Under the pieces are notes generated by a model. The model searched no databases. It was not told the DNA's origin and saw only the letters and a list, made by a program, of their open reading frames with translations. Source: an uncultured Prevotella sp. (GTDB lineage Bacteria; Bacteroidota; Bacteroidia; Bacteroidales; Bacteroidaceae). From it: a stretch of DNA of 45,839 nt. The stretch is from assembly GCA_944319795.1 (NCBI GenBank), contig CALUFA010000019.1:1-45839 (forward strand). Direction: 5' to 3'. How positions within the stretch are numbered: the stretch's first letter is position 1; each line of letters begins with the position of its first letter. A program made the translations under genes and the position numbers. Of this stretch, positions 1 to 45,839 are shown in pieces.

Positions 1-76
1 GAAAACAGAATCCAGATATAAGAAGAAACTTACAACTGAATCCTGTTTCCATTTACACAAAATTTTGGACAGTGTC

Positions 77-214
77 GCAAATCGAGAGAAGTGCAAAATA
101 AAAAGGAGTGAAACGAGTTTTTATTTTCACTTCCGAGATGCCGCTTGTCTTATTGAAAGATAATGCAAATCGAGAGAAGTGCAAAATAAAAGCGAGTGAA
201 ACGAGCTTTTATTT
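77..214. repeat. Repeat E: two direct copies with a terminator-like hairpin
   Basis: Two near-identical copies of about 50 bp lie at 77-127 and 165-214. Each begins GCAAATCGAGAGAAGTGC. Each ends in a hairpin: in copy 2, AAATAAAAGC and GCTTTTATTT pair around an 11-nt loop. The stem mutations are compensated (AAAAAG/TTTTT in copy 1, AAAAGC/GCTTTT in copy 2), so the fold appears conserved. The short reading frame through this region is repeat sequence and I do not call it a gene. Confidence 0.75.
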
Positions 215-272
215 AATTAATATTCGCAATCAATTTAATGCCTTCATTTTTCTAAGAAGTCGGTTGCATTTT

Positions 273-367
273 GTCATTCCGGGCGTAGACCCGGAATCCA
301 GAAAACATCCTCTTTGTATAAGAACGATGCCGTATACACTGGATTCCGGGTCTACGCCCGGAATGAC
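273..367. repeat. Repeat D: perfect 29-bp inverted repeat
   Basis: The arms at 273-301 and 339-367 are exact reverse complements (outer ends GTCATTCC and GGAATGAC, inner CCGGAATCCAG and CTGGATTCCGG). They are separated by a 37-nt spacer. The flanks are partly matched as well: AGTCGGTTG before the left arm answers CAACCGACT after the right arm. The words AAACATCCTCTT and AAGAGGATGTTT at 303 and 389 form a further inverted pair. The structure resembles a dispersed REP/MITE-like element. The 1-556 stretch holds only this, repeat E and the pgk terminator. Confidence 0.8.
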
Positions 368-477
368 AGTTACCAACCGACTGCTTGGAAGAGGATGTTT
401 GATTGGGTAGATTGCGGATATTCATATTTTATTTCCGTCCTAAATACGAGTTCTCACGGTTCGTCTTTATAAAGTTA

Positions 478-507
478 AGGCTGCCGTTCCTCACGGAACA
501 GCAGCCT
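478..507 (-). terminator. Terminator-like hairpin after pgk
   Basis: AGGCTGC (478-484) pairs with GCAGCCT (501-507) and GTTCC with GGAAC, with one C/A mismatch and a TCAC loop. Read on the minus strand it follows the pgk stop by about 50 nt and runs into a T/A-rich stretch, so it probably ends pgk transcription. Confidence 0.65.
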
Positions 508-556
508 CGTAATTACTATGATGTTGAAAATTTGGCGTTTGTACGCCTATGTAAGA

Positions 557-1804
557 TTATGCTTCAATTGCTGCTACGCCGGGCAGAACCTTGCCTTCGA
601 TTGCCTCGAGCAGTGCTCCGCCGCCGGTAGAGATGTAAGACACCTTGTCGGCCATGCCGAACTTGTTGATGCAGGCGACAGAGTCGCCGCCGCCGATGAG
701 CGAGAATGCGCCGTTGGCGGTAGCCTCGGCTATGGCGTCGGCTATGGCCTTGGAGCCGCCGATGAAGTTGTCGAACTCGAACACTCCGGCCGGGCCGTTC
801 CAAAGGATTGTCTTTGCGCCCTTAATGGCCTCGGCGAATGCCTTGCGCGTCTCGGGGCCTGCGTCGAGCCCTTCCCATCCGTCGGGAATGTCGTTGGCAG
901 GGCAAACCTGCGTGTTGGCGTCGTTGGCGAATGCGTCGGCTGCGATGCAGTCGGTGCCGAGTATGAGGTTTACGCCGTTTTCCTTAGCCTTCTTTATCAC
1001 GTCGAGCGCAATGTCGAGCTTGTCGTCCTCGCAGATAGACTTACCGATCTTGCCGCCCTGGGCCTTTGCGAAGGTGTAAGTCATGCCGCCGCAGAGGATG
1101 AGGTTGTCAACCTTTCCGAGCAGGTTCTCGATGATTCCTATCTTTGTCGACACCTTAGAGCCGCCCATGATGGCCGTGAACGGGCGCTTGATGTTGCTCA
1201 GCACGTTGTCTACTGCGTTTACTTCCTTCTCCATGAGGTAGCCGAGCATCTTGCTGTCCTTGTCGAAGTATTCGTCGATTACGGCCGTAGAGGCGTGCTT
1301 GCGGTGTGCCGTGCCGAACGCGTCCATTACGTAGCAGTCTGCGTAAGAGGCCAGCTTCTTGGCGAATGCCTTCTGGCTTTCCTTCATGGCCTTCTTGGCC
1401 TCGTCGTATTTCGGGTCTTCCTTGTCGATGCCTACGGGCTTGCCTTCCTCTTCGGGGTAGAAGCGCAGGTTCTCGAGCAGCAGTGCCTCGCCCGGTTTCA
1501 GTTCTGCGGCCTCTTTGTCTGCGTTGGCGCAGTCGGGAGCGAACTTAACCTCTACTCCGAGATGCTCTGATACGTTCTTTACTATCTGGCTGAGGGAGAG
1601 TTTCGGGTTCACCTTGCCTTTGGGCTTGCCCATGTGGCTCATCATGATTACGCTGCCGCCGTCGGCGAGTATTTTCTTGAGTGTGGGGAGCGCGCCGCGT
1701 ATGCGGGTGTCGTCGGTTACGTTTCCGTTTTCATCCAGTGGCACGTTGAAGTCGACGCGCACGATTGCCTTCTTGCCGGCAAAGTTGAATTGATCGATTT
1801 TCAT
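557..1804 (-). CDS. pgk: Phosphoglycerate kinase
   Basis: Converts 1,3-bisphosphoglycerate and ADP to 3-phosphoglycerate and ATP in cytosolic glycolysis. The 415-residue protein is full length for the family. The N-terminal substrate loop VDFNVPL is at residues 17-23, the family motif SHMGKP at 56-61, the nucleotide-domain motif GGSKVS near 214, and the C-terminal GGGDS and STGGGA motifs at 371-375 and 392-397. The start MKIDQF is the usual one in Bacteroidetes. It is transcribed alone, with a TAnnTTTG box about 120 nt upstream and a hairpin downstream, and diverges from queC. The long open frames on the opposite strand are shadows caused by codon usage. Confidence 0.98.
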
Positions 1805-1923
1805 GTTTACCTTAAATTTATTGAAGTGTAAAATGTAATCACGCTTTTCCGTCCCGCACGGCAGTGCCGCCTTATGTGCCTGGCGTATTTGCGGTGCTGC
1901 CTGCGGTTGTTGTTTTTACACTG

Positions 1924-1931
1924 CAAATATA
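1924..1931 (-). promoter_or_regulatory. pgk promoter -7 box
   Basis: On the minus strand this reads TATATTTG followed by C, matching the Bacteroidetes -7 consensus TAnnTTTG. No clean TTTG box is found 19-21 bp upstream. It implies a leader of about 110-120 nt for pgk. Confidence 0.5.
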
Positions 1932-2013
1932 GTGATTTTAGCCGACAAAAGTTAAAGTCTTAACGATAATTTTATGATTTTTGGCATGGTTGTTATAGTT
2001 ATGCAATGTCGGC

Positions 2014-2044
2014 TTTACATTTCCAAATAAAATGTTTACCTTTG
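2014..2044 (+). promoter_or_regulatory. queC promoter
   Basis: TACCTTTG at 2037-2044 is an excellent Bacteroidetes -7 box. TTTA at 2014-2017 is a near match to the -33 TTTG, with 19-bp spacing. It lies 46 nt before the queC start. Confidence 0.6.
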
Positions 2045-2090
2045 CACGCCGTAATAACTTGACTGGCAAATAAAAACAAAGGTAAAGACA

Positions 2091-2744
2091 ATGAAGGATT
2101 CGGTTATAATAATAAGCGGCGGGATGGACAGCACCACCTTGCTGTACGACATGCAGGAGCGCATAGCGTTGGGCGTGTCGTTCGACTACGGAAGCAACCA
2201 TAACGAGCGTGAAATCGGTTTTGCGCGGATGCACTGCTCGCGGCTCGGCATCAGGCATGTGGTGATACGGCTCGGGTTCATGCACGAGTATTTCAAGAGT
2301 TCGCTGCTCAGCGGCGCCGACGCAATACCCGAAGGGCATTATTCCGACGACAACATGAAGTCTACCGTTGTGCCTTTCCGCAACGGGATAATGCTCTCGA
2401 TAGCGGCCGGAATAGCCGAGAGCGAGGGCTTGAAGTACGTGATGATGGCCAACCACGGCGGCGACCACGCCATTTATCCCGACTGCCGGCCCGGGTTCGT
2501 GCGCGCGATGAGCGAGGCGACCAAGGCCGGCACGTATCCGGGCATCGAGGTGCTGGCGCCTTACACCAACCTTACCAAGACCGACATCGCCCTGCGCGGA
2601 AAGAGCCTCGGCATCGACTATTCGGAAACTTGGAGCTGTTATAAGGGCGGCGAACGCCACTGCGGCAAGTGCGGTACGTGCGTTGAGCGCAAGGAAGCGC
2701 TGAGGGACGCCGGCATAAACGACACTACCGAGTATGAGGATTGA
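2091..2744 (+). CDS. queC: 7-cyano-7-deazaguanine synthase QueC
   Basis: ATP-dependent conversion of 7-carboxy-7-deazaguanine to preQ0, a step of queuosine tRNA-modification synthesis. The PP-loop ATP-binding motif SGGMDSTT is at residues 9-16. The zinc-binding cysteine cluster near the C-terminus is complete (Cys183, 191, 194 and 197, in CYKGGERHCGKCGTC). At 217 residues it has the family length. The gene has its own promoter and is followed by a strong hairpin at 2826-2862, so it is probably monocistronic. The other preQ0 genes (queD, queE) are not in this window. Confidence 0.95.
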   Translation: MKDSVIIISGGMDSTTLLYDMQERIALGVSFDYGSNHNEREIGFARMHCSRLGIRHVVIRLGFMHEYFKSSLLSGADAIPEGHYSDDNMKSTVVPFRNGIMLSIAAGIAESEGLKYVMMANHGGDHAIYPDCRPGFVRAMSEATKAGTYPGIEVLAPYTNLTKTDIALRGKSLGIDYSETWSCYKGGERHCGKCGTCVERKEALRDAGINDTTEYED

Positions 2745-2808
2745 GCGCCGTTGGAGCGCGGCTCGCCGGCTGCGGCGGCACGTTTGCCGATGGCCTGTGT
2801 AACATGTT

Positions 2809-2906
2809 GATACCCAACGGGTTGTAAAAGGCGGTCTTTCGCGTTCCAAAAGACCGCCTTTTATCGTGCAATAAGTGGCCTTTCGCATTGCTGAAGGCTG
2901 CCTTTT
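2809..2906. repeat. Family C array (22-bp period) with terminator hairpin after queC
   Basis: Four 15-bp units start at 2826, 2848, 2870 and 2892, exactly 22 bp apart, with 7-nt spacers. Units 1 and 2 (AAAAGGCGGTCTTTC and AAAAGACCGCCTTTT) are almost perfect reverse complements, giving a 15-bp stem with a GCGTTCC loop that ends in TTTT and would terminate queC. A lead palindrome, ACCCAACGGGT, lies just upstream. The rest of the 2745-3090 gap holds the promoter of the next gene. Confidence 0.8.
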
Positions 2907-2954
2907 GCCTTGGTGCGGATGTTCCGCCGCCATGTCGGTAATATGTGTTAAATG

Positions 2955-2986
2955 TTTGGCGCTTTCATGCAAAATCAATAACTTTG
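2955..2986 (+). promoter_or_regulatory. Promoter of the PLD/cardiolipin synthase-like gene
   Basis: TTTG at 2955-2958 and TAACTTTG at 2979-2986 are spaced by 20 bp, a near-ideal Bacteroidetes sigma-70-type promoter. Any translation start upstream of about 2993 would precede the transcript, so this supports the start at 3091. Confidence 0.7.
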
Positions 2987-3090
2987 CAGCTCGGTTCGGG
3001 TGGAGACTTTCAGGGCGTGGCGCTGAAGGGCCTGCCCGACGGCGCATGGGGCCGTGGTTCGTGGCGCATGCGCGTATAAGTAGGAGATCA

Positions 3091-4371
3091 ATGATAAGTA
3101 ATAAAGGTATTAAAAGATTGTTTCTTGCCCTGCTGCCGTTGCTTTTGTGTACCGTCGCATCGGCGCAGACGTCAGACTCGCTGATTGTCAATCAGTTGCG
3201 CGGAGAGGGCGTGACTTTCTCACATAACAATTCCGTCGTACTGCTGATGAGCGGACAGGAGAAGTTCGACGACATGTTCGAGGCGATACGGCAGGCCCGC
3301 AGCAGCGTGCATCTTGAATATTTCAATTTCCGTAACGACTCGATAGCCTCGCTGCTTTTCGGCCTTCTTGCCGAAAAGGCGGCCCAAGGCGTAGAGGTGC
3401 GCGCCTTGTTTGACGGATTCGGCAACGATTCTAACAACCGTCCGTTGAAGAAGGAGCATCTGAAGGATATACGCTCCAAGGGCATCGAAATCTACGAGTT
3501 CGACCCGATACGCTTCCCGTGGATAAACCATGTTTTCCACCGCGACCACCGCAAAATCGTCGTAATCGACGGCGAGTTGGCCTATACCGGTGGTATGAAC
3601 GTGGCCGATTATTACATTACGGGTACGGAAGACGTAGGCGAGTGGCGCGACATGCACTGCCGTATCGAGGGCGACGAGGTGAACACCTTGCAGGACATAT
3701 TCCTCAGGATGTGGAACAAGGTGGCTAAGCAGAACGTGGGTGGGGCCAAGTATTACCGTGGTAATCCGGACGCAGGGCGTTTCGTCGGCCTGAAACCAGA
3801 TGCGTGCTGTACGGCCGGCAACAAGATGGTTGGCATCATCAACCGCGAGCCGAGGAAGACGAACGCCATAATCAGGAAGTTTTATACGGAGGCCATCAAC
3901 AGCGCAAAGGACAGCATCAAATTAGTGAACCCTTACCTTACGCTCAACCGTAAGCTGAAGCGCGCCCTGCGCAACGCCGTGAAGCGCGGTGTGAAGGTTG
4001 AGGTTATGGTCTCAGAGAAAAGCGACATCCCGCTGACGCCCGACTGTGTTTTTTATAACGTACATAAGCTGATGAAGCACGGCGTAGACGTATGGATATA
4101 TAAACCCGGGTTTCATCATACAAAGGTGATAATGGTCGACGGCCGTTTCTGCACCGTAGGAAGCGCCAACCTCAACGCCAGGAGCCTGAATTTTGATTAC
4201 GAGGAGAATGCCGTAATCATCGACCCGTGCACGACGAAGGAACTTAGCGACATGTTCGACGACGACAAGGCCGACTCGTTTAAGCTGACAGAGGAGAAAT
4301 GGGACGAATGGCGCACGCCGTGGAAGAAGTTCGTCGGATGGTTCGCCCATCTGCTTTCCCCGTTCTTGTAA
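3091..4371 (+). CDS. Cardiolipin synthase-like phospholipase D family protein with signal peptide
   Basis: A member of the PLD superfamily, probably joining phosphatidylglycerol units into cardiolipin or acting as a related phosphatidyltransferase or phospholipase. Two HKD motifs are intact: H153-K155-D160 (in HRKIVVID) and H343-K345-D350 (in HTKVIMVD), followed by GSANLNARS. The chosen ATG gives 426 residues, has AGGAG 5 nt upstream and follows a good promoter; an in-frame start at 2875 would lie before that promoter. The N-terminus (MISNKGIKRLFLALLPLLLC, then TVASAQ) is a cleavable signal peptide, not the two membrane helices usual in bacterial Cls. The active site is therefore probably periplasmic. 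The exact substrate cannot be told from sequence. Confidence 0.88.
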   Translation: MISNKGIKRLFLALLPLLLCTVASAQTSDSLIVNQLRGEGVTFSHNNSVVLLMSGQEKFDDMFEAIRQARSSVHLEYFNFRNDSIASLLFGLLAEKAAQGVEVRALFDGFGNDSNNRPLKKEHLKDIRSKGIEIYEFDPIRFPWINHVFHRDHRKIVVIDGELAYTGGMNVADYYITGTEDVGEWRDMHCRIEGDEVNTLQDIFLRMWNKVAKQNVGGAKYYRGNPDAGRFVGLKPDACCTAGNKMVGIINREPRKTNAIIRKFYTEAINSAKDSIKLVNPYLTLNRKLKRALRNAVKRGVKVEVMVSEKSDIPLTPDCVFYNVHKLMKHGVDVWIYKPGFHHTKVIMVDGRFCTVGSANLNARSLNFDYEENAVIIDPCTTKELSDMFDDDKADSFKLTEEKWDEWRTPWKKFVGWFAHLLSPFL

Positions 4372-4375
4372 TAGC

Positions 4376-4751
4376 GAGCAGACAAGCAGATTTATTTTAG
4401 CAGACAAGCAGATTTATTTTAGCAGACGAGCAGACAAGTAACAAGCAGACAAGGAGATTTCTTTAGCAGACAAGCAGACGAGTGACAAGCAGACAAGGAG
4501 ATTTCCTTAGCAGTGGAGGAACAAAAATATGTGTCTTGTTCCTTTTATCAACTATGCAAATCTCCTTGTCTGCTTGTTACTTGTCTGCTTGTCTGCTAAA
4601 ATAAATCTGCTTGTTTGCTAAATAAATCTCCTTGTCTGCTTGTTACTTGTCTGCTTGTCTGCTAAAATAAATCTGCTTGTTTGCTAAAAATCTCCTTGTC
4701 TGCTTGTTACTTGTCTGCTTGTCTGCTAAAATGAATCTGCTTGTCTGCTTA
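4376..4751. repeat. Family A element, largest copy, between convergent genes
   Basis: The left half (about 4376-4514) carries GCAGACAA/GTAACAA tandem units and two copies of AAGGAGATTT. The right half (about 4556-4751) is its reverse complement in style, with three modules beginning TCTCCTTGTC at 4561, 4627 and 4691, so a module of about 65 bp is tandemly repeated. The two halves could form a very long imperfect hairpin around about 40 bp of unrelated sequence. It starts 5 nt after the cls-like stop and ends inside the TPR gene, supplying that gene's last seven codons and its stop. It fills the whole 4372-4725 gap. Confidence 0.9.
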
Positions 4752-6927
4752 AAAAATACAGGTCGGCCATAAGTTGCATGTCGGTGCTGCTTATGCCGTG
4801 GCTTGCAAGGAAGTCTTTGTCTTTCTCCATTTCCTTGGATATGTCGTAAGTCTTGCCGTTGCCGTCTTTCGTATTTATGAATTTGCCGAACTTCTCGGCT
4901 GCGCCGGCAATGTCGCCCGACAGCCAGTCGCAATAACCGGCGTTGAGCCAGTCGCCCGTTTCAACGTCTTCGCTGTTTAAAATCCTGTTGTAATACTTCC
5001 CGGCCTGTTCGTATTTGCGCAGCCCCATGAGCGTCCATGCGAGCACGCGCAATACCGGCGTTGAGTCAGGCGTTTCGATGTCGAGCTTGTAAAGCAGGTT
5101 GACGGCGTTGTCGTATTTCTCTGCTTTCGCCATTGCCACGCAGTAATTAAGGGCTATCGCCTTGTTTTCCGGGGCTTGTTCGTATAGTTTTCCGTAACAT
5201 TCGGCCGAACGGGTGTAGTCTCCTTTCTCGTAATAAGCTCGTGCAAGCAGCGACTCCGCACGCTTGTTTTCAGGTTCGAGCGCGCTTAGTTTCTCTAAGC
5301 ATGTTATTGCGTTATCGGGATTTTTCTTCATGTTCAGCTCGTAAATGCCGTTTGCGAGCATGAGTTTTGTGTCGCCGTCGTCGTAATGTTTCGCAAGAAT
5401 TTGTCCTAACGCTTCCTTGTTCTTGTGCTTGATCATGAAGAAACAGAGGTCGGGCGCCGCTTTGCGTATTGCCTTGCAGTCGAGCAAATCGTTGGTTATG
5501 AATACGAAGTTTTTCGTCTCGAAAGGGTTCAGCAACTGTCCGCGCTGCTGGAACAGCCTGAAGAATCGGTACATGTCTTGCAGTATCATCCTCCTGATGT
5601 ATGCCGGGCTTTCCTGCTCTTCCTTGCTCATCGTTGCGCCCAATGCCTCTTGTGAGTTGAACATTTCTTTCATGTTGGCCGGCAAGCGGCTGATGACCGA
5701 CGACAGGGCGAGCGTGAACGAATACTTGTCGCTGTCGCAGAAAGGCCCGTTGCTGAGTACGTTGGCCAGTAGGGGAGTGTCTTTCAGTCCGCTCGTCGCG
5801 CTTGATATTTCGGGGTGTTCGAGGTAGAACGGGCAAAACCAGTTTGCCACGTTGTAGAAGAACGGGAATCGTTTCATCTGTGAGAATCCGCCGAAGTATA
5901 TGTCGGAGCCGGCTTTCTGCATGTTCATCATCTTCTGGAAGCTCTCTTCCATTTTCTCCATCGCCCTTTCCGAAGCGCCCGGGTCGAATATGTCTGCCAT
6001 CGGGTCGTCTTCCTTTTCGGTTATGCCGAAACGCGTGATGTTTAGGTTGTTGTTCTTCATCAGCTCCGGCATGATGTCGCGCCTTATGGTCGCCGTGTCC
6101 TGTTCGGCGTTCAGGCAGAATACCATTTGTTTCTGCAAGTCGACAAGTTCGTTTACGACGTTCTTGTCGTTCAGTGCTTCGCTTACCGACTCTCTTAGCT
6201 TTGGAAACACCTTCGCGGCCTCTGACGAGAGGGCGAACGCCCAGCCTATGAGAGCTTTCTGCCGTAAATGTTCGTCTGTTGTCTTAAGGTAAACGTTCAT
6301 CATCACGCTGAACTTGTTTGCGTCCATGTTGTTCATGGTGGCCAATGTTAGCGCGCTGATTATCAGTTGGGCGTCTATCGTGTCGACCGCAGGCGACAGC
6401 AGCAGTTCTTCAAAGAACGCTGCGTCGTGCTCGCCCCATTGCCTTGAAGTGACGATATGGCAGAATAAGGATTGCGTGAAGTCGTTGTGCCGGCGGTAAA
6501 TGTCGTTGCTCTTCCGGGTACGTTCAGGTTCAGGGTCGAGGCTGAGCATGGCCACGTCTGTTACGAAACCTTCGAGTTCGGCCTTGATGTTGTCGTTGTT
6601 GAATGATTTTCTCGAGGCTTTGCCCGACGCTTCTGCGAAGAACTGGACGTTTTGCTTGCGGTAAGCCATGTTAAGGTCGGCGGTGAAGCGGTAGAGCCTT
6701 ACTATGAGGTTTTGGTATATTGCGCCGCGTTGCGGGTCGTTGAAGCCGCGCTTCATGTAGTCGAGCATCAGCCTGTAATCGTTTTCGATGCTCTCAAGCT
6801 CCTCGTCGTATATAAGGTGTGGGTTTGCGTCGACTAACGAGCGGGTCGAGCGCAGGGCGCGCCCTAACATGCCGTCGTAGATGTATTTCAGTATGTCGCT
6901 TATCTGTTTGGTCTCGTTGTTGTCCAT
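4726..6927 (-). CDS. Tetratricopeptide repeat protein
   Basis: A 733-residue protein with no recognised enzymatic domain. The N-terminal 500 residues are helix-rich and lack a signal peptide. Roughly residues 510-700 hold consecutive TPR-like helix pairs (for example AESLLARAYYEKGDYTRSAE and AWTLMGLRKYEQAGKYYNRI), suggesting a scaffolding role in the cytosol. It starts 10 nt after the stop of the lipoprotein gene and is surely co-transcribed with it. The last residues, SRQADSF, and the TAG stop are encoded by the family A element, so the native C-terminus has been replaced or extended. Function unknown. Confidence 0.85.
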   Translation of the reverse strand: MDNNETKQISDILKYIYDGMLGRALRSTRSLVDANPHLIYDEELESIENDYRLMLDYMKRGFNDPQRGAIYQNLIVRLYRFTADLNMAYRKQNVQFFAEASGKASRKSFNNDNIKAELEGFVTDVAMLSLDPEPERTRKSNDIYRRHNDFTQSLFCHIVTSRQWGEHDAAFFEELLLSPAVDTIDAQLIISALTLATMNNMDANKFSVMMNVYLKTTDEHLRQKALIGWAFALSSEAAKVFPKLRESVSEALNDKNVVNELVDLQKQMVFCLNAEQDTATIRRDIMPELMKNNNLNITRFGITEKEDDPMADIFDPGASERAMEKMEESFQKMMNMQKAGSDIYFGGFSQMKRFPFFYNVANWFCPFYLEHPEISSATSGLKDTPLLANVLSNGPFCDSDKYSFTLALSSVISRLPANMKEMFNSQEALGATMSKEEQESPAYIRRMILQDMYRFFRLFQQRGQLLNPFETKNFVFITNDLLDCKAIRKAAPDLCFFMIKHKNKEALGQILAKHYDDGDTKLMLANGIYELNMKKNPDNAITCLEKLSALEPENKRAESLLARAYYEKGDYTRSAECYGKLYEQAPENKAIALNYCVAMAKAEKYDNAVNLLYKLDIETPDSTPVLRVLAWTLMGLRKYEQAGKYYNRILNSEDVETGDWLNAGYCDWLSGDIAGAAEKFGKFINTKDGNGKTYDISKEMEKDKDFLASHGISSTDMQLMADLYFLSRQADSF

Positions 6928-6937
6928 AGTCTGGTGG

Positions 6938-7882
6938 TCATTTAAGCCATTTGTCGGCGGTGTCGATGTCTTTTTGGCGCGGAGCTTTAGCGTGTTCGAA
7001 CTTTGTTTTAGGTAAAGCGTTTACAGCCTTGTCTTCTATTTGGTAATATTTCCTTATTATCTGCGAGTAGTGTTTCAGTCCGTTTTTGTTTATCGAGTCG
7101 CATGCGGCGTTGTATCCGTCGACGAACGCTTTCAGCTGTTGCCGCCTGCGCTTGTCTTCCAAAGCCTTTTTCCTGAATGCTATGACGCCGAAACGCATGT
7201 CTTTGTCACGGCTGTCCATCAACACCGGGTTCTTATACAGCCTCGCAACCGCGGCTTGCGGCTCTGGCAGGAGCATTGCGTCCATCTCGTTTGCGAATAG
7301 CATTTTAAGCCTGAGGTCTACGTCGTTTATCTGTATCTTGAACACTTCTTCGTCTTTCAGCTTTGCGCTGTCGGTGGCGTAGTCGGCAAGTAAGGCCGTG
7401 GCCGAGAAGCGCGTCATGGCCACCATCTTGTCGCTCAGTTGGTTGATGCGCCTTATTCTTGCCGTCCTGTTGCTTATCAGCTGCCAGTAAGCGTTGGTTG
7501 CGGCTACGTATTCGAGAGCCGTTCCCTTTTTGATAATGTGTTGTCCGCGCACTATGTCGGTAACGCATCCTTCGATGTTGCCTTTTACAAGGGCTGCGTC
7601 GCAGTCTATTTGTGCATTGAAAGGCTTAAGCCTGATGTCGGCCTTGGCCGTGTCGAACAGGTTGCATTCCTTGGCGACGTATATCGGAAGGCAGTCGAGC
7701 GTGGGCATTACGCCTACCTTTAATGCCAATGAGTCAGCCTTGCGCTGCTGCTGCCATTCGGCCTGCGACTGCCTTTTTACCTCGTCGTAAGAAGGGCCGC
7801 AGCCTGCGACTGCCGCAATGGTGACTGCCGCTAAGAATATTATTATTGAGTGCTTGGTTCCCATATATGTTTGATGTACCAT
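6938..7882 (-). CDS. Lipoprotein with ABC-type substrate-binding fold
   Basis: A 314-residue predicted lipoprotein: hydrophobic signal IIIFLAAVTIAAVAG ending in a lipobox with Cys28. An in-frame ATG at 7864 (MGTKHS) would give a more compact signal and is equally plausible. The mature part begins LKVGVMPTLDCLPIYVAKE, the opening strand and helix of SsuA/THI5/NMT1-like periplasmic binding proteins, and contains the lobe-typical stretch VKGNIEGCVTDIVRG. No permease or ATPase gene is adjacent. It precedes the TPR gene by 10 nt, so the two may work together. The ligand cannot be inferred. Confidence 0.8.
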   Translation of the reverse strand: MVHQTYMGTKHSIIIFLAAVTIAAVAGCGPSYDEVKRQSQAEWQQQRKADSLALKVGVMPTLDCLPIYVAKECNLFDTAKADIRLKPFNAQIDCDAALVKGNIEGCVTDIVRGQHIIKKGTALEYVAATNAYWQLISNRTARIRRINQLSDKMVAMTRFSATALLADYATDSAKLKDEEVFKIQINDVDLRLKMLFANEMDAMLLPEPQAAVARLYKNPVLMDSRDKDMRFGVIAFRKKALEDKRRRQQLKAFVDGYNAACDSINKNGLKHYSQIIRKYYQIEDKAVNALPKTKFEHAKAPRQKDIDTADKWLK

Positions 7883-7975
7883 TTAAGAGGTTTGCGGGCG
7901 TACTGCTTTAAGGTAAATCTTAAATACCCAATAGCCAAGAACCTTGTAACCGGAAGGCCCGTATCCGCAGATTAT

Positions 7976-8017
7976 TAAAAAGGGCAGCCCTGCGTTTTAA
8001 ACACGAGTCGCCCTTCC
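7976..8017 (-). promoter_or_regulatory. Hairpin with T-tract in the leader of the lipoprotein gene (possible attenuator)
   Basis: On the minus strand AAGGGC and GCCCTT form an outer stem, GTGTTT and AAACGC an inner stem, and TTTTT follows. It lies between the promoter at 8068-8097 and the start at 7882, that is in the roughly 180-nt leader, where it could terminate transcription early. I do not recognise a known riboswitch class. Apart from this and the two promoters I see nothing else in the 7883-8269 gap. Confidence 0.4.
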
Positions 8018-8067
8018 GAGTTGTTATTAATGTGCGATATTAGTCTTAACCGTTGTGTATGATGCTG

Positions 8068-8097
8068 CAAAGTTAATGATTTATTTTGTAACTCAAA
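8068..8097 (-). promoter_or_regulatory. Promoter of the lipoprotein-TPR operon
   Basis: On the minus strand TTTG (8097-8094) and TAACTTTG (8075-8068) are spaced by 18 bp and are followed by C. It overlaps the divergent candidate promoter of radA at 8085-8115. Confidence 0.55.
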
Positions 8098-8115
8098 AAA
8101 ATCTCACTATTTTTG
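8085..8115 (+). promoter_or_regulatory. Candidate radA promoter
   Basis: TTTG at 8085-8088 and TATTTTTG at 8108-8115, spacing 19 bp. It would give a leader of about 150 nt before radA. The region is AT-rich, so chance matches are possible. Confidence 0.4.
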
Positions 8116-8269
8116 TATGCAAAATTAAGAAATGCAGAATTATCCGGATAGGGGGATTTGCCGGCAGGCGGTAGGAAAACGTGTTTGCCTTTGTTTGTTG
8201 CGGTTTTGTATGATGAGGCATGGTAAACCGTTTTTTATGTCCCCACATTTTTAAATTTAACTTACGTTT

Positions 8270-9892
8270 ATGGCAAAAGACAAGATAGCTTACGTGTGCT
8301 CCAATTGTGGGCAAGAGTCGGCCAAATGGATTGGCAAATGCCCTAATTGCGGCCAGTGGAACACGTTCAAGGAGATACGTGTGGCCGCCGAAACGGCCGG
8401 CCAGGCATCGGCTGCGTCGGCGGCTTCGTCCGTGAGGCGGGGGCGCAACTCGGGAGGCTCGCGGCCGCTTCCGCTCCGCAGCATATCGGCTAAAGACGAG
8501 CCGCGCATCGACATGCGCGACGGCGAACTCAACCGCGTGCTCGGCGGTGGGTTGGTTCCCGGCTCGATAGTGTTGCTCGGCGGAGAGCCGGGTATCGGCA
8601 AGAGCACGCTGACGTTGCAGACCATACTCAACCTGCACGACCGTAAGTTATTATATGTAAGCGGAGAGGAAAGCGCCCACCAACTTAAGATGAGGGCCGA
8701 AAGGATATATTTAGCAGACAAGCAGACAAGCAGACAAGCAGACGAGCCTTTTTTAGCAGACAAGCAGACAAGCAGACAAGCAGACGAGCCTTTTTTAGCA
8801 GACAAGCGGACAAGCAGACAAGCAGACGGGCCTTTTTGGGGAAACGGGCTGACAAGCGGACAAGCAGACGGGCAAGTAATCGGACATAGCGAAGGCGGCA
8901 GGGGCGATACCTATGTCTGTTCGTCAGCCCGTAGCTTGCCTGCCGGCGAAGACAACTGCCTTATTCTTTGCGACACGTCGCTTGAGAGCATTTTCGCCAA
9001 CATACAAGAAACGCATCCCGACATCGTGGTAATCGACTCGATACAGACCATAAGCACCGAGAGCGTCGACAGTTCGCCGGGCAGCGTCACCCAAGTGCGC
9101 GAGTGCGCGTCGGCCCTGCTGCGCTTCGCCAAGTCGAGCGGGGTGCCCGTAATACTGATAGGCCATATCAATAAGGAGGGCACGCTGGCCGGGCCTAAGA
9201 TACTCGAGCACATCGTCGACACGGTAATCCAGTTTGAGGGCGACCAGCATTACATGTACCGCATACTCCGTTCGACGAAAAACCGTTTCGGCAGCACTTC
9301 CGAGTTAGGCATCTACGAGATGCGCCGAGACGGCCTGAGGCAAGTGTCGAACCCTTCGGAGCTATTGCTTTCGCAAGACCACGAGGGGCTTAGCGGCGTG
9401 GCTATATCGTCGGCAATCGAAGGCGTGCGCCCGTTTCTCGTAGAGACGCAGGCCCTCGTGTCGACCGCGGCCTACGGAACGCCGCAGCGCAGCGCCACCG
9501 GCTTCGACCAGCGCCGGCTGAACATGCTGCTCGCCGTGTTGGAAAAACGCGTCGGTTTCAAGTTGGTGCAGAAGGACGTTTTCCTCAACATTGCCGGCGG
9601 ACTGCGCGTTACCGACATGGCGATGGACCTCAGCGTGATAGCCGCCGTGCTTTCGAGCAACGTCGACACGGCGATAGAGGGCGGATGGTGCATGGCCGGC
9701 GAAGTGGGCCTTAGCGGCGAAGTGCGCCCCGTAAGCCGCATAGAGCAGCGCATATCTGAGGCTGAGAAGCTCGGCTTTACGCACATTATAGTGCCTAAAC
9801 ACAACCTTCAGGGCTTGTCGCGCAAGAAGTTCAACATCGAGCTTGTTCCCGTGCGTAAGGTTGATGAGGCGCTGAGGGCGCTGTTCGGGTGA
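8270..9892 (+). CDS. radA: DNA repair protein RadA, with an in-frame repeat insertion
   Basis: A RecA-like helicase/ATPase for recombination intermediates. The N-terminal zinc finger has Cys10, 13, 24 and 27. Walker A GEPGIGKST is at 105-113, and VIDSIQT, KNRFGS and the C-terminal Lon-like domain follow. At 540 residues it is about 80 longer than usual for the family. The excess lies between MRAERI and NCLILCDTSLE (residues 148-228): three near-perfect copies of LADKQTSRQADEPF, a degenerate fourth, and about 25 residues of linker. The DNA is the family A repeat that otherwise sits between genes. The reading frame is maintained and all motifs are intact, so the protein is probably functional with a disordered loop. 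Confidence 0.96.
   Translation: MAKDKIAYVCSNCGQESAKWIGKCPNCGQWNTFKEIRVAAETAGQASAASAASSVRRGRNSGGSRPLPLRSISAKDEPRIDMRDGELNRVLGGGLVPGSIVLLGGEPGIGKSTLTLQTILNLHDRKLLYVSGEESAHQLKMRAERIYLADKQTSRQADEPFLADKQTSRQADEPFLADKRTSRQADGPFWGNGLTSGQADGQVIGHSEGGRGDTYVCSSARSLPAGEDNCLILCDTSLESIFANIQETHPDIVVIDSIQTISTESVDSSPGSVTQVRECASALLRFAKSSGVPVILIGHINKEGTLAGPKILEHIVDTVIQFEGDQHYMYRILRSTKNRFGSTSELGIYEMRRDGLRQVSNPSELLLSQDHEGLSGVAISSAIEGVRPFLVETQALVSTAAYGTPQRSATGFDQRRLNMLLAVLEKRVGFKLVQKDVFLNIAGGLRVTDMAMDLSVIAAVLSSNVDTAIEGGWCMAGEVGLSGEVRPVSRIEQRISEAEKLGFTHIIVPKHNLQGLSRKKFNIELVPVRKVDEALRALFG
8711..8878. repeat. Family A repeat inside radA: 4 x 42 bp
   Basis: Units of 42 bp start at 8711, 8753, 8795 and 8837. The first two are identical, the third differs at a few sites and the fourth is degenerate. 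Each holds about three and a half GCAGACAA octamers followed by GAGCC and a T-run. Because 42 is a multiple of three, unit number can change without a frameshift. The stop-producing variant GTGACAA seen in intergenic copies does not occur here. Confidence 0.92.
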
Positions 9893-9968
9893 GCCTTTGT
9901 TTGCTTCGTATATTTACGTTCAAATAATGGCATCGGCTGTTTTAATAAAATAGATGGTTAATATTAAC

Positions 9969-10805
9969 ATGAAACTTATAGCAGACAGTGGCAGCACCAA
10001 GACCGACTGGTGCTTCGTCGACGGGCGTAGTGTTGTCCGTCGAGTTGCAGGGCAGGGTATAAACCCTTACCAGCAAAGCGTCGGCGAGATAGAACGAGTT
10101 GTGGCGGAAGAGCTTTTGCGCGACGGCGGTTTGGCCGCGCAGGTCGGCGTAGTGGAATTTTACGGCGCAGGATGCCGCGACGACAAGATACCCGTGCTTG
10201 AAGCCCTTTTCAGGCGGCTCTTCGCCAACGCCGCCACGGTTGAGGTATGCTCAGACATGCTCGGGGCGGCGCGCGCCCTCTTCGGCTCGGGCGAGGGCAT
10301 AGCGTGCATACTCGGCACGGGGGCCAACTCGTGCGTGTATGATGGCGCCCGCATTACGGCCAACGTGCCGCCGCTCGGCTACATACTCGGCGACGAGGGC
10401 AGCGGTGCCGTCTTAGGGCGGCTCTTCGTCAACGCCATGTTCAAGGGCGGACTGCCCGAAAGGCTGCGCGACGAGTTTCTTGCCGAGAGCGGGCTTACGC
10501 TGGCCGATATTATAAATAAGGTATACCGCGAGCCTTTGGCCAACCGCTTCCTTGCCGGCATGTCGCCGTTCATCCGCGCGCATTTGGCCGACAAGGGCGT
10601 AGAAAACTTGGTGGTGGACAATTTCAGGCGGTTCTTCAGGCGCAACGTAAGACTCTACCGCCGGCCCGACCTGCCCGTAAGTGCCGTCGGCAGCATTGCT
10701 TTTTATTATGAGGAGCAGTTAAGGCAGGCCGCCCGGCTTGAAGGCTACGAGGTTGTAAAAGTAATAAAACAGCCGATGGACGAATTGGTCAAAGCTGTCG
10801 GGTAG
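9969..10805 (+). CDS. N-acetylglucosamine kinase-like protein (BadF/BadG/BcrA/BcrD ATPase family)
   Basis: An actin-fold (ASKHA) sugar kinase of about 278 residues, probably phosphorylating N-acetylglucosamine or another amino sugar from cell-wall or glycan turnover. The N-terminal phosphate-1 motif is LIADSGSTKTDW. The adenosine-side motif CILGTGANSCVYDG and the hinge GDEGSGAVLGR are present. I prefer the ATG giving MKLIADSG; an in-frame ATG at 9954 would add MVNIN. It follows radA by 76 nt with no clear promoter, so read-through from radA is likely. Substrate specificity is inferred from family only. Confidence 0.85.
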   Translation: MKLIADSGSTKTDWCFVDGRSVVRRVAGQGINPYQQSVGEIERVVAEELLRDGGLAAQVGVVEFYGAGCRDDKIPVLEALFRRLFANAATVEVCSDMLGAARALFGSGEGIACILGTGANSCVYDGARITANVPPLGYILGDEGSGAVLGRLFVNAMFKGGLPERLRDEFLAESGLTLADIINKVYREPLANRFLAGMSPFIRAHLADKGVENLVVDNFRRFFRRNVRLYRRPDLPVSAVGSIAFYYEEQLRQAARLEGYEVVKVIKQPMDELVKAVG

Positions 10806-10854
10806 GCCCCGGCTTACGGTTTGCCATTTTCCACCGTCCTTTTTCTTACATTCT

Positions 10855-10939
10855 GAAAGGTAACCTTTTGCCTCCTTGTTTGCGGCATATTGCAATGCGG
10901 AAGGCGGTCTTTTGAAGCGCAAAAGACTGCCTTCCGCAT
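10855..10939. repeat. Family C array with terminator after the kinase gene
   Basis: 15-bp units lie at 10855 (GAAAGGTAACCTTTT), 10899 (GGAAGGCGGTCTTTT) and 10921 (AAAAGACTGCCTTCC); the offsets are 44 and 22, so all stay in the 22-bp register and the 10877 position is degenerate. The last two units, with their flanks, form a 19-bp stem (10895-10913 with 10921-10939) with one G-T wobble and a GAAGCGC loop, followed by T-rich sequence: a likely terminator for radA and the kinase. The rest of the 10806-11199 gap carries only the nuo promoter. Confidence 0.8.
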
Positions 10940-11150
10940 TTTTGTTTGTATCGTTGCGCGTTCTTGCTGAAAGTGTTACGTTTTTTTCAGTATAAGGGAT
11001 AAGAAAATGAAGTCATTCATCAAAGGTGTGCCTCCGGCCGTTTTTGTTTTTGTTGGTCTTCGTACATCCGTAGTTTGCACAATTTTTGACAAATCTTGTC
11101 GGGCGGAATAAAATTTGCGGGTTTTTGCTTAATCTTTACAAAATTAATTG

Positions 11151-11158
11151 TACCTTTG
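11151..11158 (+). promoter_or_regulatory. nuo operon promoter -7 box
   Basis: TACCTTTG followed by CA is a perfect Bacteroidetes -7 box, 41 nt before nuoA. The nearest upstream TTTG (11124-11127) is 23 bp away, longer than the usual 19-21. Confidence 0.6.
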
Positions 11159-11199
11159 CAGATGTTTTGTAGTGCTACGTTTTATTAAATAAAATATAT

Positions 11200-11550
11200 A
11201 TGTATTTTATCTTGTTAATTACCGTTTTGATAACGGCTGTTTTCTTGGTAGTGGCTGCTTTTGTCATCGCTAAGTTGATGGGTCCGCGTACGTATAACAA
11301 GGTGAAGGGAGAGCCGTTCGAGTGTGGTATTCCCACGCACGGTTCTTCATGGATACCCGTACATGTGGGCTATTATCTTTTCGCCATCCTTTTCCTCGTG
11401 TTCGACGTGGAGACGGTGTTCCTCTATCCGTGGGCCGTCGTAGTTAAGGAGTTCGGCGTAATGGCAATGGTCAGCATCGGATTCTTTTTGTTAGTCTTAG
11501 TATTTGGCCTTGCTTACGCTTGGCGGAAAGGAGCACTGGAATGGAAGTAA
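11200..11550 (+). CDS. nuoA: NADH-quinone oxidoreductase subunit A
   Basis: A small membrane subunit of respiratory complex I, 116 residues with three predicted helices. The conserved loop GEPFECGIPTHGSSWIPVH and the acidic motif LVFDVETVFLYPW at the second helix are typical of NuoA. It is the first gene of the nuo operon, starting 41 nt after a TAnnTTTG box. Its 3' end overlaps the nuoB start by 10 nt, indicating translational coupling. Confidence 0.97.
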   Translation: MYFILLITVLITAVFLVVAAFVIAKLMGPRTYNKVKGEPFECGIPTHGSSWIPVHVGYYLFAILFLVFDVETVFLYPWAVVVKEFGVMAMVSIGFFLLVLVFGLAYAWRKGALEWK

Positions 11551-12200
11551 GAAAGCCCGTTATCAAGAGTATTCCTTACTCGGAATTCAAGGACAATGAG
11601 TCTCTCGAGAAGATTGTAGAAGAGCTTCACGAGGGTGGTGTTAATGTAGTGGTGGGTTCTCTCGACAGCGCCATCAACTGGGGGCGCAGCAACTCGCTGT
11701 GGTCGTTGACTTTCGCCACGAGCTGCTGCGGCATCGAGTTCATGGCCGTAGGCTGCGCCCGTTACGACTTCGCGCGCTTCGGCTTCGAGGTTACGCGTAA
11801 CTCTCCGCGCCAGGCCGACCTCATCATGTGCGCCGGTACGATTACGCACAAGATGGCCCCGGCCTTCAAGCGCCTTTACGACCAGATGGCCGAGCCTAAG
11901 TACGTGGTGGCCGTGGGCGGCTGCGCCATATCGGGCGGACCGTTCAAGAGCAGCTACCATGTGGTGAAGGGCATCGGCGAAATCGTGCCCGTGGATGTTT
12001 ACATCCCCGGCTGTCCTCCGCGCCCCGAGGCCATTCTCTACGGAATGATGCAGTTGCAGAGGAAGGTTAAGGTCGAGAAGTTCTTCGGCGGAGTGAACCA
12101 CAAGGAGAAGAAGCCCATAATCGTTGACGGCAACATCAGCGAGGAACAGTTGAAAGAGGCTTCCGAAGCCCTTAATACGGCAAACGCCTCTAACATTTAA
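11541..12200 (+). CDS. nuoB: NADH-quinone oxidoreductase subunit B
   Basis: The peripheral-arm subunit holding the terminal N2 4Fe-4S cluster next to the quinone site. The cluster ligands are visible: adjacent Cys62-Cys63 (TSCCG), Cys128 (VGGCAISGG) and Cys158 (IPGCPPRPEA). The chosen ATG gives 219 residues and has AAAGGA 8 nt upstream; a TTG at 11520 would add seven residues and is less likely. The C-terminus extends past the conserved domain as a charged tail. Confidence 0.97.
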   Translation: MEVRKPVIKSIPYSEFKDNESLEKIVEELHEGGVNVVVGSLDSAINWGRSNSLWSLTFATSCCGIEFMAVGCARYDFARFGFEVTRNSPRQADLIMCAGTITHKMAPAFKRLYDQMAEPKYVVAVGGCAISGGPFKSSYHVVKGIGEIVPVDVYIPGCPPRPEAILYGMMQLQRKVKVEKFFGGVNHKEKKPIIVDGNISEEQLKEASEALNTANASNI

Positions 12201-12212
12201 TATAAGGAAGCG

Positions 12213-13781
12213 ATGAAATTAGAACACAAAATATTCGAGTTGAAGGATTTCGCCGGCGAGATGGCGAAACTCAGGAATGAGAAGCATTTTGACTACCTCG
12301 TAACCATCGTAGGCGAGGACTTCGGCGAAGAAGGCCTCGGCGCGGTGTACATCCTTGAGAACACCGACACGCACGAGCGCATAAGCGTCAAGGCCGTAAA
12401 CGGCGACAGGGACAATGCTTACATACCGACCGTAAGCAACCTGTGGAAGGGCGCCGAGATATTGGAGCGCGAGGTTTACGACTTCTACGGAATCAAGTTC
12501 CTCGGCAACAAGGACATGCGCCGTCTCTACCTCCGCTCTGACTTCAAGGGCTATCCGTTCAGGAAGGACTACGACATGAGTCCCGAGAACAACCAATACA
12601 CCCTCGACGACGACCCGGAGCCCGACTATACCGTTGAATACAACCTCGACGAGGACGGCAAACTGGTTGAGACGCGCCGCAAACTCTTCACCGACGACGA
12701 TTACGTGATCAACATAGGCCCGCAGCACCCGGCCACCCACGGTGTGCTCCGCCTGCAGACCATACTCGACGGCGAGTACGTAAGGAAGATATATCCCCAT
12801 TGCGGATACATCCACCGCGGCATCGAGAAGATGTGCGAGAGCTATACTTATCCGCAGACGTTGGCCCTGACCGACCGTCTCGACTACCTGTCGGCCATGA
12901 TGAACCGCCACGCCCTCGTATCCGTAATAGAGGAAGGCATGGGCGTTGAACTCTCTGACCGCATCAAGTACATACGCACGATAATGGACGAGCTTCAGCG
13001 TCTCGACTCGCACATGCTTTACTTCGGCTGCTGCGCTCAGGACCTCGGAGCTTTGACCGCTTTCATTTACGGTATGCGCGACCGCGAGCAGGTGCTCAAC
13101 GTCATGGAGGAGACAACAGGCGGACGCCTCATCCAGAACTATTATAGAATAGGTGGCTGTCAGGCCGACATCGACCCGAACTTCGTTAAGAACGTGAAGA
13201 AGCTCTGCGAGTACGTTAAGCCGATGTTCAAGGAATACGACGACATCTTTACCGGCAACGTAATCCTGCAGAACCGTTTCAAGGGCGTGGGCGTGCTGTC
13301 AAAAGAGGATGCCATATCATACGGCTGTTCCGGTGGTACCGGCCGTGCGTGCGGTTGGCATAACGACGTAAGGAAGAATCATCCTTACGACTTGTACGGC
13401 AAGGTTGACTTCGACGAGATTACGTACACCAACGGCGACTGTTTCGACCGCTATAAGGTACGTCTCGACGAGATGCGCCAAAGCGTGCGCATAATCGAGC
13501 AGCTTATCGACAACATTCCCGAAGGTGAGTTCTACATCAAGCAGAAGCCTATCATCAAGGTGCCCGAGGGAACTTGGTATACAAGCTGCGAGGGCAGCCG
13601 TGGCGAAATAGGCGTTTACCTGAGAAGCGACGGCGGTAAGAATCCTTGCCGACTGAAGTTCCGCCCGATGGGTCTGCCTCTCGTATCGGCTATGGATACT
13701 ATCTGCCGCGGCGAGAAAATAGCCGACCTTATCTCGATCGGAGCTACGCTCGACTATGTGATTCCCGATATTGACAGATAA
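12213..13781 (+). CDS. nuoCD: NADH-quinone oxidoreductase, fused subunits C and D
   Basis: A fusion of the 30-kDa (NuoC) and 49-kDa (NuoD) subunits. Residues 1 to about 125 match NuoC, including LEREVYDFYGIKFLGNKDMRRLYL, then a linker. From about 165 NuoD begins with NIGPQHPATHGVLRLQ and includes RGIEKMCE, LDYLSAMMN and the C-terminal DPVMGEVDR-equivalent, here DYVIPDIDR. NuoD forms the quinone cavity with NuoB. The fusion at 522 residues is typical of Bacteroidetes. It starts 12 nt after nuoB. Confidence 0.97.
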   Translation: MKLEHKIFELKDFAGEMAKLRNEKHFDYLVTIVGEDFGEEGLGAVYILENTDTHERISVKAVNGDRDNAYIPTVSNLWKGAEILEREVYDFYGIKFLGNKDMRRLYLRSDFKGYPFRKDYDMSPENNQYTLDDDPEPDYTVEYNLDEDGKLVETRRKLFTDDDYVINIGPQHPATHGVLRLQTILDGEYVRKIYPHCGYIHRGIEKMCESYTYPQTLALTDRLDYLSAMMNRHALVSVIEEGMGVELSDRIKYIRTIMDELQRLDSHMLYFGCCAQDLGALTAFIYGMRDREQVLNVMEETTGGRLIQNYYRIGGCQADIDPNFVKNVKKLCEYVKPMFKEYDDIFTGNVILQNRFKGVGVLSKEDAISYGCSGGTGRACGWHNDVRKNHPYDLYGKVDFDEITYTNGDCFDRYKVRLDEMRQSVRIIEQLIDNIPEGEFYIKQKPIIKVPEGTWYTSCEGSRGEIGVYLRSDGGKNPCRLKFRPMGLPLVSAMDTICRGEKIADLISIGATLDYVIPDIDR

Positions 13782-13785
13782 TAAA

Positions 13786-13882
13786 AAGGTGAGAAAGTGA
13801 GAAGGTGAGAAGGCTGGACAAAGCCAATGCATTTGTCTTAACAACTTTATTCCTAAACTCCTTACTCCTTTACTCCTCTTAT
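13786..13882. repeat. Family B element between nuoCD and nuoH
   Basis: The left part (13786-13814) consists of GTGAGAAG-like octamers starting 5 nt after the nuoCD stop. The right part (13855-13880) carries ACTCCTT/ACTCCTCTT units, roughly the reverse complement. About 40 bp separate them. The element fills the only large gap in the first half of the nuo operon. It resembles the element at 24009-24111. Confidence 0.7.
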
Positions 13883-13907
13883 TAATAAACTTAAACTTTA
13901 AAGAAAA

Positions 13908-14990
13908 GTGTTCGATTTTAGTATAGTAACAACGTGGTTTGACAGCCTGCTCAGGGACACCCTCGGGTTGGGCAACTTCTTGTCAATCCTTATTGAGTGC
14001 GTCATTGTCGGACTTCTTATATTGGTGGCTTACGCCATGCTGGCAATCGTGCTCATATATATGGAACGTAAGGTCTGCGCTTTCTTCCAATGCCGTCTCG
14101 GCCCGATGCGAGTTGGAAAGTGGGGTATCTTCCAGGTCTTCGCCGACGTGCTGAAGATGCTTATCAAGGAGATATTCCCCGTAGATAAGGCGGACAAACT
14201 TCTTTACGTCATCGCCCCGTTCCTTGTGATAATAGGCAGCGTCGGCGCTTTCGCGTTCATGCCGTGGAACAAGGGCGCAAGCATTCTCGACTTTAACGTA
14301 GGCGTGTTCCTCCTCACGGCGATCTCAAGTATCGGCGTTGTCGGCATCTTCCTTGCCGGCTGGAGCTCGAACAACAAGTATTCGGTTGTATCGGCAATGC
14401 GTGGCGCCGTGCAGATGATTTCATACGAAATGTCTCTTTGCCTGTGCCTCATTACGGCCGTAGCGCTTACGGGCACGATGAGTCTTTCGGGCATAGTAGA
14501 GTCTCAGAACGACGGATGGCTGATATTCAAGGGGCACATTCCTGCCATAATAGCTTTCTTGGTGTTCCTCATTGCCGGTAACGCAGAGGCCAACCGCGGC
14601 CCGTTCGACTTGGCCGAGGCCGAGAGCGAGCTTACAGCCGGTTACCACACCGAGTATTCTGGTATGGGCTTCGGCTTCTTCTACTTGGCCGAATATCTTA
14701 ACTTGTTCATCATAGCCGGAATCGCCGCTACGGTGTTCCTCGGCGGTTGGATGCCTCTCCACATCGTGGGGCTCGACGGATTCAACACCGTGATGGACTA
14801 CATACCCGGCATCGTATGGTTCCTGGCTAAGACTTTCTTCCTCATTTGGATCCTGCTTTGGATTAAGTGGACTTATCCGCGCTTGCGTATCGACCAGATA
14901 CTTAAGCTCGAATGGAAGTATCTTATGCCGTTGAGCCTGCTCAATCTCGTGATTATGACGATAGTCGTAGCTCTTGGTTGGCATTTCTAG
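13908..14990 (+). CDS. nuoH: NADH-quinone oxidoreductase subunit H
   Basis: The membrane subunit that contacts the quinone chamber and the peripheral arm. It has 360 residues and about eight predicted helices. Family motifs include [20 protein letters not shown] (cytoplasmic loop 1) and the acidic loop [27 protein letters not shown]. The start is a GTG (MFDFSIV), preceded by an A-rich AAAGAAAA tract; no ATG fits. It follows the family B element, which separates it from nuoCD. Confidence 0.96.
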
Positions 14991-15032
14991 GAGATATTAT
15001 GAATTTAAGGATTGAAGTCATTTAAATCTAAA

Positions 15033-15563
15033 ATGGAAGAAAATAATAAATCATATTTCGGCGGAATCAAAGACGGGCTTAAGTCTTTGGCTACTGGACT
15101 CGGCGTCACCTTCCGTGAATATCTCACGAAGAAAATAACCGAGCAGTATCCTGAGAACCGAAAGACCGTGCTCCATGTTTCGCCGCGTCACCGTGGCCGG
15201 CTCATCATGCCGCAAGACGCCGAGGGCAACAACAAGTGCGTCGCCTGCAAACTTTGCGAGATGGCTTGTCCCAACGGGACGATAAAGGTTGTTTCAAAGA
15301 TGGTTGAGACAGAGGACGGAAAGAAAAAGCGTGTCCTCGAGGACTATATCTACGACCTGGGCGAGTGTATGTTCTGCGAGTTGTGCGTAAACGCATGTCC
15401 TCATGACGCGATAAAGTTCGTCAACGACTTCGAGAACGCTACGTTCAGCCGTGGCAGCCTTGTGCAGCATCTTGACAAGCAGAAGTTCGAGACACCACTG
15501 CCCAACCTTACTGACGGCGGCGCGCCGTTGGAAATAGGCAAGTTCAATACAGGTATAAAATAA
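15033..15563 (+). CDS. nuoI: NADH-quinone oxidoreductase subunit I
   Basis: The 8Fe ferredoxin-like subunit carrying clusters N6a and N6b. Two complete motifs are present: Cys69, 72, 75 and 79, and Cys112, 115, 118 and 122. The ATG at 15033 gives 176 residues; a TTG at 15012 is possible but weaker. In a complex that lacks NuoEFG this subunit would be the first obvious iron-sulfur entry point for electrons from an unknown donor. Confidence 0.96.
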   Translation: MEENNKSYFGGIKDGLKSLATGLGVTFREYLTKKITEQYPENRKTVLHVSPRHRGRLIMPQDAEGNNKCVACKLCEMACPNGTIKVVSKMVETEDGKKKRVLEDYIYDLGECMFCELCVNACPHDAIKFVNDFENATFSRGSLVQHLDKQKFETPLPNLTDGGAPLEIGKFNTGIK

Positions 15564-15579
15564 TAAGGAGAACGTGAAT

Positions 15580-16092
15580 ATGGCTAATATGGTAATGTTT
15601 TTAATTCTTGCTGTCGTCATCCTCGGCTCGGCCGTGATGTGCGTTATGACGAAGCGGATTATGAGGGCGGCCACTTTCCTGTTGTTCGTTCTCTTGGGTG
15701 TTGCCGGTTTGTACTTCCTGCTCGACTATACGTTCTTGGGCGCCGCCCAGATCAGCGTTTACGCCGGAGGTATAACCATGATCTACATCTTTGCAATCCA
15801 ACTTGTAAGCAAGCGTACCCTTCAAGGTCTCGTTGAGCGCTTCAAGGGAAGCCGCGTGGCTTTCGGTGCCTTGATGTCGCTTATCGGCTTGGTTACTGTT
15901 GTTGCAATATTTTTGAAGAATAAGTTTATAGACATGTCAATGCAGATGGCGGACGCAGAGGTTCCGATGGACGTAATAGGCAATACGCTTATGGGTTCCG
16001 AGAAATACCAGTATGTCCTGCCGTTCGAGTTCATTTCGGTGTTCCTGCTTGCATGCATCATCGGTGGAATCGTAATATCGAGAAAGGAGTAA
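15580..16092 (+). CDS. nuoJ: NADH-quinone oxidoreductase subunit J
   Basis: A membrane subunit of 170 residues with about five helices. It contains the NuoJ signature AAQISVYAGGITMIYIFAI, which covers the pi-bulge helix. AAGGAG lies about 9 nt before this ATG, which favours it over a GTG six bases upstream. It follows nuoI by 16 nt and is followed by nuoK after 6 nt. Confidence 0.95.
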   Translation: MANMVMFLILAVVILGSAVMCVMTKRIMRAATFLLFVLLGVAGLYFLLDYTFLGAAQISVYAGGITMIYIFAIQLVSKRTLQGLVERFKGSRVAFGALMSLIGLVTVVAIFLKNKFIDMSMQMADAEVPMDVIGNTLMGSEKYQYVLPFEFISVFLLACIIGGIVISRKE

Positions 16093-16098
16093 TATAGT

Positions 16099-16407
16099 AT
16101 GGTACCAGTTGAATATTTCTTTGTGCTTTCGGCACTGTTGTTTTTCATCGGCGTGTTCGGTTTCGTCACAAGGCGTAACTTGATTGCCATGCTGATTTCG
16201 GTTGAGTTGATACTTAACTCCGTCGATATTAACTTCGCTGCTTTCAACCGCTTGCTCTTCCCCGGACAGTTCGAAGGTTTCTTCTTCACGCTGTTCAGCA
16301 TCGGAGTAAGCGCAGCCGAGACTGCCGTGGCCGTGGCTATTATTATTAATGTTTACCGCAATTTCCACAGTGACCAGGTGAACTGTATTGAAAACATGAA
16401 AAATTAA
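16099..16407 (+). CDS. nuoK: NADH-quinone oxidoreductase subunit K
   Basis: A small three-helix membrane subunit (102 residues) homologous to MrpC. The two proton-pathway glutamates are conserved, in LISVELILNSVDINF and SAAETAVAVAI. The stop overlaps the first nuoL ATG by one base (TAATG), indicating coupled translation. Confidence 0.96.
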   Translation: MVPVEYFFVLSALLFFIGVFGFVTRRNLIAMLISVELILNSVDINFAAFNRLLFPGQFEGFFFTLFSIGVSAAETAVAVAIIINVYRNFHSDQVNCIENMKN

Positions 16408-18395
16408 TGTGTGTTATGGATTATAGTTTTGTATTTTTAATACTCTTATTGCCTGCTCTCACGTTCATCCTGCTCGGACTTGCCGGAATGAAAATGTCCC
16501 ACAAGGTCGCAGGACTGATAGGTACGTGTTCGTTGGCAATTGTGACTGTGTTGTGTTATTACACGGCGTTCGAGTATTTCCTCGTCCAGGGAAGGGATGT
16601 CGCCACAGGGCTTTATCCTACGGTTACCGTGTTCGACATTACGTGGTTGAAGTTTTCAGAGCTTCTTACGTTTAACATAGGTTTCCGCATAACGCCTATT
16701 TCGGCCATGATGCTCATCGTTATTTCGACGGTCAGCTTTATGGTGCATATCTATTCGTTCGGATATATGCACGGTGAGAAGGGATTCCAGCGTTATTACG
16801 CATTCCTGAGCCTTTTCACCATGTCAATGCTCGGCTTGGTTGTGGCTACCAACATTTTCCAGATGTATCTTTTCTGGGAGCTTGTAGGTGTAAGCTCATA
16901 CTTGCTTATCGGTTTCTATTATCCGTTGCATGCAGCTGTGGCCGCATCGAAGAAGGCATTCATCGTTACGCGTTTCGCCGATTTGTTCTTCCTCATAGGT
17001 ATCTTGTTCTACAGTTTCTATGTCGGAACGTTCAATTACGACCTTACGGCTATGGCTCCGGCACAGATGGGTGCGCTCCAGCACGCTGGTTGGATCATGC
17101 CGGCGGCGTTGTTCCTCATGTTCATCGGTGGTGCCGGTAAGAGTGCCATGTTCCCGTTGCACATTTGGTTGCCCGACGCAATGGAAGGCCCTACGCCTGT
17201 CAGTGCGTTGATCCACGCCGCAACGATGGTTGTCGCAGGTGTTTATCTCGTTGCAAGCCTGTTCCCGTTGTTCGTCGAGTTTGCTCCTAACGCGTTGCAT
17301 TGGGTTGCTTACATTGCCGCTTTCACGGCATTCTATGCAGCCGCCGTTGCTTGCTGCCAGAGCGATATTAAGCGAGTTTTGGCTTTCTCTACGATTTCGC
17401 AGATAGGCTTCATGCTCGTTGCTCTCGGCGTTTGCATGCCTGATCCCGAACTTGGCAAGGTTGCCATGACAGAGGAATATGCCGACGTAAACGGCCTCGG
17501 CTATATGGCCGGCATGTACCACTTGTTCACCCACGCTATGTTCAAGGCTTGCTTGTTCCTCGGCGCAGGATGCATTATCCACGCCGTTCACTCGAACGAG
17601 AAGATGTACATGGGCGGTTTGCGCAAGTACATGCCTATAACGCATTGGACATTCCTTATTTCATGTCTCGCTATTGCCGGTATTCCGTTCTTCTCGGGCT
17701 TCTGCTCAAAGGATGAGATTCTCGTTGCATGCTATAACTTCTCGCCGGTGATGGGAGTTATTATGAGCGGCATCGCTGCTATGACGGCGTTCTACATGTT
17801 CCGTTTGTATTACTCTATTTTCTGGGGCAAGAGCTATTACGAGACCCACAAGGCAGAGGGTGCCCATCAGCCTCACGAGGCTCCGTCGACGATGACGATA
17901 CCTCTTATAGTGCTTTCTGCCATAACTATGCTTGTCGGCATCTTCGGAACGCTGCACGTATTTGAGTTCGGCGAGTTCGTTTCAGCCAACGGTATAGGTT
18001 TCGGTACTCACACGAATTGGGCCGTGGCTGCTTCAAGTACGATTCTCGCCCTTTGCGGCATCGCCCTTGCTACTTATATGTATAAAGGTGAAGAAACTCC
18101 CGTTGCCGACATGTTGGCAAAGAAGTTCCCGCGCCTGCACCAGGCAGCTTACCGCCGCTTCTATCTTGACGAGGTTTGGATGTTCGTAACCCACAAGATC
18201 ATCTTCCGTTGCGTAAGCCGTCCTTTGGCTTGGTTCGACCGTCATGTTGTCGACGGAGCCATGAACTTCATGGCTTGGGGCGCAAACGAGGGAGGCGAGA
18301 GCATCCGCGGTTGGCAGAGCGGCGACGTGCGCCAGTATGCGGTATGGTTCCTTACCGGAACGATTGCGTTAGTCTTGATATGTATTTGTCTATAA
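16407..18395 (+). CDS. nuoL: NADH-quinone oxidoreductase subunit L
   Basis: The distal antiporter-like proton-pumping subunit, 662 residues. It contains the antiporter core (WELVGVSSYLLIGFYY, GKSAMFPLHIWLPDAMEGPTPVSALIHAATMV, and FSTISQIGFM) and ends in a long C-terminal part compatible with the lateral helix. A second ATG at 16416 (MDYSFV) is an alternative start. It is followed by nuoM after 15 nt. Confidence 0.96.
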   Translation: MCVMDYSFVFLILLLPALTFILLGLAGMKMSHKVAGLIGTCSLAIVTVLCYYTAFEYFLVQGRDVATGLYPTVTVFDITWLKFSELLTFNIGFRITPISAMMLIVISTVSFMVHIYSFGYMHGEKGFQRYYAFLSLFTMSMLGLVVATNIFQMYLFWELVGVSSYLLIGFYYPLHAAVAASKKAFIVTRFADLFFLIGILFYSFYVGTFNYDLTAMAPAQMGALQHAGWIMPAALFLMFIGGAGKSAMFPLHIWLPDAMEGPTPVSALIHAATMVVAGVYLVASLFPLFVEFAPNALHWVAYIAAFTAFYAAAVACCQSDIKRVLAFSTISQIGFMLVALGVCMPDPELGKVAMTEEYADVNGLGYMAGMYHLFTHAMFKACLFLGAGCIIHAVHSNEKMYMGGLRKYMPITHWTFLISCLAIAGIPFFSGFCSKDEILVACYNFSPVMGVIMSGIAAMTAFYMFRLYYSIFWGKSYYETHKAEGAHQPHEAPSTMTIPLIVLSAITMLVGIFGTLHVFEFGEFVSANGIGFGTHTNWAVAASSTILALCGIALATYMYKGEETPVADMLAKKFPRLHQAAYRRFYLDEVWMFVTHKIIFRCVSRPLAWFDRHVVDGAMNFMAWGANEGGESIRGWQSGDVRQYAVWFLTGTIALVLICICL

Positions 18396-18410
18396 AAGAA
18401 AACCGGTAAA

Positions 18411-19916
18411 ATGAGTATATTAAGTTTATTTGTAGTAATTCCCGCGCTTATGTTGCTCGGCCTTTGGCTGGCAAGAAACCTCAACCAGGTGCGCGGCGTT
18501 ATGGTGACGGGAGCCTCATGCTTGCTGCTCTTGTCTATCTGGCTGACGGTTGCGTTCATACAGATGCGTGCCGGTGGCAATACCGACGAGATGCTTTTCA
18601 CTGACAGCATTCCGTGGTTCGAGCCTTTGAATATTGAATACGCAGTCGGCGTTGACGGAATTTCGGTTGTAATGTTGCTCTTGTCGAGCATCATCGTTTT
18701 CACCGGAACGTTCGCTTCTTGGCAGCTTAAGCCCCTCACTAAGGAGTATTTCCTTTGGTTTACGCTGTTGAGCACCGGCGTTTACGGATTCTTCATCAGC
18801 ATCGACATGTTCACCATGTTCATGTTCTACGAGGTTGCGCTTATCCCCATGTACCTTCTTATCGGCGTATGGGGCAGCGGCCACAAGGAATATTCGGCCA
18901 TGAAGCTGACCCTCATGCTTATGGGAGGTTCGGCATTGCTCATTCTCGGTATTCTCGGAATATATTTCGGCAGTGGTGCAACCACGATGAACGTGCTTGA
19001 GATCGCCCAACTGCACAACATTCCGGTCGACCTTCAGAAAGTGTTCTTCCCGTTCGTGTTCGTTGGTTTCGGCGTGCTCGGCGCATTGTTCCCGTTCCAC
19101 ACATGGAGTCCTGACGGTCACGCTTCTGCGCCTACCGCAGTGTCGATGCTTCACGCCGGCGTGCTCATGAAGTTGGGAGGCTACGGATGCTTCCGCATAG
19201 CAATGTTCCTTTTGCCTGAGGCTGCCCACGAGTTGGCATGGATATTCCTCATACTGACCACCATATCAGTGGTTTACGGAGCTTTGTCGGCATGCGTTCA
19301 GACCGACCTGAAGTACATCAACGCTTATTCGTCGGTGTCACACTGCGGCCTCGTTCTCTTCGCCCTTCTCATGATGACCAAGACTGCTTGCACGGGAGCA
19401 ATCCTCCAGATGCTTTCACACGGATTGATGACGGCCCTCTTCTTCGCCCTTATCGGTATGATTTACGGCCGTACCCATACGCGTGACGTGCGCCAGTTGG
19501 GCGGTTTGATGAAGATAATGCCGTTCCTCAGCGTCGGTTACGTTGTTGCCGGTCTTGCCAACCTCGGTCTGCCCGGCTTCTCGGGATTCGTCGCCGAGAT
19601 GACCATCTTCGTAGGTTCGTTCGCCAACAACGATGTGTTCCACCGCACGGCCACAATCATTGCTTGTACGAGTATCGTCGTAACGGCGGTTTACATCCTG
19701 CGCGTTGTCGGCAAGATTCTGTACGGCAAGGTTGCCGATCCGCATTATGAGACCCTCACCGATGCAACTTGGGACGAGCGCGTAGCCGTATGCTGCCTCA
19801 TCTTCTGCGTGGCAGGTCTCGGTATCGCTCCGCTTTGGGCGAGCGAGGTTATCGACGACGCCTTGGTTCCTATCATCGACCACTTAAACAATGTTTCAGC
19901 TTTTGCGGCAATATGA
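18411..19916 (+). CDS. nuoM: NADH-quinone oxidoreductase subunit M
   Basis: An antiporter-like proton-pumping membrane subunit, 501 residues. Typical features are FYEVALIPMYLLIGVWG with the key glutamate, LFPFHTWSPDGHASAPTAVSMLHAGVLMK, and YSSVSHCGLVLF. The stop codon is followed after 3 nt by a family A element that fills the gap to nuoN. Confidence 0.96.
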   Translation: MSILSLFVVIPALMLLGLWLARNLNQVRGVMVTGASCLLLLSIWLTVAFIQMRAGGNTDEMLFTDSIPWFEPLNIEYAVGVDGISVVMLLLSSIIVFTGTFASWQLKPLTKEYFLWFTLLSTGVYGFFISIDMFTMFMFYEVALIPMYLLIGVWGSGHKEYSAMKLTLMLMGGSALLILGILGIYFGSGATTMNVLEIAQLHNIPVDLQKVFFPFVFVGFGVLGALFPFHTWSPDGHASAPTAVSMLHAGVLMKLGGYGCFRIAMFLLPEAAHELAWIFLILTTISVVYGALSACVQTDLKYINAYSSVSHCGLVLFALLMMTKTACTGAILQMLSHGLMTALFFALIGMIYGRTHTRDVRQLGGLMKIMPFLSVGYVVAGLANLGLPGFSGFVAEMTIFVGSFANNDVFHRTATIIACTSIVVTAVYILRVVGKILYGKVADPHYETLTDATWDERVAVCCLIFCVAGLGIAPLWASEVIDDALVPIIDHLNNVSAFAAI

Positions 19917-19919
19917 TGA

Positions 19920-19993
19920 AAGCAGACAAGTGACGAGCAGTCAGCAGACAAGGCATGTCTCCTTGTTGCTTGTCAACTTGTCACTTGTCAACT
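19920..19993. repeat. Family A element between nuoM and nuoN
   Basis: The left arm is GCAGACAAGTGACGAGCAG-like and the right arm CTTGTCAACTTGTCACTTG-like. The core CAAGGCATGTCTCCTTG can itself pair. The element starts 3 nt after the nuoM stop and ends at CTAAAAAATAA, just before the nuoN start. It is one of the shortest copies. Confidence 0.88.
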
Positions 19994-20007
19994 AAAAAAT
20001 AAGAACA

Positions 20008-21444
20008 ATGAATTACAGTCAATTTTTAAACATGATACCGGAGGCCACGTTGATGGCCATCCTCATAATCGTCTTCATTGCCGACTTCGCTTCGTCGCGC
20101 AAAGGTGAGCGTAGGTGGTTCAATCCGCTGGTGTGCTTGTTGATGCTTGTACAGGTCGTGGTTTCAGCAGTACCCCAAGAGCCTACTTCGGCATTCGGCG
20201 GCATGTATGTCACCACGGCTGCGGTAAACGTAATGAAGACCATCCTTGCTGCCGGTACGCTCATTGTGGTCATCCAGAGCCGCAAGTGGCTCAGCCGTAC
20301 CGACACGAGCTTCAAGGAAGGCGAGTTCTACATGCTTGTAATTTCCACGCTGTTGGGTATGAACATGATGATGAGCTCCGGCCACTTCCTGATGTTCTAC
20401 CTCGGTCTTGAAATGGCTTCGGTGCCTATGGCCTGCTTGGTAGCTTTGGATAAATACCGCCACAACTCGGCCGAAGGCGCTGCCAAGTTCATCCTTACGG
20501 CCACGTTCTCAAGCGGCATAATGCTTTACGGCATATCGTTCATTTACGGTGCCGCCGGCACTCTTTATTTCGATGACGTTGCGGCAGTCCTCTCTGCGCA
20601 CAATAATCTCACGATGTCAATCATGGGCATGGTGTTCTTCTTCAGCGGATTGGGCTTCAAGATAAGCCTCGTGCCGTTCCATTTCTGGACGGCCGACGCT
20701 TACCAGGGCGCCCCGACAACCGTTACCGGTTACCTGAGCGTCATCTCCAAAGGTGCCGCAGCATTCACGCTTATGGCCATCCTGATGAAGGTGTTCGCTC
20801 CTATGACCGAGTATTGGACGGTAGTGCTCTACGTCTTGGTTGTGCTTACGATTACCGTCGGCAACCTTTTCGCAATCCGCCAGAAGGACCTGAAGCGCTT
20901 CATGGCCTTCAGTTCAATCTCACAGGCAGGCTACATCATGTTGGCCGTTATCGGCGACAGCGCTATGGGCGTGGCCGCATTGTCTTACTATGTGCTCGTT
21001 TACGTAGTTGCCAACCTTGCCGTATTCACCGTAATCAGCGTGGTTGAGGAAAACAACGGCGGCACTACCGACATGGACGCCTACAACGGTTTCTACACAA
21101 CCAACCCGAAACTGTCGCTGCTCATGACGTTCGCGCTGTTCTCGCTCGCCGGCATTCCGCCGTTCGCAGGCATGTTCAGCAAGTTCTTCGTGTTCATGGC
21201 TGCAGCCCAGCAGGGTTCTCCGCTTACATACTTGGTAGTATTCATAGCTTTGGTGAACACCGTAGTGAGCCTTTACTACTATCTGCTTATCGTCAAGGCC
21301 ATGTACATCAAGCACTCGGATGCTCCGCTGCCTACGTTCAAGAGCGACGGCAACACCAAGCTCGCCCTCGCCCTCTGTACGGCCGGCGTGCTGCTCTTCG
21401 GCGTATGCAGTTTCTTCTACGACTGGATTGAAGTAGCGGCTTGA
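20008..21444 (+). CDS. nuoN: NADH-quinone oxidoreductase subunit N
   Basis: The third antiporter-like membrane subunit, 478 residues and the last gene of the nuo operon. Motifs include [45 protein letters not shown] and [12 protein letters not shown]. The start is preceded by the A-rich context shared with other genes downstream of family A elements. No clear terminator was seen in the 140 nt after it. Confidence 0.96.
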
Positions 21445-21586
21445 TTTTCAGGCAAGCAGGCATCATGAAATATTGATAAGTTTTTTTATTTGACAAAAGG
21501 CTTAATTTTATAAGTAGCGGGCGGATAAGGTAAATGTGCCTTGTCCGCCGTTCTTGTTTATTGTCCACCGTTATTGAATCAAGAAA

Positions 21587-22021
21587 ATGCCGATTGAAAA
21601 ACAACAAATACCGTATGGTTACGCCCGTTGCCTTGACGGCGCTTGCCCTTTGGCCGGAACGTGCCTGCGTGCGATAGCTTGGAAGATGTCAGATACTTCC
21701 GACGAGTTCGTCACGATTGTAAATCCTGCGTTAGTTACCGCTTCGGCCGGTTGCCCTTATTACCGCAACAGCGCTCCTGAGCGCTACGCCCGCGGCTTTA
21801 CACTGATGCAAAAGCGTATGTATCCAGACCAATACGCTGCCTTCATGCGTGAGTGCATACAGCGTTTCGGCCGCAACGAGTATTTCAAGCGCAGGCGCGG
21901 CGAAACGCCTATGCCGCTTGCCGAACAGTCTTTCGTCCGCGACGTGCTGCGTAGGGTAGGGGTGCCGGCTGACTTGGAGTTTGATGCTTACGAAGAGCGC
22001 GTAAACTGGAAAGGCGAGTGA
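21587..22021 (+). CDS. Small conserved protein, DUF6078-like
   Basis: A 144-residue soluble protein with no signal peptide or membrane segment. It begins with a cysteine pattern, ARCLDGACPLAGTCLR, and has another cysteine in the CPYYR stretch near residue 57. This resembles the DUF6078 family found in Bacteroidales, whose function is unknown; a structural or metal-binding role for the cysteines is possible. It follows nuoN by 142 nt and is convergent with the helicase gene. The 22022-22288 gap after it is AT-rich, and I see no gene or clear hairpin there. Confidence 0.7.
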   Translation: MPIEKQQIPYGYARCLDGACPLAGTCLRAIAWKMSDTSDEFVTIVNPALVTASAGCPYYRNSAPERYARGFTLMQKRMYPDQYAAFMRECIQRFGRNEYFKRRRGETPMPLAEQSFVRDVLRRVGVPADLEFDAYEERVNWKGE

Positions 22022-22288
22022 TTTTAATTGCTATGATGTAGTGCCTTGTGCCTGTTTTTCGTCGGTACTTTTTGTTGAATACTTCAGTATTAATTGCCGA
22101 TTATTCGAGTATCAGCCGTTAGTACTTATATCGTGTAAGGTTTTCAATATAGGTTGCTTATGGCGGATAGTGTGAGTTAGGTATGAGTAATAACACGGGT
22201 TCTGCGTAAGAAATAATAAAATGACGTAAGTTCGGTATAAGAAAAACGTGAATTTGGGCCTATGTTCCACATCGCTTTTGTCGACATT

Positions 22289-23998
22289 TCATTTCATCTT
22301 TTCCAACCGTCGCTTAGGTTCTGGGGCATCGGGCCATAGTTCGAGTGCCTTGCGGTAGTTGGCTGCGGCGGCTTCAGGCATGTGCTCGCGTTCGCATTCC
22401 TTGCCGAGCATGGTGTATTCGGCGGCGAGACGTTTCAGGAACTTTTGCTGTTTTTCTTTTTCCTCGCGCAGTTTCCGGTTCTCTTCACGCAGGGTGTTTA
22501 TTATGCCGAGCTTGCGCCTTATCAGGCGTTTGGCCGAAGGCTTTTCTATGTCGTACCTGTGGTGTATGGCACGGAAGAATGCTGCGAGTGCCGTGTCGAA
22601 GTCGCCTTTGTCGAATGCGGCCGCAGCGTCGTGGTATTCCTTGTCGGCGGCTGATTCCTTCAGTGCTCCGTTTATCAGCCTTGCGTCGTTGTAGTTGCGT
22701 GCGAACTGTTTTATTTCCTGCCTTACGAATACGTCTTGCCGTCGCAGCGGCGAGGCGAGGCTGATGCCGTTGAGCGACGTGCAGCGCGACAGGGCGACGT
22801 ATGCCTGGCCGCCGGCGAACACTCCGCCGGTGAAGTCGATGTTCACCCGGTTGAACGTCAGCCCTTGGCTCTTGTGTACGGTGATGGCCCATGCCAGGCG
22901 TATTGGAAACTGGATGTAGCTGCCGATCTCTTCTTCTTCTATTTTCTTTTCCTTCTCGTTGAACGTGTAGCGCATGTTGCTCCAGCGTTCGCGCCGCACG
23001 TCGTGCTCCTGTCCGTCTTCGGTTATGATGTATAGCGCGCCTTGTTCTTCGTCGAGTCCTTCTATTATTCCGAGCGTGCCGTTCACCCAGCGGCGGTCCA
23101 TGTCGTTCTTTATGAATATTATTTGCGCGCCGGGCTTCACGTCGAGTTCTACGGGTGTCGGCAGGCTCGATTCAGGGAAGTCGCCCTTCACTTCGCCGTG
23201 GAGTGTCGTCGGTTCTCCCGGCAGTTCGGCCAAGTGCTGTTCGTTTATGTAGTCGACGGTGTCGCGGCGCGTCGACAGCGTTATCGCCAGGCGGCCGTCG
23301 TCGCCTCCGTTAGGTCGGCCTACGCGTGAGTTGAGCGCGCGCAGGTCGGCGTCGGTGGCGTCGGTCGTGCGTATGTGGTCGAGTATGGATATGAACGAGG
23401 GGTCGGTCTGCCTGTAAACTTTGTGCAGCTCTATGCTTACAAGGCTCATTTCGTGCCAGATGCGTGCGCCGAAGAAAAACGTTGTAGGGTAGTAGGGGTG
23501 GAGCATCCGCCGTTCGTCTTCTTTTATGACGGGTTCTAATTGGTAAATGTCGCCGACGAGCAATAGTTGCTTGCCGCCGAACGGTTGGCGCATGTTACGC
23601 GAGTAAACGCGCAATACCTTGTCGATAAAGTCGATGATGTCTGCGCGCACCATGCTTATCTCGTCTATTATAATCAGCTCGACTTCACGCAGTATCTTGC
23701 ATTTTTCCGACGTATATTTCAGCGTTCCGCGCAGATTGCGGATAGAGTAGCGTGAGTCGTCGGGCAGCAACGGGTGGAACGGCAGCTTGAAGAAGCTGTG
23801 CAGCGTAGTGCCTCCGGCGTTGATTGCGGCGATGCCCGTAGGTGCAAGTACGACGTGCTTTTTCTTAGTAGTGGCGCAGATGTGGCGCAAGAATGTAGAC
23901 TTGCCCGTCCCCGCTTTTCCCGTCAGGAAAAGCGAGCGCTGCGTATATTGTATTATCTGCAGGGCTTGTTGGAACTCTGTGTTGTCGAGGTCGAGCAT
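22289..23998 (-). CDS. Pif1/RecD-type superfamily 1 DNA helicase
   Basis: An ATP-dependent 5'-3' type helicase of 569 residues. Walker A GKAGTGKST is at 27-35, Walker B IIIDEISM near 110. The block HKSQGLTFNRVNID followed by YVALSRCTSLNGI matches the C-terminal RecA-like fold of Pif1/Dda/RecD2 proteins. The last 110 residues hold a charged coiled-coil-like segment (REENRKLREEKEKQQKFLKR) and TPR-like helices, a common extension in Bacteroidetes homologues. It probably acts in replication-fork or recombination processing. It lies downstream of the PBP1A gene across a family B element. Confidence 0.9.
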   Translation of the reverse strand: MLDLDNTEFQQALQIIQYTQRSLFLTGKAGTGKSTFLRHICATTKKKHVVLAPTGIAAINAGGTTLHSFFKLPFHPLLPDDSRYSIRNLRGTLKYTSEKCKILREVELIIIDEISMVRADIIDFIDKVLRVYSRNMRQPFGGKQLLLVGDIYQLEPVIKEDERRMLHPYYPTTFFFGARIWHEMSLVSIELHKVYRQTDPSFISILDHIRTTDATDADLRALNSRVGRPNGGDDGRLAITLSTRRDTVDYINEQHLAELPGEPTTLHGEVKGDFPESSLPTPVELDVKPGAQIIFIKNDMDRRWVNGTLGIIEGLDEEQGALYIITEDGQEHDVRRERWSNMRYTFNEKEKKIEEEEIGSYIQFPIRLAWAITVHKSQGLTFNRVNIDFTGGVFAGGQAYVALSRCTSLNGISLASPLRRQDVFVRQEIKQFARNYNDARLINGALKESAADKEYHDAAAAFDKGDFDTALAAFFRAIHHRYDIEKPSAKRLIRRKLGIINTLREENRKLREEKEKQQKFLKRLAAEYTMLGKECEREHMPEAAAANYRKALELWPDAPEPKRRLEKMK

Positions 23999-24008
23999 CG
24001 TGGAAGGA

Positions 24009-24111
24009 TGAAAAAGTGAGAAGGTGAAAGGGTGGAAAGGTGAGAAGGTGGAAATCCCGATAATTATCTTGTTCTTTTCACCTTTTCACTTTTTCACCCT
24101 TTCACCTTTTA
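24009..24111. repeat. Family B element between the PBP1A and helicase genes
   Basis: The left arm (24009-24053) is made of GTGAGAAG/GTGAAAGG/GTGGAAAG units. The right arm (24075-24110) is made of TTTTCACC/TTTTCACT/TTTCACCC units, its reverse complement, around a roughly 20-nt centre. It occupies the full gap from the PBP1A stop (24112) to 10 nt before the helicase start. The architecture matches family A, but the 8-bp unit is different. Confidence 0.85.
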
Positions 24112-26646
24112 TTAGAGGTCTTCAAATCTTATTACTTCTTCGTGCGGCTTGTCGTTTTTCTTCTTTTGTTCAGGTTGTTTCTCTTCCTGTTGCCGCGGTT
24201 GGCTTGGCGCAGCGTTCAAGGCGTTGCCCGTCACCATCTGTTCAAGCACGTTCATTGCGTGGCTGGCGTGGTCGGCTGCGAGCGAGTCGAGCGTCAGCGA
24301 GTCGAGCGCGGCGGTGTCCTTCTTAGCCGGGTAGTAGCTGTCGCAGAGGTACATGTCGCGTGTTATGTCGTCGTCTTGCGGTTTGTTGAACTTGCCGTGG
24401 TATTTGGCGAATGCCGGGTCGCCCATTACTGACTGCAGGAAGTAGCCGCAGATGGGCAGTGCCGTGCGGCTGCCTTGCCCGAGCGCTCCGGTGCGGAAGT
24501 GTATGCTGCGGTATTCGCCGCCCACCCATGCGCCGCAAACGATCTTAGGGCTGACGCACATGAACCATGCGTCTGAATGGTTGTTGGAAGTTCCGGTCTT
24601 GCCGCCGAATTCGGTGTCCTGTGCCTTGCTGACGTATCCCCACAAGCTCTGCGACGTTCCGCCGGGTTCGCGCATTCCGCCCATGAGCAGTTGCTGCATG
24701 AAGAATGCGCTCTTGTAAGGTATTACTTGTTTTTCTTCCTCCTTGCTTGTGTACACCTCGCGTCCGTCCTTGTCGACGATACGCGTTACGAGTACTGGGG
24801 CTATGTGCTTGCCGTCGTTGGCTATGGTGCAGTAAGCGTTCACCATTTCAAGTAGGTTTACGTCCGACGAGCCGAGGGCGAGCGACGGTTGCTCGTCGAG
24901 CGGACTCTTTATTCCCATGTCGTGGGCCGTCTTTGCGATGTTCTTGATGCCCATTTCTTGTCCGAGCCTTACTGCCACCGAATTTATGCTTCGTGCGAAA
25001 GCCCCTTTCAATGGTATCGAGTCGCCCGAGAAGCGCCCATTGGCGTTTGTCGGCGTCCATGTGGTCATGCCGTGCTTCTGCTTGTCGTACACTTCCATGC
25101 GTATGTATTCGTCACGGCGTTTGTCGCAAGGCGTAAGTCCTTGGTTCATTGCCTCGGTATATACGAATAGCTTGAACGTAGAGCCGGGTTGGCGCATTGC
25201 CGTCACCTTGTCGTATTTCCACGAGTCGAAGTCGATGTCGCCCACCCACGCCTTGACGTGTCCTGTCTGCGGTTCCATGGCCACGAACGAGCAGTGCATG
25301 AACTTCACCATGTAGCGGATTGAGTCCAAGGTGCTCATCTCTTTCTCGATTGTGCCTTTTTCGTAGTCGAAGAGTTTTACTTTATGTGGCTTGTTGAGAT
25401 AGTAGGTTACGGAATCTGGCTGGTCGGGGAATTTTTGCACGAGCATCTTATATGCTGGTTGGCGTTTGGCTATGTCCTCGATGAACCCCGGTATTACTTG
25501 GTGGTTCTCGTCGCGCCACGGGTCTTGTCCAGCCCAATGGCGGTCGAAATTGCGCTGCACTTGGCGCATTTGTTTGCGTGCGGCTTCTTCTGCGTATTTC
25601 TGCATGCGGGTGTCGATGGTCGTGTATATCTTCAGTCCGCTGCTGTACAAGTCGTATCCGTTCTCCTTGCACCAGTCTTTCAAGTAGTTGGCTATCGCCT
25701 CGCGGAAGTACTTGGCTTGGCCGTCGTAGTTGCTCTCAACGCTGTAACTCAATTTGATGGGAATGGCACTGATTGAGTCGTATTCGGCTTTGGTGAGGTC
25801 GTTGTGCGTCATCATGTTGTGCAGTACGACGTTGCGCCGTTCAAGGCTGTTTTCGGGATGGCTGATAGGGTTGTAATACGTCGTAGCCTTAAGCATGCCT
25901 ACAAGTACGGCAGCCTGTTCGGCCGTAATCTCGGCCGGCGTGGTGTTGAAGTAAGTCTTGCATGCAGTCTTTATGCCGAATGCGTTTGAACCGAAGTCTA
26001 CGGTATTGGCGTACATTGTAAGTATCTCTTCCTTGTCGTAGAGCATTTCGAGTTTGGTGGCGATAATCCATTCCTTGCTCTTCATTATGAGCATGCGTAC
26101 GCCGGGGATATAGCCTAACAGGCCGGTCGAGTATTGCGTCCTAACGCGGAACATGTTCTTTGCCAGCTGCTGGGTGATGGTCGACGCTCCGCGTGCCTCG
26201 TGGCTGACGGCCATTTCCTTTGCCACGGCGAACAGGCCGATCGGGTCTACTCCGCGGTGCTTGTAGAAACGTTCGTCCTCGGTGTCGATCAAGGCTTTCC
26301 AAAATACAGGGTTTACGTCTTCGTATTTCACGGGAGTGCGGTTCTCGCTGAAATACTTGCCTATCATTACGCCGTCGGCACTGTATATCTCGGAAGCCTC
26401 GCTCGTCGTAGGTTTCTTGATCTGCGAGAAGCCGGGCGACTTACCGAAAAGCCAAAGGAAGTTGATGTCTACCATGCCGAGGTATATGAAGAACGCCACG
26501 AAGAGCGATAATATGACGGCAATTGTCTTCTTATACCACTTGCTACCGATGTAAAGCCCTTTGTACCAATGCCAAAAGGCTTTTATCTTGCGTATGCAGA
26601 ATGAAAAGATTCTGCCAATGCGCGAGTTCTTGAAGTTCTGAAACAT
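24112..26646 (-). CDS. mrcA: Penicillin-binding protein 1A (bifunctional transglycosylase/transpeptidase)
   Basis: A class A PBP that polymerises and cross-links peptidoglycan at the inner membrane. One membrane helix lies near residues 42-61. The GT51 domain follows with EDERFYKHRGVDPIG and GASTITQQLAKN. The transpeptidase has the catalytic SxxK motif in QPGSTFKLF, the SxN motif SINSVA and GGKTGTSN. The 844-residue length includes a polar, Q/K/E-rich C-terminal tail. It has its own promoter-like box at 26671-26678 next to the end of miaA. Confidence 0.96.
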   Translation of the reverse strand: MFQNFKNSRIGRIFSFCIRKIKAFWHWYKGLYIGSKWYKKTIAVILSLFVAFFIYLGMVDINFLWLFGKSPGFSQIKKPTTSEASEIYSADGVMIGKYFSENRTPVKYEDVNPVFWKALIDTEDERFYKHRGVDPIGLFAVAKEMAVSHEARGASTITQQLAKNMFRVRTQYSTGLLGYIPGVRMLIMKSKEWIIATKLEMLYDKEEILTMYANTVDFGSNAFGIKTACKTYFNTTPAEITAEQAAVLVGMLKATTYYNPISHPENSLERRNVVLHNMMTHNDLTKAEYDSISAIPIKLSYSVESNYDGQAKYFREAIANYLKDWCKENGYDLYSSGLKIYTTIDTRMQKYAEEAARKQMRQVQRNFDRHWAGQDPWRDENHQVIPGFIEDIAKRQPAYKMLVQKFPDQPDSVTYYLNKPHKVKLFDYEKGTIEKEMSTLDSIRYMVKFMHCSFVAMEPQTGHVKAWVGDIDFDSWKYDKVTAMRQPGSTFKLFVYTEAMNQGLTPCDKRRDEYIRMEVYDKQKHGMTTWTPTNANGRFSGDSIPLKGAFARSINSVAVRLGQEMGIKNIAKTAHDMGIKSPLDEQPSLALGSSDVNLLEMVNAYCTIANDGKHIAPVLVTRIVDKDGREVYTSKEEEKQVIPYKSAFFMQQLLMGGMREPGGTSQSLWGYVSKAQDTEFGGKTGTSNNHSDAWFMCVSPKIVCGAWVGGEYRSIHFRTGALGQGSRTALPICGYFLQSVMGDPAFAKYHGKFNKPQDDDITRDMYLCDSYYPAKKDTAALDSLTLDSLAADHASHAMNVLEQMVTGNALNAAPSQPRQQEEKQPEQKKKNDKPHEEVIRFEDL

Positions 26647-26670
26647 GATGTTCTATTTCGTTTTCTGTTG

Positions 26671-26678
26671 CAAAAGTA
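26671..26678 (-). promoter_or_regulatory. PBP1A gene promoter -7 box
   Basis: On the minus strand TACTTTTG followed by C, 24 nt upstream of the start, matching TAnnTTTG. No good -33 box is visible. Confidence 0.5.
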
Positions 26679-26694
26679 ACGAAAAAAGAGTATT

Positions 26695-27591
26695 CTAATT
26701 TAATTTGTCTATGTAATTTATGATTTCTTCAACATTCTCGGGCGAAAACCAACGTATGTTTTCGTCGCGCTTAAACCAAGTGAGCTGCTTGCGGCAGTAT
26801 TTGTGAGTGTTGCATTTTATCTTGAAAACCGCTTCGTCAAGCGTGCATTTCCCGTCGAAATAAGCGAAAAGTTCCTTGTAACCGACGGTGTTAAGGGCGT
26901 TTACATGCCTGAGGGGATACATTGTTCTCGCTTCTTCGAGCAGCCCGTCGGCCATCATCTGGTCAACGCGTTGGTCGATGCGCCGGTAGAGTTCGGCGCG
27001 TTCGCGAGTAAGTCCTATTTTCAATATGTTGAACGGGCGTTCCTTTTTCGTGCTCGTCCTGAACGACGAATAAGGTTTCCCCGTAGAAAGGCATATCTCG
27101 ACGGCATGGATGACTCGCTTGGGGTTTTGCTTGTCTACGATAGCGTAATACTCGGGATCGAGGGTCTTGAGTTTAAGGCGCATGGCGTCAAGGCCGTACC
27201 TTTCGTATTCTTCCATGACTCGGCGGCGCACCTCGGCGTCTACTGTCGGTATGTCGTCAATACCGTTGCACACAGCGTCGACGTACATCATGCTTCCACC
27301 GGACATTATCACACGTTCTTTTTCTTTGAACAAACCGCCGAGCAGGCTTATTACATCGTTTTCGAACATAGATGCGTTGTAATAATCACCGATATTGAGG
27401 CTTCCCACGAAGTAGTGTCTTATCCTGCCGGTTTCTTCTTCCGTCGGCGCAGCAGTGCCTATTGGAATCTCGCGGAACATCTGGCGTGAGTCTGCGTTGA
27501 TTATTACGGTGTTGAGCCTTTCGGCTATTTCAAGGCATAATTTTGTTTTGCCTACACCGGTAGGCCCGATTATGACGATGAGGGTGTTCAT
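26695..27591 (-). CDS. miaA: tRNA dimethylallyltransferase MiaA
   Basis: Transfers a dimethylallyl group to N6 of A37 in tRNAs that read UNN codons. The P-loop GPTGVGKT is at residues 9-16, followed by [20 protein letters not shown], the prenyl-acceptor and tRNA-recognition motif. The 298-residue length is typical. Upstream a strong hairpin separates it from lpxA, so it must have its own start of transcription, which I could not place. Confidence 0.96.
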
Positions 27592-27613
27592 GCTCTTGAT
27601 GTGATATTAAATT

Positions 27614-27655
27614 AAAGGGAAGCCAACGAGCGATAAAGCATGTCGGCTTCCCTTT
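27614..27655. terminator. Terminator after the lpx operon
   Basis: AAAGGGAAGCC (27614-27624) and GGCTTCCCTTT (27645-27655) form a perfect 11-bp stem with a 20-nt loop. On the minus strand it ends in TTTAATTT and follows the lpxA stop by about 30 nt, so it should end the lpxD-lpxC/fabZ-lpxA transcript. Confidence 0.75.
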
Positions 27656-27685
27656 ATTCATTGGTTAAAAGAACATTTTCCAAGA

Positions 27686-28456
27686 TTATCTTATGATTCC
27701 TCGTTTTGAATTTTCAACGAAATTGATTATATATTCAATCTCTTCGCTGTCAGGCAGATGCTTGCGTATTTCTTCGATTCCTTCTTTCAGCACGCCTTTG
27801 GAGTAAAGCATGCGGTACGCTTCGTGGATGTTGTTTATAAGTTCGTTGTTGAATCCCCTACGGCGAAGTCCGACGATGTTTATTCCGCAATACTTTGTCG
27901 GTTCCTTACCTGCAATAATGAACGGCGGAATGTCTTGGCTGAAGCGGCAGCCGCCTTGTATCATTACGTATCCGCCGATGTGGCAGAACTGGTGGCAGAG
28001 CACTTCAGCGCTTATTATCGCATGATCGTCTACCGTAACTTCTCCGCCGAACTTCGTTGAGTTGCCTATGATACAGTAGTTGCCTACAACGCAGTCGTGG
28101 GCGATGTGCATGTTTTCCATCAAGAGGTTGTTGGAGCCAACCTTCGTCATACCTTTTGAAGCTGTGCCTCTTGAGATTGTGACATTTTCGCGTATGCTGT
28201 TGTTGTCGCCGACTTCGCAGATCGTGTCTTCCCCCTTGAACTTAAGGTCTTGCGGCTTCGTACTGATGCTCGCTCCGGGGAAAATCTCGTTCCCGTTGCC
28301 TATGCGTGCGCCATAGTTTATCGTTACACTGTTTTGGAATACGTTATTATCTCCGATGACAGTGTTTTTGTCAATATAGCAAAACGGGCCGATTACATTG
28401 TTGTCACCCAATTTTGCTTCGGGATGCACGTATGCGAGCGGACTTATCTGGTTCAT
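27686..28456 (-). CDS. lpxA: UDP-N-acetylglucosamine acyltransferase LpxA
   Basis: Catalyses the first step of lipid A synthesis, adding a 3-hydroxyacyl chain from ACP to UDP-GlcNAc. The 256-residue protein has a left-handed beta-helix of hexapeptide repeats over its first 190 residues. The catalytic histidine region is visible in NNLLMENMHIAHDCVVGN. A helical C-terminal domain follows. It is the last gene of the lipid A operon. Confidence 0.96.
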   Translation of the reverse strand: MNQISPLAYVHPEAKLGDNNVIGPFCYIDKNTVIGDNNVFQNSVTINYGARIGNGNEIFPGASISTKPQDLKFKGEDTICEVGDNNSIRENVTISRGTASKGMTKVGSNNLLMENMHIAHDCVVGNYCIIGNSTKFGGEVTVDDHAIISAEVLCHQFCHIGGYVMIQGGCRFSQDIPPFIIAGKEPTKYCGINIVGLRRRGFNNELINNIHEAYRMLYSKGVLKEGIEEIRKHLPDSEEIEYIINFVENSKRGIIR

Positions 28457-28477
28457 ATCTTTATAGTATTAAGGTAA

Positions 28478-28501
28478 AAGGGCAGATTGAGGTCTGCCCT
28501 T
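28478..28501 (-). terminator. Hairpin between lpxC/fabZ and lpxA
   Basis: AAGGGCAGA (28478-28486) and TCTGCCCTT (28493-28501) form a 9-bp stem with a 6-nt loop, followed on the minus strand by TTTT. It sits 13 nt after the lpxC/fabZ stop and 22 nt before lpxA, so it may be an internal (partial) terminator or an mRNA-stabilising structure within the operon. Confidence 0.6.
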
Positions 28502-28513
28502 AAAATTTAGTAC

Positions 28514-29905
28514 TTACTTGTTCTTTACAATCTGGGCTGTGAACGTAGCTTCGGATACGATTTTGTCGCCGACGAACACATAGCCTTTCATCGACGACAC
28601 GCCGTGGCGCACAGGCGCGAGCAAGTCTACCTTGAACAGCAAAGTGTCACCCGGTACAACCTTTTGGCGGAACTTCACGTTGTCAATCTTCATGAAATAT
28701 GTAGACCAACGTTCAGGTTCGTCAACGGTGTTAAGCACTAACAGACCGCCGCATTGCGCCATTGCTTCCACTTGGAGGACGCCCGGCATAACAGGTTCTT
28801 GAGGGAAGTGTCCGGTGAAGAACGGTTCGTTGCTCGTTACGTTCTTGACTCCTACAATACTGCTCGGCCCGAGGGCGATCACCTTGTCTACCAACTGCAT
28901 CGGGTAGCGGTGGGGCAGAAGCTCGCGGATGCGGTTCACGTCCATGATGGGTGGCTCGTTGCAGTTGTATATCGGTGCTTGTATTTCGTGCTTGCGAATC
29001 TCGCGGCGCATCAGGCGTGCGAACTTGTTGTTAATCGTATGGCCCGGTTTCGTTGCGATGATGCGGCCTTTTATCGGTTTGCCGATCAGCGCCATGTCGC
29101 CAATTATGTCGAGCAGTTTGTGGCGTGTGCACTCGTTCTCCCACACTAACGGCTTGTGTTGGATGTAACCGAGTTTGGTTGCGTCGAGGTGTGGCACGTT
29201 GAGGAAGTCTGCCAACGCGTCAAGGCGCTCTTGCGTAGTCTGTCTTTCATATATTACGATGGCGTTGTCCATGTCGCCGCCTTTTATCAGGTTGGCGCGT
29301 AACAGCGGTTCAATGTCCCTTACGAATACGAACGTGCGTGCCGGCGCAATCTCCGTTGTGAAGTTCTCCATGTGGTCGAGCGTTGCGAACTGGCTGTTTA
29401 TGAACTTCGAGTCGAACGAGCACATTGCGGTGATGCTGAATTCGTCGTCGGGCAGGATTGTTATGCACGAGCCGCTTTCAACGTCTTTCACCTCAATCTT
29501 TTGCCTGATTATGTAAAAGTCTTTCGGGGCGTTCTGTTCCTCTATTCCTATCTCCTTGATTTTTTCCACGTATTGTGCGGCCGAGCCGTCGAGAATCGGG
29601 AATTCAGGCCCGTTCACCTGTATGAGGCAGTTATCGATGCCGAGGGCGTACAGTGCGGCAAGCGCATGTTCGACCGTCGACACTTTGACGTCTCCCTTAC
29701 CGAGCACAGTGCCACGCTGTGTGTCAACCACGTTCTCGGCAATTGCGTCGATTGTGGGTTGGCCGTCAAGGTCGATACGTTGTATCTTGTATCCTGTGTT
29801 TACCGCTGCAGGATTGAAGGTTATTGTAAGGTTCAATCCCGTATGCAGGCCTTTTCCGCATAAGGCGAAGCTGCCTTTTAGGGTATTCTGTTTAGACGTT
29901 TCCAT
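28514..29905 (-). CDS. lpxC-fabZ: Bifunctional LpxC deacetylase / FabZ dehydratase
   Basis: A fusion joining the committed step of lipid A synthesis to fatty acid elongation. Residues 1 to about 305 are the zinc-dependent UDP-3-O-acyl-GlcNAc deacetylase LpxC, with GKGLHTG, STVEHALAAL and the metal/catalytic block HKLLDIIGDMALIG. From about 318 a FabZ-type 3-hydroxyacyl-ACP dehydratase follows with LLPHRYPMQLVDK and the catalytic helix GHFPQEPVMPGVLQVEAMAQ. The arrangement is known in Bacteroidetes. The start overlaps the last base of lpxD. Confidence 0.96.
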   Translation of the reverse strand: METSKQNTLKGSFALCGKGLHTGLNLTITFNPAAVNTGYKIQRIDLDGQPTIDAIAENVVDTQRGTVLGKGDVKVSTVEHALAALYALGIDNCLIQVNGPEFPILDGSAAQYVEKIKEIGIEEQNAPKDFYIIRQKIEVKDVESGSCITILPDDEFSITAMCSFDSKFINSQFATLDHMENFTTEIAPARTFVFVRDIEPLLRANLIKGGDMDNAIVIYERQTTQERLDALADFLNVPHLDATKLGYIQHKPLVWENECTRHKLLDIIGDMALIGKPIKGRIIATKPGHTINNKFARLMRREIRKHEIQAPIYNCNEPPIMDVNRIRELLPHRYPMQLVDKVIALGPSSIVGVKNVTSNEPFFTGHFPQEPVMPGVLQVEAMAQCGGLLVLNTVDEPERWSTYFMKIDNVKFRQKVVPGDTLLFKVDLLAPVRHGVSSMKGYVFVGDKIVSEATFTAQIVKNK

Positions 29906-30942
29906 TATTTCTTGTCTTTTTTTAATTCTTCCACTTGTTTTTGTAGCTCGTTCAGCTGTTTGTATATCTCGGGCAACTTACGCGAAAGGGCGATTGTCTT
30001 GAAGTATGCCTTCGGCTCCATCGGCGGGGTGCCTATGAGCGTTGTGTCGCCCTTTATGCTTCCCGGCACGCCCGATTGCGCCCCGAGGAATGTCTTGTCG
30101 CCTATGTTTATGTGTCCGGATATGCCTACCTGGCCTCCGAACATGCACCACTTGCCTATCTTCGTGCTGCCTGCGACGCCTACTTGGGCTGACATAACCG
30201 TGTTTTCGCCTACCTCTACGTTGTGCGCAATCTGTACGAGGTTGTCGAGTTTCACTCCCTTGCGTATTATCGTCGTGCCCATAGTCGAGCGGTCGACGCA
30301 AGTGTTTGCGCCGATTTCCACGTCGTCTTCAATGGTTACGATGCCGATTTGCGGTATCTTGTCGTACCCCTCGGTGTTCGGGGCGAAGCCGAAGCCGTCG
30401 GCGCCTATCACCGAGCCGGCATGTATGGTTACGTTGTTGCCCAACTTGCATCCTTGGTATATCGTTACGTTCGGATAGATTATGCATCCGCCGCCCATCT
30501 TCACGCCGTCTTCGATTACGGCGTGCGGATGTATTTGGGTGTTGTCTCCGATCTCAGCGTTTTCTCCAATGTAGGCGAAAGCGCCTATGTAGCAGTCTTT
30601 ACCGATCTTGGCGCTTTCAGATATGAACGCCATAGGGCTTACGCCTGTTTTCTTTGGAAGGTATGATTGGTAGAGCTGCAGCAGCTTAGCTACGCATTCG
30701 TAGGCGTTCTTCACCCTTATGAGTGTCGCGCTTACGGGTTGGGTAAGTTCCACGTCGTCGTTTACGAGCACTATGCTCGACTTCGTGTCGTAAATATAAT
30801 GTGTATATTTCGGGTTTGAAAGAAACGATATTGCTCCGGGCACTCCTTCTTCTATTTTCGCGAACGTGTGTATCTTAGCGTTCTCGTCGCCTTCTATTTT
30901 CCCTTCGATAAAACTTGCTATCTGTTTTGCAGTAAATTCCAT
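29905..30942 (-). CDS. lpxD: UDP-3-O-acylglucosamine N-acyltransferase LpxD
   Basis: Adds the second acyl chain in lipid A synthesis. The 345-residue protein has an N-terminal uridine-binding domain, then a long hexapeptide-repeat beta-helix (about residues 100-290). It contains the conserved block [23 protein letters not shown] with the catalytic His. A C-terminal coiled-coil-like helix ends it. It is the first gene of the lpxD-lpxC/fabZ-lpxA operon and is preceded by CAAAGGTA (minus-strand TACCTTTG). Confidence 0.96.
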
Positions 30943-30980
30943 TACAATGTAATTACATTAAATATTTTGCGCAATTTTTG

Positions 30981-30988
30981 CAAAGGTA
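30981..30988 (-). promoter_or_regulatory. lpxD operon promoter -7 box
   Basis: On the minus strand TACCTTTG followed by C, 38 nt before the lpxD start, is a perfect TAnnTTTG box. It sits between the end of the HD-domain gene and lpxD. Confidence 0.6.
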
Positions 30989-30999
30989 AGTAATTTTAT

Positions 31000-32220
31000 T
31001 CAAAAACGCTGATAACATAAGTAATATTTGCGAATTTTTTTGGAAAGTAAGGCTATGTTCATAACTTCCGACGCGTCCGAAATGTCTTTTAACGTGTTGT
31101 CCTTGAACAAAATCGTAATATGGTCGTCGTTTACGTCATACATGTCTTTCTGTATCGTGTCTACGCTCATTAGGTAGCGCGCCGCTTCCTTGTCGATGCC
31201 GAACTTGTCGGCAAGCGCGGCTTTTATTGCGCCGATCTTTTCTTCGTCGAACGGAATGTCTGATATTTCCACCTTGAAGAGATTGCGGTTCAGCAGGTCG
31301 TTTGACAAGATCGACAACACCTTGTCGTCGTGGCCTATCCATACTTTTACAGCGCTCCAGATGTCGTTGTCGTCGAGCAGGGCGTAATTCCGTTGCGCCT
31401 CGCCGTCGGTCTTGAACCTTTCTGAGTCAATATCGTTGTACAGGAAGTATCTGAGGCACGGCGTAGCGAACACTTCCTTGCCCTCGCGTGCCAGTTGCTT
31501 GGCTCGCAGAAGTGCGTTGACGAGCACTTTCTCGCTCGAAACTGTCGTTTTGTGCAAATATACTTGCCAGTACATCAGCCTGCGCGACATCAGGTAATTC
31601 TCGATTGAATAAAGACCTTTCGAGTTTACTACGAGGTTGTCGTCGGCCACGTCGAGCATCTTTATTATCCGTGCGCTGCCTATGTTGCCTTCCGTTACGC
31701 CTGTGAAGAAGCTGTCGCGGCGCAGGTAGTCGAGCCTGTCCATGTCGAGCTGGCTGCTTATCAGTTGGTGGAGGAACTTCTTGGGGTATTCGTTCTTGAA
31801 TATCTTGAGCGCGAGGTTGAGCCCGCCTTTCATCTCGCGGTTGATTTGTTCCATCATCAGCAGCGAAATCTCTTCGTGGCTGACGCCGTTTATCAGCGTA
31901 TGTTCGAGCACATGCGAGAACGGCCCGTGGCCTATGTCGTGCATCAGGATGGCGGCTTCTACGGCTTCTTCCTCGCTGTCGAAGATGAATATCCCTTTCT
32001 GCGTAAGCGACGTTATGGCCTCGCTCATCAGGTGGAACGCCCCTATGGAGTGTTGGAACCTCGTATGCTGAGCCGACGGATATACCATCGACGTCAATCC
32101 GAGTTGCTTTATTCTCGTCAGCCTTTGCATCAACGGATGCTCTACGATGTCGAGCAGCAGGCCGTGGGGTATCTTGATGAAACCGAAAATCGGGTCGTTT
32201 ATTATTTTGCTGTCGTTCAT
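31000..32220 (-). CDS. HD-domain phosphohydrolase (dGTPase-like)
   Basis: A 406-residue metal-dependent phosphohydrolase, probably acting on deoxynucleotides or another phosphorylated small molecule. The HD motif is complete: HTRFQHSIGAFHLM, then ILMHDIGHGPFSHVLEHT, with the later aspartate in SSQLDMDRLDYLRRDSF. I chose the ATG at 32220 (MNDSKIINDPIFGFIKIP) because family homology begins there and a TACTTTTG box lies 25 nt upstream; an upstream in-frame start at 32307 would precede that box. Substrate unknown. Confidence 0.9.
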   Translation of the reverse strand: MNDSKIINDPIFGFIKIPHGLLLDIVEHPLMQRLTRIKQLGLTSMVYPSAQHTRFQHSIGAFHLMSEAITSLTQKGIFIFDSEEEAVEAAILMHDIGHGPFSHVLEHTLINGVSHEEISLLMMEQINREMKGGLNLALKIFKNEYPKKFLHQLISSQLDMDRLDYLRRDSFFTGVTEGNIGSARIIKMLDVADDNLVVNSKGLYSIENYLMSRRLMYWQVYLHKTTVSSEKVLVNALLRAKQLAREGKEVFATPCLRYFLYNDIDSERFKTDGEAQRNYALLDDNDIWSAVKVWIGHDDKVLSILSNDLLNRNLFKVEISDIPFDEEKIGAIKAALADKFGIDKEAARYLMSVDTIQKDMYDVNDDHITILFKDNTLKDISDASEVMNIALLSKKIRKYYLCYQRF

Positions 32221-32244
32221 TTGCGGATTGTTAAAACTTCGGCG

Positions 32245-32252
32245 CAAAAGTA
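32245..32252 (-). promoter_or_regulatory. HD-domain gene promoter -7 box
   Basis: On the minus strand TACTTTTG followed by C. It lies 25 nt before the chosen start, between ogt and the HD gene, and supports that start. Confidence 0.5.
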
Positions 32253-32279
32253 GTGAAAATATGCCGAAAGTGCTAACTT

Positions 32280-32807
32280 TTAAGGTAAAATAAGGTCTTG
32301 CCGACATTCTTCGAGCTTCAGAAGATACGTCTTTGCGTCAAGTCCTCCACCGTATCCGGTCAGTGATCCGTCGCTGCCTATCACCCTGTGGCACGGCGCG
32401 ATTATCGATATTGCGTTCGCCCCGTTGGCGTTTGCCACGGCGCGCACGGCCTTGGGCATGCCGAGCCTGGCGGCCATTGCGCCGTAGGATGTGGTCTGTC
32501 CGTATGGAATGTCGAGTAGTTGCCGCCACACGCTCTTTTGGAAATCGGTGCCGACGAACAGGAGCGGAACGTCGAACGACTTCCTTCCGCGCCTGAAATA
32601 CTCGTCTAATTGCCTTGCGGCTTCCTCGATTACGCCCGTAGTGCCTTCCACGTAATCCGCCTTCAGGCCGGATTGCAGCCTGCGGTCGACCCTTCCGGGA
32701 TGTTTCTCTACCGTCCAGTTGCACAGGCAGAGCTTACCGCCGAACGAGCCGAGGAGCAACTCTCCGCAGGGCGAATGGTAGCGTTGTATGAATATCTTGT
32801 TTCTCAT
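32280..32807 (-). CDS. ogt: Methylated-DNA-protein-cysteine methyltransferase
   Basis: A suicide enzyme that removes alkyl groups from O6 of guanine. The acceptor Cys139 is in PCHRVIGSDGSLTGYGGGL, and the helix-turn-helix-like DNA-binding segment is PYGQTTSYGAMAARLGMPKAVRAV. The start MRNKIF overlaps the stop of the upstream efflux gene as ATGA, indicating translational coupling; the longer in-frame start at 32870 would overlap that gene by 67 bases and is unlikely. This gives 175 residues, the normal length. Confidence 0.94.
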   Translation of the reverse strand: MRNKIFIQRYHSPCGELLLGSFGGKLCLCNWTVEKHPGRVDRRLQSGLKADYVEGTTGVIEEAARQLDEYFRRGRKSFDVPLLFVGTDFQKSVWRQLLDIPYGQTTSYGAMAARLGMPKAVRAVANANGANAISIIAPCHRVIGSDGSLTGYGGGLDAKTYLLKLEECRQDLILP

Positions 32808-34027
32808 TTTGCTTTGTTCGGCCTTACGTCGGGCAGCCATATTGCGATTATTCCCAATAGCGGCAGCCATGTGCTGACTTTGAAGATGAACTCGATGCTC
32901 GTCATGTCGGCCAACCAGCCGAAGAATGCCGAACCTATGCCGCCCAGGCCGAACATCAGTCCGAAGAACACGCCTGCTATCATGCCTACCTTGTCGGGCT
33001 TAAGGTCGGTGGCGTAAACCACGATGGCCGAGAACGCCGAGGCTATGATTAGCCCCGTAAGCACCGACATTACTATCGTGCCGAAGAGGTTGAGGTAGGG
33101 TAGGGCGAGCGTGAACGGGGCCGCGCCGAGGATTGAGAACAGTATGACGTACTTGCGCCCGTAGCGGTCGCCGAGGAATCCGCCCACGAGCGTTCCGACG
33201 GCGAAGGCGGCGAGATAGGCGAACAGGCAGTATTGCGACTCTTGCACGGAGACGCCGAACTTGTCGATGAGGAAGAACGTAAAGTAGCTCGTCATGCAGG
33301 CGTTGAAGAAGTACTTAGAGAATATCATCAGTACGAGTATGCCCAAAGCCGTGTTCACCGTCCGCTTGGGCAGCGTGCATACGCCTGCGGCCCGTTTGCC
33401 GCGGGCGGCCTTGATTTTCGTCAACACCATGCCGTACCAGTAGCCTACGCGCGTAAGCAGCAGCGAGGCGAGCAGCGCGGCCAGCGCAAACCACGCTACG
33501 GCGTGCTGGCCGTAAGGTATCACGATGAGAGCCGCCAGCAGCGGACCGACGGCGCTGCCGCCGTTGCCTCCCACCTGGAATATCGACTGGGCGAGGCTCT
33601 TCTTTCCGCCCGACGCAAGTTGGGCCACGCGCGACGCTTCGGGGTGGAACACCGACGAGCCGCAACCTATCAGCGCCACGGCGAGCAGCAGCGGCACGAA
33701 GCCGGGCGCAAAGGCCAAGGCAAGCAGTCCGGTGAGAGTGAACAGCATGCCCAACGCGAGCGAGTAAGGCTGCGGATGGCGGTCGGCGTAGTTGCCGATG
33801 AACGGCTGGAATATCGACGACGTGATTTGGAACACAAACGTTATGACGCCTATCTGGGCGAACGTGAAGCCGAACTTATCTTTCAACAGGGGGTAAAGGG
33901 CCGGTATAACCGACTGTATCATGTCGTTGAGCAAGTGGCACGCGCCCATCGTGAAGAGTATAGAGTAGGCCGTTCCCTCAACCAAGTGCGGATGTCCCTT
34001 TATCTTGTTTAATATGTTGTTAATCAT
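32804..34027 (-). CDS. fsr: MFS efflux transporter, fosmidomycin-resistance (Fsr) type
   Basis: A 407-residue major facilitator with about 12 helices. The N-terminal half closely follows the Fsr pattern: ACHLLNDMIQSVIPALYPLLKDKFGFTFAQIG, then FQPFIGNYADRHPQPYSLALGMLFTLTG and GSSVFHPEASRVAQLASGGKKSLAQSIFQVGGNGGSAVGPLLAA. Family members export fosmidomycin-like compounds, but the natural substrate is unknown. It is coupled to ogt by an ATGA overlap. Confidence 0.88.
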   Translation of the reverse strand: MINNILNKIKGHPHLVEGTAYSILFTMGACHLLNDMIQSVIPALYPLLKDKFGFTFAQIGVITFVFQITSSIFQPFIGNYADRHPQPYSLALGMLFTLTGLLALAFAPGFVPLLLAVALIGCGSSVFHPEASRVAQLASGGKKSLAQSIFQVGGNGGSAVGPLLAALIVIPYGQHAVAWFALAALLASLLLTRVGYWYGMVLTKIKAARGKRAAGVCTLPKRTVNTALGILVLMIFSKYFFNACMTSYFTFFLIDKFGVSVQESQYCLFAYLAAFAVGTLVGGFLGDRYGRKYVILFSILGAAPFTLALPYLNLFGTIVMSVLTGLIIASAFSAIVVYATDLKPDKVGMIAGVFFGLMFGLGGIGSAFFGWLADMTSIEFIFKVSTWLPLLGIIAIWLPDVRPNKAK

Positions 34028-34046
34028 GCCTCGTTAAATCTCAATG

Positions 34047-34054
34047 CAAAGGTA
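34047..34054 (-). promoter_or_regulatory. fsr-ogt promoter -7 box
   Basis: On the minus strand TACCTTTG followed by C, 19 nt before the fsr start. A clean -33 TTTG at the right distance is not visible. Confidence 0.5.
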
Positions 34055-34167
34055 ATGCTTTTTGTGACAAGAAGAGGCATCGTAAGATTAAATAAAGCAA
34101 ACATTGTCAGGTTTGCATTAATTGCGCTCCGTAGTCGACTTCCATTTCTTTGTTTACCCTTTCCATC

Positions 34168-34923
34168 TTATAATAAGCCGAGGTCTTTAGCCACGCGGCA
34201 GGCTTCGATTGCACTTCTTGCGTTGAGTTTACAGCGTATTTCCTGCCTGTGGCGGTTTACGGTGTTTATGCTGATTGATAATGTTTCGGCTATCTGTTTG
34301 CTCATAAGCCCTTTTTCGATGAGTCTGAGAACCTGTAACTCCCTGTCCGATAATATTTTGACCACTGTATGCTTGTCCAAAGCCTGTACCTGGCCGGTCT
34401 TTGAATTGATTATCAGACCGTCTGCTGCGGTGTTTGGGAACGAAGGCGTATAGAGGCAAAGGGTCAGCCATAGGCTGTTTCCTGTTGGATATGTGGTGTA
34501 GAAAATCCTGTGCAGTGCCTGGCGGTAGTTGCCGTAAGCGTCTTTCATCCTCAGTCCGCCAATATAGTAGTATGTTTGGCGTTTGCTTACGGGTAGGCGT
34601 TTCATGAAGTGGAAGAATTGCAACTCGTGCAGGTATTTCTTGTGAAGGTCGTCGGGGTGGATGCGGTTGAATATGATTGTTTCCCATATCGACGGCGTTT
34701 CGTTGCTGCCTGAGGAGCGTTTGATTCCGAGTTCGTCGGCGAATCCGCCATAATATATGTAGCTGGTGTCGGCGCTCATGTCGCTGAGTACGGCCAAGGC
34801 GTTCTCCGTCAAGGCATAGCCTTCGGCTATTTCTTTATGTCTTTCCAGCGCGGCGGCCAGCCTGTCTTCGGTTGTGAAGTCTTGCTGTAAGAATTCGTTG
34901 TTGAGCCGTTTTACTATGTTCAT
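34168..34923 (-). CDS. LuxR-type transcriptional regulator
   Basis: A 251-residue regulator. The C-terminal GerE/LuxR helix-turn-helix (about residues 183-245) begins LSDRELQVLRLIEKGLMSKQIAETLSISINTVNRH. The N-terminal part lacks a receiver aspartate pocket and looks like a PAS-type sensor fold (about 50-170), as in many Bacteroidetes orphan LuxR proteins. It diverges from the DUF1349 gene across a 114-bp region with a palindromic pair of -7 boxes. It may control itself and that neighbour, which is inference. Confidence 0.85.
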   Translation of the reverse strand: MNIVKRLNNEFLQQDFTTEDRLAAALERHKEIAEGYALTENALAVLSDMSADTSYIYYGGFADELGIKRSSGSNETPSIWETIIFNRIHPDDLHKKYLHELQFFHFMKRLPVSKRQTYYYIGGLRMKDAYGNYRQALHRIFYTTYPTGNSLWLTLCLYTPSFPNTAADGLIINSKTGQVQALDKHTVVKILSDRELQVLRLIEKGLMSKQIAETLSISINTVNRHRQEIRCKLNARSAIEACRVAKDLGLL

Positions 34924-34949
34924 GCCTTAAAAATGGTTATTAATAACCA

Positions 34950-34980
34950 TTGCCGTTATACTTTTTATCATTTACCTTTG
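34950..34980 (+). promoter_or_regulatory. Promoter of the DUF1349 gene
   Basis: TTG at 34950-34952 and TACCTTTG at 34973-34980, spaced by 20 bp, 58 nt before the start. The -7 box is half of the palindrome TACCTTTGCAAAGGTA. Confidence 0.6.
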
Positions 34981-34988
34981 CAAAGGTA
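34981..34988 (-). promoter_or_regulatory. Possible divergent -7 box toward the LuxR gene
   Basis: The minus-strand reading is TACCTTTG, the mirror of the plus-strand box with which it abuts. No good -33 box is found for this direction, so it may instead be an operator half-site. Confidence 0.35.
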
Positions 34989-35037
34989 ATGAATTTTTAG
35001 TGCAATTAGATAATATGGATTAAATAAAATTGAGTGT

Positions 35038-35691
35038 ATGAAAAAGATTATTTTTGCGTTGTCTTTGTTCTCCGTGCAGCATGTGGGAGCGCAGACGCTT
35101 GAGAAAATGCAGTGGTTCAACGAGCCGGAACAGTGGAAGATTGAGAACAATTCGTTGTTGATGTCCGTAACGCCACATTGTGATTACTGGCGTATTTCGC
35201 ATTATGGATTCACCGTTGACGACGCTCCGTTCTATTATGCCACATACGGCGGCGAGTTTGAAGTAAAGGTCAGGGTTGCCGGTGATTATAAGACACGTTT
35301 CGACCAAGCCGGACTTATGCTTCGCATTGACCATGAGAATTACATCAAGGCTGGCGTAGAGTTCGTAGACGGTAAGTATAACCTGAGTACGGTAGTGACG
35401 CATCATACGTCAGACTGGAGCGTTATAACGCTCGACGAAGCCGTGCCGTATGTATGGATAAAGGCCGTAAGGAGGCTCGACGCAGTGGAAATATTCTATT
35501 CGTTTGACGATAAGACGTATGTGATGATGCGTAATGCCTGGTTGAAGGATAACACACCGGTGCAAGTGGGGCTGATGGCGGCCTGTCCTGACGGCGATGG
35601 CTTCAATGTCGTGTTTGATAGTTTTAAGGTGAAACATTTGCCTGACCAACGTCGTTTGGAGTGGCTTAAGAAGGATGCCGGAGGGGAATAA
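35038..35691 (+). CDS. Exported DUF1349 (concanavalin A-like) protein
   Basis: A 217-residue protein with an N-terminal signal peptide (MKKIIFALSLFSVQHVGAQT). The rest matches the DUF1349 / 'regulation of enolase 1' fold, a beta-sandwich related to lectins and glucanases: WRISHYGFTVDDAPFYY, FDQAGLMLRIDHENYIKAGVEF and a closing VVFDSFKVK. A carbohydrate-binding role is plausible but unproven. It has its own promoter and diverges from the LuxR gene. Confidence 0.85.
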   Translation: MKKIIFALSLFSVQHVGAQTLEKMQWFNEPEQWKIENNSLLMSVTPHCDYWRISHYGFTVDDAPFYYATYGGEFEVKVRVAGDYKTRFDQAGLMLRIDHENYIKAGVEFVDGKYNLSTVVTHHTSDWSVITLDEAVPYVWIKAVRRLDAVEIFYSFDDKTYVMMRNAWLKDNTPVQVGLMAACPDGDGFNVVFDSFKVKHLPDQRRLEWLKKDAGGE

Positions 35692-35812
35692 GACGTTATG
35701 CAGGAATGTCTTATCGTTTGAATAATGTGTTTTTAGTTTGTTATATATTGCCGGTCGGTTGTCTTTATGTAAATATTTTGGCAATGTCTGATTGTAAATA
35801 CCACTGTTGATT

Positions 35813-36199
35813 ATGAGGATTGGTCATGTTGCGCTTTATTGCAAGGACTTGGAACGCATGTGTAAGTTCTTCGAGGATTATTTCAACGCGCTGTCGAACG
35901 ATATGTATCACAATCCCCGGACGGGGCTGCGCACGTATTTTCTTTCGTTTGCCGGCGGCGGCGCGGGGCTTGAGTTGATGTGCCGGCCGGGCACTGTCGG
36001 CGGCGATCCGTCGGCCGTGCGCGTAGGTTTCACGCATGTGTCGTTCGCCGTTGGGAGCCGCGATGCAGTCGATGCGCTTACCGCTCGTCTCGCCGCCGAC
36101 GGCTATGCCGTTGCTGACGGGCCGCGGATTACGGACGACGGGTATTACGAAAGTTGCGTGGCAGGCCCTGAAGGCATCCTGATCGAGATAACCGTATGA
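35813..36199 (+). CDS. VOC/glyoxalase family protein
   Basis: A 128-residue vicinal-oxygen-chelate protein with two beta-alpha-beta-beta-beta modules. Candidate metal ligands are His6 (RIGHVALYC), Glu in GLELM, His in THVSFAV and Glu in LIEITV, the usual H-E-H-E order. This suggests a lactoylglutathione-lyase-like or related metal-dependent activity, with specificity unknown. The ATG at 35813 is preferred to a TTG six bases upstream. It is convergent with pyrF. Confidence 0.8.
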   Translation: MRIGHVALYCKDLERMCKFFEDYFNALSNDMYHNPRTGLRTYFLSFAGGGAGLELMCRPGTVGGDPSAVRVGFTHVSFAVGSRDAVDALTARLAADGYAVADGPRITDDGYYESCVAGPEGILIEITV

Positions 36200-36347
36200 C
36201 GTTTTTTCAGCGATGATGATTTGTACGTTTGCAAGGTGGAACTGATTGACGGGTTGCAAAATGTCAAATGGAAAGTGTTTGGATTTTCGGCGGTTTTAGG
36301 TCGGCATGCCGTTAGGCCGGCGTATTCTGATTAGTCTTTGTTCGCTG

Positions 36348-36371
36348 TTTTGCAAACCGGGGTTTGCAAAA
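36348..36371. repeat. 11-bp palindrome TTTTGCAAACC / GGTTTGCAAAA
   Basis: Perfect inverted arms at 36348-36358 and 36361-36371 around GG, near the start of the gap between the VOC gene and pyrF. Function not evident; it may belong to the family C array that starts 31 bp later. Confidence 0.55.
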
Positions 36372-36401
36372 TAGAGTGGTGTGAGCATGGTTTTTCTATT
36401 T

Positions 36402-36482
36402 AAAATGCCGCTTATTGCCGTTTAATAAGCGGCTTATTGCAACGCAAAAGGCTACCTTTGACACTGCCAAAGGTAGCCTTTT
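36402..36482. repeat. Family C array between convergent genes, with terminator hairpins
   Basis: Four 15-bp units start at 36402, 36424, 36446 and 36468, exactly 22 bp apart. Units 1 and 2 share GCCGCTTATT/AATAAGCGGC. Units 3 and 4 (AAAAGGCTACCTTTG and CAAAGGTAGCCTTTT) are perfect reverse complements. The array therefore folds into two consecutive hairpins with 7-nt loops. It lies between the ends of the VOC gene and pyrF and probably terminates both. The rest of the 36200-36738 gap shows no gene. Confidence 0.85.
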
Positions 36483-36738
36483 ACGGTTTTATTCCTTATT
36501 TGTTATTGCACGTTTTCTAACACTCGGCGGTATTTATTTGAGTGTCTGACGGTTACGTTTGCACGCAAATTCCGGCGTTTTTTACGGCAACGGGGCTTTT
36601 GCTTGCAAACAAGGCCGTTGTGAAGCGTCGGCTGAAATCACTTGTCAAGCAAAAAGGCGTGTTTCGTTTCATAAAGGAAAACACAGCCGGCATTGCTGTA
36701 CAAGTTTTGCCGGTATCGCTTTGGGGAATGTCTGCGCC

Positions 36739-37572
36739 TTACTCTTTCGTCGTTGCCTGTTCAAGTTCTACGGCCATTTCCTCTTGCAGCTCCTTGGCTT
36801 TTGCGGCCGCAGCCTCGGCGAAATCGGTGCCGGCGGATGCGTATATGATGCCGCGGCTGCTGTTCACGATGAGTCCGCAGGCTTCCGTCATGCCGTATCT
36901 GCATACTTCCTGCAGGCTGCCGCCCTGTGCGCCTACGCCGGGCACGAGCAGGAAATGCTTCGGGGCCAGCATGCGTATGTCTTGGAACATCTTGCCCTGT
37001 GTGGCTCCTACGACGTACATCATGTTTTCGTCGCCGCCCCATGCCTGCGACTTACGGATCACTTTCTCGAACAGGTGCTCGCCGTCTTGGTCGGTAGTGA
37101 GCTGGAAGTCGTGCGAGCCGGCGTTGCTCGTAAGCGCCAGCACGATAACCCATTTGCCGTCGTACTTAAGGAAAGGCGTTACGCTGTCTTCGCCCATATA
37201 CGGCGCTACGGTCAGCGCGTCGACGTCATATTCCTCGAAGAACGTGCGTGCGTACATGGCCGAAGTGTTGCCTATGTCGCCGCGCTTTGCGTCGGCTATG
37301 ATGAAGTGGTCGGGGTAATTCTCCTTCAGGTATTTCACCGTGCGCTCGAACGAGGCCAGTCCCTTAGTGCCCATGCACTCGTAGAATGCGAGGTTTGGCT
37401 TGTAGGCTACGCAGTAATCGGCCGTAGCGTCGATGATTGCCTTGTTGAAATCGAAAATCGGATCGTCGTTCCCGAGCAGGTGCGCGGGTATTTTCTTGAT
37501 GTCGGTGTCAAGTCCTACGCAAAGGAATGTCTTCTTTGCGAAAATCTGTTCGATGAGTTGTTGTTTGGTCAT
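36739..37572 (-). CDS. pyrF: Orotidine 5'-phosphate decarboxylase
   Basis: The last step of UMP synthesis. The catalytic block ADAKRGDIG is at residues 93-101 (Asp94, Lys96, Asp99). The protein opens with FLCVGLDTD and has the phosphate-binding VPGVGAQGG near the C-terminus. With 277 residues it belongs to the longer type-2 PyrF group. It is the last gene of the phoH-to-pyrF operon and is preceded by a family A element. Confidence 0.95.
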
Positions 37573-37586
37573 TGCTTTTTATTTTT

Positions 37587-37695
37587 TAGCAGACAAGTGA
37601 CAAGCTGACCAGCAGACCAGGAGATTTCCTTTACTTATTATAGTTTGACAAGGCACATCTCCTTGTCTGCTGGTCTGCTTGTCACTTTCTGCTTG
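37587..37695. repeat. Family A element between prfA and pyrF
   Basis: The plus-strand left arm TAGCAGACAAGTGACAAG and the right arm CTTGTCTGCTGGTCTGCTTG are inverted, and the core pairs GGAGATTT/ACATCTCC around about 25 nt. It ends 2 nt from the prfA stop and lies 14 nt before the pyrF start. It is one of the clearest palindromic copies. Confidence 0.9.
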
Positions 37696-37697
37696 AT

Positions 37698-38810
37698 TTA
37701 AAGTTCCGCTTCTTTCATCCTTTCTGCGTTCTCGGCCACGGTCAGTGCGTCTATCATGTCCTTGATGTCTCCGCCGAGGAAGCCTTGCAGGTCGTGCGTG
37801 GTGTAACCGATGCGGTGGTCGGTCACGCGGCCTTGCTGGAAGTTGTAGGTGCGTATCTTTGCGCTGCGGTCGCCCGTGGATACGAGCGTCTTGCGGCGGC
37901 TGGCTATGTCGTCGATGTATTTCTGGTGCTCGCGGTCGTAGATGAACGTGCGCAGGCGCGACAGCGCGCGCTCCTTGTTCTTGGGCTGGTCGCGCGTTTC
38001 GGTACACTCGATGAGTATCTCCTCCACTTCGCCCGTGTTGGGGTTCTTCCACGGATAGCGCAGGCGCACGCCCGACTCCACCTTGTTGACGTTCTGTCCG
38101 CCGGCTCCCGAGCTTCGGAACGTATCCCACTTGATGTCGCCTTCGTTGATGTTCACCTCGAACTTGTCGGCCTCGGGCAGCACGGCTACGGTCGCCGCGC
38201 TGGTGTGCATGCGGCCCTGCGTCTCTGTTGCGGGTACGCGCTGCACGCGGTGTACGCCCGACTCGTATTTCAGCGTGCCGTAAACGTTATCGCCGCTCAC
38301 GGCGAAGTCTATCTCCTTGTAGCCGCCTACCGCGCCCTCGCTTACGCTCGTAACCGAGAGCGTCCAGCCCATTGAGTCGCAAAATTTCTTGTACATTTGG
38401 AACAAGTCGCCGGCGAACAGTGCCGCTTCGTCGCCTCCGGTGCCGGCTCGTATTTCCATTTGCACGTTCTTGGCGTCCTCGGGGTCTTTCGGCACGAGCG
38501 CCATCTTGATTTCCTCTTCGAGTTTCGGCTGAAGCTCTTCGTTGGCCTGCAGCTCCTCGCGCGCCATCTCCTTAAGGTCGGGGTCGCTTTCGTTGGCGAG
38601 AATGTCCTTAGCCTCTTTTATCGAGCTTAGGCATGCTATGTATTTCTTTCTCGCCTTCATTATGTCGTCAAGGTCTTTGTATTCGCGCGTCAGCCGGACG
38701 TATCTTTCCTGGTCGGCGATGACCGACGGGTCGGTTATCAGCGTCGATATTTCCTCGTAACGGCTCTCAAGGCCTTCAAGTTTTTCCAATATGCTGTTGT
38801 TGTCTGCCAT
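37698..38810 (-). CDS. prfA: Peptide chain release factor 1
   Basis: Recognises UAA and UAG and triggers peptide release. The PAT codon-recognition tripeptide is at residues 203-205 and the catalytic GGQ at 237-239 (SSGAGGQNVNKVESGVRL). The start MADNNSIL gives 370 residues; the upstream in-frame extension to 38876 is translated repeat sequence and is rejected. It is flanked on both sides by family A elements. Confidence 0.96.
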   Translation of the reverse strand: MADNNSILEKLEGLESRYEEISTLITDPSVIADQERYVRLTREYKDLDDIMKARKKYIACLSSIKEAKDILANESDPDLKEMAREELQANEELQPKLEEEIKMALVPKDPEDAKNVQMEIRAGTGGDEAALFAGDLFQMYKKFCDSMGWTLSVTSVSEGAVGGYKEIDFAVSGDNVYGTLKYESGVHRVQRVPATETQGRMHTSAATVAVLPEADKFEVNINEGDIKWDTFRSSGAGGQNVNKVESGVRLRYPWKNPNTGEVEEILIECTETRDQPKNKERALSRLRTFIYDREHQKYIDDIASRRKTLVSTGDRSAKIRTYNFQQGRVTDHRIGYTTHDLQGFLGGDIKDMIDALTVAENAERMKEAEL

Positions 38811-38824
38811 TGTCCTATTTTTTG

Positions 38825-38985
38825 TTGACAAGTAATCAGTTGACAAACGACAAGCATGCAAGTGACAAGTAGGCAAGTTGATGGCTTATGAGATATAAGC
38901 AGCAAGGAAAATTTCCTTTTCACTTGTCTGCTTGTCGCTTGTCAACTGATTACTTGTTTGCTTGTCACTTGTCTGCTTGTCAACT
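38825..38985. repeat. Family A element between purM and prfA
   Basis: The left arm begins GTTGACAAGTAATCAGTTGAC and is mirrored by GTCAACTGATTACTTG in the right arm. GTGACAAG and CACTTGTC tracts are also paired. The core here is GGAAAATTTCC, not the usual GGAGATTT. It spans nearly all of the 178-bp gap. Confidence 0.88.
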
Positions 38986-38988
38986 TAA

Positions 38989-40158
38989 TTAATAATTAAA
39001 TTCGCCGAACTCAGACTTTATCGTAAGGCTCTTCCGTCCCTCCTCAATGTGTCCTATTATTTGCGCGTCGATGTTGAAGCTCTTGCTTATTTCAATCACT
39101 TTGTCGGCCGTCTCGGGCTTAACGTATATCTCCATGCGGTGCCCCATGTTGAACACCTTGTACATTTCCTGCCAGTCGGTGCCGCTCTGCTCCTTGATTA
39201 TCCTGAACAACGGCGGTACGGGGAACATGTTGTCTTTCACCACTCGGCAGTCATCGCCAACGAAATGGAGCACTTTCGTCTGCGCTCCGCCCGTGCAATG
39301 CACCATTCCGTGGATTTCCGGACGCAGCTCGTCGAGCATCTTCTTTATTACCGGGGCGTATGTACGGGTGGGCGAGAGGACTAATTGGCCGGCGTTGACG
39401 GGCGCGCCTTCAACTGCGTCTGTCAGTTTGTAGCCGCCGCTGTAAACAAGCTCTTCGGGCACGGCATGGTCGTAAGTCTCTGGATATTTCTCCGCGATGT
39501 ACTTGGCGAACACGTCGTGGCGCGCGCTGGTAAGCCCGTTGCTGCCCATGCCTCCGTTGTAACTGCTCTCGTAAGTGGCCTGTCCGAACGAGGCTAAGCC
39601 TACGATTACGTCGCCCGGACGTATGTTGGCGTTGTTTATCACGTCGCTTCTCTTCATACGGCAGGTGACTGTCGAGTCGACGATTATCGTCCTTACGAGG
39701 TCGCCAACGTCGGCAGTCTCGCCGCCGGTGGCATAGATTCCGACGCCCATGTCGCGCATAGAGGCGAGCAGTTCGTCGGTGCCGTTGATGATAGCGGAAA
39801 TCACTTCGCCAGGAACGAGCATCTTGTTGCGCCCTATCGTGCTTGAAACGAGGATGTTGTCTACGGCTCCCACGCACAGCAGATCGTCCGTATTCATTAT
39901 CAGTGCGTCCTGTGCTATGCCTTTCCAAACGCTCAGGTCGCCCGTCTCTTTCCAGTATGCGTAGGCCAACGACGACTTCGTGCCGGCTCCGTCGGCGTGC
40001 ATGATGTTGCAATACTCAGGGTCTCCGCCGAGAATGTCGGGTATAATCTTGCAGAAGGCCTGTGGGAATATTCCCTTGTCGATGTTCTTTATCGCGTTGT
40101 GAACATCCTCTTTGGCGGCCGAAACGCCGCGCATCATATAACGGTTGCTTGTGTTCAT
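38989..40158 (-). CDS. purM: Phosphoribosylformylglycinamidine cyclo-ligase (AIR synthase)
   Basis: Forms aminoimidazole ribotide in purine synthesis. At 389 residues it is the longer Bacteroidetes type. Family features include the opening YMMRGVSAAKEDVHNAI, the DGAGTKSSLA loop, IAQDALIMNTDDLLCVGA, GGETADVGDLV and GLASFGQATYESSYNGGMGSNG. It lies in the same operon as purC, another purine gene, and is flanked by family A elements. Confidence 0.93.
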   Translation of the reverse strand: MNTSNRYMMRGVSAAKEDVHNAIKNIDKGIFPQAFCKIIPDILGGDPEYCNIMHADGAGTKSSLAYAYWKETGDLSVWKGIAQDALIMNTDDLLCVGAVDNILVSSTIGRNKMLVPGEVISAIINGTDELLASMRDMGVGIYATGGETADVGDLVRTIIVDSTVTCRMKRSDVINNANIRPGDVIVGLASFGQATYESSYNGGMGSNGLTSARHDVFAKYIAEKYPETYDHAVPEELVYSGGYKLTDAVEGAPVNAGQLVLSPTRTYAPVIKKMLDELRPEIHGMVHCTGGAQTKVLHFVGDDCRVVKDNMFPVPPLFRIIKEQSGTDWQEMYKVFNMGHRMEIYVKPETADKVIEISKSFNIDAQIIGHIEEGRKSLTIKSEFGEFNY

Positions 40159-40170
40159 TGTCTTTTATTT

Positions 40171-40287
40171 AGTGACGAGTTGACGAGTTACGAGCAGACA
40201 AGGAGATTTGTCTTGTCGCTTGTCTGTTTGTCAACATGTCTGTTAGGCATTGTCGCTTGTCTGCTTGTGTCTTGTTACTTGTCTGCC
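40171..40287. repeat. Family A element between aroE and purM
   Basis: The left arm AGTGACGAGTTGACGAG and GAGCAGACAAGGAGATTT is followed by the right arm CTTGTCGCTTGTCTG and CTTGTTACTTGTCTGCC. The right end runs into aroE, giving its last three codons and the stop (AAGTAAC). It ends at TATTTAGT, 12 nt from the purM start. Confidence 0.88.
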
Positions 40288-41030
40288 GAATTCCTGTTCC
40301 AGAACTCCCAGCTTGCGAACGCTTGCAGCAGGAGCATTTCCAGTCCGTTCTTTACCGTTGCGCCTTGCGCCGCCCCTTTCTTCATGAAAAGGGTTTGGTC
40401 GGGGTTGTAAAGCAGGTCGTAGAGCAGGTTGTGGCTGTCCATCGCCTCGTAGGGCAGTTGCGGACATTCGTCGATGTGGGGGTACATTCCGCAGGGAGTG
40501 CAGTTCACAATGACGTTGTACTCATGGATTACGTCGGGAGTTATCTTGTCGTATTGTATCGTTCCGGGGCGCTCGTAGCGGCTTACGAACACCGTTTCAA
40601 GTCCTAACGACTTAAGTCCGTAGTTGATGGCCTTCGACGCTCCGCCCGTGCCGAGTATCAAGGCTTTCTTGTGGCACGGCTCAAGCATCGGTTCGATGCT
40701 TTTCGTAAAGCCGATGACATCACTGTTGTAGCCTTTCAGTTTTATTTCGTTGCCTTTGTGCTCAACGCGTATCACGTTGACGGCGCCTATCGCGCGGGCC
40801 TCCGGACTGACCGTGTCGAGGAAGCGTATGACCTTTTCCTTATAAGGGATTGTTACGTTCAAGCCTCTCAATGTAGGGTTGGAGGCCAATACTTCAACAA
40901 GGTCGTCGATTGTCGGAATCTCGAAGTTAATGTATTCTGCGTCGATGTTCTCGTTCTCGAACTTCTCGTTGAAGTAGCTGATTGAGAACGAATGGCCGAG
41001 CGGATAGCCGATAAGTCCGTATTTGTCCAT
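40275..41030 (-). CDS. aroE: Shikimate dehydrogenase
   Basis: NADP-dependent reduction of 3-dehydroshikimate. The shikimate-binding start YGLIGYPLGHSFS, the catalytic Lys in NVTIPYKEKV, the Rossmann motif ALILGTGGASKAI and VNCTPCGMYP are all present. The start MDKYGLIG gives 251 residues; the longer in-frame start at 41075 would overlap menG and is rejected. The last residues ADK and the stop codon come from the family A element. Confidence 0.94.
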   Translation of the reverse strand: MDKYGLIGYPLGHSFSISYFNEKFENENIDAEYINFEIPTIDDLVEVLASNPTLRGLNVTIPYKEKVIRFLDTVSPEARAIGAVNVIRVEHKGNEIKLKGYNSDVIGFTKSIEPMLEPCHKKALILGTGGASKAINYGLKSLGLETVFVSRYERPGTIQYDKITPDVIHEYNVIVNCTPCGMYPHIDECPQLPYEAMDSHNLLYDLLYNPDQTLFMKKGAAQGATVKNGLEMLLLQAFASWEFWNRNSADK

Positions 41031-41040
41031 GATTATTGAA

Positions 41041-41778
41041 TTATTTAATAGCGAAATAACATGTGCAGATGCCAAAAGTCAGACGCTTGAACTTAGCTTC
41101 CGAAAATCCGGCTTTCTTGAATATTTCCACCATCTCTTCGCCTTGCGGAAAAGACTCGATGGTGGATATGAGGTATTTATATGCTTCGTTGTCCCTTGAA
41201 ACCAGTTTGCCGTAGATGGGCAGCAGCGTGTGTGAGTATATCCAAAACAATTGCTTCATGGGGAAGCGCATAGGGCGGCTGAGTTCCAGTATGCTGAGTT
41301 GACCGCCCTTCCTGAGCACCCGGCACATCTCCTTAAGGCACGCGTCGAGGTTCTGGAAGTTCCTTATGCCGAAGGCCGTGGTTATCGCGTCGAAAGTGTT
41401 GTCGGCGTAAGACATGTGCTCGCAGTCTTCTTTCTTGAACGAAATCACGCCGTCGAGTCCTGCCGCCTTCACCTTTTCGGCGCCTATGCGCATCATTCCT
41501 TCTGATATGTCAATGCCTACCACACGCTCGGGGCGCAGCCTCTCGGCCGACATTATGGCGAAGTCGCCGGTGCCGGTGGCTATGTCTAATACGGCTTTCG
41601 GCTTGTACGGCATAAGCTGTTTGATGGCAGTCTTGCGCCAAAGGAAGTCTATTCCGAACGACAGGCGGTGGTTGAGCAGGTCATAAGAGTGTGCGATGTT
41701 GTCGAACATCGTCTCCACCTGCTTGCTCTTTTCCTGCCCGTTGCCGTATGGGGTTATGCGTTCCTGCTTGTAAGACAT
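41041..41778 (-). CDS. menG: Demethylmenaquinone methyltransferase
   Basis: SAM-dependent C-methylation of demethylmenaquinone, the last step of menaquinone synthesis. It has 245 residues, with the UbiE/MenG opening VETMFDNIAHSYDLLNHRLSFGID, the SAM motif VLDIATGTGDFAI and GIRNFQNLDACLKEMCRVLRKGG. Menaquinone is the likely acceptor of the Nuo complex encoded earlier in the window. Its stop is 10 nt from the aroE start, the only operon junction here with no repeat. Confidence 0.94.
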   Translation of the reverse strand: MSYKQERITPYGNGQEKSKQVETMFDNIAHSYDLLNHRLSFGIDFLWRKTAIKQLMPYKPKAVLDIATGTGDFAIMSAERLRPERVVGIDISEGMMRIGAEKVKAAGLDGVISFKKEDCEHMSYADNTFDAITTAFGIRNFQNLDACLKEMCRVLRKGGQLSILELSRPMRFPMKQLFWIYSHTLLPIYGKLVSRDNEAYKYLISTIESFPQGEEMVEIFKKAGFSEAKFKRLTFGICTCYFAIK

Positions 41779-41791
41779 TGTTTTTTATATT

Positions 41792-41890
41792 GAGCAGACG
41801 AGCAGTCAGCAGACAAGCAGACAAGGAGATTTGCCTTGTTTGCTCGTCACTCGTCTGCTCGCCACTTGTCTGCTTGTCACTTGTCTGCTT
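41792..41890. repeat. Family A element between purC and menG
   Basis: The left arm GAGCAGACGAGCAGTCAGC is followed by GCAGACAAGGAGATTT, then the right arm CTCGTCACTCGTCTGCTCG and CACTTGTCTGCTTG. It abuts the purC stop (TTAAGCAGAC on the minus strand) and ends 13 nt before the menG start. Confidence 0.9.
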
Positions 41891-42836
41891 AAATCTTTTT
41901 CAAATACTCCCTGACGTTCTTCTCTATGCGTGCCGCTATGTCGCCTTCCTCGGCGGCCTTGTCGAACTTGTCGCCGGTGATATGCTCGAACAGCTCGATG
42001 TAACGCTCGCTTACGCTCTCGGCGTATTCGTCCGTTATCTCTGGCATCACTTGTCCGGGCTGGTTCATGAAGTCGTGCTCGATGAGCCATTGGCGCACGA
42101 ATTCCTTTGAAAGCTGGCGCTGCGGCTCGCCTTTCTCGAACTTCTCCTCGTAGCCGTCGGCGTAGAAGTAGCGGCTGCTGTCGGGCGTGTGAACCTCGTC
42201 GATGAGGTAAACCTTGCCGTCGCGCTTGCCGAACTCGTATTTCGTGTCGACCAAGATTAGTCCGTGCTTGGCGGCAATTTCCTGTCCGCGTGCGAATATC
42301 TTGCGCGTATAGTCTTCCATTACCTCGTAGTCTTCCTTGCTAACGATGCCCTGAGCGATTATCTCCTCCTTAGAGATGTTCATGTCGTGGCCCTCGTCGG
42401 CCTTAGTGGTAGGCGTGATGATAGGCTCGGGGAAACGCTCGTTCTCGCGCATTCCGTCGGGCAGCTTCACTCCGCACAGCTCGCGGCAGCCGTTCTTGTA
42501 CTCGCGCCATGCCGAGCCCGTGAGTATTGAGCGGATGATCATCTCGACGCGGAAGCCTTCGCATTTAAGTCCGACGGTCACCATCGGGTCGGGCGTGGCG
42601 AGCTTCCAGTTGGGGCAGATGTCGGTCGTCTGGTCGAGGAACTTGGCCGCAATCTGGTTCAATACCTGTCCCTTGAAGGGTATGCCCTTGGGCAATACTA
42701 CGTCGAAGGCCGAAATCCTGTCGGTCGCAATCATTACGATGATGTCGTCGTTGATGTTGTAAACGTCGCGCACCTTTCCGTGGTAAACGCTCTTCTGTCC
42801 ATCAAAATGGAAGTCTGTGCTTGTTAATGCTTTCAT
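41889..42836 (-). CDS. purC: Phosphoribosylaminoimidazole-succinocarboxamide synthase
   Basis: Joins aspartate to CAIR in purine synthesis. Motifs include [22 protein letters not shown] and [29 protein letters not shown]. Two ATGs lie six bases apart; I chose MKALTS at 42836 because other genes behind family A elements start at an ATG with the context ACAATG, which this one has. This gives 315 residues, the longer (eukaryote-like) form usual in Bacteroidetes. The stop codon directly touches a family A element. Confidence 0.95.
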
Positions 42837-42851
42837 TGTCATTTATTTTTT

Positions 42852-43012
42852 AGTTGACAAGCCGTCAGAGACGAGCAGACAAGGGGATTTGCCTTACTGC
42901 TTGTACCTCATAAGCTATTAACTTGTCTGCTTGTCACTTGTCTGCTTGTCTGCCGAAAAGACTTGTCTGCTTGTCACTTGTCTGCTTGTCTGCTGAAAAG
43001 AATTGTCTGCTT
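42852..43012. repeat. Family A element between phoH and purC
   Basis: The left arm AGTTGACAAG with GAGCAGACAAGGGGATTT is followed by two right-arm modules ending TCTGCCGAAAAG and TCTGCTGAAAAG. About 95 bp of the element (42918-43012) is translated as the C-terminal tail of the PhoH protein. It ends 12 nt before the purC start. Confidence 0.9.
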
Positions 43013-43934
43013 CCGCGAACGCCTTTACGATGCGCGTAACGAGTTTGTGCCTTACGATGTCCTTGTCCGTCATGTTGACGATGGATATTCCCTCAACGTC
43101 CTTCAGCACTGTTACGGCCTCGCGCAGTCCGCTCTTAGTGCCGTGCGGCAGGTCCACTTGCGTCAGGTCGCCCGTGATAATCATCTTCGTGTTCCATCCC
43201 ATTCTTGTCAGGAACATCCTTATCTGCGCCGTCGTAGTGTTCTGCGCTTCGTCGAGGATTACTACGGCGTCGCTCAGCGTGCGGCCTCGCATGAACGCCA
43301 AAGGGGCTATCTGTATTACGCGCTTCTCCATCATGTCCTGCAGCTTTACGGCCGGCAGCATGTCTTCAAGGGCGTCGTAGAGCGGTTGTAGGTAAGGGTC
43401 TATCTTATCCTTCATGTCGCCCGGCAGGAAGCCGAGCTTCTCGCCGGCCTCCACGGCGGGGCGGCTCAGTATTATCTTCTTCGCCCGTTTCTCCTTAAGG
43501 GCCTTCACGGCGAGGGCTATGCTCAGGTAAGTCTTGCCCGTTCCGGCCGGCCCTATGGCGAACACCATGTCCGTCTTGTCGTAGGCGTCGATAAGCCTCT
43601 GCTGGTTTTCGCTGCGGCTTTTTATCGGCTTGCCCGATATGTTGTACACCACTACGCCCTTCGTCGTGTCCTCTTTGGCTTTTCCGCCCTTTATGATGTC
43701 TATGATGTCTTCCTCGTTGATAGAGTTGTATTTCAGCACATGCTTGCGCAGTTTCTCAATGCTTTCCTCGAAGTCGGCCATCAGCTCCTCGTCGCCCAGC
43801 ACGCGCACTACGTTGTCTCTCGCCACGATGCGCAGCTTCGGGTATAGTGCTTTTATTATTTGTAGGTAAGCGTTGCCCGCCCCGTACAGCACAACGGGGT
43901 CGATGTCTTCAAGTACTATGTGTTTCTCTATCAA
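42918..43934 (-). CDS. phoH: PhoH-like ATPase
   Basis: A cytosolic P-loop ATPase of the PhoH/YbeZ family, linked in other bacteria to RNA metabolism together with the YbeY endonuclease. It has 338 residues, Walker A GPAGTGKTYLSIA near 130 and Walker B VVILDEAQN, followed by the family motif ITGDLTQVDLP. Native homology ends around residue 310. The last 28 residues, rich in QTSRQ and ADKQTS, are encoded by the family A repeat. The first gene of the operon, with a TAATTTTG box 26 nt upstream. Confidence 0.93.
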   Translation of the reverse strand: MIEKHIVLEDIDPVVLYGAGNAYLQIIKALYPKLRIVARDNVVRVLGDEELMADFEESIEKLRKHVLKYNSINEEDIIDIIKGGKAKEDTTKGVVVYNISGKPIKSRSENQQRLIDAYDKTDMVFAIGPAGTGKTYLSIALAVKALKEKRAKKIILSRPAVEAGEKLGFLPGDMKDKIDPYLQPLYDALEDMLPAVKLQDMMEKRVIQIAPLAFMRGRTLSDAVVILDEAQNTTTAQIRMFLTRMGWNTKMIITGDLTQVDLPHGTKSGLREAVTVLKDVEGISIVNMTDKDIVRHKLVTRIVKAFAEADNSFQQTSRQVTSRQVFSADKQTSDKQTS

Positions 43935-43959
43935 TTTGCCTGACGTTTTAAATTTTGTG

Positions 43960-43967
43960 CAAAATTA
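43960..43967 (-). promoter_or_regulatory. phoH operon promoter -7 box
   Basis: On the minus strand TAATTTTG followed by C, 26 nt before the phoH start. It probably drives phoH through pyrF. No clear -33 match was found. Confidence 0.5.
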
Positions 43968-44073
43968 CGTATTTTTTTTCATTCTGCGTTTATTTTCAGT
44001 CCTTTTTTGTTCTTATGCCGTATTGAACCCGCCGGCTTTGCCGCCGTGCCGTTGGCATAGCCGTATCGGGCTC

Positions 44074-44171
44074 AAAACCTACGGTTTCCCAAAAGGCGGT
44101 CTTTTAGCTTGTAAAAGGTAACCTTTTAGGCGGTAAAAGGTGGCCTTTTGCAGTGTGAAAGGATGCCTTTT
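44074..44171. repeat. Family C array upstream of the MFS gene
   Basis: The lead palindrome AAAACCTACGGTTTC is at 44074-44088. After two bases, four 15-bp units start at 44091, 44113, 44135 and 44157, exactly 22 bp apart, with 7-nt spacers. Each unit is itself a quasi-palindrome (for example AAAAGGTAACCTTTT). The array lies in the 43935-44356 gap between divergent phoH and the MFS gene, so it is not obviously a terminator. A homologous copy lies downstream of the MFS gene. Confidence 0.85.
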
Positions 44172-44292
44172 GTGTTTTGTTGCGTAATATGTTGATATTC
44201 AGTTTGTTGTGTTTTGTTCCCAATGCGTATGCAGCCGGCGGCCCGTTGGCCTGCCGTTTGCGTAGGTAAAGAAAAAATATTGTCATGAATTA

Positions 44293-44323
44293 TTGTGCCT
44301 TCGGATGATTATTCTTACTTTTG
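44293..44323 (+). promoter_or_regulatory. Promoter of the sugar-efflux-type MFS gene
   Basis: TTG at 44293-44295 and TACTTTTG at 44316-44323, spaced by 20 bp, followed by C. The predicted start of transcription lies about 25 nt before the ATG at 44357. Confidence 0.55.
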
Positions 44324-44356
44324 CAGCCGATTTTAGGATAATTATTTGTTTGATAG

Positions 44357-45709
44357 ATGGATAGGGTTTTAAATCACGGTTCTGCCTATATTAACGGCAC
44401 GGCCGTGTCGGATTGTTTTCAGGAAAAGCCGGCAAGTATGGCAAAAGAGGTAAAGACTGACGGCGCAGGCGTAGGCGCCGGCGGCGCAGGACGCGCCGGC
44501 CGCCGTGTAAATGGCGGAACTGACGGCGGCGACTCGCGGCGGTGGCTCCTGCTGGTCGTGCTGTCGTTTACGGCGTTCATATTCAACACTACCGAGTTCG
44601 TGCCCATAGGTTTGCTGTCGGACATCGCAGCCGACTTCGGCATGGGCGAGTCGCAAACGAGCCTTCTGATAACCGTCTACGCATGGTTCGTGGCCGTTAT
44701 GTCGCTGCCGCTCATGCTTGCCGTGGGCAAGTACGACTTCCGTAAGATCCTCTTGGGCGTCATCGCCCTTTTCATAGTGAGCCATGCGGTTTCGGCCGTG
44801 TCGGCTAATTTCACCATGCTTATGGCCTCGCGCCTCGGCGTGGCCTGCTCGCATGCCATATTTTGGTCGATAATGTCGCCCCTGGCAGTACACATCGCGC
44901 CCGATGGCAAGCGCGAGGCGGCCCTCGGCATGATAATCACGGGCACGTCGTTAGCCATGATCGTGGGCATGCCAATGGGCCGTGTCATAGGCTTGCATCT
45001 CGGCTGGCGCGTCACATTCGGCTGCGTGGGCGGGGCCGCCCTGTTGGCGTTCGTCCTGCTGGCGCTGATGTTTCCGCCCGTGCCCAACAACCAGAACGCC
45101 TCAGTCAAGAGCCTGCCTGCGCTGCTTAAGTCGCCCGTGCTGACGGGCATTTACGTCTTTATATTCCTTGCCGTGACGGCCCATTACGCCGGATACAGCT
45201 ATATCGAGCCGTTCTTGAAGCAGGTGGCCGGCATGAGCGACGGCCTTACCACGCTTACGCTGATGCTCTTCGGCATGGCCGGCGTGGGCAGCAGCGTGTT
45301 GTTCTCTAAGTTTTACGCCAACCACCGCAGGGCGTTCTTTTCGTTCATCGTGGCCGGCGTGCCGGCGGCTTTGTTCCTGATGAGGCCGCTTGCTTTCAAC
45401 GTTTACGCGGCCATAGCCTTCTGCGTTGCCTGGGGGTTGGTGTTCATGATGTTCAACCTCGTCACTGAGTTCGAGACCATCCGCAACTCGCCGCAGGCCA
45501 CTACCGTAGCCGTGTCGATATATTCGTCTATCTTCAACATCGGCATAGGCGGCGGAGCGTTCGTCGGCGGCATGGTTATCAACGATTATTCCTTATCGGC
45601 GGTGGGTTACGTCGGCGGTGCCATAGCCGTAGTGGCCATGCTTTTCGCCCTGAAGCGGCTGCTGCCGGCGTTTAAAGACCGGTCTGCCGACGTAGGGCAA
45701 CAAGCGTAA
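44357..45709 (+). CDS. MFS transporter, sugar efflux (SotB/AraJ) type
   Basis: A 450-residue major facilitator with about 12 helices. The first helix FTAFIFNTTEFVPIGLLSDIAADFGM is the signature of the SotB/AraJ/NepI (DHA1) group, which exports sugars, nucleosides or drugs. The N-terminus before the first helix is unusually long and Gly/Ala-rich (about residues 27-53); an ATG at 44438 would remove 27 residues and is a reasonable alternative. The gene has its own promoter and lies between two homologous family C arrays. The substrate is unknown. Confidence 0.87.
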   Translation: MDRVLNHGSAYINGTAVSDCFQEKPASMAKEVKTDGAGVGAGGAGRAGRRVNGGTDGGDSRRWLLLVVLSFTAFIFNTTEFVPIGLLSDIAADFGMGESQTSLLITVYAWFVAVMSLPLMLAVGKYDFRKILLGVIALFIVSHAVSAVSANFTMLMASRLGVACSHAIFWSIMSPLAVHIAPDGKREAALGMIITGTSLAMIVGMPMGRVIGLHLGWRVTFGCVGGAALLAFVLLALMFPPVPNNQNASVKSLPALLKSPVLTGIYVFIFLAVTAHYAGYSYIEPFLKQVAGMSDGLTTLTLMLFGMAGVGSSVLFSKFYANHRRAFFSFIVAGVPAALFLMRPLAFNVYAAIAFCVAWGLVFMMFNLVTEFETIRNSPQATTVAVSIYSSIFNIGIGGGAFVGGMVINDYSLSAVGYVGGAIAVVAMLFALKRLLPAFKDRSADVGQQA

Positions 45710-45745
45710 ATGTCTTTTCGGAAAAAAGCGTTGTATAATACGTTG

Positions 45746-45839
45746 AAAACCAACGGTTTTGCAAAAGGCGGTCTTTTAGCTTGTAAAAGGTGGCTTTTCA
45801 TGCGGTAAAAGGTAGCCTTTTACGACGCAAGAGGATGCC
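45746..45839. repeat. Family C array downstream of the MFS gene (cut by window end)
   Basis: The lead palindrome AAAACCAACGGTTTT is at 45746-45760. After GC, 15-bp units start at 45763, 45785, 45807 and 45829 with the 22-bp period; the last is truncated at the window edge. The order of lead, first unit AAAAGGCGGTCTTTT and spacer AGCTTGT is identical to the array at 44074-44171, so these are direct copies. Confidence 0.85.

Follow-up and report, generated by a model that had tools for sequence, protein, structure and literature searches.

The window, the whole stretch of 45,839 nucleotides analysed here, is contig CALUFA010000019.1 of an uncultured Prevotella sp. (assembly GCA_944319795.1; genome G000). 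It contains a radA gene, identified by Pfam matches of the ORF to Zn_ribbon_LapB, AAA_25, Lon_C and ChlI. RadA entries are also the best structure relatives in a PDB search with the encoded protein (5lkm, E=5e-124). The protein has the zinc ribbon, Walker A ATPase, KNRFG motif and Lon-like domain of bacterial RadA/Sms; residues C10, C13, C24, C27, G108-T113 and K337-G341 are invariant in a 30-sequence alignment.

The gene carries an in-frame insert between the helix that follows the SGEES motif and the next strand of RadA (Table 1); a preliminary description of this DNA had placed it between the Walker A half and the next strand. Compared with the RadA of L071 (463 aa), the net gain is 76 aa in the alignment census. 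Within the insert lies a tandem array of 42-bp units composed of AAGCAGAC-type octamers, for which TRF reports a period of 42 and 3.8 copies at 8710-8870. The array is in phase 0 of an ORF that stays open throughout, as the preliminary description had stated; of the four units that it counted, three are clear, but the fourth is degenerate. The insert is also longer than that description recognised and contains an inverted arm after the array. Palindromic build is weak in the radA copy (19 nt at 84%), and folding of the insert as an RNA hairpin gives z -0.33, no better than shuffles.

Table 1. Coordinates of radA, its insert and the octamer-family sites in the window
Feature	Position	Strand	Remarks
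Plus arm of the intergenic copy	4374-4502	+	
Minus arm of the same intergenic copy	4560-4752	-	its end doubles as coding sequence for the final residues of TPR gene 4726-6927(-)
radA	8270-9892	+	540 aa, internal stops absent
In-frame radA insert	8708-8950	+	residues 147-227; about 81 residues vs about 5 in short-loop relative L071
42-bp unit 1	8711-8752	+	LADKQTSRQADEPF
42-bp unit 2	8753-8794	+	same as unit 1 base for base
42-bp unit 3	8795-8836	+	40/42 alike
Degenerate unit 4	8837-8878	+	29/42 alike
Degenerate inverted arm of the radA insert	8914-8932	-	84% complementary to 8844-8862, 19 nt
Short family site	37658-37684	-	no ORF of at least 90 aa across
Family site	38921-38986	-	no ORF of at least 90 aa across
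Family site	40217-40271	-	no ORF of at least 90 aa across
Family site	41793-41830	+	no ORF of at least 90 aa across
Repeat-derived C-terminal tail of PhoH-like gene 42918-43781(-)	42920-42996	-	

The array belongs to a dispersed family

The preliminary description assigned the array to a family of dispersed repeats, and the genome bears this out. The family consists of AAGCAGAC-octamer arrays, with 63 BLAST pieces in the 2.61-Mb genome of the window and 46 sites in an octamer scan of 29 fetched loci plus the window. Both arms are present at 25 sites (23 '+-', two '+--' and none in the reverse order), and a single arm at 21. The window's intergenic copy (4374-4752) has 84-nt arms that are 95% complementary and is flanked by convergent genes; a simple scan for a terminator at 4377-4755 found none. 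Other short tandem or 22-bp palindrome-like families, some with an 8- or 24-bp period, occur in the window at 24000-24110, 36399-36440 and 44101-44149, and elsewhere in the same genome at L002, L131, L139, L141 and L146.

The family has matches at E<=0.001 in 6 of 200 same-genus genomes, the window's included, in a survey that scored at most four candidates per genome. Four of them (G000, G004, G053 and G065) match at E<=4e-17 with 62-97 first-look candidates each, and G009 and G075 have one or two weak matches. By RadA, the nearest relatives among the genomes searched, after the full-length match of G072, are G053, G004 and G065; the named nearest relatives are Prevotella MAGs. G053, G004 and G065 carry the family, and their RadA loops are without this array. 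A collection of plasmids gave no match. A RAYT was considered as the mover in G000 and rejected, with no match to PF01797 (Y1_Tnp) at E<=0.001 in a genome that is 97.7% complete; G072 has four.

Other dispersed repeats fill the same RadA loop in other species

The insertion point was described previously as a short loop in homologues. The minimum length, 41-42 aa from MR to SIQT, is found in 50 of 134 distinct loops, but 20 of the 134, a non-random set of best matches and hand-picked loci, measure at least 55 aa between the same points. Across more than 100 loci, the loop is observed empty, short, long and amplified. In a census aligned to L071, 109 loci gave 101 RadA proteins of 400-620 aa, 93 of them distinct. 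Inserts after L071 position 146 reach at least 15 aa in 9/93 and at least 6 aa in 37/93; elsewhere in the protein, there are six inserts of at least 6 aa, and the sole one of at least 15 aa is that of L064, near L071 position 214. Choosing loci by their long ORFs was rejected as a way to find long loops: among 20 loci picked on this basis, only L197 has one, and it is the L112 genome again.

A result beyond the preliminary description is that this loop is filled by other dispersed repeats in other species. In whole-genome searches, piece counts include the query's own place, and palindromes are counted on both strands. The G072 loop has 81 pieces in G072 and 19 in G027; radA itself is the best match in G000, G053 and G065, and G004 and G191 have none. 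The palindrome of the L051 loop has 64 pieces in its own genome, 77 in G072, 15 each in the genomes of L064 and L046, one each in those of L052, L050 and L112, and none in G000 and the L114 genome. This family is thus commoner in G072 than at home, yet the radA loop of G072 holds another repeat. The L112 loop has 8, 29, 33 and 48 pieces in the genomes of L112, L046, L115 and L017, all of which have the CACCCAA heptamer in the radA loop, and none in G000, G072 and the genomes of L045 and L051. The CTCACTC loop of G178 (E<=0.01) has 40 pieces in G178, 12 in G191, five in G080, two in G072 and none in G000.

Five distinguishable dispersed families fill the RadA loop in eight genomes. For L046, L115, L017, L052, L064 and L114, the loop was assessed from its sequence or with a query taken from another genome. 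Three of the five families are C/A-rich heptamers and may have a common origin. The long loop of L045 matches only itself in the whole-genome search, and that of L050 has one weak second match; therefore, not every long loop derives from a dispersed repeat.

A within-gene test was applicable to 61 of the 134 loops (at least 36 nt, with enough control windows). Loops that beat every window of the same gene number 8/61 for tandem repetition and 11/61 for stem length (1.03 expected each), or 17/61 for either. Recurrence of the loop sequence in the 12-13-kb radA flanks was rejected as a test of dispersion: the window's own loop alone stood out (1 of 49 loci, 1.1 expected), and whole-genome searches were needed.

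Local slippage in a low-complexity loop might produce likeness to genomic repeats without copying of a dispersed element, and in many species RadA loops do differ in length although they contain no repeats, with L045 and L050 as long loops not traced to dispersed repeats. This origin is very unlikely for the window's insert, however, because the array of the 540-aa radA matches a distant family copy over 118 nt at 85% (BLAST) and is accompanied by the family's inverted arm, and because the whole inserts of G072 and L051 recur around their genomes.

Repeats inside other genes

The family was said to normally avoid genes. Its sites in the window's genome are indeed mostly intergenic, but 8/46 are in-frame parts of Pfam-supported genes, and a further five make up protein termini. 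The genic hosts are RadA, a TPR histidine kinase, a sulfatase-type membrane protein, a Fer4 membrane protein, MetH (two sites), the ThiD-ThiE linker and a BcrAD/DUF2229 activase. The host ORFs at L136, L141, L125 and L150 are cut by the ends of the stretches. L131 (an ORF without Pfam support), L129, L130, L145 and L148 (array probably before the true start) were left out of the genic count.

In the TPR histidine kinase (L003:867-3005 (-)), more than 100 repeat residues with both arms lie inside the dimerisation domain. The HisKA_3 match covers positions 1-24 of 68 and stops just before the repeat. The linker of the ThiD-ThiE fusion (L138:695-2221 (+)) is made of repeat (KQTSRQADKQTS), and the repeat may have helped join the two genes. 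Repeat-derived tails are found on the PhoH-like and TPR proteins of the window, an Inositol_P-family protein (L140) and a U32 peptidase (L150). At L125 (ORF 1-1516 (-)), the reverse octamer strand encodes LLVCLSA, which makes up the hydrophobic N-terminus of a periplasmic-binding/HisKA protein, as though a signal peptide had come from the repeat.

Similarly, among the 20 best-scoring distinct places after radA in G072, the repeat lies in an ORF at 18 (not at L180 and L182), a share that is biased upward because the ranking was based on similarity to a genic copy. Sixteen of the 18 ORFs pass the Pfam cut-off; L169 is below it, and L174 has no match. The hosts include M3 and M28 peptidases, FTCD, MurF-Alr type, threonine synthase, flippase type and PurL type proteins, together with two GH2, GH43, HerA, UvrA, KdtA, DUF4435, DUF6057 and DUF4861. 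Thirteen copies in 12 ORFs, selected visually for the presence of both arms, can be aligned with the radA copy of G072 as an imperfect palindrome of 85-90 bp in one orientation to the gene. The remaining six ORFs have mainly heptamer arrays. The UvrA of G072 (L179:463-3177 (-)), another repair ATPase, contains two copies of the palindromic element.

Fourteen CACCCAA-family stretches from G191 were inspected. Chorismate synthase and sulfatase domains contain copies, and other copies adjoin the domains of a protein kinase, CoaBC, a ketosynthase and a FecR-like protein; at 5/14 (L156, L159, L160, L163 and L164), no ORF covers the main array. In the chorismate synthase (L154:1803-2942 (-)), a heptamer array (TPSPNTQHPSPITQ...) is situated within the single Pfam match.

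Frame keeping, selection and readability

The preliminary description pointed to a unit length divisible by three, and this proves to be a real signature of genic arrays. Divisible units are found in 11/12 genic arrays (4/5 in G000, with L141 as the exception, and 7/7 in G072) and in 4/19 intergenic arrays of G000. By Fisher's test, the contrast has p=0.028 within G000 and p=1.7e-4 when the two genomes are pooled, with an intergenic control from G000 only. Unit length was taken from the best TRF row with a period of at least 18, and seven uncertain G000 arrays (3/7 divisible) were excluded. Such frame-keeping lengths fit inserts that would be translated in needed genes.

The stop-containing variant AAGTGAC is absent from the radA array, in agreement with the preliminary description, but its shortage in genic arrays is not significant (2/13 vs 20/50, Fisher p=0.12). 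The inner cap AAGGAGA of intergenic arrays is rarer in genic ones (3/13 vs 34/50, p=0.005). Pure arrays of AAGCAGAC and CACCCAA read TSRQADKQ and HPTPNTQ, respectively, in all three frames, because eight and seven are not multiples of three, and both are open on either strand; a CTCAACC array is open on one strand only. Being open in all six frames was dismissed as a special property, as 46% of random octamers are likewise open.

An octamer tandem build in a repair gene brings to mind a contingency locus, in which gain or loss of a single octamer would throw radA out of frame, or back into it, and so turn repair off and on in some of the cells; a change of one octamer either way would indeed break the frame. 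We regard this as very improbable, since the steps by which the array changes are 42 bp long, unit lengths in genic arrays as a class stay divisible by three, and pure octamer runs are short.

The unit lengths also bear on an assembly or binning error that put an intergenic repeat in radA. In favour of such an error, the assembly is a draft in 77 contigs and the first two units do not differ; however, the open frame spans both array and inverted arm, the 42-bp unit is absent from the intergenic arrays measured, and other assemblies bear other repeats at the same point. An artefact of this kind is scarcely credible.

The RadA core, without the loop, has a pN/pS of 0.10-0.15 to L011, L012, L013 and L071, with dS near or at saturation, and of 0.08-0.14 among these four. 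The core is under purifying selection.

Predicted structure and position of the insert

An AlphaFold2 model built with 30 RadA sequences has a mean pLDDT of 63.9, with residues 164-222 below 50. In the model, a helix (136-158) and a strand (230-233) flank the insert. Foldseek places the RadA structures 8rxc and 5lkm at the top, with a TM-score to the query of 0.28-0.37. By sequence, the insert maps between residues 140 and 146 of 5lkm, a pneumococcal RadA chain. According to an excerpt of PMC11612176, the DNA loop RL1 of RadA comprises residues 213-223, apart in sequence from the insert point, and an excerpt of PMC5512693 describes an N-terminal C4 motif needed for RecA contact.

Recurrence at one RadA point across many species could mean that the insert is adaptive, alters RadA loading, partner binding or activity, and fills the loop by selection and not tolerance. 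A precedent is the Rickettsia guanylate kinase with an RPE-type palindrome, which is translated and active and has a changed substrate affinity, as stated in an excerpt of PMC2229807. Against this stand inserts without common sequence or length, a loop that lies apart in sequence from both RL1 and the C4 motif, and the many other genes of these genomes that also bear repeats; adaptation is therefore an improbable reason for the filled loop.

Discussion

Taken together, scattered repeats here seem to become new protein segments. It is likely that a dispersed octamer element entered a permissive radA loop, grew there in frame-keeping steps, and was translated and tolerated. Specifically, an element with two inverted arms of AAGCAGAC-type octamers would have been placed in the loop after the SGEES helix, and a 42-bp unit would then have multiplied in frame-preserving steps. 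The insert would be read as a loop of about 80 residues, polar and probably disordered, that RadA tolerates. The octamer is free of stops and its length is not a multiple of three, so a pure array yields one peptide whichever frame is read, and RadA would survive a net gain or loss of 3n. The loop would be permissive: in other species, different repeats, native to those genomes, occupy this point. We infer the entry by copying as well as the translation, tolerance and disorder of the insert.

Protein-coding palindromes were reportedly presented by Ogata in 2002 as a feature of Rickettsia. RPE-type palindromes are small dispersed inverted repeats that occur between genes and in frame in conserved genes, with the host gene staying open, as far as excerpts of three papers describe them (PMC10969869, PMC2229807 and PMC2996958); related protein-coding palindromes are reported, likewise in excerpts, for Wolbachia and Methanocaldococcus. 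The window's family resembles them in being dispersed, with copies inside Pfam-supported genes and with paired arms at 25/46 sites, and in keeping its inserts in frame in genes that stay open, with genic units nearly always divisible by three. The closest match to RPE in build is the 85-90-bp palindrome of G072. In contrast to RPE, the repeats described here belong to another phylum, their arms are octamer or heptamer arrays, several families occur per genus, genic arrays grow in 3n units, and different families strike one protein loop.

Heptamer arrays of Xanthomonas and Nostoc are dispersed, 89-93% and 68% intergenic, respectively, and some are intragenic, according to an excerpt of PMC4692102. 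The repeats here differ from these in the 8-bp unit of the window's family, in regular inverted pairing and in having in-frame copies in conserved enzymes of several species; the CACCCAA and CTCACTC families of relatives do have 7-bp units. REP/BIME elements of RAYT are alike as short dispersed inverted repeats; however, G000 has no Y1_Tnp match, and the arms here are tandem and the copies partly genic. ERIC, YPAL and Correia MITEs are non-autonomous inverted repeats that can be fused in frame with ORFs, and some of them supply signal peptides, as an excerpt of PMC2229807 relates. The repeats here differ in being built of octamers, and L125 is comparable to the signal-peptide cases. Among the literature matches listed, there is no paper on in-frame dispersed repeats in Prevotella, and none with the octamer/heptamer build, the frame-keeping growth or one loop struck by several families. 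The kind of element is known from Rickettsia and a few others; the octamer/heptamer arms and the repeated hits on one loop set this variant apart.

The same type of event is found in Prevotella-like genomes with several families and in core enzymes including MetH, ThiD-ThiE and UvrA, as well as threonine synthase, a PurL-like enzyme and chorismate synthase. Such segments can mislead repeat masking and protein clustering. The RadA loop constitutes a natural experiment on non-coding repeats becoming protein. A broader reading, which we put forward tentatively and hold to be rather unlikely, is that a process in Prevotella-like genomes, for which no transposase has so far been found in the window's genome, keeps spreading the short-period or palindromic repeats of each lineage across its genome and, in frame, into genes, with the RadA loop as a preferred place. 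If that were true, core enzymes would steadily gain new translated segments.
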